52,792 nt of DNA, taken from positions 1 through 52,792 of the forward strand of contig CAIKKY010000026.1 in assembly GCA_903828145.1 (NCBI GenBank). The letters are read 5' to 3'. The position numbers and the translations under genes are program-made. Origin of the DNA: an uncultured Hyphomicrobiales bacterium (lineage in GTDB: Bacteria > Pseudomonadota > Alphaproteobacteria > Rhizobiales > Devosiaceae). The notes beneath the pieces were generated by a model. The model was not told where the DNA came from and did no database searches. It saw only the letters and a program-made list of their open reading frames with translations. Shown piece by piece: positions 1-52,792 of the stretch; positions within the stretch are counted from its first letter, which is position 1, and each line of letters opens with the position of its first letter.

Positions 1-4508
<4,508 letters not shown>

Positions 4509-4710
4509 ACCAGCTCCTCAATTTCTCGAATGTCTCGGAGGCAAATGTCCAAAGGCCCGACTATCATCCGTCGGACATCAGGACATTTGCCTTTGATTTC
4601 AATGGGAACAGGGCTTTAGCCCCTTGCTCCTTAAGCCTTGATGACCAACCCGAATAATTCCGCCGGATCAGCCAAACCTCTGCCTGTAACACCAGGACCG
4701 GGGCGAAATT

Positions 4711-4734
4711 GAGGCGGCGGTTGCCCGCCGCCTC
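4711..4734 (-). terminator. rplL-rpoB intercistronic hairpin, probable attenuator
   Basis: A perfect 10-bp inverted repeat (GAGGCGGCGG / CCGCCGCCTC, 4-base loop) sits 21 bases past the rplL stop codon. On the minus-strand transcript it is followed by AATTTCG rather than a run of U, so it looks like a weak or partial terminator. In many bacteria a partial terminator here makes L7/L12 mRNA more abundant than rpoBC mRNA. That role is inferred from position. Confidence 0.6.
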
Positions 4735-4755
4735 TAAAATCACCAAACGGTGAGC

Positions 4756-5127
4756 TTACTTCAGCTCAACCTTGGCGCCAGCGGCTTCAAGCTTCTTCTT
4801 GATGTCTTCGGCTTCAGCCTTCGAAGCGCCTTCCTTCACGGCCTTGGGAGCCGCTTCGACAAGCGCCTTGGCTTCGCCGAGACCGAGACCGGTGATGGCG
4901 CGCACTTCCTTGATGACGTTGATCTTGTTCTCGCCGAACGCGGCGAGGATCACGTCAAATTCGGTCTTTTCTTCAACCGGAGCTGCGGCAGCGGCCGGAG
5001 CGGCAGCAGCAGCCACCGGAGCGGCGGCGGAGACGCCCCACTTTTCTTCCAGCATCTTCGACAGTTCCGAAGCCTCGAGCACGGTCAGCGCCGAGAGGTC
5101 GTCAACGATTTTGGCGAGATCAGCCAT
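4756..5127 (-). CDS. rplL: 50S ribosomal protein L7/L12
   Basis: This is the multicopy stalk protein of the large ribosomal subunit, which recruits translation factors (123 residues, normal length). The N-terminal dimerisation helices [20 protein letters not shown] are followed by an Ala/Pro-rich flexible hinge at about residues 33-50. The C-terminal domain contains [20 protein letters not shown] and [12 protein letters not shown]. It lies 81 bases after rplJ on the same strand, and together they encode the L10-L12 stalk complex. A GC-rich hairpin follows before rpoB. Confidence 0.98.
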
Positions 5128-5208
5128 TTTGTTTCTCTTTCTAAATCAGTCGTAAGGTTCGAACCTGGTTGACGGCCGGACCCGATGCCCGGCCTGTCAG
5201 CGTGGTGC

Positions 5209-5727
5209 CTATGCGGCGTTGCCCTTCTCGGCGTGAGCCGAGATAACACGCGCCACCGCGCCGCCCGGTGCCTGCAGGACAGATGCGATGCGGGTCGCGG
5301 GCTGCTTGAGCAGTCCGGCGAGGGTCGCACGCAGCTGGTCCAGCGAGGGCAACGTAGCCAGCGCCTTGACATTGTTGGCGTCGAGCCCGGTCATCCCCAT
5401 GGCGCCGCCGAGAACCACAAACTTCTGGTTCTTTTCAGCGAACTGAGCCGCGACTTTCGGCGCGGTCATGGGGTCCTGGGCGTAGGCGACAACGGTCGGC
5501 CCGATAAACAGGGCCGAAATGTCGGCGGTGTCGGTGTCCTTGAGGGCAAGCTTGGCCAGGCGGTTCTTGGCGACCTTGATCGTACCGCCAGCGGCCTTCA
5601 TCTGCCTGCGCAGGGCCTCGAGGTCGGCAACGGTCAGGCCGGCATTCTGAGCGACGACGATCGAGCCGGCCGACGCGAACGCGGCCTGCAGGGTCGTGAC
5701 GAGCTCAGCTTTTTCCGCTCTTTCCAC
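5209..5727 (-). CDS. rplJ: 50S ribosomal protein L10
   Basis: This is the stalk base protein that anchors L7/L12 dimers on 23S rRNA (172 residues). I place the start at the GTG at 5727. It has a good GGAG site eight bases upstream, and the product then begins VERAEKAELVTTLQAAFASA, matching the usual N-terminus and length of alphaproteobacterial L10. An in-frame upstream extension to 5784 has no family similarity. The core contains GLTVADLEALRRQMKAAGG and KNRLAKLAL. It is followed by rplL and preceded by a 324-nt untranslated region after rplA, where autoregulation by L10 would be expected. Confidence 0.95.
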   Translation of the reverse strand: MERAEKAELVTTLQAAFASAGSIVVAQNAGLTVADLEALRRQMKAAGGTIKVAKNRLAKLALKDTDTADISALFIGPTVVAYAQDPMTAPKVAAQFAEKNQKFVVLGGAMGMTGLDANNVKALATLPSLDQLRATLAGLLKQPATRIASVLQAPGGAVARVISAHAEKGNAA

Positions 5728-6051
5728 TGCTAGTCTCCAACATATCCCGGAACATGGTCCTCCGGGTCTTGCCAATTGCTGCACTTCGCTTGCGGCGAAG
5801 CCCAGCGGTTAACGCCTGTCAACCGGTCGGCGCATGGGACAAGCCCGAAGCGGCAACTGGCCTGGTTCGAACCGGACTTTGGATTTTCATCCGAAATTCG
5901 GTCTCACCCCGTCTATTGCGGGCCCCTTTCGGGATTAAGCGGGGGTTTGAGCCCCACGCCGCGCAGTCTCGGACAGGACTTACGCCAGCACGAATTGCTT
6001 CATGATGGCGTCTCGGGCGACCGGAGCCGCCCGAAACTGAGGTCAATCGTC
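5728..6051 (-). promoter_or_regulatory. rplA-rplJ intergenic leader, candidate L10 autoregulatory region
   Basis: There is no gene in these 324 bases. Just past the rplA stop, a 7-bp stem (TCGGGCG / CGCCCGA, 6013-6034) forms without a U-tract. Near the rplJ start, CCCGG at about 5770 can pair with CCGGG at about 5750. Long structured leaders before rplJ are known binding sites for the L10-L12 complex in other bacteria. I infer the same here from position, without recognising a specific consensus. A separate rplJ promoter inside this region is possible, but I see no convincing -35/-10 pair. Confidence 0.4.
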
Positions 6052-6744
6052 TTAGTTGACGGTCGACGGATCGACATGGACGCCAGGGCCCATGGTCGAG
6101 GAGAGCGCAACGCGCTTCATGTAGGTGCCCTTGGCGCCAGCCGGCTTTGCCCGCTGCACCGCATCGGCAAAAGCCTTGATGTTCTGCAACAGGGCTTCGT
6201 CCGAGAACGACACCTTGCCCACGCCAGCCTGCAGGATACCGGCCTTTTCGACGCGGAATTCAACAGCGCCGCCCTTGGCCGACTTCACGGCGCCCGCGAC
6301 ATCCGGGGTCACCGTACCCACCTTGGGGTTCGGCATCAGGTTACGCGGGCCAAGCACCTTACCGAGACGGCCGACCAGCGGCATCATATCGGGGGTCGCG
6401 ATCACGCGGTCGAAATTGATGACGCCATTCAGAACCTGCTGAACGAGATCTTCAGCACCAACCACATCGGCACCGGCCTTGCGGGCTTCATCGGCCTTGG
6501 CATCCTTGGCGAACACAGCCACGCGCACGGTCTTGCCCGTGCCGTTCGGCAGAACGACCACGCCGCGCACCATCTGGTCCGCATGGCGCGGGTCAACGCC
6601 GAGGTTGAACGCCACTTCGATGCTTTCATCGAACTTGGCCTTGGCGCGCTCGCGCACCATCTTGAGGGCGTCTTCGAGCCCATACAGCTTCTTGCGATCA
6701 ATGCCTGCCTTGGCGGCAGTCATGCGCTTGCCATCCTTTGCCAT
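6052..6744 (-). CDS. rplA: 50S ribosomal protein L1
   Basis: This large-subunit protein forms the L1 stalk near the E site and is commonly a translational repressor of its own operon (230 residues, normal length). The N-terminus [20 protein letters not shown] and the conserved segments [34 protein letters not shown] and [20 protein letters not shown] match the family throughout. It starts three bases after the rplK stop, so the two are translationally close, as in the standard rplKA pair. Confidence 0.98.
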
Positions 6745-6747
6745 TCT

Positions 6748-7176
6748 TTAGCCCTCCACCGTGAGGCCCATCGAACGGGCGGAACCGGCAATCATCTTCA
6801 TCGCGGCGTCAACGTCGTAGGCGTTGAGGTCCTTCATCTTCTTTTCGGCAATGTCGCGGATCTGCGTCTGCGAAATCGTGCCAGCCGAGTCCTTGCCCGG
6901 AAGCTTCGAACCCGACTTCAGGTTCACGGCCTTCTTCAGGAAATAGGTCACCGGCGGCAGCTTGGTCTCGAAAGAGAAGCTCTTGTCGGCATAGATGGTG
7001 ATCACGACCGGGGTCGGGGCACCCTTTTCCTGCTCGGCGGTCTTCGCATTGAAGGCCTTGCAGAATTCCATGATGTTGAGGCCACGCTGACCGAGCGCAG
7101 GCCCGATCGGGGGCGACGGGGTCGCCGAGCCGGCCGGGACCTGAAGCTTCAGGTAACCGGTAATTTTCTTGGCCAT
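6748..7176 (-). CDS. rplK: 50S ribosomal protein L11
   Basis: This protein sits at the GTPase-associated centre of the ribosome (142 residues). The ATG at 7176 is chosen over an in-frame ATG 15 bases upstream because it has an AAAGGAC ribosome site at proper distance and gives the canonical [16 protein letters not shown] start. The proline-rich [20 protein letters not shown] and the C-terminal rRNA-binding part [20 protein letters not shown] are intact. The 159-nt gap upstream (7177-7335) contains a CCCGGA-ctc-TCCGGG hairpin just before the gene, a plausible leader structure. Confidence 0.98.
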
Positions 7177-7335
7177 GTTACGTCCTTTCACAAAGCCTGC
7201 CCGGAGAGTCCGGGCGGTTCAGACGCCGTGGTGCGGGCTGTAAGCGATTGGCCAACCGCCGTCCCTTCCACGGGTTCAATCCCGGCCCCTCAGGCCCGGG
7301 AGGTTTGATCCGGCCCGAAGGCCGCATCACACCGG

Positions 7336-7866
7336 TCAGATCTTTTCGACCTGGCCGTATTCCAGTTCCACGGGGGTTGCCCGCCCGAAGATTGAGACTT
7401 CCACCTTGAGGCGCGAGCGCTCTTCGTCGACTTCCTCAACCACGCCATTGAAGCTGGCAAAGGGACCGTCCGACACACGCACCTGCTCGCCAACCTCGAA
7501 CGAGACCGACGGCTTGGGATGCTCAACGCCTTCCTGCACCTGCTGCAGAATGGCCATGGCCTCCTTATCGGAGATCGGCATCGGCCGGTCGCCCGAACCG
7601 AGAAAGCCCGTCACCTTCGGCGTATTCTTGATGAGATGGAACGCCTGATCGGTCATTTCCATCTTCACGAGCACATAGCCCGGAAAGAACTTGCGCTCGG
7701 TGTCCACCTTGCGGCCGCGACGGACCTCAACCACCTTTTCGGTGGGCACGATCACGTCATCGAACAGCGACTCGAGCTTGTTCTGAGCGACCTTTTCCTT
7801 GATGGCGTCAGCCACCTTGCGCTCGAAATTCGAGTATGCCTGCACGATATACCAACGCTTGGCCAT
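7336..7866 (-). CDS. nusG: Transcription termination/antitermination protein NusG
   Basis: NusG is a transcription elongation factor that binds the RNA polymerase clamp and links it to Rho or the ribosome (176 residues). The N-terminal NGN domain begins [19 protein letters not shown]. The KOW domain near the C-terminus is seen as [20 protein letters not shown]. The ATG at 7866 follows GAGGCGGC and gives the family start. An upstream in-frame ATG at 7884 adds six unsupported residues. It lies 36 bases after secE, the usual pair. Confidence 0.97.
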
Positions 7867-7902
7867 GCCGCCTCGTCGCTCCACTACCCGCCCGGGATCG
7901 CC

Positions 7903-8097
7903 TTAGAAGGCGCCGAGGATTGCCTCTACCAGCCAATAGATAACCTGGTCGGCCAACAGAAAAAACACGCTGGCAATGGCCACGAACACCAGAACCATCA
8001 CCGTCGAGATCAAGGTCTCATTCCGGCTCGGCCAAGTGATCTTGTTCACTTCCTGGCGCACCTCTTGCAGAAATTTCAAAGGGTTGACGCCAGCCAT
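7903..8097 (-). CDS. secE: Preprotein translocase subunit SecE
   Basis: This is the small membrane subunit of the SecYEG channel (64 residues), of the single-helix type found outside enterobacteria. The amphipathic helix KFLQEVRQEVNKITWPSRNE carries the conserved KITWPSR motif, followed by one hydrophobic span (about residues 30-55, TLISTVMVLVFVAIASVFFL). The ATG at 8097 is preferred to a TTG six bases upstream because a GGGAAAG site precedes it. The gene heads the secE-nusG-rplKAJL-rpoBC series and has its own promoter-like sequence upstream. Confidence 0.95.
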   Translation of the reverse strand: MAGVNPLKFLQEVRQEVNKITWPSRNETLISTVMVLVFVAIASVFFLLADQVIYWLVEAILGAF

Positions 8098-8171
8098 TCG
8101 CAACTTTCCCTATCGGCCTTCGGCCCAAAAAACATTAACCGCGCGAGTCACCCCGGGCGGCTGTTGCGGGG

Positions 8172-8200
8172 TATCTAAAGGCTCATGGGTCCGATTGCAA
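8172..8200 (-). promoter_or_regulatory. Candidate sigma-70 promoter for secE-nusG
   Basis: On the minus strand TTGCAA (8195-8200) and TAGATA (8172-8177) are separated by exactly 17 bases. Both boxes match housekeeping promoter elements well, and the predicted start lies about 70 bases upstream of secE. This is inferred from sequence alone. Confidence 0.55.
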
Positions 8201-8308
8201 GCGGGTTATACGCCCCCTGCCCCAGGCTGGCCCGAAGCCTCTCAACGAGGACCGGGTCCCGGCTGACACAGGCACCACAGCAAATGAGACCCAAGGGGAA
8301 ATCAGGGC

Positions 8309-8384
8309 TGGCAGGGGCAGCAGGACTTGAACCCGCGACCCTCGGTTTTGGAGACCGATGCTCTACCAACTGAGCTATACCCCT
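8309..8384 (-). tRNA. tRNA-Trp (anticodon CCA)
   Basis: A full cloverleaf reads on the minus strand. Acceptor AGGGGTA pairs with TGCCCCT, the anticodon loop is CTCCAAA, the T-arm has GGTTCAAGTCC, and the terminal CCA is encoded. It lies upstream of secE, an arrangement common in alphaproteobacteria. Confidence 0.97.
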
Positions 8385-8398
8385 AAACCAGCGGCATC

Positions 8399-8427
8399 CG
8401 TCTACTGTGAACGCCCGTTGGATGCAA
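8399..8427 (-). promoter_or_regulatory. Candidate promoter for tRNA-Trp
   Basis: TTGCAT (8422-8427) and TAGACG (8399-8404) lie 17 bases apart on the minus strand, about 15 bases upstream of the mature tRNA. The spacing is ideal and the -10 box is imperfect. Confidence 0.45.
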
Positions 8428-8576
8428 GTGCTCTCAACCATGCGTTTGCGCCGCAAGGAACACCACACCTTGGCGGTTCGTGTGTCTTTAGACGTGAAAA
8501 CCCTTATGCATTCATTGACATAGGCATTATCACGTAACACAGTGCAGGCTCTATACACCGCGTTAAGGGGCTAGCC

Positions 8577-8879
8577 GTGTCGACTACCAATCCATTGCAG
8601 GGTCGTTCTGAGGGACCGGAATTACGCAAGGCCGCAGGCCGTTATGTGCGCGAGTGCCGCGAAACGGCGGGCCTCACGCAGCTCGAACTCTCGAAGCGCC
8701 TCGGTCTCGACTACTACACGCTGATTTCGCAGTTGGAACTGGGCAAGACCCGCGTGCCACCCGAGCGGATGAAAGATTGGGCCGAACACCTCAACGTGCC
8801 CCCCCGCGCCTTCGCCGAGCGCCTGCTGCGCTCCTATGATCCGTTCACCTGGGATCTGCTGTTCGGCGCGGAAGCCTGA
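8577..8879 (+). CDS. Small helix-turn-helix (XRE/Cro-type) DNA-binding protein
   Basis: This 100-residue protein starts at GTG 8577, supported by AAGGGG six bases upstream. Residues about 18-62 form a Cro/C1-type HTH: RECRETAGLTQLELSKRLGL then DYYTLISQLELGKTRVPPER. The C-terminal part ends RSYDPFTWDLLFG, a tail that looks constrained and is not part of the HTH. It is monocistronic and divergent from tRNA-Trp. It is probably a transcription regulator, but the target is not visible. The 198 bases after it, up to tRNA-Gly, contain nothing I can assign. Confidence 0.8.
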   Translation: MSTTNPLQGRSEGPELRKAAGRYVRECRETAGLTQLELSKRLGLDYYTLISQLELGKTRVPPERMKDWAEHLNVPPRAFAERLLRSYDPFTWDLLFGAEA

Positions 8880-9077
8880 GCCCGAGGCGTCGCACCCTCT
8901 GGCCACAGAGGGCTGCGGCGTCTTCCGACGGGATTTTGGGGGCGGATCACCGAACCGACGAGTAGATTGCGGTCCAGGCGCGGAGCCCTCAGCCAACACT
9001 CAGCGCGGGCGACGGGTCCAGTCCGTCGGCGCCTCAAGGCGCGCTCTTGCCCTCTAGGATTACAGAGGGCGAAAAAT

Positions 9078-9151
9078 TGGAGCGGGTGAAGGGAATCGAA
9101 CCCTCGTATTCAGCTTGGAAGGCTGCTGCTCTACCATTGAGCTACACCCGC
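9078..9151 (-). tRNA. tRNA-Gly (anticodon TCC)
   Basis: On the minus strand the acceptor GCGGGTG pairs with CACCCGC, the anticodon loop is CTTCCAA, the T-loop is GGTTCGATTCC, and CCA is encoded. Upstream, TTGCGC and TAAAAG 16 bases apart may serve as its promoter. Confidence 0.97.
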
Positions 9152-9267
9152 CCGCGTCTGCACGCCTCTTCCCGCCTTTTAGCTGAGGCACGCCCAAGCG
9201 CAAGAGGGCACCACTGGAATAAGAGGGGCAATGGGTGGACCGACGGGCCACGCCCCGGGGCAGACCG

Positions 9268-10059
9268 CTAGGGCGCATAAAAGCCCAATGCCGCGCGAAC
9301 CAGCACCAGCAGGATGGAGAGATTGCCGCGCACGGCACTGATTTTCGTCGGCACTTCCCCTTTGGGATAGCGGCGCGCTGTGGGCAGCTCGACACAGCGG
9401 AAGCCAAGCCGTGGCGCGCACGCCGACAGATAGGCCAAAAGCTCATAGCCCGAAAACACGGCGCGAAACGGCGCGACCCGTTGATCGCGCAGCAGTCGGG
9501 CACTGTAAGCGCGAAATCCTTGCGTCGTGTCCGTCCAGTGAAAGCCCGACGCAAGGCTCAGGATCGGGGCATGCACGAACCGAATCGCCAGATCGCGGGC
9601 GGGCGGCGTGTTTTCGGCCTCGCCCCCGGGCAGGAAGCGCGAGGCCTGCACAAAGTCCACGCCCGCTTCCAGCGCCGCAATGAACTGCGGGATGGCGCCC
9701 GGATCGTCTTTGTCGTTGCCATCGATGGTAATGATCCCGTCATAGCCTTCGGCCAGCGCCACCGCGTAGGCAACGCGCAACTGCGCCGAAAGCCGGCCTG
9801 CCCCGGTTTTGATGAGGACACCCCTCACGCCCTTGGGCTCGACGCTCTGGCGATCGACCGATCCATCGCCGGTTCCCCCATCGACGATGAGAATGTCGAT
9901 CGTCTCGTGCAGCTTCAGCGCGGCCATACGCGCCAGCAAGCGGGCCAGTCGCTCACCCTCGTTCAACACCGGAATGACGACGACAAAGCGATGCCGACGT
10001 CCGGTGAAAAACTGTGGTTCAAAGGTCGGAACAACCCAGTCCTGCGGAAAACCGGTCAT
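9268..10059 (-). CDS. Family 2 glycosyltransferase (dolichyl-phosphate-sugar synthase-like)
   Basis: This 263-residue GT-A glycosyltransferase probably transfers a sugar from a nucleotide donor to a polyprenyl phosphate or glycolipid at the inner membrane face. The N-terminal strand FVVVIPVLNEGERL (about 25-38), the Asp-rich metal site TIDGNDKDDP (111-120) and TDTTQGFRAYSARLL (176-190) resemble DPM1-type enzymes. There is no C-terminal membrane segment. The start at 10059 overlaps the preceding stop codon by four bases (ATGA). A longer reading to 10287 would run through that gene and has no support. It is the last gene of the glycan cassette, and the sugar is unknown. Confidence 0.85.
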   Translation of the reverse strand: MTGFPQDWVVPTFEPQFFTGRRHRFVVVIPVLNEGERLARLLARMAALKLHETIDILIVDGGTGDGSVDRQSVEPKGVRGVLIKTGAGRLSAQLRVAYAVALAEGYDGIITIDGNDKDDPGAIPQFIAALEAGVDFVQASRFLPGGEAENTPPARDLAIRFVHAPILSLASGFHWTDTTQGFRAYSARLLRDQRVAPFRAVFSGYELLAYLSACAPRLGFRCVELPTARRYPKGEVPTKISAVRGNLSILLVLVRAALGFYAP

Positions 10060-10415
10060 GCGACTTTCACCGAAATCAAAGCCACACCAACGATCACCGC
10101 CAGAAATCCGAGCAGCGTCGTCGCCGAAAAACTCTCCTTGAAAATGAGAGCTGATGCGACGGCGACGGCCGCCACGGCACCCGATGTCAGGATCGGATGG
10201 GCGACATTCAGCGGCAGGTGCTGCAAGGCGACGGCGTAGAGCAGGAAGGCCAATCCATAGAGGGCAAGACCGGCAAGAAGTGGCCAATTGGCCAGTGTGG
10301 CCAGGGGATCAGACGGCAAAAAGACCTGCCGGGGCGGCGTAACGGCCAGCTTGATGAGAACACTCGCCGAGGCGTTGGCGAGAATGCCCAAAATCAGAAC
10401 GGTCCACTTGAGCAC
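10056..10415 (-). CDS. SMR/EamA-like four-helix membrane protein
   Basis: This 119-residue, almost wholly hydrophobic protein has four predicted membrane spans (about 3-22, 42-62, 70-90, 97-117). Its size and layout resemble the small multidrug resistance/EamA group, including ArnE/ArnF-type subunits that move lipid-linked sugars across the inner membrane. The start is GTG 10415, immediately after the TGA of the preceding gene, and the end overlaps the next gene by four bases. Given its GT neighbours, a role in flipping a lipid-linked sugar is my inference. Such proteins act as dimers. Confidence 0.75.
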   Translation of the reverse strand: MLKWTVLILGILANASASVLIKLAVTPPRQVFLPSDPLATLANWPLLAGLALYGLAFLLYAVALQHLPLNVAHPILTSGAVAAVAVASALIFKESFSATTLLGFLAVIVGVALISVKVA

Positions 10416-11234
10416 TCAACGGCTCCCTTCATAATGGATTTTCGCAAACGCCAGGGCCCGCGCCAGCGCCGCAAGGCCCGGTGTTGCGGGCGTCGCCATT
10501 TCGAGCGTGGCAACACTGCGAGGATGCAAAGCGCCCAGTATCCGGCCCAGCTGCGCATGCTCCACCCCGCCGGTACCGGTTTCGACCAGATCGGGCTCGC
10601 TGATGTGAATGTGCCCCACAAGCGGCGCGACCTCAGTCAGAACCGCCTCCGGGTCCTCCTCGGCAATCATCAGGGCACCCGTATCGATCTGCAGCCGAAT
10701 CGCCTTGTGCCCGACCAGACGCACAACACGCGCTGCCTCCAGCGTGGTCACCATGAAGTTGGAGCCGTAGCGGGGCGGGTTGGCCTCAAGACAGAACACG
10801 ACCCCTTCACGCGCGCCGATTTCGCCCAACCGCCAGAAAAATTCGGTGGCGATGACATGGGCCTCGTGGTCGGCAAGGCCCGTGCGGTCGCGATTGCGGG
10901 GCGAGCCAAAGGTGAGCCGAGTTGCGCCCAACACAGCCCCAACACGCGCAATCGCAGCCAGATGGTCAAGCATCGCCCGTTGCACCTCGGCTGGCCCGAA
11001 CAGGTTCAAACCGCTGGTGCCATAGAGCAGCGACTGCATGCCCGTGATGTCAACGCCGCGACTGGCCCATTGCGCGCGAACCTCTTTAATATCGGCATCG
11101 CTTGCCCTCGGAAGGTCGGCGAAATATTTGCTCGGCGCAACATCGATGGCGTCGATGCCCTGCTGGCTGAGGATCAGGCCGACGGCGGCATCATCGGCCG
11201 TGGTCCAGGCGAGATTGGAGATCGCAAGGCGCAT
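10416..11234 (-). CDS. Sugar phosphate isomerase/epimerase-like TIM-barrel protein
   Basis: This 272-residue protein is of the xylose isomerase-like TIM-barrel superfamily. The start MRLAISNLAWTTADDAAVG and the barrel strands GVVFCLEANPPRYGSNFMVT, IRLQIDTGALMIAEED and PLVGHIHISEPDLVETGTGG have the spaced Glu, Asp and His residues that bind the divalent metal in this superfamily. Substrates of relatives range from sugar phosphates to keto-inositols, so the reaction cannot be named. It lies two bases after the epimerase gene and directly before the SMR-like gene, so it probably tailors the sugar that this operon transfers. Confidence 0.8.
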   Translation of the reverse strand: MRLAISNLAWTTADDAAVGLILSQQGIDAIDVAPSKYFADLPRASDADIKEVRAQWASRGVDITGMQSLLYGTSGLNLFGPAEVQRAMLDHLAAIARVGAVLGATRLTFGSPRNRDRTGLADHEAHVIATEFFWRLGEIGAREGVVFCLEANPPRYGSNFMVTTLEAARVVRLVGHKAIRLQIDTGALMIAEEDPEAVLTEVAPLVGHIHISEPDLVETGTGGVEHAQLGRILGALHPRSVATLEMATPATPGLAALARALAFAKIHYEGSR

Positions 11235-11236
11235 GA

Positions 11237-12010
11237 TCAGGGCTCTTGCGGTTCAGATTGCGCATAGGCGCGAATGGCCATCAGCGTTTCGCGCCGCGCG
11301 TACTGATAGGTCCCCTCCCCGCCAAACAGCGACGCGTGCCGGGTACGAAAGTCATAACGCGCCACAGTGCCGGTCGTGTTGGCAAAGCTGCGCCCAAAGC
11401 CATGCTGGGCCACGTCGGCCACGCTGATCGGTTCAGCAGTGAGGTGCACAAGCGAGAGGTTCGCCTTGAGTGCCGTTGTGATGTCGGACCAGAGATTGAC
11501 CATCGGGTAAAACTGAAACACCCCCCGGTGATCGATGGCATCGAGGTTGTTGTTGTGCTGGAAATCATAAAGCACGTTCTTCCTAAGGCCGGGCCCTACC
11601 AGACCCGGCAAGCGCACCACCAGGGGCTGCGGCGCCCAATCGGTCACAAAGCGTTCAAGCCGCCGCCGGTTTAGCCCATAGGGCTGCAGTCCGGCCTCAT
11701 GAACCGGGGTCTCTTCGTCAACGGCGATGGGCGAGGAAAAAACGTCCACAGTGCTGATGAGGACGACGCGCCGGGCCGAGACGGTCTGCAACTGCGCCAT
11801 CAGCCCCTCAATCCGCGCCCGGTCCGCCTCCGGCTCCCGATTGGCGAGCCATTTCTGGGCCGGAGCCCCCGCAATCACGAGGAGGTCGAAACTCTGCCCC
11901 CGGATCGACGCAATATCCGTTGACCGAAACTGCGCCTCAAACTGCGTCTGCTTCTTGAGGGTCGTGCCAACAAAGCCCGAGTGACCAACAAGGCCTTGCC
12001 GCGCGCTCAT
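11237..12010 (-). CDS. NAD-dependent sugar epimerase/reductase-like protein
   Basis: This 257-residue extended-SDR protein begins with a Rossmann motif GLVGHSGFVG (residues 6-15, GxxGxxG). STVDVF (86-91) is the usual active-site strand. The catalytic YxxxK appears as Y111-GLN-R115, so Lys is replaced by Arg, which is unusual and may mean altered chemistry. The substrate region includes RLPGLVGPGL. The ATG at 12010 overlaps the stop codon of the upstream membrane-protein gene by four bases. It is shorter than many nucleotide-sugar epimerases (about 310-340 residues). Its likely role is modification of the sugar made by this cassette. Confidence 0.75.
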   Translation of the reverse strand: MSARQGLVGHSGFVGTTLKKQTQFEAQFRSTDIASIRGQSFDLLVIAGAPAQKWLANREPEADRARIEGLMAQLQTVSARRVVLISTVDVFSSPIAVDEETPVHEAGLQPYGLNRRRLERFVTDWAPQPLVVRLPGLVGPGLRKNVLYDFQHNNNLDAIDHRGVFQFYPMVNLWSDITTALKANLSLVHLTAEPISVADVAQHGFGRSFANTTGTVARYDFRTRHASLFGGEGTYQYARRETLMAIRAYAQSEPQEP

Positions 12011-13569
12011 TGTGTATCCCACCGCGCGTCAACCGCGCGCTGCGCGAAGGTCGCAAAAATACGTTTGCCGACGTTCAGCAGTATATCCAGCGTCGCCGGG
12101 ATGAACCCGAGGTACCACAGCACGAAGTTAAGGTGCACATGGACGGCCGAGTGGGACTTGGCGAGGACGAACCACGACAGGGGCGGCAGGATGAAGCTGA
12201 TCCAGAGCGCAAGATCGCGCCGGGGCGATCGCCCCTGAAAGACCGCGAGAACAAGCGGCAACACAAGTGAGCCCAAAACAAGGTGGGGGAATACTCCAGC
12301 ACCCCCTATCAGGCCCCAAACAACATCAGTCCGCCAATCCATGAAGTAGGTTAACAGCACCGTCCATACTGTTTGCTCGGCACCAGCAAAAGGTTGGCCT
12401 GTCGCTGCATTGATCGTTCCGTAGGTGCGCGCCATGACGTTGGTTTCGAGGATTGATTTCACACCATCGAGAAGAGTGTCTCCGCGTATGCCGGCGTGAA
12501 TGAGCAAGGCGGTTGCGAAACCGAGTACCCCTGTAAGGCCGACAGTTAAAACACCGCCCATTGCACGCCGGCGGTCCCCGCCCGTGCTCGTGAACCATCC
12601 ATAAACAAAGGGCGCGGCGGCAAAGAGCATCAGGGCAGACTGGTATTCGTAACCACTCAGGCACTTGACCGTGAAAGCCAGGTACGCCCCGACCCACAAA
12701 AGCCGCCGAGACCAGGGCGCTTCGGCTCGCAGCGTCAAGGCCGCGAAAATTGCAGGCAGCAACCAGATGAAACACATCCAGTAAAGACTATGCACAAAGG
12801 AGGTCAGCCAGGGCGACAGGATGGCCGCGCCCACGAAAAGAACGCCGAATTGCAGGGAAAAAATGCGCCTGTAGAGTAAACCAAGGCAAAGCAGACAGGC
12901 CGAAAATGCTGCTGAATTCAAAGCCGTCAGCGCACCCAGACTATGCCCAAACAGCGGAAACAGCGCCGACCACACGACACCCTGCAGTCCCCATTGCGAG
13001 AGATAGGAATCGAACTGCAGATCAGAAGTCGGGGTGACACGCCCGGAAACCGTAACGGGAAGAACGCCAGCGGGACTGTTAAGCACAGGGCCGTCAAGAA
13101 AGAGCGTGACGTAGTTGCCAGACTCGGTCGCTCCAAGGACGTACCGCGTCTTGCCGCCAACCGATACCGTCCGCCCGATGTAACGTTCTATGCCGTCGGT
13201 GTGATGAAGGAGCACGGCAGCCACCGCACGGGAGACACCGTAACTCCAGTCTGCATCAGTCCGGTCAGCGGTCTCAGTAACGATATCCGGAAGTGGGCGC
13301 TGCTGTAGAAGGGCATATCCTTGATCCATCCAAATCGGATCAATCCCGGTACCGCCCACCGTTGCAGGTGCTAAATTTGCCTTCTTGGGCAAAACAACGC
13401 CGCGTTCTTTCGCAATTATCGCACCGACTACAAGCGATTCCGAATACCGCTGCACTGTGCTAAAGCATTGGTCTTCCGCAATACCGACTGGGTTAAGCCA
13501 ATAGTTGAGCGTGACCAGCGCGAACAAGACGAGCCACCCCGCCCGCGTTCTAGTGAATAGCTTCCGCAT
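12007..13569 (-). CDS. Polytopic membrane protein, GT-C-like, unknown function
   Basis: This 520-residue integral membrane protein has one N-terminal span (about 8-26), a roughly 140-residue extracytoplasmic region with DPIWMDQGYALLQ and a beta-rich part, then about ten further spans. The shape (early loop, many spans, short polar loops) resembles GT-C glycosyltransferases and lipid-A/O-antigen membrane enzymes, but I recognise no family motif. The start at 13569 is the first ATG giving a hydrophobic N-terminus. It overlaps the FAD gene by 20 bases and the epimerase gene by four. Its base composition looks less GC-rich than that of neighbouring housekeeping genes, a hint of separate ancestry. 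Confidence 0.65.
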   Translation of the reverse strand: MRKLFTRTRAGWLVLFALVTLNYWLNPVGIAEDQCFSTVQRYSESLVVGAIIAKERGVVLPKKANLAPATVGGTGIDPIWMDQGYALLQQRPLPDIVTETADRTDADWSYGVSRAVAAVLLHHTDGIERYIGRTVSVGGKTRYVLGATESGNYVTLFLDGPVLNSPAGVLPVTVSGRVTPTSDLQFDSYLSQWGLQGVVWSALFPLFGHSLGALTALNSAAFSACLLCLGLLYRRIFSLQFGVLFVGAAILSPWLTSFVHSLYWMCFIWLLPAIFAALTLRAEAPWSRRLLWVGAYLAFTVKCLSGYEYQSALMLFAAAPFVYGWFTSTGGDRRRAMGGVLTVGLTGVLGFATALLIHAGIRGDTLLDGVKSILETNVMARTYGTINAATGQPFAGAEQTVWTVLLTYFMDWRTDVVWGLIGGAGVFPHLVLGSLVLPLVLAVFQGRSPRRDLALWISFILPPLSWFVLAKSHSAVHVHLNFVLWYLGFIPATLDILLNVGKRIFATFAQRAVDARWDTQ

Positions 13570-14668
13570 CGAGCCGCTCCAGGATGTCGTAAACATTATC
13601 GATTTTGCCACCGAGCACCGCATAGGCGCCGGGCAGGCGGTCAAGCTTTTCGAACAGAATGGGCCGACCATCGTCGCCTTCGTTCTTTTCGAGCACCGTC
13701 TTGATTTCAAAGAGCGACGAGTCCGCGCGCGCCGAGGCCAGCGCGGGCACATAGCGCGCCGCATCGCGCAGCATCCGGTCCACCCGCGTTGCCGGGCCCG
13801 GGCTCTGCAGCAGGGCCCGAAGATCGACCGAAGGGTCATCGGCCAAGGCCCGGTGCGGCGTGTACCGCACATGAGACAAGGTATGCAGCTGCCGCGCCGG
13901 AAACGGCATGAGCGAGAAAAACGGGCCGTCCATCAAGGTAATGCCCAGGCCCTTCAGTCTGGAGTCTGGCTCAACAAGTGCCATTTCGGTGAGTTCATGC
14001 TTCAGCCGCGCTTGCGTGCCCCCGGCCTGTCCGAACAGGCGGTTGAGCCCGGCATAGGTGCAGTTGAAAACATAGCGTGCACCAGCAACGCTGCGCGCAC
14101 CGTCTGGACCGCTCAACGCTAAGCGCAGCGCTACGCCGTCCCCCTTGTCGATTGACGTCGCTTCCGTTGCGAGTGCGACCTCCACCCCGGCAAGTCGCAG
14201 CGCATTCTCCGCCCAAATCGCGAGCTGGCGCGTGTCAAAAGCATATTCAGCAACTTCGTACACGGCTTCGACCAGATCGGGGCTGAACAGCGCCTGTAAT
14301 TCCTTCCGTGCCGTCTGGAATGGAGCCCCAATTTCGGCGGCAAAACGTTCGAATTGCCGCGCATTCACCTTGGAATTGCGTCGCGCAACCGCATAAAGCG
14401 CCGTGAAGTCACGGACAATCGCCCCCGGCCAATCAGTAACAAAGCGGGGCAGATTTATACGGCTGCGGTAGGCCGTCGTGAAGCTGCGCGGATAGTGGTA
14501 GCCATTATGGACCCGCGCCTGATTGGTGTAGGACGCACGGCGCATGAGCGCTGCTTCCCGTTCGACCAGCAGCACCCGTCTCAGCCCGCGATTGACGCTG
14601 AGGTGTCGAGCAATGACCGCGCCATAGAACCCGCCACCGACCACCACGGCATCAAATGGTTCCGTCAC
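13550..14668 (-). CDS. FAD-dependent oxidoreductase (DAO fold)
   Basis: This 372-residue protein has an N-terminal FAD-binding Rossmann motif FDAVVVGGGFYGAVIARHLS (about residues 5-24) and VLLVEREAALMRRASYTNQA, the second dinucleotide element of the D-amino-acid oxidase/glycerol-3-phosphate dehydrogenase fold. It starts at GTG 14668, overlapping the upstream GT2 stop by four bases (GTGA). Its position among glycosyltransferases and sugar-tailoring enzymes suggests it oxidises a sugar, cyclitol or lipid-linked sugar alcohol rather than an amino acid. This is inference and the electron acceptor is unknown. Confidence 0.8.
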   Translation of the reverse strand: MTEPFDAVVVGGGFYGAVIARHLSVNRGLRRVLLVEREAALMRRASYTNQARVHNGYHYPRSFTTAYRSRINLPRFVTDWPGAIVRDFTALYAVARRNSKVNARQFERFAAEIGAPFQTARKELQALFSPDLVEAVYEVAEYAFDTRQLAIWAENALRLAGVEVALATEATSIDKGDGVALRLALSGPDGARSVAGARYVFNCTYAGLNRLFGQAGGTQARLKHELTEMALVEPDSRLKGLGITLMDGPFFSLMPFPARQLHTLSHVRYTPHRALADDPSVDLRALLQSPGPATRVDRMLRDAARYVPALASARADSSLFEIKTVLEKNEGDDGRPILFEKLDRLPGAYAVLGGKIDNVYDILERLDAEAIH

Positions 14669-15687
14669 TCAGCGGCGCCTTTCAGCCGATGCACTACCGC
14701 ACCATCAGCCGCAGGTTCTTCGATATTGAGCCGTTCGCGGCGCGTCAGCGTTGCGCTCGTGAACTCCTGGCTGACATGGTAGAGCGGGCCGTCATTGGAC
14801 AGGCTGGCCATCGACAGCATGTATTCGCCCAACACAAACAGCACGAGCGAGATGAGAAAAAACATCCCCGACTGCTGCAGGCTCAGGCTGACCCACCCCG
14901 GCGCCACATCGTCAACCCACAGGGCGACCGCAACCACATAGACGGTGTAGAGCAGGTTTGCGGCCGCGCCGAAGAGCGTAAGGGCTGTGACCACGCGCAT
15001 CGGCCCACGGGTTGTCGAGAACAACAGCCGCAAGCCCCTGTCGATGGCGTCGCCGAGGTTGTCGGTCCGCACCGCTTTGGGCACTGCGCTATACTCAAGA
15101 TACGCCCGGGCAAAGCCGCCGGTTGCCGGCAGGTGCCGATAGGTCAGCACAGGCTGACGATGCTGAAGAATGAAGTTCACCACCCGCCGCGCAATCAGCC
15201 GGAACTTCGGCGCCTCGCGTCCGAGATCGACACCGGCAAACCGAGAATACAGGCGATGAAAAGCGCGCTCGCCAACCCGATAGGACCAGCGTGCTTTCGG
15301 ACGCGCGGCGTTGGCGGCAAACACAACATCGGCGCCCTGCCCCGCCCGATCCAGCATCTGCCGGATGAACGCCGGATCGTCGCTCAGCGGATCCAGCACC
15401 GCCACATAATCGCCGAGCGCATTTTCGAGACCAACCCAGTTTGCAGTGTCGCCATCCACTTCTTTAGTGAGGGCAAAGACCTGCAGATTGGGCAAACCGG
15501 CGGGTCCTGCAAGCCGGCGCAACTCGGCGACGGACTCATCGACAGAGGCGTTATCAACAATGATCAGCTCAAAGTCGGCAACCATGGTCCGCAGCGTAGC
15601 AACGGTTTCGGTCAGCAGCGTTTCGAGGCGCTCCCGCTCGTTGCGCAGGACACAGACAACCGACAGGAAGACGGGGAACGCCAACAT
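14665..15687 (-). CDS. Family 2 glycosyltransferase with C-terminal membrane spans
   Basis: This 340-residue GT2 protein has the N-terminal strand FPVFLSVVCVLRNERERL, DFELIIVDNASVDESVAE, and a metal-site region with AVLDPLSDDP in place of a clean DxD. Two hydrophobic segments near the C-terminus (about 235-258 and 270-290) anchor it in the membrane, as in undecaprenyl-phosphate sugar transferases of the ArnC/GtrB type. I choose ATG 15687 over the adjacent GTG 15690 because GAGGG lies five bases upstream. It is the first gene of the overlapping seven-gene run. A 191-base gap separates it from the DUF2142 gene. Confidence 0.8.
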   Translation of the reverse strand: MLAFPVFLSVVCVLRNERERLETLLTETVATLRTMVADFELIIVDNASVDESVAELRRLAGPAGLPNLQVFALTKEVDGDTANWVGLENALGDYVAVLDPLSDDPAFIRQMLDRAGQGADVVFAANAARPKARWSYRVGERAFHRLYSRFAGVDLGREAPKFRLIARRVVNFILQHRQPVLTYRHLPATGGFARAYLEYSAVPKAVRTDNLGDAIDRGLRLLFSTTRGPMRVVTALTLFGAAANLLYTVYVVAVALWVDDVAPGWVSLSLQQSGMFFLISLVLFVLGEYMLSMASLSNDGPLYHVSQEFTSATLTRRERLNIEEPAADGAVVHRLKGAAE

Positions 15688-15878
15688 CACTGCCCTCGCC
15701 GAAAATCGGCAACTACGTATTTACGCGTTGATAACAGTCCGTATGGTGGCTTGGACAGGCCTTTGCATCGTTTCGGGGGGCTTGTTCACAGCGATTTACG
15801 AGCGCTGGCGGCAAGGTCCGACAGGACGCCGCCGACGGAAGGGCGCGCTCGTTTTCAGCCGCACGGGATGAGCCGGCA

Positions 15879-17306
15879 CTATCCTGAAATGTAGTACCGC
15901 CAAACCAGAGCCCGAACAGTGATGGCAATGCTTAAAACCGGCCACGCCATCTGAGCTGCGGCGAGGACACGGCCGGTGACGAGCCCGATCCGCGACCGGT
16001 GCAGGTTAGACGTCTGGTCGGCCAACAAGACAAAAATACTGAGCAAGGGCAGGAAATACCGCCCCTGTACGCCTTCGACGATGCCATGGCCCACGGGCGT
16101 CCAGGTCATGTAGAGCGCGCCAAAAATCAACCCAAAACTGAGGGTTAACGCCCCAAAAGCTGAAAGAGGACCGCCAAACTGGCGGGCGCGAAACAGCCCG
16201 ACGAGTCCGATAACAACCGGGACCAGTGATGCGGCAAGCAGCACCAGTGTTGCTCCGACGAAAAGTTTCGGGAGCGGCGTATCCAGCCAACCCAGATTAC
16301 CCACCATTGAAGAAAGATAAAATCCCCACCGCAAAGACAGTGTATCCCAGGCAATGCTGAAAACCTTGAGAGGGTCAGCTCGCAGCAACGACAGTTGCGC
16401 GGAAGGATCGGCCAGCGAGTTGAGTGCCCCTGCCCCGAACGAGAGAACAAGTAAGTTCCACAACGCTGTCGCCCCAAGGGGCACCGCCGTAGCCACATAT
16501 TTGCCCCATCCGCTGTTGGAGCTGAACCCTGCAATCAGCAGCGCCAACAGGGCATAGGGCATTTTTCCCATGCCGATGATGCTGGCGAGCACGGCGAGCC
16601 CAATTAGCTCACTGACCCGCAGCGGGCGTTTCTCTCTGAACGCGGATGAGATCATCGCCACGAACAGCATGCTGAGGGCAATCAGCAAGCCATCCTGCGT
16701 CACATGGGCTGATAAAGAGGCCGCCATCGGCAGCAACAGCACCGTGACGGCCAGGCCGCGCCCCGCCGACAACCGTTTAAGCGCGGCCCACCCAATCAGG
16801 AAACAAAGCAGCGCATTAACAATGCGCGCCAATCTCAGACTATCAAACACCGAGAGGTTGAGCCATTTACCGACACCAATCGCCAAAGCTGAGGGCGCGT
16901 ACAACGTGGGCGCGTAAATAGATGTCGCAGTGAGGTTAGCCTCTGTTTGCAAGCCGGACCAACCAATGGCCCGCTCCTTCGACAGACGCTCTCCAGTCGC
17001 CTTTTCGGCATAAACAAACGGCATGCCTGCATATATTGCCGAGATTTCATTGATGCCATTGTCAACTGGCCCAGCAAATCCGCCCCCCGGCACAGGCTTT
17101 CCGAAAATCGCGCCATTGGTGAGCGCATCGGCCCGGGAGGTATGCAGGGGCTCATCGGCCCCTTGGAAAGTCGGCAGAAACAGAATCAGGAGCAGTGCAA
17201 ACAGCGGCAGATAGAGCGTATAGGCAGCCAGAAGCATTCCGCCGTCCGGTTTATGACTGTTATGCGCCGAATCCACTGAGTAGAATAAAGATGCTACATC
17301 CCTCAT
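15879..17306 (-). CDS. DUF2142-like polytopic membrane protein
   Basis: This 475-residue integral membrane protein has about 11-12 hydrophobic spans. The first periplasmic loop begins FQGADEPLHTSRADAL, matching the DEP(A/L)H signature that opens DUF2142 proteins and resembling the acidic motif of GT-C enzymes. PVGHGIVEGVQGRYFLPLLS near residue 420 is also typical. The ATG at 17306 has a strong GGAGGGG site. An upstream start at 17339 lacks one. Members sit in polysaccharide and lipid-linked glycan loci, but the reaction is not established. It is probably the first gene of the minus-strand glycan locus. Confidence 0.75.
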   Translation of the reverse strand: MRDVASLFYSVDSAHNSHKPDGGMLLAAYTLYLPLFALLLILFLPTFQGADEPLHTSRADALTNGAIFGKPVPGGGFAGPVDNGINEISAIYAGMPFVYAEKATGERLSKERAIGWSGLQTEANLTATSIYAPTLYAPSALAIGVGKWLNLSVFDSLRLARIVNALLCFLIGWAALKRLSAGRGLAVTVLLLPMAASLSAHVTQDGLLIALSMLFVAMISSAFREKRPLRVSELIGLAVLASIIGMGKMPYALLALLIAGFSSNSGWGKYVATAVPLGATALWNLLVLSFGAGALNSLADPSAQLSLLRADPLKVFSIAWDTLSLRWGFYLSSMVGNLGWLDTPLPKLFVGATLVLLAASLVPVVIGLVGLFRARQFGGPLSAFGALTLSFGLIFGALYMTWTPVGHGIVEGVQGRYFLPLLSIFVLLADQTSNLHRSRIGLVTGRVLAAAQMAWPVLSIAITVRALVWRYYISG

Positions 17307-17372
17307 GGACCCCTCCAAACCCTGCGCGCAACAGAGCAACCAAGCGCTGAACGGGCGAATCTACACTATTTG

Positions 17373-17412
17373 GTACGTATTAACCCTTAAGGTTTCGTAC
17401 GCCCTGTGTCAA
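17373..17412 (-). promoter_or_regulatory. Candidate promoter and palindromic site upstream of the glycan locus
   Basis: On the minus strand TTGACA (17407-17412) is followed after 17 bases by TAAGGG (17384-17389), a weak -10. The -10 lies inside a 28-bp element bounded by GTACG and CGTAC (17373-17400) with an inner AACC-CTTAA-GGTT imperfect palindrome. An operator overlapping the promoter is possible. Nothing else is evident in the region 17307-17605. Confidence 0.35.
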
Positions 17413-17605
17413 ATGCGGGGCTGTTGACAAAGTGCGCGCCACCGAAAGGGAGGTCCCAAGCCCATGGGGGCCGGCCAGCGAGACGGCGCGACGCTTTGCC
17501 GATCCTGTTCGTGCTGAATGAGCCGCCAACCGGCCTCTAATTCACCGGGCTCAGCCGACCATTGGCAAGCATCACAAGAGCGCGGACCTGAGGGGAAAGT
17601 CGGCT

Positions 17606-17690
17606 TGGTGGAGGGGACTGGATTCGAACCAGTGAACGCTAAGCGACCAGATTTACAGTCTGGCGGATTTAACCACTCTCCCACCCCTCC
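17606..17690 (-). tRNA. tRNA-Tyr (anticodon GTA)
   Basis: This is a class II tRNA with a long variable arm. Acceptor GGAGGGG pairs with CCCCTCC, the anticodon loop is CTGTAAA, the T-loop is GGTTCGAATCC, and CCA is encoded, for 85 bases in total. Confidence 0.97.
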
Positions 17691-17733
17691 AGCGAAGCGG
17701 AAGCACGGGGCGCACTGCACCCCAACGGCGCGG

Positions 17734-17762
17734 TTTATGTCGGGGGCATGCCGCGCTGTCAA
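17734..17762 (-). promoter_or_regulatory. Promoter for tRNA-Tyr
   Basis: TTGACA (17757-17762) and CATAAA (17734-17739) are 17 bases apart on the minus strand, about 44 bases upstream of tRNA-Tyr. This is a strong housekeeping-type match. Confidence 0.65.
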
Positions 17763-17838
17763 CAGAGTTTTCCCACCAGGGCGGGCATTTGGCGCACACC
17801 GCTTGCCGCGCGGGCGCAAACCGGGTACCGCAGCGGCC

Positions 17839-18591
17839 ATGAGCCGCAACAAATTTCCGCCCAAACCGCGATACGACCCGGATACGGGCCCGGTCTATCT
17901 TTATGGCCTGCACACCGTGCGGGCTGCACTCGATAACCCGCTGCGAACCCGCAAGGCGCTGCTCGCAACGCCCAATGCGCTGGTCCGGCTGATGGAATCG
18001 GGCGGCATCGCTGGCATGCGGGTCACCGAGACCACACCCAGGGAGTTGGATCGGCTTCTGGGCCAGGATGCGGTGCATCAGGGCATGGCGCTGGAGGTGG
18101 ATCCGGTATCGCGCTTCGGTCTTGATGATATTAAGGCACTGAAACTCGTGGTCGTGCTCGATCAGATCACCGATCCGCATAATGTCGGCGCCATCCTCCG
18201 CACCGCCTGCGCCTTTGGGGCCGATGCAGTGATCACCACCGCCCGCCATTCGCCGCGCGAAACCGGCGTAATGGCCAAATCCGCCTCCGGCGCGCTTGAT
18301 CTCGTGCCCCTGATCGAGGTTCGTAATCTCGGCGATGCGATTGAAACGCTGAAAGAGCGCGGACTCGTGGTTGTGGGCTTTGATTCTGAAGCCCCGGCCC
18401 CGCTGAAGCCCCGTCCGGTGCCCGTGCCCATGGCCATTGTGCTGGGCGCTGAAGGCAAGGGCCTCCGCCAGCGCACGCGCGAGCTGTGCTCGGAAATGGT
18501 CCGGCTCGAGATGCCCGGCCCCATCAAATCGCTCAACGTATCGAATGCCGCAGCCATCGCTCTGTTTGCAGCCACGACGGGCACGGCCTGA
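17839..18591 (+). CDS. rlmB: TrmH-family rRNA 2'-O-methyltransferase (RlmB-like)
   Basis: This 250-residue SPOUT methyltransferase probably forms 2'-O-methylguanosine at position 2251 of 23S rRNA. The N-terminal substrate-binding part includes VYLYGLHTVRAALDNPLRTR. The SPOUT domain carries motif 1 LDQITDPHNVGAILRTACAF, motif 2 AIVLGAEGKGLR and motif 3 EMPGPIKSLNVSNAAAIAL, which form the knotted SAM site. The start at 17839 gives the family N-terminus. The reading frame continues upstream through tRNA-Tyr sequence, which is not coding. TrmH relatives also modify tRNA, but the length and N-terminal domain favour RlmB. Confidence 0.9.
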   Translation: MSRNKFPPKPRYDPDTGPVYLYGLHTVRAALDNPLRTRKALLATPNALVRLMESGGIAGMRVTETTPRELDRLLGQDAVHQGMALEVDPVSRFGLDDIKALKLVVVLDQITDPHNVGAILRTACAFGADAVITTARHSPRETGVMAKSASGALDLVPLIEVRNLGDAIETLKERGLVVVGFDSEAPAPLKPRPVPVPMAIVLGAEGKGLRQRTRELCSEMVRLEMPGPIKSLNVSNAAAIALFAATTGTA

Positions 18592-18604
18592 CGCCAAACC
18601 GGGC

Positions 18605-18634
18605 TTGCAGTGATGTTTCAACCGGTGCTAGCAA
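18605..18634 (+). promoter_or_regulatory. Candidate promoter for tRNA-Thr
   Basis: TTGCAG (18605-18610) and TAGCAA (18629-18634) are 18 bases apart and end ten bases before tRNA-Thr. Confidence 0.4.
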
Positions 18635-18643
18635 GGCGCCGCT

Positions 18644-18719
18644 GCCGGTATAGCTCAGTTGGTAGAGCAACTGATTTGTAATCAGTGGGTCGCGGGTTCA
18701 ATTCCTGCTGCCGGCACCA
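18644..18719 (+). tRNA. tRNA-Thr (anticodon TGT)
   Basis: Acceptor GCCGGTA pairs with TGCCGGC, the D-arm is GCTCAGTTGGTAGAGC, the anticodon loop is TTTGTAA, the T-loop is GGTTCAATTCC, and CCA is encoded. Confidence 0.97.
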
Positions 18720-18783
18720 GCCCCCTGATCCTGATCGCGCCCAACCTCCCGAGGGGGCGCAAGCGTTGAGTGGAGTGCCCGGA

Positions 18784-19971
18784 ATGGCCGTTGAGTCTGG
18801 TCGTACTGACGCCGCGTCCGTTCGAGAGACCTCGGTGCCGTGGTCGGCCGTGGTCTGCCTGTCGCTCCTCACCTTTTTGCTCGTCGGGCTCGAGTTCCTG
18901 CCGGTCAGCCTGTTGACACCGATCGCGCAGGATCTGGCCATCACCGAGGGACAGGCCGGACAGGCGATCACCATGTCCGGCATCCTCGCTGTATTGACCA
19001 GCCTGTTCGGCAATGGCCTGCTGCGTCGCCTCGACCGCCGGTTGGTGGTGCTCCTGTACACGGCCATTCTGGTGGTCTCGAGCCTGGCCGTGGCGCTTGC
19101 GCCAGATTTCACCGTTTTCCTGCTGGGACGGGCGTTGGTGGGCATCGCCATTGGTGGCTTCTGGTCACTCTCGACCGCTATCCTCGCTCGCCTCGCGTCG
19201 GGGCCCGATCTGCCGAAGGCCATCGCCATCCTTCAGGTTGGCACGGCCCTGGCGCTGGTTCTGGCTGCGCCGCTCGGCAGCCTGCTCGGGGCGCTGATCG
19301 GCTGGCGCGGCACCTTTCTCGTTACCGTGCCCATTGGCCTTGTCGCCCTCGTCTGGCAGGCGATGGTCATTCCCGCCCTGCCCCCAACCGAAGCCGTATC
19401 GCCGCGCCGCATGCTGGGGCTCCTCTCGACCCCGAAATTTGCGCTTGGCATGGCCGCCACAGGCCTTGCCTTCATGGGCACCAACGCGCTGTCCATCTAC
19501 CTGCGGCCATTTCTTGAAAGCGTGACCGGCCTTGATGTGGCGGTTCTCTCTCTCGCCCTGCTGAGCATCGGCGTTGGCGGCCTGGCGGGACTCGGTCTTG
19601 TCGGCCTCCTCCTTGCCCGCCACCTCAATGCCGCCCTTGTCGGCATTCCGGCCGTACTGGCCGTTCTCGCGCTGCTCCTCATGGCGTTGGGTCCCCTGGC
19701 AGGTCCAACCCTGGCGCTCCTCGTCCTCTGGGGCCTGGTGTCCACCCCGATTCCAGTCATCTGGAACACCTGGATGGCTGCGATCATCCCCAATGACCTT
19801 GAAGCGGGCGGCGGTTTGCAGGTCGCCCTGATCCAGACCGCCATCGCTGGCGGAGCCCTGTCGAGCGGCCTGCTGTTCGATCTTGTGGGGTGGTGGGCGA
19901 GCTTCAGCCTCAGTGCCCTGCTGCTCAGTGGCGCGGCGATCTTCGCCCACCTCGCAACGCCGCGGCGCTGA
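18784..19971 (+). CDS. MFS efflux transporter (AraJ/sugar-efflux type)
   Basis: This 395-residue major facilitator protein has 12 predicted membrane spans and no large soluble domain. After a short polar N-terminus, the first span is VVCLSLLTFLLVGLEFLPVS. The loop between spans 2 and 3 has GNGLLRRLDRRLVVL, a reduced form of the MFS basic motif, and ALVGIAIGGFWSLSTAILAR resembles DHA1 exporters. The ATG at 18784 is used because in-frame sequence further upstream overlaps tRNA-Thr. Substrate is unknown; relatives export sugars or drugs. It is monocistronic. The 223 bases after it hold nothing assignable. Confidence 0.85.
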   Translation: MAVESGRTDAASVRETSVPWSAVVCLSLLTFLLVGLEFLPVSLLTPIAQDLAITEGQAGQAITMSGILAVLTSLFGNGLLRRLDRRLVVLLYTAILVVSSLAVALAPDFTVFLLGRALVGIAIGGFWSLSTAILARLASGPDLPKAIAILQVGTALALVLAAPLGSLLGALIGWRGTFLVTVPIGLVALVWQAMVIPALPPTEAVSPRRMLGLLSTPKFALGMAATGLAFMGTNALSIYLRPFLESVTGLDVAVLSLALLSIGVGGLAGLGLVGLLLARHLNAALVGIPAVLAVLALLLMALGPLAGPTLALLVLWGLVSTPIPVIWNTWMAAIIPNDLEAGGGLQVALIQTAIAGGALSSGLLFDLVGWWASFSLSALLLSGAAIFAHLATPRR

Positions 19972-20194
19972 TCGGCCGCAGCGGCGGACCAACCTGAGTT
20001 TTTTCTGTGCGTTACGTGCATTTACCCCGCCTGAGGGGCGCAGTGCGCTTTACACCGATACCCCGCAGCTATACGCGTTAAACCGTAGTTAAAGAGTTGC
20101 AATCGGGCGGGTTCAGTAGGCCGCCTGATAGGGGTAGCGCCGTAATGACAGCGGATTATCGGGGCGCTTCGGGCTCAACGCGCGGGATGCGCTC

Positions 20195-20932
20195 ATGTTG
20201 AGCATCGTCATTCCAGCACGCAATGAGGCGCTGGCGCTCGGCCCGCTGATTGCCGAAATCGAGCGCGCACTGGTCGATTTCACCGGCTTCGAAATCATTG
20301 TGGTCGACGATGGCTCAACCGATGCCACGGAGGCAGCGGTGCTCGCCTCCCCCTCCCTGCGCGTCCGCTATATCCGGCACCCGCTCCCCGGCGGCCAGAG
20401 TGCCGCCATTCATTCCGGCGTGCGGGCGGCGCGCCATAGCCTCATCTGCACGCTCGATGGCGACGGTCAGAACCCGCCGGACGCCCTGCCCCAGATCATT
20501 GCGCCGCTTCTTGCCGATCAGGCCGGGGTCGTCGGCCTTGTCGCGGGCCAGCGGGTAGGACGGCATGATACCGTGAACCGTCGGCTGGCCTCGGGCCTTG
20601 CCAATTGGCTTCGCCGTCTGCTGCTGCGCGATGGCACGCGCGATACCGGCTGCGGGCTTAAGGTGTTCCGGCGCGAGGCCTTTCTCGATCTCCCCTATTT
20701 CAACCACATGCACCGCTATCTGCCCGCACTGTTCCTCCGCGATGGCTGGCAGGTGCTGCATGTCGACGTACCGCACCGGCCGCGCCTGTCGGGGCGCACG
20801 CATTACTCCAATCTGCAGCGCGCCCTGGTCGGGGCCGTCGATCTTTGCGGTGTCCTTTGGCTCATCAGGCGCCGGAAAAAGGTCCGACCCGCCCCGGCAG
20901 CCGGCCTTCGCGATGGCTCGGGCCATGGCTGA
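20195..20932 (+). CDS. Family 2 glycosyltransferase, polyprenyl-phosphate sugar synthase-like (RgtE-like)
   Basis: This 245-residue GT2 protein begins directly with the catalytic fold: MLSIVIPARNEALALGPLIA, then EIIVVDDGSTDATEAAVLAS, the DxD metal site CTLDGDGQNPPDAL, and GTRDTGCGLKVFRREAF. It has no membrane spans. It matches dolichol-phosphate mannose synthase-like enzymes that load a sugar onto a polyprenyl phosphate. It overlaps a LAB_N-domain gene, and a GT83 transferase follows. In Rhizobium the same kinds of protein (RgtE, RgtF, RgtA-D) make dodecaprenyl-phosphate galacturonate and move it to lipopolysaccharide. The sugar used here is not known. Confidence 0.85.
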   Translation: MLSIVIPARNEALALGPLIAEIERALVDFTGFEIIVVDDGSTDATEAAVLASPSLRVRYIRHPLPGGQSAAIHSGVRAARHSLICTLDGDGQNPPDALPQIIAPLLADQAGVVGLVAGQRVGRHDTVNRRLASGLANWLRRLLLRDGTRDTGCGLKVFRREAFLDLPYFNHMHRYLPALFLRDGWQVLHVDVPHRPRLSGRTHYSNLQRALVGAVDLCGVLWLIRRRKKVRPAPAAGLRDGSGHG

Positions 20933-21227
20933 ACTCCTCCGCCTCTTTCATGTCGACAGCACGGCTGAACTGCTCTGGATCGGCATCGGCCTTTGCGGTC
21001 AAATCCTGTTTGCCGGCCGGTTTATTGTGCAATGGATCGCCTCAGAAAAAGAGCGTAAGTCGCACATCCCCCTTGCTTTTTGGTACTTTTCGCTCGCCGG
21101 GGGTATCGTCTTGACGCTCTATGCCATCTACCGGCGCGACCCGGTCTTCCTCCTTGGTCAGGGGCTCGGCCTCCTGATCTATGTCCGCAACCTGTGGCTG
21201 ATCCGCAATGAGCGCAGAACCGACTGA
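20925..21227 (+). CDS. Lipid-A-disaccharide synthase N-terminal-like (LAB_N) membrane protein, RgtF-like
   Basis: This small membrane protein of about 100 residues has three hydrophobic spans and the LAB_N hallmark: GIGLCGQILFAGRF, then VQWIASEKERKSHIP, FWYFSLAGGIVLTLYAI and GLLIYVRNLWLIRN. The start may be ATG 20925 or ATG 20913. Both overlap the GT2 gene, so coupling is likely. The family is found fused to or beside GT2 enzymes that make polyprenyl-phosphate sugars, and RgtF of Rhizobium has that role. It overlaps the next gene by 20 bases. The exact biochemical activity is not established. Confidence 0.85.
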   Translation: MAELLRLFHVDSTAELLWIGIGLCGQILFAGRFIVQWIASEKERKSHIPLAFWYFSLAGGIVLTLYAIYRRDPVFLLGQGLGLLIYVRNLWLIRNERRTD

Positions 21228-22644
21228 GCGCTGGGCGCGTCCGGTACTTTATGCACTCGTCGGCTTGACCCTGCTGCGGGTCGCCGCGCTGGCGCTGAGC
21301 CCCACCGATCTCTTTGTCGATGAAGCCCAGTATTGGCTCTGGTCGCAAACGCTGGCGTGGGGCTACTTTTCCAAACCGCCGCTGATTGCCTTTGTCATCC
21401 GGCTGACCACCAGCCTAGTGCAGACTGACAGCACCATGGCCATCAGGCTCGCTGGCCCGTTTGCGCATTTGGCGACAGCCTTGATCCTCGGGCGCCTCGC
21501 CTACCGGATAGCCGACAGGCGGGCTGCGCTCTGGGCGGCGCTCACCTATCTGACCCTGCCCTCGTGCAGCCTGGGCAGCTTCGTGCTGTCCACCGATACG
21601 GTCATGGCCCCTTTTTATGCCCTTGCGCTCCTCGGCCTTGTTGAGATGGGCATGACGCGCCGCCTGGGGCCCGCGCTCTGGGGCGGGCTCGCGCTCGGAT
21701 TGGCTCTGCTTGCGAAATATGCGGCGCTCTATCTGCCGGGCAGCGCGCTGGTGGCGCTGCTCGTTAAAAAGCAGGCGCGCTCGCCTCTTCGGCTGTGGCT
21801 CATCTTCTTCAGTACGGCGCTCATTATTCTGAGCCCCAATATCCTGTGGAACCTTTCGCATGACCTCACCACAGTGCGGCACACCGCCGGCAATGTCGGC
21901 TGGGTCCAGCACCTGACCTTTGCCCCCTCTCTCACCGCCGGCCTGAAATTTCTCGCCGGTCAGGGGCTGATGGTCGGGCCCATCCTTGTTTGTGGCTTAG
22001 GGGCCTCACTCTGGCGCGGCGCGCTGCACGGCGCCCGATCGCTGCTCATTGCGCTCGCGCTCATCCCGCTTGGGCTGGTCACCCTGCAGGCGCTGATTGC
22101 GGGGGCCAACCTCAACTGGGCCTTTGCCGCGTGGCTGCCAGGGCTGGTGCTCGCTGTCATCGCGCTGCAGAACGGGCCCTGGCTCAAGATCAACCTGGTC
22201 CTCAACGGGGCGGTCAGCCTCGCCTTCATCGGCCTCACCCTGTTTCCCTACACCGCGCTGCCGAACCAGCAGCCCCTGCTGATGCGACTTCTCGGCCGAG
22301 CCGACCTGAGCGAGCAAATCCTGGACATGGCCGAAGCCAAAGGCCATATCCCCATCGTGACCGGCAACCGCGATATTCTGGCGGACCTTGTCTATACCAG
22401 CCGAACCCGGCCTGTACCGCTCTATGCCCAACAGCGACAGGGCCGACCGCTCACACATTACGAGCTGGCTTTCGCCCTGCCGACAGGGCTTATCGGCCCG
22501 GTGATCTTCGTTTCCCCCATCGTGCCGGACTGCCCAGGCGGCCCCGCGCCGCTGGCGCAGCCCCTCAATACCGATATCGGCGCCTATGCCAACCAGCGGT
22601 TGTTTGCCGTGTTCACCCGGGCCGAATGCCTGCCGCAACTCTGA
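21208..22644 (+). CDS. GT83/PMT-family membrane glycosyltransferase (ArnT/Rgt-like)
   Basis: This 478-residue GT-C enzyme has a first periplasmic loop carrying LFVDEAQYWLWSQTLAWGYF and SKPPL, the acidic motif and downstream signature of the ArnT/RgtA-D group. These use polyprenyl-phosphate sugars to modify lipid A or LPS core in the periplasm. About ten membrane spans precede a C-terminal periplasmic domain of about 130 residues that begins near NQQPLLMRLLGRADLSEQIL. The start at 21208 overlaps the LAB_N stop by 20 bases. Together with the two preceding genes it forms a complete load-and-transfer module. The acceptor is inferred to be an outer-membrane lipid. Confidence 0.85.
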   Translation: MSAEPTERWARPVLYALVGLTLLRVAALALSPTDLFVDEAQYWLWSQTLAWGYFSKPPLIAFVIRLTTSLVQTDSTMAIRLAGPFAHLATALILGRLAYRIADRRAALWAALTYLTLPSCSLGSFVLSTDTVMAPFYALALLGLVEMGMTRRLGPALWGGLALGLALLAKYAALYLPGSALVALLVKKQARSPLRLWLIFFSTALIILSPNILWNLSHDLTTVRHTAGNVGWVQHLTFAPSLTAGLKFLAGQGLMVGPILVCGLGASLWRGALHGARSLLIALALIPLGLVTLQALIAGANLNWAFAAWLPGLVLAVIALQNGPWLKINLVLNGAVSLAFIGLTLFPYTALPNQQPLLMRLLGRADLSEQILDMAEAKGHIPIVTGNRDILADLVYTSRTRPVPLYAQQRQGRPLTHYELAFALPTGLIGPVIFVSPIVPDCPGGPAPLAQPLNTDIGAYANQRLFAVFTRAECLPQL

Positions 22645-22658
22645 TCGGAACGCACCAA

Positions 22659-23471
22659 ATGGTGATTGCCACGCCCCGTTCGCCCCGGCATGTTGATGCG
22701 ATGAGCATTCCCGTTGTCGAACTCTCCGGCATTCACAAATCCTTTGGCGCCAATGCCGTGCTGCGCGGCATCAGCCTTATCGCCAACGAGGGCGAAGTCA
22801 TCACGCTGATCGGGTCGTCGGGGTCCGGAAAGTCGACGCTGCTGCGCTGCATCAACCTGCTCGAAGTCCCCGAACAGGGACAGGTGCGCATTGGCGGCGA
22901 GGACGTTTCGTTGAGCCTGCCCGGCCCCCATCGCCGCCCGACCAACGAAACGCAGATCCGCCGCATCCGGTCCGAACTCGGCATGGTGTTTCAGTCGTTC
23001 AACCTGTGGAGCCACATGAGCGTGCTCGACAACGTCATGGCAGCGCCCTTGCGGGTGCAGGGCCGCGATGCGGCTGACGTGCGTGCTGAGGCCATGGCGA
23101 CGCTCGCCAAGGTAGGCCTGGCCGAGAAAGCCGAGGCCTGGCCCGCAGAACTCTCGGGCGGCCAGCAGCAGCGTGCCGCGATTGCCCGCGCACTCTGCAT
23201 CAACCCGCGCGTCATGCTGTTCGACGAGCCAACCTCGGCGCTCGACCCGGAATTGCAGGTAGAAGTGACCCGCGTTATCCGCCTCCTGGCAGATGAGGGC
23301 CGCACCATGGTGCTGGTGACCCATGATATGGGGCTGGCGCGCGCCATTTCATCGCGCGTCCTGTTCCTCCATCAGGGCCTGATCGAAGAAGAAGCCCCGC
23401 CCGAAACGCTGTTCACAGCGCCGAAATCAGCGCGTGTGGCGCAGTTCCTTAAGGCATCATCCGGCGGGTAA
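22659..23471 (+). CDS. Polar amino acid ABC transporter, ATP-binding protein
   Basis: This ATPase of about 270 residues belongs to the HisP/GlnQ group and energises uptake. Walker A is GSSGSGKST, the Q-loop is FQSFNLWSHM, the signature is LSGGQQQRAAIARAL, Walker B is VMLFDEPTSALDPE and the switch His is in VTHDMG. All catalytic residues are intact. I use ATG 22659. ATG 22701 (MSIPVVELSGIHKSF) is nearly as likely and closer to the usual start. It lies 14 bases after the GT83 gene, but by function it belongs with the three genes that follow. Confidence 0.9.
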   Translation: MVIATPRSPRHVDAMSIPVVELSGIHKSFGANAVLRGISLIANEGEVITLIGSSGSGKSTLLRCINLLEVPEQGQVRIGGEDVSLSLPGPHRRPTNETQIRRIRSELGMVFQSFNLWSHMSVLDNVMAAPLRVQGRDAADVRAEAMATLAKVGLAEKAEAWPAELSGGQQQRAAIARALCINPRVMLFDEPTSALDPELQVEVTRVIRLLADEGRTMVLVTHDMGLARAISSRVLFLHQGLIEEEAPPETLFTAPKSARVAQFLKASSGG

Positions 23472-23588
23472 GCCGCATCATCCGGTGCAGTTTGTCGCTT
23501 TGCGGATCGGGTCGGCCACGTTATCTTTGTCCAAACGGTCAAAAGGGCCCGCGTTTGGCGGTGCAAAGACCGATATGAGAGGAGTGAC

Positions 23589-24344
23589 ATGAAAAAAGCA
23601 ATTTTGATCGCCGCCGCCTTTGGCACGCTGTTGACCACCGCAGCTCTCGCTGCGCCGGTGCGCATTGCCACCGAAGGCGCCTATGCGCCCTTCAACTATG
23701 TCGATGACACTGGCAAACCGGCCGGGTTTGAAATCGATCTCGGCACCGAGATCTGCACGCGCGCCGGGCTCGAGTGCACCTTCCAGACCAATGAATGGGA
23801 TTCAATCATCCCCAATCTGGTGGCGGGCAATTACGATGTGATCATGGCCAGCATGTCGATCACCGACGAGCGCAAGCAGACCATAGATTTCTCAGACGCC
23901 TATTTCCCACCCGATCCGTCGAAATATGTCGCGCGGGCCGGGACCTCGCTCGACTTCAATGCATTGTCGGGCAAGGCCATCGGCGTGCAGAGTGCCACTA
24001 TTCAGGCGTCGTTCGTTGAAGAGACTTTTGGGGCCTCCAATACGGTCAAGGCGTTCGATACGGCCGACAAGGCCCTTGCCGACCTTGGGGCAGGCAATAT
24101 CGATATCTTCTTTGGTGACGGTACCTATGTCGATGAAGTCGTGACGTCCTCGAGCGGCGCGCTCGAAGCGACGGGGCCCGATGTGATCCTCGGTGATGGC
24201 ATTGGCGCCGGCGTCCGCAAGGGCGATGCCGACCTCAAGGCCAAGCTCGATGACACCATCAAGGCCATGAAGGCCGATGGCTCGCTCGAAGCGCTGATCC
24301 TCAAGTGGTTCCCGGACCGCAAGACGCCGATCTTCGCCAACTGA
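23589..24344 (+). CDS. Polar amino acid ABC transporter, periplasmic binding protein
   Basis: This 251-residue solute-binding protein of family 3 (HisJ/ArgT type) has a cleavable signal peptide at residues 1-22 (MKKAILIAAAFGTLLTTAAL then AAPV). The ligand-binding start VRIATEGAYAPFNYVDDTGK, AGFEIDLGTEIC, NEWDSIIPNLVAGNYDVIMA and SMSITDERKQTIDFSDAYF are typical of binders of basic or polar amino acids. A perfect AGGAG site precedes the ATG. A strong hairpin right after the stop codon probably keeps its mRNA more abundant than that of the permeases. The exact ligand is uncertain; Lys/Arg/ornithine/His type is likely. Confidence 0.92.
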   Translation: MKKAILIAAAFGTLLTTAALAAPVRIATEGAYAPFNYVDDTGKPAGFEIDLGTEICTRAGLECTFQTNEWDSIIPNLVAGNYDVIMASMSITDERKQTIDFSDAYFPPDPSKYVARAGTSLDFNALSGKAIGVQSATIQASFVEETFGASNTVKAFDTADKALADLGAGNIDIFFGDGTYVDEVVTSSSGALEATGPDVILGDGIGAGVRKGDADLKAKLDDTIKAMKADGSLEALILKWFPDRKTPIFAN

Positions 24345-24350
24345 TTGATG

Positions 24351-24380
24351 AAGCGGGGGCGGTCATTCGCCCCCGCTTTT
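24351..24380 (+). terminator. Hairpin between binding-protein and permease genes
   Basis: An 11-bp perfect stem (AAGCGGGGGCG / CGCCCCCGCTT) with a 6-base loop ends in TTTT. It lies seven bases after the binding-protein stop and just before the permease ribosome site, so partial termination or 3'-end protection is expected rather than a full stop of the operon. Confidence 0.7.
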
Positions 24381-24396
24381 CTGCCGGGGGGCAGCC

Positions 24397-25245
24397 ATGG
24401 CTGAAGCACAGGCATATTGGAGCGGGCTGTTCGGGCCTGATCTCGGCTTTTGGATTGCCTATCTTACCAATGGCAAGCATATCGCCTTTTACGCCAGCGT
24501 GCAGTTCACCCTGATTGCCGCCCTGGCTGGCGGCGCTTTTGCGTTGCTGTTCGGGCTGTTGGGCGCCGGCGCGCGACTCTCCGGTTTCTGGCCCTTGCGC
24601 GGACTTGGCTTTGTGTACACCAACATGGTGCGCGGCATTCCTGACGTGCTGTTCATCCTGTTTTTCCCGCTCGCCTTTGAACAGGCCGTTGAGGCGCTTC
24701 GCGCCCTCACCCTCTGTTCGCCCGAAACCATCGCCGCCCAGAATGGCGCGTGGCCGCCCTGCGCTGAAGCCAACTGGATTTTGGGTACGCCCGAATATCT
24801 GGCGCTCGCCTCGGTTACGCTCGGGCTCGTCTATGGCGCCTTTGCCGCCAATGTGATGTCCGGCGCCATGCGCGCGGTCGCCCCCGGTCAGATTGAAGCG
24901 GCACGCGCATTTGGCTTCAGCGCTGCCGATGTGTTCTGGCGCTTCCGGGTGCGGCAGATGTGGGCCTATGCCCTGCCGGGCCTCTCCAATGTGTGGATGC
25001 TGGTGATCAAGGCCACCTCCTTGCTGTCGCTTCTGCAGATCGCCGATATCGTGCTCTGGGCCAACCGGCTTGGTCAGCCCAACTTCTCCCGCAGTGCCGG
25101 GGTGATTCACGGCGATTGGCGCTGGGCCTATTACCTTGTGCTGTTCATCTTCTATATCGGGCTCACCTATGTGTCGGAAAAGGCCTTTTTAAGCCTCACC
25201 CGCCGCGCCCGCCGCGGCATGGCCATTGTGGGCAATGCCCCATGA
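24397..25245 (+). CDS. Polar amino acid ABC transporter, permease 1
   Basis: This 282-residue inner-membrane subunit is of the HisQ/HisM type. Hydrophobic segments frame the ATPase-contact motif SGAMRAVAPGQIEAARAFGF (EAA loop, about residues 151-170). TNMVRGIPDVLFILFFPLAF is the usual RGxP element of this family. The start at 24397 follows GGGGGGC. The stop overlaps the next permease by four bases (ATGA). An inserted loop of about 35 residues containing CSPETIAAQNGAWPPCAEAN holds two Cys and is longer than in most relatives. Confidence 0.9.
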   Translation: MAEAQAYWSGLFGPDLGFWIAYLTNGKHIAFYASVQFTLIAALAGGAFALLFGLLGAGARLSGFWPLRGLGFVYTNMVRGIPDVLFILFFPLAFEQAVEALRALTLCSPETIAAQNGAWPPCAEANWILGTPEYLALASVTLGLVYGAFAANVMSGAMRAVAPGQIEAARAFGFSAADVFWRFRVRQMWAYALPGLSNVWMLVIKATSLLSLLQIADIVLWANRLGQPNFSRSAGVIHGDWRWAYYLVLFIFYIGLTYVSEKAFLSLTRRARRGMAIVGNAP

Positions 25246-25991
25246 CCCAGCTCACCGCCGTCCTCGCCGACATAGCCCTGCTCGCCAAACCGGCGCTCTT
25301 CAACCTGTATTTCGCCTTCGCCTCGATCCCCATCGGCTTCCTGTTCGCCATCTTCCTTGCGCTGGGCAAAGCCTCGCGGCATGGCCTGCTGCGGCGGCTG
25401 TCGTCGAGCTACATCTATATGTTCCGGGGCTCGCCGCTCTTCATCCAGTTCTTCATGATCTACTCGATGGTGCTGGCGCTGAACCTCAGCGTCTGGAAGC
25501 CGCTGGGCATCGATGGCATCGTGCTCAATCCGCTGGTGCTGGGCCCGGTGGTTCTTGCGCTCAACACCACGGCCTATACCGCCGAAATCCTGTTCGGTGC
25601 GCTCACCAGCGTGCCGCGCGGCGAAATCGAAGCGGCGCGCGCCTTCGGCTTCAGCCCCGGCACGCGCTTCCGCCGCATCGTCTGGCCGCACATGATCCGG
25701 CTGGCCTGGCCAGCCTATACCAATGAAGTGGTGTTCCTGTTTCACGCCACCACGCTCGTCTATTTCACCCTGCCGGTGATCGACGATCAGAAAGACCTGA
25801 TGACCAAGGCCGGTGAACTGTTTCAGCGCGATTTCAACGTGCTGCTGCACTATTCGGTGGCGGGGCTCTATTTCCTCGCCTGTTCGCTCGCGATCTTTGT
25901 GGTGTCGGGCCTCATCTACCGGCGGCTGACCCGGCATATGCCCGGCGCGGCGCAGCGTTGGCGCTTCACGCTCATCAGCCCGCTGCGCTAA
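25242..25991 (+). CDS. Polar amino acid ABC transporter, permease 2
   Basis: This 249-residue partner permease has the RGSPLFIQFFMIYSMVLAL element and the EAA loop GALTSVPRGEIEAARAFGFS. It forms the heterodimeric channel with the preceding subunit. The ATG at 25242 overlaps that gene's stop codon. The 3' end overlaps the convergent deformylase-like gene by four bases, with no room for a terminator between them. Confidence 0.92.
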   Translation: MTQLTAVLADIALLAKPALFNLYFAFASIPIGFLFAIFLALGKASRHGLLRRLSSSYIYMFRGSPLFIQFFMIYSMVLALNLSVWKPLGIDGIVLNPLVLGPVVLALNTTAYTAEILFGALTSVPRGEIEAARAFGFSPGTRFRRIVWPHMIRLAWPAYTNEVVFLFHATTLVYFTLPVIDDQKDLMTKAGELFQRDFNVLLHYSVAGLYFLACSLAIFVVSGLIYRRLTRHMPGAAQRWRFTLISPLR

Positions 25992-26476
25992 GCTTTGATT
26001 TTCTGATACCGGCGAATGACCATGTCGCGCTTCATGCGGCTCAGGTGATAGAGAAAGAACACCCCGTTCATCTGGTCGATTTCGTGGAGCGCAACGCGCG
26101 CCGCCCAGCCCTCAAGCCGCACCGTCTGCGCCATGCCGCTTTCATCATCAAAGCCGACCACCGCCCAGCGGGGCCGCATCACGTCGATGCTGACGCCCGG
26201 CATGGCGACCGATCCTTCAGGACCGGCGTCCAGTGCCTCAGCGCTGTCCACCACCACCGGGTTGTAGAACACGCGATAGTCTCGCACAGCCTCGGGCGCA
26301 CTGAGGCTCACCACGATCACCGGATCAATCGCCCCGATATGGTGCCCGGCGAGCCCATAGGCGTCTGCCGCTGCCGCCGCCCCGCGCAACTGCTCGCCAA
26401 TCGCGATCAAGTCGGCATCCACCGGCCGCAGCGCCGCTTTGAGCTTCAGCCGCGGATCGGGAAAGCCGACGTACAT
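25988..26476 (-). CDS. Peptide deformylase-like protein with degenerate active site
   Basis: This 162-residue protein keeps the deformylase fold but not its metal site. Motif 1 (GxGLAAxQxG) is YGLAGHHIG (40-48), with Gln replaced by His. Motif 2 (EGCLS) is EGSVAMPG (87-94), so the metal-binding Cys is Ser. Motif 3 (HExDH) is HEIDQ (131-135), so the second metal His is Gln. It is therefore unlikely to be a normal deformylase. The ATG at 26476 overlaps the mrcA stop (TGATG), suggesting coupled translation with penicillin-binding protein 1A. Its function is unknown. Confidence 0.8.
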   Translation of the reverse strand: MYVGFPDPRLKLKAALRPVDADLIAIGEQLRGAAAAADAYGLAGHHIGAIDPVIVVSLSAPEAVRDYRVFYNPVVVDSAEALDAGPEGSVAMPGVSIDVMRPRWAVVGFDDESGMAQTVRLEGWAARVALHEIDQMNGVFFLYHLSRMKRDMVIRRYQKIKA

Positions 26477-28944
26477 CAATAGGTCCCGCTCAACTGACCA
26501 TCGGTCGGTTGCGCCGTGCCATCCGTGCCCAAAGGCGCTGGCGGCAGGATACCGGCCGGTTCCTGTCCCCCACCCTCGATATTCTGGAAAGCCGACGAAT
26601 CAACGCCAATCACCGAGGTGACGAGGTTGGGGCCTGTGCCCGGCTTGAACGCCTCATATATCGCGCTCTCGCCGCCCGTCGCCTTGATGCCGGTCGCTGG
26701 ATCGATCCACACGGCCGTCATGCCGCTTGGCATGTTGAACGGAGTCGGCGGCTTGCCCTTCATCGCGTCCATCATGAAGTCGGTGAAAATTGGCACCGCC
26801 ATCTCGCCGCCCGTTGCCTGCTTGCCCATGCTTTTGGGCGTATCGAACCCCAGATAGATGCCCACGACCAGCTCCGGCGTAAAGCCGATGAACCACGCAT
26901 CCTTATAGTCGTTCGAGGTACCGGTCTTGCCGGCCACCGGCCGGTTCAGCACCTTGGCATGGGTGCCGGTGCCGCGCTGCACCACGCCTTCCATCATCGA
27001 GGTGATCTGATAGGCGGTCATCGGATCGAGCACCTGCGGGCGATTGTCGATGATCAGCGGTTCGGGCTGGTTGGCCCACTGGTCAGCGGAACAGCCATCG
27101 CACACCCGATCATCATGCTTGTAGATGGTCTTGCCGTAGCGGTCCTGGATACGATCGATCAGCGTCGGCACAATGCGGCGGCCCCCATTGGCAATCGTCG
27201 CATAGGCCGCTGTCATCCGCATGTCGGTGGTTTCGCCCGAGCCGAGCGCCATGGCGAGCACCGGGCTCAGATCATCATAGATGCCGAACATCTTGGCATA
27301 GTCGACGATCAGCGGCATGCCGAGATCCTGCGCCAGCCGCACCGTCATCACGTTTCGGCTGCGCTCAATGCCGCGCCGCAGGGTCTGCGGTCCGTAAAAT
27401 TCCTGCCCGTAGTTTTCAGGCCGCCACACCGTGCCATCGGCATTCAGAACTTCGATGGGCGCATCGAGCACCACCGAGGCGGGCGTATAGCCATTATCGA
27501 GCGCGGCGGAATAGACAATCGGCTTGAACGATGAGCCCGGCTGCCGCAGCGCCTGCGTCGCCCGGTTGAACTCGGATTCCGCGAACGAGAACCCGCCGAC
27601 CATGGCGACCACGCGGCCGGTACGCGGGTCCATCGCCACCAGCGCACCCTCAATTTCGGGCACCTGCTGCAGCGTATAGCTGCTGTCCTTATCCGCCACC
27701 GGCGACACATAGATTACGTCGCCGACCTTCAGCACCTGATTAAGCTTTTTCGAGACCCACGGCACGTCCTTGCCATCGAGGGTCCCCATCACCCGCTCGA
27801 CGGCCACCTTGCCATCGACATCGGTGATCGGCCTGAGGCCGATCTTGGCGACATTGCCGTCGAGACTGAGCACAACGGCCAGCGTCCATTCGGGCACATC
27901 GCCGAGCGGCTTCACCGCATTGATGGCCGCGCCCCAATCGCCAGCCGTATCGATGGTCGCCACCGGTCCGCGGAAGCCATAGGTCTGGTCATAGGTGATG
28001 AGCCCGTCCATCAGCGCCTTGCGCGCATAGGTCTGCAGCTTGGGCTCTAGTGTGGTGCGCACCGACAGGCCACCGCCATAGAGTTCGGCCTCGCCGTAGA
28101 GCTTGCCCAGCTGACGGCGCACTTCCTCGGTGAAATATTCGGCCGAATATTCCTGGCTGCCGCCGGTGCGCGGACTGACGTTCAGCGGCTCCTGCTTGTA
28201 GACCTCGACCGCTTCCTTTTTCAGGTAGCCGTTCTCCACCATGCGGTCCAACACCCAGTTGCGGCGCTCAATCGCCTGCTTGGTGCGCCGGAACGGGTGG
28301 TAATTATTCGGCCCCTTGGGCAGCGCAGCGAGATAGGCCGCTTCCGACGGGGTCAGCTCATAAAGCGCCTTGTCGAAATAGTTGAGCGCCGCTGCCGCCA
28401 CCCCATAGGAATTGATGCCGAGGAAAATCTCGTTGAGATAGAGCTCGAGAATCTTGTCCTTTGAGAAGGTGCTCTCGATCCTGAGCGCGAGCAGGGCTTC
28501 CTGGATTTTGCGGTCCCAGGTCTGCTCGGTGGTGAGCAGGAAGTTCTTGGCCACCTGCTGGGTAATGGTCGATGCGCCAACCAGCGGCCCGGAATCGCCT
28601 TCGATCTTGGCCATGATATTATCGCGCAGCGCACGGATGATGCCTTCAACGGCAAGGCCGTTGTGCTGGTAGAAATCCTTGTCTTCAGCCGACAGGAAGG
28701 CGTCGATGACCAGCGGCGGAATGGTTTCAATCGGCTGGAACAGGCGGCGTTCGCGCGCATATTCGGCCAGAAGCGACCCGTCAGCCGCGTGAACGCGCGT
28801 CGTCACCGGGGGCTGATAGTCTTTCAGCACGGTATAATCGGGCAACTTGGCTGACACCTGGTTGAGATAGATCGCCGCCCCGGCCACTGCAGCAAACATG
28901 CAGAACACCAGAAACCCGAAGAAATATCCCAGAAAGCGGAGCAT
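26476..28944 (-). CDS. mrcA: Penicillin-binding protein 1A (bifunctional peptidoglycan synthase)
   Basis: This class A PBP of 822 residues polymerises and cross-links peptidoglycan at the outer face of the inner membrane. It has one N-terminal span (about 5-28). The GT51 transglycosylase has catalytic Glu in SAEDKDFYQHNG (about 87), GASTITQQVAKNFLL and KDKILELYLNEIFLG. An OB-like insert lies between the domains. The transpeptidase has SSFK (about 471), SRN (about 527) and KTGTS (about 671). The ATG at 28944 gives the membrane-anchor start and has GACGAGG upstream; a longer form from 29028 is not supported. It is followed by, and overlaps, the deformylase-like gene, and lies downstream of an amidase gene. 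Confidence 0.95.
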   Translation of the reverse strand: MLRFLGYFFGFLVFCMFAAVAGAAIYLNQVSAKLPDYTVLKDYQPPVTTRVHAADGSLLAEYARERRLFQPIETIPPLVIDAFLSAEDKDFYQHNGLAVEGIIRALRDNIMAKIEGDSGPLVGASTITQQVAKNFLLTTEQTWDRKIQEALLALRIESTFSKDKILELYLNEIFLGINSYGVAAAALNYFDKALYELTPSEAAYLAALPKGPNNYHPFRRTKQAIERRNWVLDRMVENGYLKKEAVEVYKQEPLNVSPRTGGSQEYSAEYFTEEVRRQLGKLYGEAELYGGGLSVRTTLEPKLQTYARKALMDGLITYDQTYGFRGPVATIDTAGDWGAAINAVKPLGDVPEWTLAVVLSLDGNVAKIGLRPITDVDGKVAVERVMGTLDGKDVPWVSKKLNQVLKVGDVIYVSPVADKDSSYTLQQVPEIEGALVAMDPRTGRVVAMVGGFSFAESEFNRATQALRQPGSSFKPIVYSAALDNGYTPASVVLDAPIEVLNADGTVWRPENYGQEFYGPQTLRRGIERSRNVMTVRLAQDLGMPLIVDYAKMFGIYDDLSPVLAMALGSGETTDMRMTAAYATIANGGRRIVPTLIDRIQDRYGKTIYKHDDRVCDGCSADQWANQPEPLIIDNRPQVLDPMTAYQITSMMEGVVQRGTGTHAKVLNRPVAGKTGTSNDYKDAWFIGFTPELVVGIYLGFDTPKSMGKQATGGEMAVPIFTDFMMDAMKGKPPTPFNMPSGMTAVWIDPATGIKATGGESAIYEAFKPGTGPNLVTSVIGVDSSAFQNIEGGGQEPAGILPPAPLGTDGTAQPTDGQLSGTY

Positions 28945-29033
28945 CAAGGCCTCGTCAATAAGTGGCCGGGTTTCCGGCACAGGGTCAGTGGACGCCCGCA
29001 ACGGCGTCCCTTGGGCGGGTCTTTGCAAAAAAC

Positions 29034-30371
29034 CTATTGCGAGGCAACCGCCTTGTTCCGCCCTTCAAAATAGCGCGCAATGCCCCGGGCCAGGGCCGAG
29101 ACGGTTTTAGACCGCCAGTCCGGCTTCTGCAGATTGGCAAAATCAGTCAGGTTGGAGATATAGCCCAGCTCCACCAAAACCGAGGGTACATCGGGCGACT
29201 GCAGCACGAAATAGTCCGCCTGACGGACCGGAAAGCGCCGCAGCGCCACCGACGGCGCCAGCTCGTCGATGATCGACTTTGCCGCGAGCCAGCTTTCCTT
29301 GCGCACTTCGCGGCGCATCAGATCGAGCAGCACACCCAAGACCGGCTCCGGCGTGCCATCGGGCTTGGCAAAGCCCGCCACCACGTCATAGCGTCCCTCG
29401 CCGTTGGCCAGCACCTTATCAAGGACATCGCCGCCGTTTTCATCGCGCGTGTAGACGCTCGCCCCGCTGATATCGGGCTCCTGAAAGCTGTCGGCATGCA
29501 GCGAGACAAAGAGATCGGCCTTGTTCATTCGGGCGAGGTCCACCCGCTCGTTGAGCGTCAGATAAGTGTCCTCGGTGCGGGTGATGGCGACATCAAAGGC
29601 TCCGGTCGCCATGAGCGCCGCCTGCAGATCGAGTGCGAACAGCAGCGTCAGGTCTTTTTCATGCACGCCCGATGCCGCCGTCGCGCCATTATCGACCCCA
29701 CCATGGCCGGGATCGACCACGATCAGCGGCTTGACGGCCGCTCCCTTTTTGGCCGCACCATCGGGCGTAGCGTTTGTCTCGGGCGCCGCCTGCCTGGTCT
29801 CTGGTGCGGGCACGGCAGCAGCCGCCTCGGCCGCAGCCTGCGCCGCAGCCGCGAGAGCCTCGGCTTCGGCCTTGGCTTTGGCCGCATCAGAGGCCGCCTT
29901 ATCGGCCGCCACCCGGTTGCGGAAGCTCGCCTCGCCATCCGGAACCAGATCCACAACCAGCCGCGCCGGCTGATCGGCCACCTTGTCGAGGAAATAGGCC
30001 TGCTGCACCTGCGCCGGCCCCGCAAGCACCAGCGTAGCGCGCGCCCGGCCGCTGTCGGCCATCTCCAGCGTGAACCCGGTGACAAGCCCCTGCCCGGCGA
30101 CATCCGGCGGCGCGGCGATTCGCAGCGCACCCGCCTTCACATCCACCGCAATGCGGAACGGATCGGCCAGCGACACGATGGCAAAAGGTGTCGCCCCATC
30201 GAGATCGATGATGAGGCGCGCCCGGCTGGCTGTGGCGGTCACGCGGGCATCGAGCACGACGGGATCGGCTGAAACGGCGGGCGACTGCGCCAGCGTTGCC
30301 CCCGGCGCCAAAAAGACAAGCGCCACGAGGCTCAGCAACGCCACCAGCATAACCCGGGCCCGGCCGATCAT
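29034..30371 (-). CDS. N-acetylmuramoyl-L-alanine amidase (AmiC-like)
   Basis: This 445-residue periplasmic amidase cuts the stem peptide from peptidoglycan, mainly at division. The signal peptide covers residues 1-29, ending GATLAQ. An AMIN domain for septal targeting follows (about 40-145), then an Ala-rich linker and the Amidase_3 catalytic domain (about 220-440). The zinc ligands sit in VDPGHGGVDNG, HEKDLT and SLHADS. The catalytic Glu is in VELGYISN. A helix that covers the active site in EnvC/NlpD-regulated amidases may correspond to the segment VLGVLLDLMRREVRKE. It sits 89 bases upstream of mrcA, so wall cutting and synthesis are probably expressed together. Confidence 0.92.
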   Translation of the reverse strand: MIGRARVMLVALLSLVALVFLAPGATLAQSPAVSADPVVLDARVTATASRARLIIDLDGATPFAIVSLADPFRIAVDVKAGALRIAAPPDVAGQGLVTGFTLEMADSGRARATLVLAGPAQVQQAYFLDKVADQPARLVVDLVPDGEASFRNRVAADKAASDAAKAKAEAEALAAAAQAAAEAAAAVPAPETRQAAPETNATPDGAAKKGAAVKPLIVVDPGHGGVDNGATAASGVHEKDLTLLFALDLQAALMATGAFDVAITRTEDTYLTLNERVDLARMNKADLFVSLHADSFQEPDISGASVYTRDENGGDVLDKVLANGEGRYDVVAGFAKPDGTPEPVLGVLLDLMRREVRKESWLAAKSIIDELAPSVALRRFPVRQADYFVLQSPDVPSVLVELGYISNLTDFANLQKPDWRSKTVSALARGIARYFEGRNKAVASQ

Positions 30372-31021
30372 GCCCAACACAATATCCCGAAGCCCTGTCG
30401 CAATCCTGCACCCTTTTTGGCTCGCCTGATCCGCCCGATCCGGCCGTTCCCCCCGCCCACGCCTCCTTTGGCCAGAGCACTCGGGCGATTCTGGGGCGGC
30501 ATCGGCCTGTCTCAATGACAAGCCCGGTTGAGGGAAGCAAGCACAGCGAATGGGACCAAACTGACTTTCCTGTTGCCAATTTGAAGCAATATCCATAAAG
30601 CCTAACGCTGTGGCGGAAGCTTATCCGCCCAAGGGGAGCTTCGGTGCTGCGTGAGCGCCGCCTCTTGGGCCTTGCGGACGATTGATCGTCTCAAGTTGCG
30701 GCAACTCACCGTTACACTTGCGAATCCCGGCCCCTAGGGGTCGACGGCCAGCAGTGCCAGCTTCGGGCACCTGGCTCCGAGGAAGAGGTCGGATGGCCAC
30801 CGGGCGGACTATGAGCGGCGAGACTGCGATCATTCTGAGCGCAAATCAGGCTGCTTTCCCCAATGCCATCGCTCTCCATCACCGGAGCGGCGCGCGCGCC
30901 GCTCTTTTCGGCGCGATGAGCGCCATATCCTTAGAACCATTCGCCCTGCCGGGCGCGCCACTGCGGCGACCGACTTTCCGGTCTCGCGGCGTGCCAGAGC
31001 GGGTGCGCGGAGTTACTTTTT
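30372..31021 (+). promoter_or_regulatory. Long intergenic region: amidase promoter side and rne upstream leader
   Basis: There is no convincing gene in these 650 bases between divergent amiC-like and rne. TTGCCA near 30575 with AT-rich sequence 15-20 bases on (ATCCATAAAG) is a possible rne promoter, giving an untranslated leader of about 420 bases. Stretches near 30890-30990 are GC-rich and self-complementary. RNase E controls its own mRNA through a long 5' leader in enterobacteria, and a similar role here is inferred from length and position only. Confidence 0.4.
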
Positions 31022-33655
31022 ATGGCTACCAAGAGAATGCTGGTGGATGGCATCCACCCGGAAGAAACACGGATCGTTGTCACTAACGGGCCCCGGCTCG
31101 AGGAATTCGATTTCGAATCCGCCCAGCGGCGGCAATTGCGGGGGAACATCTACCTCGCCAAGGTGACGCGGGTTGAACCCTCGCTGCAGGCCGCCTTCGT
31201 GGAATATGGCGGCAACCGCCATGGCTTCCTCGCCTTTTCCGAAATCCACCCGGATTACTACCAGATTCCGGTCGCCGATCGCGAAGCACTGCTGCGCGAC
31301 GAAGCCGATCACGATGACGATGAACCGGCCTCGGACCACGCCCAGAGCGCCGCCCCGACCGATAGCGTTGACGACGATGCCAGCGATGATGACGGCGCAA
31401 GCCACATCGAGCAGGCGCCGACCTCGAACGAGCCCGTGGAAAGCATGGGCGGCAGCGATGCGCTTGAAGACGTGCAGGAGCGCCGTCAGCGCGGTCCGCG
31501 CCGCCACCAGTATAAAATTCAGGAAGTGATCAAGCGTCGGCAGGTCATGCTGGTGCAGGTCGTGAAGGAAGAGCGCGGTAACAAGGGTGCGGCGCTCACC
31601 ACCTATCTGTCGCTGGCCGGTCGCTATTCGGTGCTGATGCCGAACACCGCCCGTGGCGGTGGCATTTCGCGCAAGATCACCAATGCGGCGGACCGCAAGC
31701 GCCTCAAGGATATCGTGGGCGATCTCGAGGTGCCGCAGGGCCAGGGCGTGATCCTGCGCACAGCGGGTGCCTCGCGCACCAAGGCCGAAGTGAAGCGCGA
31801 TTTCGAATATCTGCAGCGGCTGTGGGAGAATGTGCGCACGTTGACGCTGAAGTCGACCGCGCCCTGCCTCGTGTATGAAGAAGGCTCGCTCATCAAGCGG
31901 ACCATCCGCGATCTCTATTCCAAGGATATCGACGAACTCCTGGTCGCCGGCGATGACGCCTATCGCGAGGCCAAGGACTTCATGCGCATGATCATGCCGA
32001 GCCACGCCAAAAACGTGCAGCTCTACCGCGAAGACGCGCCGATTTTCTCCAAGCACGGCGTTGAAAGCCAGCTGGACCAGATGTTCTCCCCGCAGGTCAC
32101 CCTGCCGTCGGGCGGCTATATCGTCATCAACCCCACCGAAGCTCTCGTCTCCATTGACGTGAACTCGGGCCGGGCGACGAAAGAGCACAATATCGAGGAC
32201 ACCGCGCTTCAGACCAACCTTGAAGCCGCTGAAGAAGTCTCCCGCCAGTTGCGGCTGCGCGATCTCGCCGGGCTGATCGTCATCGATTTCATCGACATGA
32301 TGGAAAACCGCTCCAACCGGGCGGTTGAGCGCAAGCTCAAGGAATGCCTGAAGAACGACCGGGCCCGCATTCAGGTCGGCCGGATTTCGCATTTCGGCCT
32401 TCTGGAAATGAGCCGCCAGCGCATCCGCTTCGGCGTGGTCGAAAGCTCGACGCACCAGTGCCCCACCTGCCAGGGCACCGGGCTCGTGCGCTCGGTTGAG
32501 AGCGTGGCGCTCATGGTCATGCGCAATGTCGAGGACCATGTGCTCAAAAAGCCCGGTCAATCGATCAACCTGCGCGTTCCCACCGATGTGGCGCTTTACA
32601 TCCTCAATTCAAAGCGCATGACCCTGACGGGTCTTGAGCTTAAGTACAGCCTGTCGATCACCATCATGGCCGATGATCACGTCGGGCCGTCGCATTTTGC
32701 CATCGAACGCGGTGAAGCCCGCTCGCTCGAACGTGAAGTGATCCCCGGCACGCATGTGCGCGTCGATACGGCAAGCCCGGTCGATGCCGACGATGCCGCC
32801 GTCGATGACGCGATCATCGAGGATGAAGACGAGGAAGAAGAAGCGCCCGCCGGTGAAGACCGCCGTGCCGATGCCGGTGATGCCGAACGGACAGGCCGCC
32901 GTCGCCGCCGCCGCCGTCGCGGCCGGGGTGCTGATGACCGCGCCGGGACGGAAGCCCGCGAACCGCAGGCCGATACTGCCGCAGCAGCCTCGGATGTCGA
33001 TACCGACGAGGATGCAGATGGTCTTGAGGCCGAAGGCGCCGATGAAGGCCTCAACGCCGATGGCGAACCGCGCCGCCGCCGCCGTCGCGGTCGTCGGGGT
33101 GGACGCCGTAATCGTCGCCCCGAAGATCAGGCCGGTGAGACCTCTGCCGAGGCAGGCACAGCCGCGCCGCGCGATGAAGTCATCGCCATGGCCGACATGC
33201 CGGTCGCCGAAGTACTGGACGTTGTGGCCGACAAACCGAAGCGGGGTCGTCGCAAAAAGCCCGACGCCGCCGAGACAGTCGTTGCCGAAGCCGTGGTCGC
33301 TGAACCCGTGACCGAAGCCGAACCGACGGAAAAGCCCAAGCGCAGCCGCGCCCGGAAGCCGAAAGCCGCCGACGCCGCGATCGACGCCCCGGAAGCTGTC
33401 GCAACCGAGCCGGCACCGAAGCCCGCCAAAGCCCCGAAGGCCGCCAAGGCCCCGGCTAAAGCCAAGGCTCCGAAGGCCGAAGCCCCGGTCGCCGAGGCAA
33501 ACGCGACCGCAGAGGCCGAAGAAGCCCCCGCGGCCCGACGCAAGAAGGCCATTCCGGAAGGCGAAATCGTCGTCAGCACCACGGCGGCGGATAAGCCGGA
33601 TGAAAAGCCGAAAAAGGCTGGCTGGTGGCAGCGCCGCCTCGGCCTCGGCACCTGA
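31022..33655 (+). CDS. rne: Ribonuclease E (rne/rng family endoribonuclease)
   Basis: This 877-residue endoribonuclease starts mRNA decay and processes rRNA and tRNA precursors. An S1 domain (about 35-130) carries NIYLAKVTRVEPSLQAAFVE and holds an acidic insertion typical of alphaproteobacteria. The DNase I-like domain has ALVSIDVNSGR and LIVIDFIDM with the Mg-binding Asp residues. The Zn-link CPTCQGTG lies at about 480. From about residue 600 the tail is disordered, with Arg-rich blocks (RRRRRRRGRG, RRRRRRGRRGGRR) for RNA binding. It ends KKAGWWQRRLGLGT, containing the GWW motif that binds PNPase in Caulobacter. It is monocistronic with a strong terminator. Confidence 0.95.
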   Translation: MATKRMLVDGIHPEETRIVVTNGPRLEEFDFESAQRRQLRGNIYLAKVTRVEPSLQAAFVEYGGNRHGFLAFSEIHPDYYQIPVADREALLRDEADHDDDEPASDHAQSAAPTDSVDDDASDDDGASHIEQAPTSNEPVESMGGSDALEDVQERRQRGPRRHQYKIQEVIKRRQVMLVQVVKEERGNKGAALTTYLSLAGRYSVLMPNTARGGGISRKITNAADRKRLKDIVGDLEVPQGQGVILRTAGASRTKAEVKRDFEYLQRLWENVRTLTLKSTAPCLVYEEGSLIKRTIRDLYSKDIDELLVAGDDAYREAKDFMRMIMPSHAKNVQLYREDAPIFSKHGVESQLDQMFSPQVTLPSGGYIVINPTEALVSIDVNSGRATKEHNIEDTALQTNLEAAEEVSRQLRLRDLAGLIVIDFIDMMENRSNRAVERKLKECLKNDRARIQVGRISHFGLLEMSRQRIRFGVVESSTHQCPTCQGTGLVRSVESVALMVMRNVEDHVLKKPGQSINLRVPTDVALYILNSKRMTLTGLELKYSLSITIMADDHVGPSHFAIERGEARSLEREVIPGTHVRVDTASPVDADDAAVDDAIIEDEDEEEEAPAGEDRRADAGDAERTGRRRRRRRRGRGADDRAGTEAREPQADTAAAASDVDTDEDADGLEAEGADEGLNADGEPRRRRRRGRRGGRRNRRPEDQAGETSAEAGTAAPRDEVIAMADMPVAEVLDVVADKPKRGRRKKPDAAETVVAEAVVAEPVTEAEPTEKPKRSRARKPKAADAAIDAPEAVATEPAPKPAKAPKAAKAPAKAKAPKAEAPVAEANATAEAEEAPAARRKKAIPEGEIVVSTTAADKPDEKPKKAGWWQRRLGLGT

Positions 33656-33684
33656 TCGGCTGAACGACCGACCCTGAACAGCAC

Positions 33685-33716
33685 AAAGGCGGAGACCCGG
33701 GTCTCCGCCTTTTTCT
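33685..33716 (+). terminator. Rho-independent terminator of rne
   Basis: A 12-bp stem (AAAGGCGGAGAC / GTCTCCGCCTTT, loop CCGG) is followed by TTCTTT. It lies 29 bases after the rne stop codon and before the convergent aminotransferase. Confidence 0.85.
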
Positions 33717-33736
33717 TTGGGGCGTCCACCTGGCGC

Positions 33737-34885
33737 CTATAGCGCTGTGAGGAACTGGTCGATGCGGTCCACAGCCTCGGTCACCGTTGCCCGTGTCCCC
33801 GCGTAGGAGAACCGCATGAAGCGGTGCCCGTTGACGCGATCAAAATCGATGCCTGGCGTTGCCGCCACCCCGGCCTTTTCAAGCAGAGCAATGGCAAAGC
33901 TCAAGGCGTCGCTCGTGAAGGCCGACACATCGACATAGCTGTAGAACGCGCCATCGCCGCTATTGGCGGCCACCAGCCCGTGGCGCGCCAGCCCCTCGGC
34001 CAGAATCTCGCGGTTGGTGCGGTAGCCCGCTTTCTGCTCTTCGGCATAATCGCGCTCGCTGAGGGCGGCGACCGCCGCGATCTGGCTCAACGTCGGGGCC
34101 GAGATGAACATGTTCTGCTGCAGCATCATGGCCCGGGCCCTTAGGTCCTCGGGCAGAACCATCCAGCCCACCCGCCACCCGGTCATGCAGTAATATTTCG
34201 AAAACGAGTTGATGATGATGGCGTCGGGGTCAAATTCCGCAGCCGAGACCGAGGGCCCGCGATAGTCGAGCCCATGGTAGATTTCGTCGGAAATGAACCG
34301 CACCCCGAGCCGCGTACAGGTCGACGCGATCGCCGCGAGCGCAGCACCGGTCACCCCGGCGCCGGTCGGATTGGCCGGCGAGGCAAAGAGCAGCCCGTCA
34401 AACGGGGTTTCGCGATAGGCCCGCTCGACATCCTCAGCGCTGAGGCGCCAGCCCGATTGCGCGCTGACCTCGATTTCAACCGGCACCATGCCGAGGCCCA
34501 ATAGCGTGTTGAGATAGGCCGGATAACCCGGCCGCGTGACCGCCACCCGCGCACCGGGCCTGAACGCCGCGAGGAACGCGAGGATGAAGGCCGCAGACGA
34601 GCCCATGGTCACCATGATCGCCTCAGGCGGCACGGCCACCCGATGCTGGGCCTCATAATAGGCTGCAAGTCCCGCCCGCAGCGGCGCAATACCACCCGAG
34701 GGCGTATAGTGCTGGGGCAGATCAAGCGCCCGGCGCACGGCCTCCCGCACGGCGGGCGCCGGCGGTGCCCCCGGCTCACCCGATTCCATATGCAGCACCC
34801 GCTGGCCGCGCGCCTCCAGCTCTTTCGAGCGGGCAGTAATTTCCATCACGTAAAACGGCCTGAGGCCCGGCAGCATGGTATCCAT
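33737..34885 (-). CDS. Class I/II pyridoxal-phosphate aminotransferase
   Basis: This 382-residue fold-type I aminotransferase has the substrate-side motif HMESGEPGAPPAPAVREAVR, YTPSGGIAPLRAGLAAYYEA, and SPANPTGAGV with the Asn that contacts the cofactor. RFISDEIYHGLDY follows, then the PLP-binding Lys in NSFSKYYCMTGWRVGWM (about residue 230). The final Arg that binds the substrate carboxylate is in FMRFSYAG. The ATG at 34885 follows GAAGAGGC. The closest types are aspartate/aromatic or methionine-like aminotransferases, and the substrate cannot be fixed. It stands alone between convergent rne and the divergent DsbA-like gene. Confidence 0.88.
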   Translation of the reverse strand: MDTMLPGLRPFYVMEITARSKELEARGQRVLHMESGEPGAPPAPAVREAVRRALDLPQHYTPSGGIAPLRAGLAAYYEAQHRVAVPPEAIMVTMGSSAAFILAFLAAFRPGARVAVTRPGYPAYLNTLLGLGMVPVEIEVSAQSGWRLSAEDVERAYRETPFDGLLFASPANPTGAGVTGAALAAIASTCTRLGVRFISDEIYHGLDYRGPSVSAAEFDPDAIIINSFSKYYCMTGWRVGWMVLPEDLRARAMMLQQNMFISAPTLSQIAAVAALSERDYAEEQKAGYRTNREILAEGLARHGLVAANSGDGAFYSYVDVSAFTSDALSFAIALLEKAGVAATPGIDFDRVNGHRFMRFSYAGTRATVTEAVDRIDQFLTAL

Positions 34886-35000
34886 GCCTCTTCGCTAACT
34901 GATTAGGCCGCTCGCCTCAACTGCGACCTCTGGGCCAGTGCTCTCGCCAAACCCCTCAATCCCGGCTATCACACCGGCCAATTCTGGTCTGGGGATACCC

Positions 35001-35849
35001 ATGAAGCGGTTTTTACCTCTTGTCGTTGTGTTCTTGCTGGGCGCCCTCCTCGGCGTCGGGGTTCTGGCCGGATTGCGGCCTGTGCCGAATAACGATCAGA
35101 TCCGGGCGATCGCCGAAACCGTCGTGGCCGAGAACCCGGCCCCGGTCGTGGTGCCGCCCCCCGCGCTCGATGCCGACCAGATCCTCGCTCTTGTTGAAGA
35201 TCATCTCGTCAAAACCCCGTCGATCCTCGCGCGGATGACCAGCGCGCTGCAAAGCGCCGCCGAACAGGAAAAGGCCAACAAGACCAAAGCCACCATCGCC
35301 GAAATGCGCGATGCGATCTTTGCCTCGCCCAACCATGCCGTGATCGGCAACACGGACGGCGACATCACGCTCGTCGAGCTGTTCGACTACAATTGCGGCT
35401 ATTGCCGCCAGGCCCTGCCCGATCTCGTGGCCCTGCTCGAGGAAGATACCGGCATCAAGCTGATCCTCAAGGAATTCCCGATCCTCAGCCAGGGCTCGAT
35501 GGATGCTGCGCGGGTTGCCGTGCAGGTGGCCGCCAATCCCGAGGTTGATTACTGGGCGTTCTACCAGCGGCTCTATTCGACCCGCGGCCAGATCGACAGG
35601 GCGGCAGCCCTCAACGCCGCCGCATCACTGGGACTTGATCCGGCAGCGCTGCAGGCGGGCATGAACAGCGACGTGGTCGCCACCGAACTGAAGGCCAATT
35701 ACGCCATTGCCGAAAAGCTCGGCATTACCGGCACCCCGACCTTCATCCTGGGCGACAGCGTGATTGCGGGAGCGGTTGGCGTCGATGCCCTGCGGGCGGC
35801 GATCAAAAACATGCGGGCCTGCGGCGCCATCACCTGCGAAACGGATTAG
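35001..35849 (+). CDS. DsbA-family thiol:disulfide oxidoreductase
   Basis: This 282-residue envelope protein has a hydrophobic N-terminal anchor or signal (about 3-24) and a helical linker with LVEDHLVKTPSILARMTSAL as in Com1-like proteins. A thioredoxin fold follows with active site C132-GY-C135 (FDYNCGYCRQALPDL) and the cis-proline loop TGTPTFILGD. It probably forms or isomerises disulfides in secreted proteins. The ATG at 35001 follows GGGGATACCC and is favoured over an upstream ATG at 34938 because it places the hydrophobic segment at the N-terminus. It is followed by aroQ in the same direction. Confidence 0.9.
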   Translation: MKRFLPLVVVFLLGALLGVGVLAGLRPVPNNDQIRAIAETVVAENPAPVVVPPPALDADQILALVEDHLVKTPSILARMTSALQSAAEQEKANKTKATIAEMRDAIFASPNHAVIGNTDGDITLVELFDYNCGYCRQALPDLVALLEEDTGIKLILKEFPILSQGSMDAARVAVQVAANPEVDYWAFYQRLYSTRGQIDRAAALNAAASLGLDPAALQAGMNSDVVATELKANYAIAEKLGITGTPTFILGDSVIAGAVGVDALRAAIKNMRACGAITCETD

Positions 35850-35964
35850 AACAGCTAAAACCAGAGCCAAAAGCGGCACCTGACGCCGCAATTTGGCCCT
35901 TTTTCGTGCATTACACCGCCCCTGCGCTTGCGCCCAACGGGGGGGCGGTGCACAAGGCAAAATC

Positions 35965-36399
35965 ATGGCTCACCGCGTTCTCGTCCTCAACGGCCCGAAC
36001 CTCAACATGCTCGGCACGCGCGAGCCGCAGACCTATGGGACTCAGACGCTCGCTGACATTGAGACGCTGTGCATTGCCGAAGGCAAGGCGCTCGGGCTCG
36101 ATGTGACCTGCCGCCAGTCCAACCACGAAGGCGACCTCGTGACCTGGATTCAGGAGGCAATGGGCCAGTACGAGGCGCTGATCCTCAACCCTGGCGCCTA
36201 TTCCCACACCTCGGTTGCCATTCACGATGCGATCCGCGCGACGGGCCTCAAGGTGATCGAAGTCCACCTCAGCAATATCCACGCCCGGGAGCCGTTCCGC
36301 CATCATTCCTATGTGTCCGCCGTTGCAGCGGGCGTCATTTGCGGGCTGGGTGCCACGGGCTATAAGCTGGCCCTTACCGCGATAGCCGATAAACGATAA
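35965..36399 (+). CDS. aroQ: Type II 3-dehydroquinate dehydratase
   Basis: This 144-residue enzyme converts 3-dehydroquinate to 3-dehydroshikimate in the shikimate pathway and forms a dodecamer. It starts MAHRVLVLNGPNLNMLGTRE. The catalytic Tyr is in YGTQTL, and the substrate site is seen in SNHEGDLV, LNPGAYSHTSVA and EVHLSNIHAREPFRHHS. The ATG at 35965 matches the family start. Ten bases after the stop, accB begins, so aroQ-accB-accC are probably one transcript. Confidence 0.96.
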   Translation: MAHRVLVLNGPNLNMLGTREPQTYGTQTLADIETLCIAEGKALGLDVTCRQSNHEGDLVTWIQEAMGQYEALILNPGAYSHTSVAIHDAIRATGLKVIEVHLSNIHAREPFRHHSYVSAVAAGVICGLGATGYKLALTAIADKR

Positions 36400-36409
36400 G
36401 AGAGACGCC

Positions 36410-36919
36410 ATGACCAAGTCCTCCCAGAACGCCGACCAGCTGCTGATCCGATCGATCGCCAAGCTCCTCAACGAGCAGAACCTGGCCGAGATCGAGATCG
36501 AGCGCGAGGATATGCGCGTGCGCGTCACCCGCACCTTCCAGAACACCATGCCCCAGATGGCCATGCCCACTTATGCGCCGCAGCCCGTGGCTCCGGCCGC
36601 TCCGGTGCCGCAGAGCACCCCGCATGCCACCTCTGCGGCCGTGGCAGCAGTTGCCCAGCAGGCGGCCGATGATCTCGCGGCCAATCCGGGTACCCTCACC
36701 TCCCCCATGGTGGGCACCGCCTATCTCTCGCCCGAACCCGGCAAGCCGACTTTTGCCGCCCTGGGCACCCGGGTGACCGAAGGTCAGACCGTGCTGATCA
36801 TCGAGGCGATGAAGACCATGAACCAGATCCCGGCGCATCGCTCGGGCACGGTAACGCGCATTCTCGTCGACGATTCGAGCCCGGTCGAATACGGTCAGCC
36901 CCTCGTCGTGATCGAATAA
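36410..36919 (+). CDS. accB: Acetyl-CoA carboxylase biotin carboxyl carrier protein
   Basis: This 169-residue carrier holds biotin for malonyl-CoA synthesis. The N-terminal helical part is followed by a Pro/Ala-rich linker (about 50-90) and the biotinyl domain with the thumb element TAYLSPEPGKPTFAALGTRV. The biotinylated Lys is in IIEAMKTMNQI. It lies ten bases after aroQ and nine before accC, the standard pairing with biotin carboxylase. Confidence 0.97.
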   Translation: MTKSSQNADQLLIRSIAKLLNEQNLAEIEIEREDMRVRVTRTFQNTMPQMAMPTYAPQPVAPAAPVPQSTPHATSAAVAAVAQQAADDLAANPGTLTSPMVGTAYLSPEPGKPTFAALGTRVTEGQTVLIIEAMKTMNQIPAHRSGTVTRILVDDSSPVEYGQPLVVIE

Positions 36920-36928
36920 GGATCGGCC

Positions 36929-38275
36929 ATGTTCCAGAAGGTCCTCATCGCCAATCGCGGCGAGATCGCGCTCCGCATCCTCAGGGCCTGCAAGGAACTG
37001 GGCATTGCCACGGTCGCCGTGCATTCCACGGCCGATTCGAACGCCATGCATGTGCGGCTTGCCGACGAAAGCGTCTGCATCGGGCCGCCGCAGGCGCGCG
37101 ATTCCTACCTCAATATCCCCTCGATCATGGCAGCCTGTGAAATTACCGGCGCTGATGCGGTGCATCCCGGCTATGGCTTCCTCTCGGAGAATGCGCGCTT
37201 TGCCCGTATTCTTTCAGAGCACAAGATCACCTTCATCGGGCCCTCGTCGCACCATATCGAAATCATGGGCGACAAGATCACGGCCAAAAAGACCGCCGTT
37301 GAACTGGGCATCCCCGTGGTGCCGGGCTCGGCCGGCGAAGTGAAGACCGAGGCCGAGGCCAAGGAAACTGCTGCGGAGATCGGCTATCCCGTGCTGATTA
37401 AAGCCACCGCTGGCGGTGGTGGGCGCGGCATGAAGGTCGCCTTCTCGGAAGACGATGTGCTGATTGCCTGGTCGACCGCCCGCTCCGAGGCCAAAGCCGC
37501 CTTCGGCAATGACTCGGTCTATATGGAAAAGTATCTGACCAAGCCCCGGCACATTGAAGTGCAGGTGATGGGCGATGGCCAGGGCAACGCCGTGCACCTC
37601 GGCACGCGCGACTGTTCGTTGCAGCGCCGCCACCAGAAGGTGTGGGAAGAGGCCTCGGCCCCGACCGTGCCCAAGGATCAGCAGATGGAAATCGGCGAGA
37701 TCTGCGCCGCTGCCATGCGCAAGCTGAAATACTCGGGCGCGGGCACCATCGAGTTCCTCTACGAGGATAATCACTTCTACTTCATCGAAATGAACACCCG
37801 CCTGCAGGTGGAACATCCGGTCACCGAGCGCATCACCGGCGTGGACATTGTCTACGAGCAGATCCGCGTCGCCTCGGGCGAAAAGCTGAGCCTTGAGCAG
37901 AAATATATCAACTTCTCCGGCCATGCCATTGAAGTGCGGATCAACGCCGAGGACCCGCAGACCTTTGCCCCCTCGCCCGGCAAGATCCAGTTCTACCACC
38001 CGGCGGGCGGCGTCGGCATTCGCGTCGATTCGGCGGTCTATCAGGGCTATACGATCCCGCCCTATTATGACTCGCTTATTGGCAAGCTGATCGTCTACGG
38101 CCGCACCCGGCCCGAATGCCTGCAGCGCCTCCGGCGTGCTGTCGATGAATTCGTGGTGGATGGGGTCAAGACCACGCTGCCGCTGTTTCAGCGCCTCATC
38201 AAGGAGCCGGACATCATTGCCGGCGACTATGACATTCACTGGCTCGAAAAATACCTGAAGGCCGACAAGGCCTGA
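36929..38275 (+). CDS. accC: Acetyl-CoA carboxylase, biotin carboxylase subunit
   Basis: This 448-residue ATP-grasp enzyme carboxylates the biotin on AccB. It starts MFQKVLIANRGEIALRILRA. The glycine-rich ATP loop is KATAGGGGRGMKVAFSEDD. HLGTRDCSLQRRHQKVWEEA and the metal-binding EFLYEDNHFYFIEMNTRLQV are intact, and EHPVTERITGVD carries the bicarbonate-activating Glu region. The length equals the family norm. The ATG has AAGGATC upstream. Confidence 0.98.
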   Translation: MFQKVLIANRGEIALRILRACKELGIATVAVHSTADSNAMHVRLADESVCIGPPQARDSYLNIPSIMAACEITGADAVHPGYGFLSENARFARILSEHKITFIGPSSHHIEIMGDKITAKKTAVELGIPVVPGSAGEVKTEAEAKETAAEIGYPVLIKATAGGGGRGMKVAFSEDDVLIAWSTARSEAKAAFGNDSVYMEKYLTKPRHIEVQVMGDGQGNAVHLGTRDCSLQRRHQKVWEEASAPTVPKDQQMEIGEICAAAMRKLKYSGAGTIEFLYEDNHFYFIEMNTRLQVEHPVTERITGVDIVYEQIRVASGEKLSLEQKYINFSGHAIEVRINAEDPQTFAPSPGKIQFYHPAGGVGIRVDSAVYQGYTIPPYYDSLIGKLIVYGRTRPECLQRLRRAVDEFVVDGVKTTLPLFQRLIKEPDIIAGDYDIHWLEKYLKADKA

Positions 38276-38306
38276 GGCTTTTGACAAGCGGGCGGTTGCG
38301 GCCCAT

Positions 38307-38966
38307 ATGGTTTTCATGCGCCGCAGCCGTGACCCCTTTGCCGTTGATCTCACGCCCGAGCTGATCATCCGCGCCTATCAGGCGGGGATTTTCCCCATGG
38401 CGGAATCAGCCGATGCGCCCGACCTGTTCTGGGTCTGCCCGGAAAAGCGCGGCATCGTGCCGCTCGATGCGTTCCATATCTCCAAAAGCCTCAGAAAGAC
38501 GCTGCGCACCCACCCCTATCGCGTGACCGTCGATTCCGATTTCGAGGCGGTGATCGAGGGCTGCGCGCGGCCCGCTCCGGATCGCGACAGCACCTGGATC
38601 AACCCGGAAATCCGCCGCCTCTATGGCGCCCTGTTTCTGCGGGGGCACGTGCATACCGTTGAAGTGTGGGATGGGTCCGACCTCGTGGGCGGGCTCTATG
38701 GGCTGGCGCTTGGCGCCGCCTTCTTTGGCGAATCGATGTTCCATACCCGCACCGACTGCTCGAAAATTGCCATGGCCAACCTGCTGCTGCGCCTCCGCGC
38801 CGGCGGCTACCGGCTCTGCGATACCCAGTTCATTACCGATCACCTCAAGACCTTCGGGGCGGTGGAAATCGCGCGCGAGGATTACGAGCTGCGCCTTGCC
38901 GACGCGCTGCGCCATCGCGGCGATTTCTTCGCCGTGGATCAGGCTGAGAGCGCGCAACCACGCTAG
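38307..38966 (+). CDS. aat: Leucyl/phenylalanyl-tRNA-protein transferase
   Basis: This N-end rule enzyme of 219 residues adds Leu or Phe from aminoacyl-tRNA to proteins with N-terminal Arg or Lys, marking them for ClpAP. IIRAYQAGIFPMAES, FWVCPEKRGIVPLDAFHISK, DSTWINPEIRRLY, GHVHTVEVWDGSDLVGGLYG, FFGESMFHTRTDCSKIAM and CDTQFITDHL are all family blocks. The start may be ATG 38307 or 38316. The stop overlaps the convergent SDR-like gene. Position next to accC is common in Rhizobiales-type genomes. Confidence 0.95.
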   Translation: MVFMRRSRDPFAVDLTPELIIRAYQAGIFPMAESADAPDLFWVCPEKRGIVPLDAFHISKSLRKTLRTHPYRVTVDSDFEAVIEGCARPAPDRDSTWINPEIRRLYGALFLRGHVHTVEVWDGSDLVGGLYGLALGAAFFGESMFHTRTDCSKIAMANLLLRLRAGGYRLCDTQFITDHLKTFGAVEIAREDYELRLADALRHRGDFFAVDQAESAQPR

Positions 38967-39748
38967 TCGATCTGGCTGCCGCCTGTCGCATTGGCCAGCG
39001 TGCCTGTCATCCCGGCCGCAAGATCGGATGCAAGGAGCACCGCCGCGTCGGCCACCTGCGCCAGCGCCGTGATTGTCCTCAGCGGAGTGTCCTTGGCGAA
39101 TTCGGTATGGAGCGCTTCAAAGCTGATGCCGCGCGCGCGGGCAATTTCGGTCCAGACCTCACGCACCCCGGGCGCATCCGGCGAGCCCGGCGAGCGCACC
39201 CAGCAGACCCGCACCCCGTGCGGACCATTTTCGACCGCCAATTGCCGGAGGAGATGTTCAACCGCCGCGCAGGCGATGCCAAAGCCGCCGACATTGGCCA
39301 CCGGCTCGCGCCCGGCATTGGCGGTAATCCCCAAAATCACGCCACCGCCATGCGCAGCCATATGGCGGGCAAGCAGCGGACCGGTGAAGAGCCAGGTCCT
39401 GAGCCCGAGCGTGATGGGCGCCATGACGCTTTCAACCGCCATGCGGGTCAACGGCTCGCCCTGCACGTCATCCCACGACACGGCGTTGAACATGATCCGC
39501 ACGGGCCCATGCTGGGCCACCACTCGCTTGAGATGGTCCTCCAGCGCCACTGGGTCGAGCGCATCGACCGGGGCAATTTCGGCCCGGCCCCCGGCAGTCC
39601 GGATTTCAGCGGCCACGGCCTCGAGCGGCGCGATTCGCCGGGCGGCGAGCACCACCACAGCACCTTCGCGCGCAAAGGCCCGCGCCACCGTAGCCCCCAC
39701 CGCGCCGCTGGCCCCATAGACCAGCGCGATGCGATCCTTGAGCAGCAT
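38963..39748 (-). CDS. SDR-family protein with altered catalytic residues
   Basis: This 261-residue Rossmann-fold protein has the cofactor motif VYGASGAVGA (10-19). The classical YxxxK is replaced by F156-GIA-C160 (in GGFGIACAAVEHLLRQLA), and the catalytic Ser position reads ITANAG. All three usual catalytic residues are therefore missing, while the fold and C-terminal segments remain. It may bind NAD(P) without normal SDR chemistry or use different residues. It follows the GyrI-like gene by eight bases and is convergent with aat. Confidence 0.78.
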   Translation of the reverse strand: MLLKDRIALVYGASGAVGATVARAFAREGAVVVLAARRIAPLEAVAAEIRTAGGRAEIAPVDALDPVALEDHLKRVVAQHGPVRIMFNAVSWDDVQGEPLTRMAVESVMAPITLGLRTWLFTGPLLARHMAAHGGGVILGITANAGREPVANVGGFGIACAAVEHLLRQLAVENGPHGVRVCWVRSPGSPDAPGVREVWTEIARARGISFEALHTEFAKDTPLRTITALAQVADAAVLLASDLAAGMTGTLANATGGSQID

Positions 39749-39756
39749 GGTGTACC

Positions 39757-40245
39757 TCAGGCCAGTTTGATGAAAATCTGGGTTTCCCAGCGGGCCGGAT
39801 CGGGCTCGTCGTCGGGACCATTGGGATAGAGTTCGAACCGCCCCGCGAAATGCTCACCATCGGCGCGACGTTCGAAATCCGGCGCATCGCCGGAGTGGGC
39901 AATGAACGCCAAGAGCGTAGCGGTCGCCTCGACCAGCCCCTCATAGGGGCCAAAATAGGTGAGCGTGGCGTAACGCCCGCCCGGCAGCACAGCCTCGGTG
40001 AGGCTATCAGGCACGATACAATCCTCGGCCACCGGCACGCCGAACCCCACCGTCAATTCGGGCATGACAATGCGCCAATAGTGAAACAGCAGCGGGCCAA
40101 GAGGCTCAATCGCGTGCTGGTTCAAGAGGTCAAACAGCTGCCCAATCGTCGGCCCTGCGACATCGCTGAACGGTATGACGACATCACGGCGAAGTTCAAC
40201 AAGGCGCAGAGGCGACCGAATTTCAACGCGCGGGGAGTCGATCAT
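39757..40245 (-). CDS. GyrI-like (AraC effector-binding domain) small-molecule binding protein
   Basis: This 162-residue protein starts at ATG 40245, with GGAGAG upstream. VEIRSPLRLVELRRDV opens the fold, TIGQLFDLLNQHAI follows, and YATLTYFGPYEGLVEATATL and ETQIFIKLA close it. This matches the stand-alone SOUL/GyrI-like domain that also serves as the effector domain of BmrR/Rob-type regulators. It has no DNA-binding part. It may sequester or sense a hydrophobic compound. It is cotranscribed with the SDR-like gene eight bases downstream. Confidence 0.75.
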   Translation of the reverse strand: MIDSPRVEIRSPLRLVELRRDVVIPFSDVAGPTIGQLFDLLNQHAIEPLGPLLFHYWRIVMPELTVGFGVPVAEDCIVPDSLTEAVLPGGRYATLTYFGPYEGLVEATATLLAFIAHSGDAPDFERRADGEHFAGRFELYPNGPDDEPDPARWETQIFIKLA

Positions 40246-40259
40246 GGTCTGTCTCTCCA

Positions 40260-40748
40260 TCAACCCTTTTGGTCTGGTGCGTTCGCTGCACCCTTGGGAA
40301 CCGGTGCATCAACCGGCGCATCGGGCGGCGGCACATCTGAGGTCTGCGCGCAGGTGACGAGCCAGATATCATAGACCGGATGATCGATGGCGTTGAGCGC
40401 CGGGCTATCGGCAAACATCCAGCCGGTGAACACGCGGTTGATGCTGCCCTTGAGGGTCACCTGATCGACCTCGACAAAAACGGTATTGCGTTCTGTCTCG
40501 GTGGGGGGCCGCGAGTAACAGGCGCGCGGGGTAATCTGCAGCGCCCCGAACTGCACGGTCTCGTTCACATACACATCAAACTGCGTAATGCGGCCGGTGA
40601 TCTTGTCGAGGCCGGAAAAGCGCGCGACCTTGTTCGCAATGGTTTCGGCGTAAACCGACCCGGTGCCGAGGGCCAGAACAAGGCCCGCAAAAAGAAGTGA
40701 AAAACGGCGCAAGCTCAATCCGCCCTTATTCGGGCGACCAGGCATCAT
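40260..40748 (-). CDS. DUF2155 secreted protein
   Basis: This 162-residue protein has an N-terminal signal peptide (RRFSLLFAGLVLALGTGSVY then AET). The conserved core is ANKVARFSGLDKITGRITQF, VQFGALQITPRACYSRPPTE, FVEVDQV, RVFTGWMFADSPALNAIDHP and VYDIWLVTC. The core has two Cys that could form a disulfide. DUF2155 proteins are found almost only in alphaproteobacteria, next to the NDUFA12-like gene as here, and their function is unknown. The start (ATG 40748 or 40745) overlaps the end of the NDUFA12 gene by about 20 bases. The Pro-rich C-terminus appears disordered. Confidence 0.85.
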   Translation of the reverse strand: MMPGRPNKGGLSLRRFSLLFAGLVLALGTGSVYAETIANKVARFSGLDKITGRITQFDVYVNETVQFGALQITPRACYSRPPTETERNTVFVEVDQVTLKGSINRVFTGWMFADSPALNAIDHPVYDIWLVTCAQTSDVPPPDAPVDAPVPKGAANAPDQKG

Positions 40749-41160
40749 AATCGCCAGTCACGCGCGGGCGCTCGCCCGTCACCAGAAGGCTGCCCTGCGG
40801 CCGATAGGCGGCGGCAGTGCCGGTCTGGTTGGGCTGATGCGGCTTCTGCCATGATTTCATCACATAGGCTTCCGCGTCCGGCGGGTCCTTACGGCGATAG
40901 TGCATCCAGCCGTGCCAGCCGGGCGGGATTTCCGAGGCTTCGGCCACGCCATTGGCATAGATCACCATGCGCCGCTCATACCCATTCGGGCCAAGCGGTT
41001 GCCCGGGCTTCGAGCGGAAATAGCGGTTGCCGCGCTCGTCTTCGCCGACGAATTCGCCCTTGGTCGCCACCCACAGCCGCGTGCCCCAGGTGTTGCCGCG
41101 CCACCAGGTGAAAATTTCGAGAAGAAAATCGCCCCAGTTGAACTTGCCGCCGCGTGCCAT
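40726..41160 (-). CDS. NDUFA12 (B17.2)-like NADH:ubiquinone oxidoreductase accessory protein
   Basis: This 144-residue homologue of the mitochondrial complex I subunit NDUFA12/B17.2 is one of the few accessory subunits shared with alphaproteobacteria. It contains FTWWRGNTWGTRLWVATKGE, FVGEDERGNRYFR, GYERRMVIYANGVAEASEIP and PGWHGWMHYRRKDPPDAEAY, all hallmark segments. The ATG at 41160 (MARGGKFNWGDF) is favoured over an upstream ATG at 41190. It is soluble and sits on the peripheral arm of complex I. The DUF2155 gene overlaps its 3' end. Confidence 0.93.
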   Translation of the reverse strand: MARGGKFNWGDFLLEIFTWWRGNTWGTRLWVATKGEFVGEDERGNRYFRSKPGQPLGPNGYERRMVIYANGVAEASEIPPGWHGWMHYRRKDPPDAEAYVMKSWQKPHQPNQTGTAAAYRPQGSLLVTGERPRVTGDYDAWSPE

Positions 41161-41547
41161 ACCGAATCGTCCGTGTGCTTGAGGCCCCAAAAGGCCGCCC
41201 GTTTAATTGCGGTCACCGTCTAGCATGGGTCCGCCCGCCTCACCAGCACTTTGGCCCCGGCGCAGCCGGGCGCGTGGCGCCACTGTCATCAGCCGGTCAT
41301 GTCCATCGCGCAGAGGGGAAAAGCAGCAGGGTGAAAAAGCTCAAAAATTCCCGGCTTGACAGCCGAGGGCGAGATTCGCCCGCGTATTTGCCGGTAGCGC
41401 AGCCTTGTAAGTCTGCCGCAGCCCCGAGCTCCCTGAGCCGCCGCTGGCCCCATGGCCCCTGCCCGATCACACGGATTTGCTGAGGTTTTATGGGGCCCTG
41501 TGCCCCCAATTCACATTTCCGGCTTATCCCCGCTATTCACAAGTGCC
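41161..41547. other. Gene-free region between NDUFA12 and nrdJ control sites
   Basis: I find no coding frame with family similarity in these 387 bases. A perfect TTGACA occurs at 41356-41361 on the plus strand without a well-spaced -10. GGGCGAgattCGCCC nearby can form a hairpin. A GCCACTGT word at 41279 recalls part of the cobalamin riboswitch, but the other core elements are absent. Confidence 0.4.
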
Positions 41548-41595
41548 ATACTTCATTTAGAGCTTTTGGGTCAGACTGACTACTATACCTAGTGG
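41548..41595 (+). promoter_or_regulatory. Tandem NrdR-box-like sites upstream of nrdJ
   Basis: Two 16-bp sequences, ATACTTCATTTAGAGC (41548-41563) and CTACTATACCTAGTGG (41580-41595), match the NrdR box acaCwAtATaTwGtgt at about 10 and 11 positions. They start exactly 32 bases apart (three helical turns), the arrangement reported for NrdR operators. NrdR is an ATP/dATP-sensing repressor of ribonucleotide reductase genes. They lie about 255 bases before nrdJ. Confidence 0.55.
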
Positions 41596-41848
41596 CACCG
41601 AGCTGGTTGCGCCATTGACGACTCACCGTGAAACGCCAACCTTCATCCGGTGCGCCGTTTCGAGTCGCAAGGCTCGGGTGCAGTACAGTTTTGGGCGACA
41701 GGACCGGCACAAGACCGGTCAGGAACCCGATGGGGCATAGGGCCGTCTCCAATGAGGCGGCTGGGGCAAGCGTCGAACTCTGGGACGGAACCGCCAACGC
41801 GGAACCGCCGGGCAAGACTTGTCCGCACGTTTTTGGGGATTATAGCGA
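41596..41848 (+). promoter_or_regulatory. Structured nrdJ 5' leader
   Basis: These 253 bases carry several hairpins: GACCGG-cacaaga-CCGGTC (41702-41720) and GCCGTCTC-CAAT-GAGGCGGC (about 41742-41761). GGAACCGCC occurs twice, about 15 bases apart (near 41787 and 41802). No riboswitch class that I can name fits. It may be a transcribed leader of nrdJ. Confidence 0.4.
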
Positions 41849-44800
41849 ATGCGCATCAACCGCCGGTACACGAAAGCCAACCAGAGCGCCTATCAGGGCA
41901 TCGACTTCCGCTCGACCACGAGCGAGATCCGCAACCCTGATGGCTCGGTTGTGTTCAAGCTCGACAATATTCAGGTGCCCGCCAGTTGGTCGCAGGTCGC
42001 CGCCGACATTCTCGCGCAGAAGTATTTCCGCAAGGCCGGCGTCGCCAAGGTGCTGAAGAAGGTCGAGGAGAACGATGTTCCCTCCTGGCTCTGGCGCTCG
42101 GTGCCCGATGAAAAGGCGCTCGCCAAGCTGCCGGAAGCCGAACGCTTCGGCTCGGAAATCGACAGCCGGCAGGTGTTTGACCGTCTCGCCGGCACCTGGA
42201 CCTATTGGGGCTGGAAGGGCAAGTATTTCGACACCGAAGACGATGCGCGCGCTTTCTTCGATGAACTCTGCTTCACGCTCGCCACCCAGAAAGTGGCGCC
42301 CAATTCCCCGCAGTGGTTCAACACCGGTCTGCATTGGGCCTATGGCATCGATGGCCCCGGCCAGGGCCATTTCTATGTCGACCCCTTCACCAAAAAGCTC
42401 GTTGCCTCGCAGTCGGCCTATGAGCACCCCCAGCCACATGCCTGCTTCATTCAGTCGGTCAATGATGACCTCGTGAATGAAAACGGCATCATGGACCTGT
42501 GGGTGCGCGAAGCCCGCCTGTTCAAATATGGCTCGGGCACCGGCTCGAATTTCTCGAAGCTGCGCGGCGAGGGCGAAAAGCTCTCGGGCGGCGGGCGCTC
42601 GTCGGGTCTCATGAGCTTTCTGAAAATCGGCGACCGCGCCGCGGGCGCCATCAAATCGGGCGGCACCACCCGCCGCGCCGCCAAGATGGTGGTGGTCGAT
42701 ATCGACCACCCCGATATCGAAGCCTATATCAACTGGAAGGTGAAGGAAGAGCAGAAGGTTGCCGCCCTCGTCACCGGCTCCAAGGTGGTCTCGAAGCACC
42801 TCAAGGCCATCATGAAGGCCGCCGTCAATTGCGAAGGCTCGGGCGATGATTGCTTCGATGTCACCAAAAACCCGGCGCTGAAGCGCGAGGTCCGCGCCGC
42901 CAAGAAGGCGCTGGTGCCGGAAAATTACATCCAGCGCGTCATCCAGTTCGCCCGCCAGGGCTACACCGATCTCGAATTCCCGGTCTACGATACCGATTGG
43001 GACAGCGAGGCCTATCTGACTGTTTCGGGCCAGAACTCGAACAATTCCGTGCGCGTCACCGATGATTTCCTCAAGGCCGTCGAAACCGATGGCGACTGGA
43101 ACCTGACGGGCCGCAGCAAGCAGACGGTGATCAAGACGCTCAAGGCGCGCGACCTCTGGGACCAGATCGGCTATGCCGCCTGGGCCTCGGCCGATCCGGG
43201 CCTGCAGTACCACACCACCATCAACGAGTGGCACACCTCGCCGGAGGCCGGGCCGATCGTCGCGTCCAATCCGTGCTCGGAATACATGTTCCTCGATGAC
43301 ACGGCCTGCAACCTCGCCTCGGTCAACCTCCTGCCCTACCGCAACGCCGATTCGACGTTCGACGTCGCCGCCTTCGAACACACCTGCCGGCTTTGGACGG
43401 TTGTGCTCGAAATCTCGGTGATGATGGCGCAGTTCCCCTCGAAGGCCATTGCCGAACGCAGCTTCATCTACCGCACCCTCGGTATCGGCTACGCCAATAT
43501 CGGCGGGCTGCTGATGACCTCCGGCATTCCCTATGATTCCGCCGAAGGCCGCGCTATTGCCGGGGCGATCACCGCGGTCATGACCGGCGTCGCCTATGCC
43601 ACCTCGGCCGAAATGGCCAAGGAACTGGGCGCCTTTGAAGATTACAAGCGCAACGCCAAGCACATGCTGCGCGTCATCCGCAACCATCGCAATGCCGCCC
43701 ATGGCAAGGCCGATGGCTATGAAGGCCTGTCGATCCTGCCGGTTGCACTCGATCATCCCTCGATCACCGACCAGCCGCTGGCCGACCGGGCCAAGGCCGT
43801 GTGGGACGAGGCGCTGGCACTCGGCGAAAAGCATGGTTACCGCAACGCGCAGGTCTCGGTGATTGCCCCCACGGGCACCATCGGTCTCGTGATGGATTGC
43901 GACACCACCGGCATTGAGCCCGATTTCGCGCTGGTGAAGTTCAAGAAGCTCGCCGGTGGCGGCTATTTCAAGATCATCAACCGCGCCGTGCCGCCGGCCC
44001 TGCGCACCCTCGGCTATTCGGAATCCGACATTGCCGAGATCGAGGCCTATGCCGTGGGCCATGGCAACATGGACCAGGCGCCGGGCATCAACCCCTCGAC
44101 CCTGCGCGCCAAGGGCTTCCCCGACGACAAAATCGCCGCGATCAGCAAGGGCCTCGCTTCGGCCTTCGACATCAAATTCGTGTTCAACCAGTGGACGCTG
44201 GGCGTTGATTTCCTGAAGTCCCTGGGCGTCACCGATGCCCAGATCGCTGATCCGGGCTTTGAAGTCCTGCCCTTCCTCGGTTTTTCGAAGAAGGATATCG
44301 AGGCCGCCAATCTGCATGTCTGCGGCACCATGACCCTCGAAGGCGCGCCGCACCTGAAGCTCGAGCACCTGCCGGTGTTCGATTGCGCCAACCCCTGCGG
44401 CAAGATCGGCAAGCGCTACCTGTCGGTTGAATCGCACATCCTGATGATGGCTGCCGCGCAGCCCTTCATCTCGGGCGCGATCTCGAAGACCATCAATATG
44501 CCCAACGATGCGACCGTGGCCGATTGCAAGGAAGCCTATATGCTCTCCTGGCAGCTCGCGCTGAAGGCCAATGCGCTCTATCGCGATGGCTCGAAGCTCA
44601 GCCAGCCGCTCAATTCCTCGCTGCTGGCCGATGAGGCCGACGATGAGGACGAAGATGCGCTTGATACCCTGCTCGCCCAGAATGCGGCGGCCCGGGCCCC
44701 GGTGATTGCCGAAAAGATCGTCGAGCGGATCATCGAACGCGTCTCGCGCGAGCGTGAAAAGCTCCCGAACCGCCGCAAGGGCTACACCCAGAAGGCGATT

Positions 44801-45562
44801 GTCGGCGGGCATAAGGTGTACCTGCGCACCGGCGAATTCGACGATGGCCGCCTCGGCGAAATCTTCATCGACATGCATAAGGAAGGCGCTGCCTTCCGCG
44901 CGATGATGAACAACTTCGCCATCGCCATCTCGCTCGGCCTGCAATATGGCGTGCCGCTCGATGAATTCGTCGAGGCCTTCACCTTCACCCGCTTTGAACC
45001 GGCGGGCATGGTGATGGGGAATGATCGCATCAAGAACGCGACCTCGATCCTCGATTACATCTTCCGCGAACTCGCCGTGTCCTATCTCGACCGCGACGAT
45101 CTCGCCCATGTGAGCCCCGAATCTCCGACGGCCCTGTCGAAAGGCGAAGCCGAAGGCGTGGCCCGCAGCACTGCCCCTGCGCCGGTGCCGGCTGGCACGC
45201 TCGTGTCACGCGGCATGACGCGGGGCCGCGTCAAAGACCAGAACCTGATGCTCGTATCAGGCGGCGCCACCGCCTTTGCCCCGCAGACCACATCGGTTTC
45301 AACCAGCACGCTGGTTACCGCCGTGTCGGGTGCCAATGCGCTGAAGGCCGAACCGACCCGAGCGCCGACAGCGCTCAATGCGGCCGAACTGAACCCGATC
45401 CCGAGCCCGCCGACGCCCAAAGACGCGGGTCTGCTTCGCGCTGAGGCGCAGATGAAGGGCTATACCGGCGACCAGTGCACCGAGTGCCACAACTTCACCA
45501 TGGTGCGGAACGGCACCTGCCTGAAATGCGACACCTGCGGCACAACGACCGGCTGCAGCTGA
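41849..45562 (+). CDS. nrdJ: Vitamin B12-dependent (class II) ribonucleotide reductase
   Basis: This 1237-residue class II enzyme reduces ribonucleotides to deoxyribonucleotides using adenosylcobalamin to form a Cys radical, with or without oxygen. It starts [20 protein letters not shown] as in alphaproteobacterial Nrd[33 protein letters not shown] and [20 protein letters not shown] form the binding core. NPCSEYMF (about 474-481) holds the catalytic Asn-Cys-Glu triad. [20 protein letters not shown] is another family block. A Pro-rich linker leads to the C-terminal tail [10 protein letters not shown] and [13 protein letters not shown], which carries redox or Zn-binding Cys residues. No other ribonucleotide reductase gene lies in the window. 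Confidence 0.97.
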
Positions 45563-45589
45563 TCGGGTTCTGAGGATCAAAACGAAACC

Positions 45590-45622
45590 GGGCGGGGCAA
45601 GACCCCGCCCGCTTACTTTTTA
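45590..45622 (+). terminator. Rho-independent terminator of nrdJ
   Basis: The stem GGGCGGGG / CCCCGCCC with loop CAAGA is followed by GCTTACTTTTT, starting 28 bases after the nrdJ stop codon. Confidence 0.8.
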
Positions 45623-45638
45623 ACCGGAAAGACGCGGC

Positions 45639-46196
45639 CTAGAGCGCGCGCCGCACAATCACGCTGCCATCGGGCTCTTCAGCATGAAGCGCAAAGCCCT
45701 CGGCCACAAACAGGCTCATCGGGCCATAATGGAGCGCCGCCGCCGTCAGCGCCCTGGGCCGCGGATAGGCCTCGGCCAGGCTCAGCCCCGACGCGCGGAA
45801 CCCTGCCAGCGCCGCCCGCAGCAGCGCCCGCGCAATCCCCTGTCCCCGTGCCGCGGGCGCAACGAGGAAACAGGTCAGCGCCCCGATCCCGTCGCGGTCG
45901 CCCGGCGGCTCATGGGCAAACACCGGGAATGACTCCTTGGGCCCTGCCCCAAGCCAGCCAACGACGCCTCCATCGGTATAGGCGAGAAACCCGTGCATCA
46001 CGCCTTGGGCGATGCGCTCGGCCACTGCGGCACGGTTTTCCTCGGCGCTATAGGCCGCCCAGGGCTTTCCCGCCTCATCGGCAAACAGGCAATTGCAATA
46101 GCAGCTCTGCCACTGCGGATTATCCGAAAAGGCCCGATGATCAAAGAAGGCGAGATAGTCCGCAACACGCGCCGGCGACAGCGGATGGATCTGCAT
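45639..46196 (-). CDS. GNAT-family N-acetyltransferase
   Basis: This 185-residue acetyltransferase has a short N-terminal Cys cluster (QWQSCYCNCLF) and the acetyl-CoA-binding motif A LTCFLVAPAARGQGIARALL (about 107-126), followed by GFRASGLSLAEAYPRP. VGWLGAGPKESFPVF is typical of the subfamily annotated as YoaP-like or plain GNAT. It starts immediately after the glmS stop codon, with no base between, so it is the third gene of glmU-glmS-GNAT. Despite that position the acceptor is unknown, and nothing ties it to glucosamine acetylation, which GlmU already performs. Confidence 0.83.
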   Translation of the reverse strand: MQIHPLSPARVADYLAFFDHRAFSDNPQWQSCYCNCLFADEAGKPWAAYSAEENRAAVAERIAQGVMHGFLAYTDGGVVGWLGAGPKESFPVFAHEPPGDRDGIGALTCFLVAPAARGQGIARALLRAALAGFRASGLSLAEAYPRPRALTAAALHYGPMSLFVAEGFALHAEEPDGSVIVRRAL

Positions 46197-48023
46197 CTAT
46201 TCCACTGTCACCGATTTCGCGAGATTGCGCGGCTGGTCGACATCGGTGCCCATGAAGGTGGCCGTATGGTAGGCCAGAAGCTGCACGGGGATGGTGGCGA
46301 CAATCGGCGCCACGAAACTATGCACCTTCGGGATGATCAGCAATTCGGCCACATCCGGCCCCACCTCGGCAGCCCCAGCGGCATCGGTAATCAGGATGAT
46401 CTTGCCGCCGCGCGCCCGCACTTCCTGCATATTGGACAGGGTCTTTTCCATCAGCTCATCAGACGGCGCGACGACGATCACCGGCATCTGCTCGTCAACC
46501 AGCGCGATGGGCCCATGTTTCAGCTCACCTGCCGCATAACCCTCAGCGTGGATGTAGCTGATTTCCTTGAGTTTTAACGCACCCTCAAGCGCAATGGGGA
46601 ACAGGGCCCCGCGCCCGAGATAGAGCACGTCCTTGGCCTTGGACAGCCGCTTGGCAACGCCCTCGATCTGCTGTTCCAGGAGCAGCGCCTGCGAAATCGC
46701 CCCGGGCAACCCCGTGAGCGCATCAACGAGCTGCGCCTCAAGCGCGGGCGCAATCACCCCGCGCGCCACCCCGGCGGCGACCGCCAGGCTCGCGAGGGCG
46801 ACCAATTGGGCGGTGAAGGCCTTGGTCGACGCCACGCCGATTTCCGGGCCACAGAGGGTGGGAAATACCACATGGCTTTCCCGCGCGATGGTCGATTCCG
46901 GCGCGTTCAGCAGGGCGGCCACATGCTGGCCTGCGCGCGCACAATAGCGCAGCGCCGCCAGCGTATCGGCCGTCTCGCCCGATTGCGAAATGAACAGGCT
47001 CAGCCCACCGGGCTCGAGCGGCGGTTCGCGATACCGGAACTCGCTTGCCACATCGACATCGACCGGCAGCCGCGCGTATTTTTCAAACCAGTATTTGGCC
47101 ACAAGCCCCGCATAAGAGGCCGTACCGCAGGCCGAAATGGTCATGCGCGACAGGGCCCCAAAGTCAAACGGCAGCGCCTCGCGCAGCGCCACCCGGCCCG
47201 CCCCCATGTCGACATAATGGCTGAGCGTATGGGAAACGGTCTCGGGCTGTTCGGCAATTTCCTTGGCCATGAAATGCCGGTAATTGCCCTTGTCAACGAG
47301 CAGCGCCGAGGCCTGCGACACCTGCATTTCGCGCTGCACGAGGGCATCGGCACCATCGCGGATCACGACGCCCTTCGGGGTCAGCACCGCCCAATCGCCA
47401 TCGAGCAGGTAGCTGAGCCGCGCGGTGAAGGGCGCGAGCGCCATGGCATCAGACCCGAGGTACATTTCGGTTGTGCCATAGCCAATGGCGAGCGGCGCAC
47501 CGCGCCGGGCCGCAATCAGCAGGTGCGGAAATCCCTTGAACATGAAGGCCAGCGCAAAAGCGCCGCGCAACACTTTGAGCGTCCGCGCCACGGCGAGTTC
47601 GGGATCGGCACCCCGATCGAGTTCGCGCGTCACCCACAGCACCACCGATTCGGTGTCAGTTTCGGTCTTCGGCCGATAGCCGTCTTGTGCAAGATCGGCG
47701 AGGAGTTCGCGGAAATTCTCGATAATGCCATTATGCACCGCGGCAACCTTGTCGGTCGCGTGCGGATGGGCATTGCCTTCGGTCGGCGCCCCATGGGTCG
47801 CCCACCGCGTGTGGCCAATGCCGATCGTGCCCGATAGCGGCTCGAAGCTCAGCTTCTGCGCCAGGTTCCCGAGCTTGCCTTCAGCCCGGCGGCGAGTGAT
47901 TTCGCCCCCTTCGAGGGTGGCCACCCCGGCGCTGTCATAGCCGCGATATTCAAGCCGCTTCAGCGCGTCCACAAGGCGCGGCGCAACCGGTTCAACCCCG
48001 ATGATTCCGACAATTCCGCACAT
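46197..48023 (-). CDS. glmS: Glutamine-fructose-6-phosphate aminotransferase (isomerizing)
   Basis: This 608-residue enzyme makes glucosamine-6-phosphate from fructose-6-phosphate and glutamine, the first step to UDP-GlcNAc. The N-terminal glutaminase starts with catalytic Cys2 (MCGIVGIIGVEPVA) and has GIGHTRWATHGAPTEGNAHP. Two SIS isomerase domains follow, with ISACGTASYAGLVAKYWFEK, SQSGETADTLAALRY and LKEISYIHAEGYAAGELKHG. The C-terminus ends DQPRNLAKSVTVE, the family norm. It lies three bases after glmU; no glmS ribozyme is present in that tiny gap. Confidence 0.98.
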   Translation of the reverse strand: MCGIVGIIGVEPVAPRLVDALKRLEYRGYDSAGVATLEGGEITRRRAEGKLGNLAQKLSFEPLSGTIGIGHTRWATHGAPTEGNAHPHATDKVAAVHNGIIENFRELLADLAQDGYRPKTETDTESVVLWVTRELDRGADPELAVARTLKVLRGAFALAFMFKGFPHLLIAARRGAPLAIGYGTTEMYLGSDAMALAPFTARLSYLLDGDWAVLTPKGVVIRDGADALVQREMQVSQASALLVDKGNYRHFMAKEIAEQPETVSHTLSHYVDMGAGRVALREALPFDFGALSRMTISACGTASYAGLVAKYWFEKYARLPVDVDVASEFRYREPPLEPGGLSLFISQSGETADTLAALRYCARAGQHVAALLNAPESTIARESHVVFPTLCGPEIGVASTKAFTAQLVALASLAVAAGVARGVIAPALEAQLVDALTGLPGAISQALLLEQQIEGVAKRLSKAKDVLYLGRGALFPIALEGALKLKEISYIHAEGYAAGELKHGPIALVDEQMPVIVVAPSDELMEKTLSNMQEVRARGGKIILITDAAGAAEVGPDVAELLIIPKVHSFVAPIVATIPVQLLAYHTATFMGTDVDQPRNLAKSVTVE

Positions 48024-48026
48024 GGG

Positions 48027-49379
48027 TCAGCCCTTTCGTGCTTTTTTCAGCGCCTCGGCCCGCGCCCGAATACGGGCGGCATAGCCGGGCTTATTGTCCT
48101 GCCTTGCCCGCCCGAGCGCCAGCGCCCCGGGCTCGACATCGCGGGTAATCACACTGCCCGAGCCGACATAGGCGCCCTCCCCGATGGTCACGGGCGCCAC
48201 GAGGGACGAGTTGGAGCCAATGAACGCATCAGCGCCGACCACCGTCTCAAATTTGTTCACCCCATCGTAGTTGCAGGTGATGGTGCCGGCCCCAAGATTG
48301 GCCCGCGCCCCGATCTTCGCGTCGCCGACATAGCTCAGGTGCGGCAGCTTGGCGCCCGCGCCAATCTGCGCGTTCTTGACCTCAACGAAATTGCCCACCT
48401 TGGCATGAGGGCCCAGATCAGCGCCCGGCCGCAGCCGGGCAAAGGGCCCCACCGATGCCCCCGGCCCCACATGCGCACCCTCGATATGGCTGAAGGCATG
48501 GATCACCGCGCCCTCCTCGACCACCACGCCGGGACCGAACACCACATGCGGCTCAATCACCACATCGCGCCCGAGTGCCGTGTCGAAGGAGAAATACACT
48601 GTCGTCGGGTCTTTCAGCGTTACGCCCGCCGCCATCCAGTCGTCGCGCCGCAGCGCCTGAAACTGGGCCTCGGCCCGTGCCAACTGGGCCCGGTCGTTGA
48701 CGCCCTGCACTTCGGCCTCGGGCGCGATGGTATAGGTCACGCGTCCACCATCGGCCTGCGCCAGTTCAATCGCGTCGGTCAGATAATATTCGCCCTTGGC
48801 ATTGGCATTGCCAATCCGGTCGATGAGCCGGGTCAGCACTCCGGCCCCAAATCCAATGACGCCGGAATTGCACAGTGTAATTGCCCGCTCGGCGTGGCTT
48901 GCGTCCTTATGCTCGCGGATGGCGAGAAGCGTGTCGCCCTCGGTTAAAAGCCGGCCATAGCCCGTGGGGTCAGCAGCCTCGAAGCCAACCACGGCAATAT
49001 CCGCGCCATGGGCGAGCTGATCGATCATGGCCGCGACGGTGGCAGCGGAAATCAGCGGCGCATCGCCAAGCAGCACCACCACCGGGTCGGGGCTCTGGTC
49101 AAAGCTCGCACGCGCCATGCGCACCGCGTGCCCGGTGCCAAGCCGCTCGGTCTGCTTCACGAAACGCGCCGCCGGATCAAGCCCGCTCACCAGCGTCGCC
49201 ACGGCGTCATGCTCGGGCCCGATCACCACAGTGATCTGCGCCGAGCCCGCGCCCTGCGCCGCCTTCAGCACGTGGCCGACCAGCGGCAAGCCGCCGACAT
49301 CATGCAGCACCTTAGGCAAGGCCGAGCGCATGCGCGTGCCCTCGCCCGCGGCAAGAATGACTGTTGAAAAGGGGATCAT
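48027..49379 (-). CDS. glmU: Bifunctional UDP-N-acetylglucosamine pyrophosphorylase / glucosamine-1-phosphate acetyltransferase
   Basis: This 450-residue bifunctional enzyme makes UDP-GlcNAc for peptidoglycan and lipopolysaccharide. The uridyltransferase domain begins STVILAAGEGTRMRSALPKV and has LGDAPLISA and GEYYLTDAIELAQADGGRV. The C-terminal left-handed beta-helix carries hexapeptide repeats (for example GPFARLRPGADLGPHAKVGN) and the acetyltransferase site GTITCNYDGVNKFET. The ATG at 49379 gives the family start MIPFSTVI. A longer frame to 49448 lacks support. It is followed at once by glmS. Confidence 0.97.
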   Translation of the reverse strand: MIPFSTVILAAGEGTRMRSALPKVLHDVGGLPLVGHVLKAAQGAGSAQITVVIGPEHDAVATLVSGLDPAARFVKQTERLGTGHAVRMARASFDQSPDPVVVLLGDAPLISAATVAAMIDQLAHGADIAVVGFEAADPTGYGRLLTEGDTLLAIREHKDASHAERAITLCNSGVIGFGAGVLTRLIDRIGNANAKGEYYLTDAIELAQADGGRVTYTIAPEAEVQGVNDRAQLARAEAQFQALRRDDWMAAGVTLKDPTTVYFSFDTALGRDVVIEPHVVFGPGVVVEEGAVIHAFSHIEGAHVGPGASVGPFARLRPGADLGPHAKVGNFVEVKNAQIGAGAKLPHLSYVGDAKIGARANLGAGTITCNYDGVNKFETVVGADAFIGSNSSLVAPVTIGEGAYVGSGSVITRDVEPGALALGRARQDNKPGYAARIRARAEALKKARKG

Positions 49380-49512
49380 CTCAAGCCCTCGAACACCAAA
49401 CCTATCCCCAACCTTTGTGACCGCAACGTGTTGGCAATCCGATAACACCGGCCCTGCGTGGTAACATGCGTAGTGTTCATACCGATTCGCCCTTACCTAT
49501 AAAGGTAAACCC

Positions 49513-50295
49513 TTGACCGCTGCGCCGCGACCGCACCGCTATCTCAATCGCATGGACCTGACGATCTGGGCGTGCCTGTGCGCCCTTGTCTGGACCTTCG
49601 CTATTGGCACGTTTAGCGCAGCCGGGCTGATTCCGGCTGAATTTCATGGATTTTTGCACGGTGCGCGGGTCGATCCCCAATCCATCATGGACCTGAAGTC
49701 CGGCGTAGCCAAACTGTACCAGACCACCACGGCGCTCGAAGCGCAAACCGGCAATCTCATGGATCGGCTGAACGGCACCGAAGCCGATCAGCGCACGGTG
49801 GCCGACCGTCTGGGCCGAATCGAGGACAGCTTCCCCACGCTCAGCGCCGCGGCAGAGAGCGACCCGATGATCACCGGCTCCACCGATACGCCGGTCACGC
49901 GTCTCGAGGTGCCAGGCGGTGCCATCGAGGTCACGCAACTCCCGCTCGGCGATGCCATTGATCGGCTGCCCGCCGAAGACACGCCCGTTGATCTCAACCT
50001 CAGCCACGGCATTGCGCTTGGACCAGCCATTGCCGCGACCGATGCCAGCGCCGAATGGGCCACGCTCGTCAACGATGCCGGCAACCTGCTGCTCGGCTTA
50101 CGGCCCCTGCTCAGCCTCCCGGATGAAAGCGGCCAGAGCCGGGTTATTGTCGGCCCGATTGCCGATAGCTTCACCGCCGGGCAGATCTGCGAGCGGCTCG
50201 ACGCCATCGGTATTGCCTGTACGCCCGAGCCCTATACCGGCACGCCGCTCGAGGGACTGGCGACCGAAGACGCCGCAACGCCCCCGGACCCCTGA
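49513..50295 (+). CDS. Membrane-anchored protein with SPOR-like C-terminus
   Basis: This protein of up to 260 residues has one N-terminal membrane span (about 16-38, LTIWACLCALVWTFAIGTFS), a coiled-coil-prone stretch (about 60-110) and a Thr/Asp-rich middle. The C-terminal segment SRVIVGPIADSFTAGQICER and LDAIGIACTPEPYTGTPL resembles the SPOR fold that binds denuded peptidoglycan. The start is TTG 49513, supported by AAAGGT eight bases upstream; ATG 49552 is possible but has no ribosome site. It is divergent from glmU. A role in envelope growth or division is inferred from topology. Confidence 0.65.
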   Translation: MTAAPRPHRYLNRMDLTIWACLCALVWTFAIGTFSAAGLIPAEFHGFLHGARVDPQSIMDLKSGVAKLYQTTTALEAQTGNLMDRLNGTEADQRTVADRLGRIEDSFPTLSAAAESDPMITGSTDTPVTRLEVPGGAIEVTQLPLGDAIDRLPAEDTPVDLNLSHGIALGPAIAATDASAEWATLVNDAGNLLLGLRPLLSLPDESGQSRVIVGPIADSFTAGQICERLDAIGIACTPEPYTGTPLEGLATEDAATPPDP

Positions 50296-50326
50296 ACCCC
50301 AGAGGTCCACCCGCCGCGTTTAGCAA

Positions 50327-50354
50327 TTGACAGCGGGGCGTTGATGTCTATGTT
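50327..50354 (+). promoter_or_regulatory. Promoter for tRNA-Lys
   Basis: TTGACA (50327-50332) and TATGTT (50349-50354) are 16 bases apart and lie 27 bases before the tRNA. Confidence 0.6.
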
Positions 50355-50381
50355 CCGGCGCGCACGGCCCAGCGGCCCGAT

Positions 50382-50456
50382 GCGCCCGTAGCTCAGTGGT
50401 AGAGCATCCGACTTTTAATCGGATGGTCCCGGGTTCGAATCCCGGCGGGCGTACCA
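50382..50456 (+). tRNA. tRNA-Lys (anticodon TTT)
   Basis: Acceptor GCGCCCG pairs with CGGGCGT (first pair G-U), the anticodon loop is CTTTTAA, the T-loop is GGTTCGAATCC, and CCA is encoded. Its 3' half is a plausible integration site, since sequence character changes directly after it. Confidence 0.96.
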
Positions 50457-50762
50457 TTTCCTTGAACACAGTCAGTACTTTAAACCAATTTGAGCAGTAA
50501 ACACTGACTTGCGCGACGGACGTCGCGCCCTAAATGCGGCGCCAGTCGGATAGTCGATAGTCAGAAACTCACGTTAGTCAGCCAGTGCACATAGCTAGTG
50601 CCCTTAAGTGATTACTTGTATTTATAATTGTAACCACGTATACAAAGTTGCGTTTGCTGTGCGACATATAGATCCGACGATCGCGAGCTGCTTCGATTAG
50701 CTCTAAGCCACCTTGGTTGTTCGCCATCACGGGCTACGGTCGAAACACGATAGAGGTAATAG
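50457..50762 (+). other. AT-richer, repeat-bearing island edge with a promoter
   Basis: There is no gene in these 306 bases. GTCAGT (50471-50476) and ACTGAC (50503-50508) form an inverted repeat. TAGTC(G/A) recurs at 50551, 50558 and 50575. TTGTAT (50616-50621) and TATACA (50639-50644) are 17 bases apart, a convincing promoter for the DUF5343 gene. The base composition differs clearly from the chromosome on the left. The repeats could be recombinase arm sites, which I infer only from their place next to a tRNA. Confidence 0.5.
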
Positions 50763-51404
50763 ATGGCCACTGCCGTCCTTCCCTACTTGGCCTCTCCTGG
50801 TTCCTTGGGAACTGTCTTTGAGCGGATCAAGAAAGCTGCCACTCCGGACCGTGTAACGGGTGACGTTGTCACCAACACGTTCTTGATGAGGGGCGGTGCC
50901 GGGAGTGCCATCTTGTCGTATCTGAAGCGCATCAACTTCGTTGCGTCGGACGGAACGCCAACGGAACTCTACAAGCGGTTTCGGAACGACAAGACCGGTG
51001 GAGCGGCGGTGGCTGATGCGGTCCGTCATGGCTACGCCCCGCTTCGGACGTTAGACGAGCAGTTCTATGAGTTAGGGGACTTCGAACTGAAGTCGCTCAT
51101 CATTGAGGTCACAGGGGCGGCCAAAGACAGCTCGTCAGCTAGTCAGACGCTTGGGACCCTCAAGAAGCTGCTTTCGTATGCGGACTTTTCCACATTAGCT
51201 TCCACCGATGTCGCCAACGACCAGTCCAAACACCTCATTCCGGCCGTGCCCAAAGCCGAAGTGACGCCAGACAAGGCACAATCGCTCGGATTGAACCTGG
51301 CCTACACGATCAATCTCAACTTGCCTGCAACGACAGATCAGGCGGTGTTCAACGCCATTTTCAGGAGCCTGAAGGAACACCTGCTGAGTGCTCGGGATGA
51401 GTAG
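50763..51404 (+). CDS. DUF5343 family protein
   Basis: This 213-residue protein begins MATAVLPYLASPGSLGTVFE and contains RIKKAATPDRVTGDVVTNTF, LKRINFVASDGTPTELYKRF and RNDKTGGAAVADAVRHGY, which I recognise as the DUF5343 pattern. The N-terminal half looks like a winged-helix fold, which would suit DNA binding. There is no membrane span or signal peptide. AGAGGTAATAG precedes the ATG. The stop overlaps the next gene by eight bases, so it was the first gene of a two-gene unit. DUF5343 genes are typical of genomic islands, and their function is not established. Confidence 0.7.
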   Translation: MATAVLPYLASPGSLGTVFERIKKAATPDRVTGDVVTNTFLMRGGAGSAILSYLKRINFVASDGTPTELYKRFRNDKTGGAAVADAVRHGYAPLRTLDEQFYELGDFELKSLIIEVTGAAKDSSSASQTLGTLKKLLSYADFSTLASTDVANDQSKHLIPAVPKAEVTPDKAQSLGLNLAYTINLNLPATTDQAVFNAIFRSLKEHLLSARDE

Positions 51405-51513
51405 GGCTGCCCTAGAGAAGGTTAAAGCCTTCGGAATGACTAACCAGATGGTGATGGAGGACCTCAGCCGCATTGGGACAGGGTTCGGAATTGTGAGCTG
51501 CTGCCGGTTTTGA
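51397..51513 (+). pseudogene. 5' remnant of the gene following DUF5343, interrupted by an IS3 element
   Basis: An ATG at 51397, inside the last codons of the DUF5343 gene, opens a frame beginning MSRAALEKVKAFGMTNQMVM and then EDLSRIGTGFGIV. At 51494 the sequence becomes the IS3 terminal region, and the frame ends at a TGA at 51511. About 32 native residues remain. The tight overlap shows the lost gene was a translational partner of DUF5343. Its identity cannot be told from this fragment. Confidence 0.6.
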
Positions 51514-51553
51514 GGACACCGAGTTAAGGTGTTTTTTGAACTGGAGAGTTTTG

Positions 51554-51844
51554 ATGGAGAGACGCAAGTTCAGCCGGGAGTTCAAGCTCGAGGCTGTCAG
51601 GCTGGTCAGGGAACGGGGCGTTGCGGTTGCGCAGGCGGCCCGTGATCTGGACCTGCATGAGAACGTGTTGCGCAAGTGGGTTCGCGAGCAGGCCGCCGAC
51701 CCACAGCAGGCATTCCCCGGCAAGGGGCAGATGAAGCCCGAGCAGCTTGAGATCGAGAAGCTGCGCCGCGAGGTCGCCAAGCTCAAGGCGGAGCGCGATA
51801 TCCTAAAAAAAGCCGCGGCCTACTTCGCCAGGGACTCGATATGA
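51554..51844 (+). CDS. IS3-family transposase OrfA (HTH and leucine zipper)
   Basis: This 96-residue OrfA recognises the element ends. MERRKFSREFKLEAVRLVRE opens a helix-turn-helix (about 5-45), and EIEKLRREVAKLKAERDILK is a leucine-zipper coiled coil (about 63-90). The ATG at 51554 has GGAGAG upstream. Its 3' end contains a run of seven A followed by G, a frameshift signal. The stop overlaps the orfB ATG by four bases. Confidence 0.92.
   Translation: MERRKFSREFKLEAVRLVRERGVAVAQAARDLDLHENVLRKWVREQAADPQQAFPGKGQMKPEQLEIEKLRREVAKLKAERDILKKAAAYFARDSI
51805..51812 (+). promoter_or_regulatory. Programmed -1 frameshift site in IS3 orfA
   Basis: Seven A then G are read in the orfA frame as A-AAA-AAA-G, a classical slippery heptamer. 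The -1 frame is open from here through the orfB ATG at 51841, so slippage would make the OrfAB transposase. Confidence 0.65.
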
Positions 51845-52686
51845 GGTTCTCTTTTGTTGCGAAGCACCGAGGGATCTGGCCGGTCTCGTGGATCTGCGGG
51901 GCGCTCGGTGTGTCTCGCTCGGGCTTCCATGCTTGGCTCAACCGCTCGCCGAGTAGACGGGCTCAGTATGACGAGGTGCTGGTCGCCGGTATCCGGTCCA
52001 GCTTTGCCGGAAGCGATCGCACCTATGGCGCCCGGCGGGTTTGGCACGACGTGCTGGCAGAGGGGCTGGACGCAGGCCTGCATCGCATCGAACGGCTGAT
52101 GCGCCAGGAAGGCCTGCGGGCACGTCCCCGCCGTCGGGGCCTGCCCAAGGATGGCGGGCAGCGCCACGCGGTCTCGCCCAACATCCTGGACCGGTCGTTC
52201 GTGGCATCGGCGCCGAACCAGAAGTGGATCGCCGACTTCACCTACATCTGGACGGCCCAGGGCTGGCTCTATGTGGCGGCGGTGATCGACCTTTACTCCC
52301 GACGAGTGGTGGGTTGGTCGATGAGTTCATCGATGACCGCCCAGTTGGTGACCGATGCGCTGACCATGGCCATCTGGCGGCGCGGCAAGCCTGACAGCCT
52401 GCTGCATCACTCCGATCAGGGCAGCCAGTATACATCCGAGCAGTTCCAGCGGCTGATGGCCGATCACGGCATTACCTGCTCGATGAGCAGGTCCGGCAAT
52501 GTCTGGGACAATGCGGCGATGGAGAGCTTCTTCTCATCGCTCAAGACTGAACGCACCGCAGCCAAGGTCTATCGCACCAGGGACGATGCCAAGGCCGATG
52601 TGTTCGACTATATCGAGCGCTTCTACAACCCTAGGCGCCGACACTCGACGCGGGACTGTCGGGATTTCCGTGTTTGGCAGGCATAA
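51841..52686 (+). CDS. IS3-family transposase OrfB, C-terminus replaced by IS256 sequence
   Basis: This DDE integrase-fold transposase has an HTH_21 region RFSFVAKHRGIWPVSWICGA, then WIADFTYIWTAQGWLYVAAV with the first Asp, HHSDQGSQYTS with the second Asp, and DNAAMESFFSSLKTE with the Glu. The final part reads FYNPRRRHSTR then DCRDFRVWQA, whereas family members continue HST(L/I)GYLSP. The last 10-15 native residues are thus lost and replaced by frame through the IS256 end. The 281-residue product keeps its catalytic triad, but the element lacks its right end and should not move by itself. Confidence 0.88.
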   Translation: MRFSFVAKHRGIWPVSWICGALGVSRSGFHAWLNRSPSRRAQYDEVLVAGIRSSFAGSDRTYGARRVWHDVLAEGLDAGLHRIERLMRQEGLRARPRRRGLPKDGGQRHAVSPNILDRSFVASAPNQKWIADFTYIWTAQGWLYVAAVIDLYSRRVVGWSMSSSMTAQLVTDALTMAIWRRGKPDSLLHHSDQGSQYTSEQFQRLMADHGITCSMSRSGNVWDNAAMESFFSSLKTERTAAKVYRTRDDAKADVFDYIERFYNPRRRHSTRDCRDFRVWQA

Positions 52687-52792
52687 TGGGTAAACAAGGA
52701 GCCCGATATGTCTCGACGCAAAGAGCCTTCGATCCCGAATGAACTTCTCGACCAACTTCTTGCCGGCGGCGCTGCCAGTGCTGCCTTTGAGC
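52652..52792 (+). mobile_element. Left end of an IS256-family element (runs off window)
   Basis: From GGGACTGTCGGGATTTCCGT at 52652 the sequence no longer belongs to IS3. It leads after 56 bases into an IS256-type transposase start with an AAGGAG site. The likely terminal inverted repeat is at 52652 onward. The exact junction is uncertain by a base or two. Confidence 0.75.
52708..52792 (+). CDS. IS256-family (mutator-type) transposase, N-terminal 28 residues
   Basis: The product begins MSRRKEPSIPNELLDQLLAG and continues GAASAAFE up to the window edge. This start is characteristic of one IS256 subgroup, in which GLLD and ALAERALNAEM would follow. AAGGAG lies about seven bases upstream of the ATG. 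The remainder is outside the window. Confidence 0.85.
   Translation, partial: MSRRKEPSIPNELLDQLLAGGAASAAFE

Follow-up and report, generated by a model that had tools for sequence, protein, structure and literature searches.

A mobile gene module that may join Gtr-type glycosylation to remodelling of a sugar on its polyprenyl carrier

The Gtr systems are built from the conserved GtrA and GtrB proteins and a variable GtrC (PMC3688519, excerpt), and in the three-component pentofuranose systems of Kelly et al. (2024) an undP-linked sugar is remodelled by epimerisation, flipped and transferred by a GT-C enzyme (PMC11127046, excerpt). In the latter systems loading is done by a polyprenyl phosphoribose synthase with PRPP as substrate, and a MATE protein acts as flippase; the authors state in the excerpted text that they are aware of no other epimerases in O-polysaccharide side-chain systems (PMC11127046). 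According to the same excerpt an SMR-type exporter was proposed for the DprE1/DprE2 pathway (PMC11127046), and roles for YcjQ, YcjR and YcjS have been reported as well (PMC11543891, excerpt). For the seven genes described here and the neighbouring DUF2142 gene, Pfam matched neither a polyprenyl phosphoribose synthase nor a MATE flippase.

In the window (the whole stretch of DNA analysed, 52,792 nucleotides) these seven genes occupy positions 9268-15687 of the minus strand and all of their reading frames are open (Table 1). The tight joining seen in the initial annotation, by overlaps of 4-20 bases or by gaps no longer than 2 bases, was confirmed: there are 4-base overlaps at the GT2a/FAD, MEM/EPI (with the EPI start ATG at 12010) and SMR/GT2b junctions, a 20-base overlap at FAD/MEM, a 2-base gap at EPI/TIM and a 0-base gap at TIM/SMR. 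An eighth gene, coding for a DUF2142 protein, has the same orientation and stands 191 bp upstream of GT2a. Among 89 loci, a single one (L121) has a homologue of it close to the module, on the opposite strand; the protein is a possible candidate for a second acceptor-side enzyme and its membership in the module is uncertain. The module and the DUF2142 gene lie between tRNA-Tyr and tRNA-Gly, which are 8454 bp apart in the window; among 18 scanned loci of the same genus, the five in which both tRNAs fell within the fetched stretch (the other 13 being uninformative) have spacings of 28, 77, 99, 142 and 600 bp. There is little in the GC content to mark the module as foreign.

Table 1. Features of the module and its borders in the window.
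Feature	Description	Position	Strand	Supporting match
GT2a	GtrB/ArnC-like membrane GT2 protein, 340 aa	14665..15687	-	Pfam Glycos_transf_2 1.2e-13
FAD	DAO-superfamily flavin oxidoreductase, 372 aa	13550..14668	-	PF01266 (DAO) 2.3e-21
MEM	Multi-spanning membrane protein, 520 aa	12007..13569	-	8 hydrophobic segments
EPI	RmlD-like extended SDR, 257 aa	11237..12010	-	Pfam Epimerase 0.0057, below cut-off
TIM	AP_endonuc_2 / xylose-isomerase-like barrel, 272 aa	10416..11234	-	PF01261 1.9e-19
SMR	Small four-segment transporter, 119 aa	10056..10415	-	EamA 1.7e-6, Multi_Drug_Res 2.4e-5
GT2b	DPMS-like GT2, 263 aa	9268..10059	-	PF00535 (Glycos_transf_2) 7.3e-10
DUF2142	Multi-spanning membrane protein	15879-17306/17339	-	PF09913 1.1e-47
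tRNA-Gly (tcc)	Borders the interval on one side	9078..9151	-	ARAGORN
tRNA-Tyr (gta)	Borders the interval on the other side	17606..17690	-	ARAGORN

The association of the seven genes is a real mobile module and goes beyond chance. Relatives of the FAD gene occur in at least 565 loci of public genomes, and the 80 best-scoring of these, which are no random sample and contain FAD by construction, were examined for the other module genes. All six core genes stand together in 63 of these best 80, which rejects the possibility, raised in the initial annotation, that the set does not co-occur elsewhere, and 56 of the 80 keep the exact order of the window, GT2a-FAD-EPI-TIM-SMR-GT2b. The initial annotation had proposed a neighbourhood check across the Hyphomicrobiales; one genome of the same taxonomic order (G525) was recognized as carrying the set, and none of 100 relatives contained a close TIM copy. 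Since the set is carried at the same time by many Beta- and Gammaproteobacteria and by plasmids (and in two phage loci), a survey confined to the Hyphomicrobiales would be misleading. On a 10.8-kb Psychrobacter plasmid the annotated content comprises the module, two mobilisation and two replication genes only, and this position as sole annotated cargo argues that the module is self-sufficient. In the E. coli plasmid pCUPF09A it stands among phage tail and late genes, and in L134, a viral contig, it is preceded by tail genes, sheath and tape measure among them, and followed by a repressor. This place among phage late genes resembles that of serotype-conversion genes. It is improbable that the genes are simply part of a common O-antigen cluster whose sugar has been assigned before: each single family is common and the module genes bear generic annotations in public records, but no description of the gene set was found in the open-licence literature searched, in agreement with the initial annotation, which knew of no pathway with exactly this set.

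We propose, with a probability of roughly 0.55, that the module is a mobile system for extracytoplasmic glycosylation of the Gtr type, with built-in sugar remodelling on the polyprenyl carrier. GT2b, which GT2a as a GtrB-like pseudo-transferase would keep at the membrane, would load a common sugar, most likely a hexose such as glucose, onto polyprenyl phosphate. At the cytoplasmic face FAD would convert a ring hydroxyl into a ketone, TIM would invert the carbon adjacent to this ketone in a metal-dependent manner and EPI would reduce the ketone, and the resulting rare sugar would depart from the original at one centre or at two adjacent ones. SMR would flip the lipid-linked sugar across the membrane, and MEM, as a GT-C type enzyme fitted to the local acceptor, would attach it to a glycan of the cell surface, either O-antigen or exopolysaccharide. 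The initial annotation is thus supported in part, namely in its idea that a lipid-linked sugar is handled by an autonomous gene set with a flippase, enzymes for tailoring and a candidate for the final transfer.

FAD is proposed to oxidise a sugar hydroxyl to a ketone. Its nearest solved relatives are the glycerophosphate oxidase 4x9m (5e-9) and 3dme (6e-7), and 39 columns are invariant in 14 sequences, including N49, Q50, A51, R52, H54, G56, H58, Y59, P60 and R61. DprE1 has the VAO fold. The DAO type, which the initial annotation had preferred to the DprE1 type, was borne out by PF01266 (2.3e-21) and by the nearest relatives in sequence; against the VAO-fold DprE1 of a DprE1/DprE2 pair stand the same DAO match and the absence of a VAO-type FAD-binding family among the other five Pfam matches. 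TIM matches D-psicose/D-tagatose 3-epimerases and the 3-keto-D-glucoside 4-epimerase 6wn6, and its sequence suggests a metal-dependent keto-sugar epimerase. Residues E150, D184, H210 and E245, present in all 71 rows of the alignment, window included, provide the metal-binding and catalytic Glu-Asp-His-Glu tetrad of the D-psicose/D-tagatose 3-epimerase superfamily and align with E, D, H and E of 7cj4, which we take to be the metal ligands.

EPI, according to its AlphaFold model (pLDDT 91), has RmlD, RMD and GalE as nearest folds. Residues G9, G12, G15, S86, Y111 and R115 are invariant in 47 sequences; the three glycines make up the GxxGxxG motif of the extended SDRs, the model shows the Rossmann fold, and the catalytic YxxxK of this family is replaced by YxxxR (Y111, R115) in all 62 gene-called copies, so that the exchange first noticed in the window is real. 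Judging from these nearest folds, EPI is more likely a ketone reductase with putative NAD(P) use, having an Arg in place of the usual SDR lysine, than the NAD-dependent epimerase of the initial annotation, and the epimerase role would pass to TIM. Where EPI, TIM, SMR and GT2b would be expected, 5 of the 80 loci have GtrA, an aldo-keto reductase (AKR) and a different GT2. AKR was found together with EPI or TIM in none of the best 80 of at least 565 loci, that is, SDR+TIM and AKR replace each other among the loci, as would be expected if EPI performs the reductive step.

Two other substrates for these enzymes have to be weighed. TIM might epimerise a free ketose or cyclitol, in which case a non-pyranose such as psicofuranose, tagatofuranose or an inositol derivative would go onto the lipid. 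The epimerases closest to TIM are those for D-psicose, D-tagatose and 5-keto-L-gluconate, and a myo-inosose dehydratase model matches it weakly (0.032), but the regular FAD and SDR partners would be left unexplained, and for bradyrhizose, an inositol-fused sugar, PMC4743980 (excerpt) describes a cluster of eleven genes, a dTDP-glucose dehydratase among them, with no oxidoreductase, isomerase or epimerase mentioned; we regard this explanation as very improbable. Alternatively, an unusual nucleotide sugar, or a precursor of one, could first be produced by FAD, TIM and EPI in the cytosol, the GT2 pair, SMR and MEM acting afterwards in a still Gtr-like manner. This is unlikely but deserves serious consideration, since none of the three proteins has a hydrophobic segment by hydropathy, the nearest folds of EPI belong to nucleotide-sugar enzymes and the sequence does not reveal the order of the steps. 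Against it, no nucleotidyltransferase was recognized by Pfam among the seven genes, and the enzymes of solved structure that come nearest to TIM and to FAD presumably (partly from their entry names) use free sugars, glycosides or polyol phosphates. Furthermore GT2a still adjoins FAD in the variant devoid of EPI, TIM, SMR and GT2b, which suits a flavoenzyme acting next to the lipid-loading step.

Both GT2 proteins had been taken for polyprenyl-phosphate loaders, and this remains likely for the DPMS-like GT2b but not for GT2a, where the DxD motif is missing from all 73 gene-called copies. GT2a matches along GtrB 5eke/5ekp (E 1.9e-28) and also along ArnC, with two hydrophobic segments at 235 and 266 by hydropathy. 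GT2b matches the dolichol-phosphate mannose synthase 5mlz (E 4e-13), has 56 invariant columns in 24 sequences, and by hydropathy contains no membrane hairpin and a single borderline hydrophobic stretch at its C-terminus. On the Psychrobacter plasmid the two are fused as one 592-aa ORF. Taken from their sequences, GT2a is probably the membrane partner of GT2b and GT2b is likely the catalytic subunit that loads polyprenyl phosphate, and we infer that the pair performs the loading. The catalytic DxD of the GtrB-family GT2 in Gtr systems is found in neither protein; since GT2b departs from it too (DGN in 68 of 69 aligned copies, a gap in the remaining one), its activity is not certain.

SMR has four hydrophobic segments by hydropathy, Pfam scores just over the cut-off (EamA, Multi_Drug_Res) and an ArnF match of 1.1e-8 that is below the cut-off of that model; it corresponds in sequence to the small four-helix flippase (GtrA or SMR) of Gtr systems and is proposed to flip the lipid-linked sugar. 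Among the best 80 of at least 565 loci, SMR was present in 67, GtrA in 5 and both in none; profile models detected neither in 8 of the 80, in the Azospirillum locus L047, and in the alphaproteobacterial loci L247-L251. Of the 7 plasmid loci that were read, 5 likewise carry GtrA. Because GtrA takes the place of SMR in other copies, the flippase role already suggested in the initial annotation is strengthened.

MEM gave no Pfam family over the cut-off. Its AlphaFold model has a low confidence (pLDDT 66), and the best Foldseek matches of this model are GT-C entries (AglB, OST, ArnT, Pmt4; best E 0.011, TM about 0.3), a weak similarity on which we propose a GT-C type final transferase as in Gtr systems. 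Eight homologues share 31 invariant columns, among them S43-E44 within the predicted helix 33-55. The 65 counterpart membrane proteins scanned matched acyltransferase (4), GtrII (2), exosortase (1), MFS (1) and Wzy_C (1) families, most having no match, and by a hydropathy rule the large membrane gene is absent from 11 of 67 loci. The acceptor could be a protein, lipid A or another lipid instead of O-antigen or exopolysaccharide: protein glycosyltransferases as well as ArnT occur among the fold matches of MEM, and an exosortase adjoins the module in Ruegeria. We find this doubtful on indirect grounds, since the most-hit families of recurrent neighbours are polysaccharide ones, namely glycosyltransferase group 1 (3) and Polysacc_synt_2, RgpF, Acyl_transf_3, GT2 and epimerase (2 each), as counted in 48 representatives of 107 recurrent clusters which include unrelated families and several probably false ORFs, and since the phage position is like that in serotype conversion.

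More tentatively, the module may stand for a widespread mobile class of glycosylation systems, with an oxidise-epimerise-reduce line on the carrier, GT2b working on a catalytically dead GtrB platform, a surface-conversion cassette for phages and plasmids, and a sugar altered by the exchange of SDR+TIM for AKR. If this is true, on-carrier epimerisation would be extended from pentofuranoses to GT2-loaded sugars, some rare hexoses would have a route into surface glycans without a nucleotide-sugar pathway, and phages and plasmids would possess a portable cassette for changing the bacterial coat. The rare sugar would then be predicted to differ at one centre in AKR-type strains and at two adjacent centres in the SDR+TIM type. 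With at least 565 loci of FAD relatives, the best 80 of them examined for the module, the system could be relevant to numerous unexplained sugars and to variation of the coat, possibly in environmental Pseudomonas, Burkholderiales and others.

Compared with the described systems, the ArnC/ArnE/ArnF/ArnT pathway of L-Ara4N likewise has a GtrB/ArnC-type GT2, an SMR-like flippase and a GT-C transferase (for which MEM is a candidate), whereas the tailoring enzymes of the module are different; the arn equivalogs themselves were rejected, ArnC scoring 54.5 (GT2a) and 32.8 bits (GT2b) against the NCBIfam cut-off of 529, ArnF 35.5 against 99 and ArnE 25.4 against 92. In the DprE1/DprE2 pathway of mycobacterial arabinose two enzymes invert a sugar carbon on polyprenyl phosphate, as proposed for the module, but the module has a DAO-type FAD enzyme, an additional metal-type epimerase and GT2 loading. 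The glucoside/guloside interconversion by YcjS-YcjR-YcjQ of E. coli follows the scheme proposed here of oxidation, epimerisation next to the ketone by an AP_endonuc_2 barrel and reduction, with dehydrogenases of another family than those of the module; it is, however, a soluble carbohydrate-use operon without glycosyltransferase, flippase or lipid carrier. The pentofuranose systems of Kelly et al. share with the proposed module a lipid-linked sugar epimerised before export, flipping and GT-C transfer, while the module has GT2 proteins, SMR or GtrA and an epimerase of another superfamily. With the Gtr systems (GtrA, GtrB, GtrC) of Shigella and Salmonella prophages the module has in common a polyprenyl-phosphate GT2 protein, a small flippase (GtrA itself in some copies, SMR instead in the window), a variable membrane transferase candidate and phage carriage, and it differs from them by the addition of FAD, TIM and the SDR and by a GtrB-like protein without DxD accompanied by a separate GT2.

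All seven overlapping genes claimed by the initial annotation were found in their place (table): a GtrB/ArnC-like protein (GT2a), a flavin oxidoreductase (FAD), a multi-spanning candidate final transferase (MEM), an SDR protein (EPI), an AP_endonuc_2 barrel (TIM), a small candidate flippase (SMR) and a DPMS-like GT2 (GT2b). Four of their junctions are overlaps (4, 20, 4 and 4 bases) and the other two are gaps (2 and 0 bases). Together with a DUF2142 gene the module is bracketed by tRNA-Tyr and tRNA-Gly, with tRNA-Trp, nusG and rpoB nearby. When 18 same-genus loci were scanned, both tRNA genes were inside the fetched stretch in five, and since they stand 28, 77, 99, 142 and 600 bp apart there, the interval of 8454 bp in the window is extra DNA relative to these five loci. 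The GC content of the module (0.611) lies near that of the left (0.607) and right (0.631) parts of the window, and is lower in MEM and the DUF2142 gene only (0.573 each). Scans for promoters and terminators did not exceed the level of shuffled sequence. Elsewhere in the window (20195-22644, plus strand) a short ORF, LAB_N domain-like by eye, stands between genes for a GT2 (245 aa, PF00535) and a PMT_2 protein (478 aa, PF13231, 1.5e-16); the three resemble another lipid-sugar transfer set, with lipid A as a possible target.

Genes of the module and the adjacent DUF2142 gene, with positions in the window
Feature	Position	Strand	Remark
DUF2142 multi-spanning membrane protein	15879-17339	-	191 bp upstream of the module, same strand
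GT2a	15687-14665	-	ORF read 5' to 3'
FAD	14668-13550	-	ORF read 5' to 3'
MEM	13569-12007	-	ORF read 5' to 3'
EPI	12010-11237	-	ORF read 5' to 3'
TIM	11234-10416	-	ORF read 5' to 3'
SMR	10415-10056	-	ORF read 5' to 3'
GT2b	10059-9268	-	ORF read 5' to 3'

A profile of 14 FAD sequences, run over a collection of 84,980 species, gave at least 565 loci with a relative, of which the best 80 were kept; by their record titles we take these to be Beta- or Gammaproteobacteria. Besides FAD, present in all 80 by construction, they contain GT2a (79), EPI (72), TIM (71), SMR (67) and GT2b (67), as seen with simple longest-ORF calls by which some genes were missed or misplaced. All six core genes (the module without MEM) are found in 63 of these best 80 loci, a number that was obtained again with other profiles, and 56 have the exact order GT2a-FAD-EPI-TIM-SMR-GT2b. 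Eight of the 17 incomplete loci are cut by contig ends (4.6-14.7 kb); the other nine comprise five with an aldo-keto reductase (AKR) variant, two without GT2b and two without SMR. The initial annotation would have been overturned if the seven genes did not co-occur elsewhere; six of them do so in these 63 loci, and chance neighbourhood of independent genes was rejected on the same co-occurrence.

The seventh gene is the variable one: other loci have a different large membrane protein in the place of MEM, and a homologue of MEM itself lies within 7.5 kb in 7 of the best 80. Of 67 loci that have three or more module genes, 56 gave a candidate large membrane protein by hydropathy. Among 65 counterpart proteins (64 of 71 membrane candidates plus MEM, seven near-duplicates having been dropped by eye) a Pfam scan assigned Acyl_transf_3 to four, GtrII to two, and exosortase, MFS and Wzy_C to one each, most having no match; in three of five further proteins PMT_2 matches were seen below the cut-off. 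The MEM model is weak (pLDDT 66), its best matches being the GT-C entries AglB, OST, ArnT and Pmt4, none with E < 0.01. In a Ruegeria locus (L053, 11480-13132) the gene after the module, where other copies have the transferase candidate, encodes an exosortase (XrtD). The DUF2142 protein, a possible member of the operon whose homologue is close to the module in one of 89 loci, may be a second acceptor-side enzyme.

With TIM as the query, and neighbourhoods viewed within about 1.5 kb, matches were found in 41 other genomes among 100 relatives of the window's genome at E 0.001, none of them a close copy (best 70 bits, 29% identity), and the idea of a system typical of these relatives was therefore rejected. 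In a set of 289 genomes from the class, eight had a match to FAD (one of them weak, 44 bits) and seven to EPI, the own genome being counted in both, and the two lie within 3 kb in four other genomes. One same-order genome has a homologue of MEM together with FAD, GT2a, EPI, TIM and GT2b. In the FAD protein tree (41 rows) resolution is poor, with 24 of the 38 inner branches open. Beta/Gamma sequences make up the five rows closest to the window by path, and as the placement of the window is unsupported, no donor is claimed.

FAD was found in 12 plasmid records. Seven were read for gene order: five from Rhodobacterales/Sphingomonas have EPI-TIM-GT2a-FAD-GtrA-GT2b, the Azospirillum record has EPI-TIM-GT2b-FAD-GT2a, and that of Psychrobacter has EPI-TIM-SMR-FAD-(GT2a-GT2b fusion)-membrane protein. 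Outside the module, the genes listed for the Psychrobacter plasmid pA22P4 (10,782 bp) in an incomplete table are two for mobilisation and two for replication. In the E. coli plasmid pCUPF09A (10879-18138 of the fetched locus) the module lies within phage late genes, after those for tape measure, tail X, late control D and lysozyme, and a gene for a 758-aa hypothetical protein and a fragment of an integrase come next; the annotation marks this copy of GT2a as frameshifted. In the viral contig L134 it comes after tail sheath, tape measure and other tail genes, with a multi-spanning gene and a repressor beyond it, both on the opposite strand. Going by record titles and gene names, we take both phage stretches to be P2-like, and the position is read as that of lysogenic-conversion genes.

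Among 80 viral contigs kept of 172, L134 alone has the full module. Distant FAD relatives (23-35% identity) without the module are common in the IMG/VR contigs L135-L213; three contigs (L135, L137, L139) carry EPI, and one of them, L135, part of a 386-kb contig, combines FAD, EPI and TIM. EPI, TIM and GT2b are absent from 76 of the 80, and because these distant relatives mostly stand alone, FAD by itself is no marker of the module. A phage collection gave a single match, a 4-kb record covering half of FAD.

As judged from profile matches, TIM is a member of the ketose 3-epimerase group (D-psicose and D-tagatose 3-epimerases about 1e-12; 3-keto-D-glucoside 4-epimerase 6wn6, 2e-8), with E150, D184, H210 and E245 kept in 71 of 71 rows. 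EPI is, according to its model (pLDDT 91; nearest folds RmlD 1vl0 at 3e-10, RMD and GalE), an RmlD-like SDR with S86 and Y111 invariant in 47 sequences; the YxxxR noted initially in place of YxxxK holds throughout, the usual lysine being arginine in 62 of 62. On sequence grounds FAD is a DAO-type enzyme closest to glycerophosphate oxidase, with a strongly conserved motif at residues 45-61, as had been proposed against a DprE1-like enzyme, which was thus rejected.

Both GT2 proteins have their own peculiarities. GT2a matches GtrB and ArnC over its whole extent (E 1.9e-28), also in the C-terminal membrane part, where hydropathy gives two segments, and the second Asp of its DxD is absent in 73 of 73 copies. 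In three Rhodobacterales plasmid copies (L048, L052, L053) nothing of the motif is left, the nucleotide-binding and DxD regions being eroded and the membrane part kept. GT2b matches dolichol-phosphate mannose synthase (4e-13), has 56 invariant columns across 24 sequences and DGN in 68 of 69 copies, and shows one borderline hydrophobic stretch at its very end. Since the two are fused in one ORF in Psychrobacter and the membrane part of GT2a is kept, GT2a may be read as a membrane platform for GT2b, by analogy with DPM3, which serves DPM1 in this way.

Parts of the set are exchanged between loci. SMR is found in 67 and GtrA in five of the best 80 loci, both in none and neither in eight. In five loci, over about 9-13 kb, the genes after GT2a-FAD are those of a different GT2, an aldo-keto reductase (PF00248, 4e-18 in L095) and GtrA (PF04138, 5e-23), which replace EPI, TIM, SMR and GT2b; this is probably a sister system for a different sugar. 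Among the best 80 loci AKR never accompanies EPI or TIM, and EPI without TIM occurs only in L113, a 6.7-kb contig. Such a pattern would follow if oxidation were done by FAD, reduction by EPI or AKR and epimerisation between the two by TIM, with GT2a assisting whichever second GT2 a locus has; the five AKR loci are close in kind, thus perhaps few independent events are represented. At a contig end, L130 (3868-6735) has GT2a-FAD, another kind of GT2 and an AKR-like gene (by eye), possibly another variant.

The most economical reading is that a sugar would be loaded on a lipid carrier, remodelled there through oxidation by FAD, epimerisation by TIM and reduction by EPI or AKR, then flipped and transferred to an acceptor. 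We infer that remodelling takes place on the lipid; the rival, that it precedes loading, is less likely, though it would suit the result that hydropathy gives no hydrophobic segments in FAD, TIM or EPI. Precedents for the overall scheme are the pentofuranose systems of Kelly et al. 2024, who state that they knew of no further epimerase in a side-chain system for O-polysaccharide (PMC11127046), the Gtr model, in which GtrA/B are conserved and GtrC is variable (PMC3688519), and the Ycj glucoside enzymes (PMC11543891). Indirect evidence makes a surface polysaccharide the probable acceptor: in a sample of 48 representatives of recurrent neighbours, polysaccharide families, with two or three members each, are the most matched, and eight Wzy_C and two Bac_transf matches lie outside the module in the host genome; a protein, lipid A or another lipid, instead of O-antigen or exopolysaccharide, is a less likely acceptor.

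Titles, abstracts and passages considered of the open-licence literature gave no description of the gene set, and identity with the bradyrhizose cluster was rejected on the portion of its published description considered (PMC4743980). The module can be classed as a variant of the three-component glycosylation systems. A DxD-bearing GtrB is defining in the Gtr type, whereas none of the 73 module GT2a copies has the DxD.
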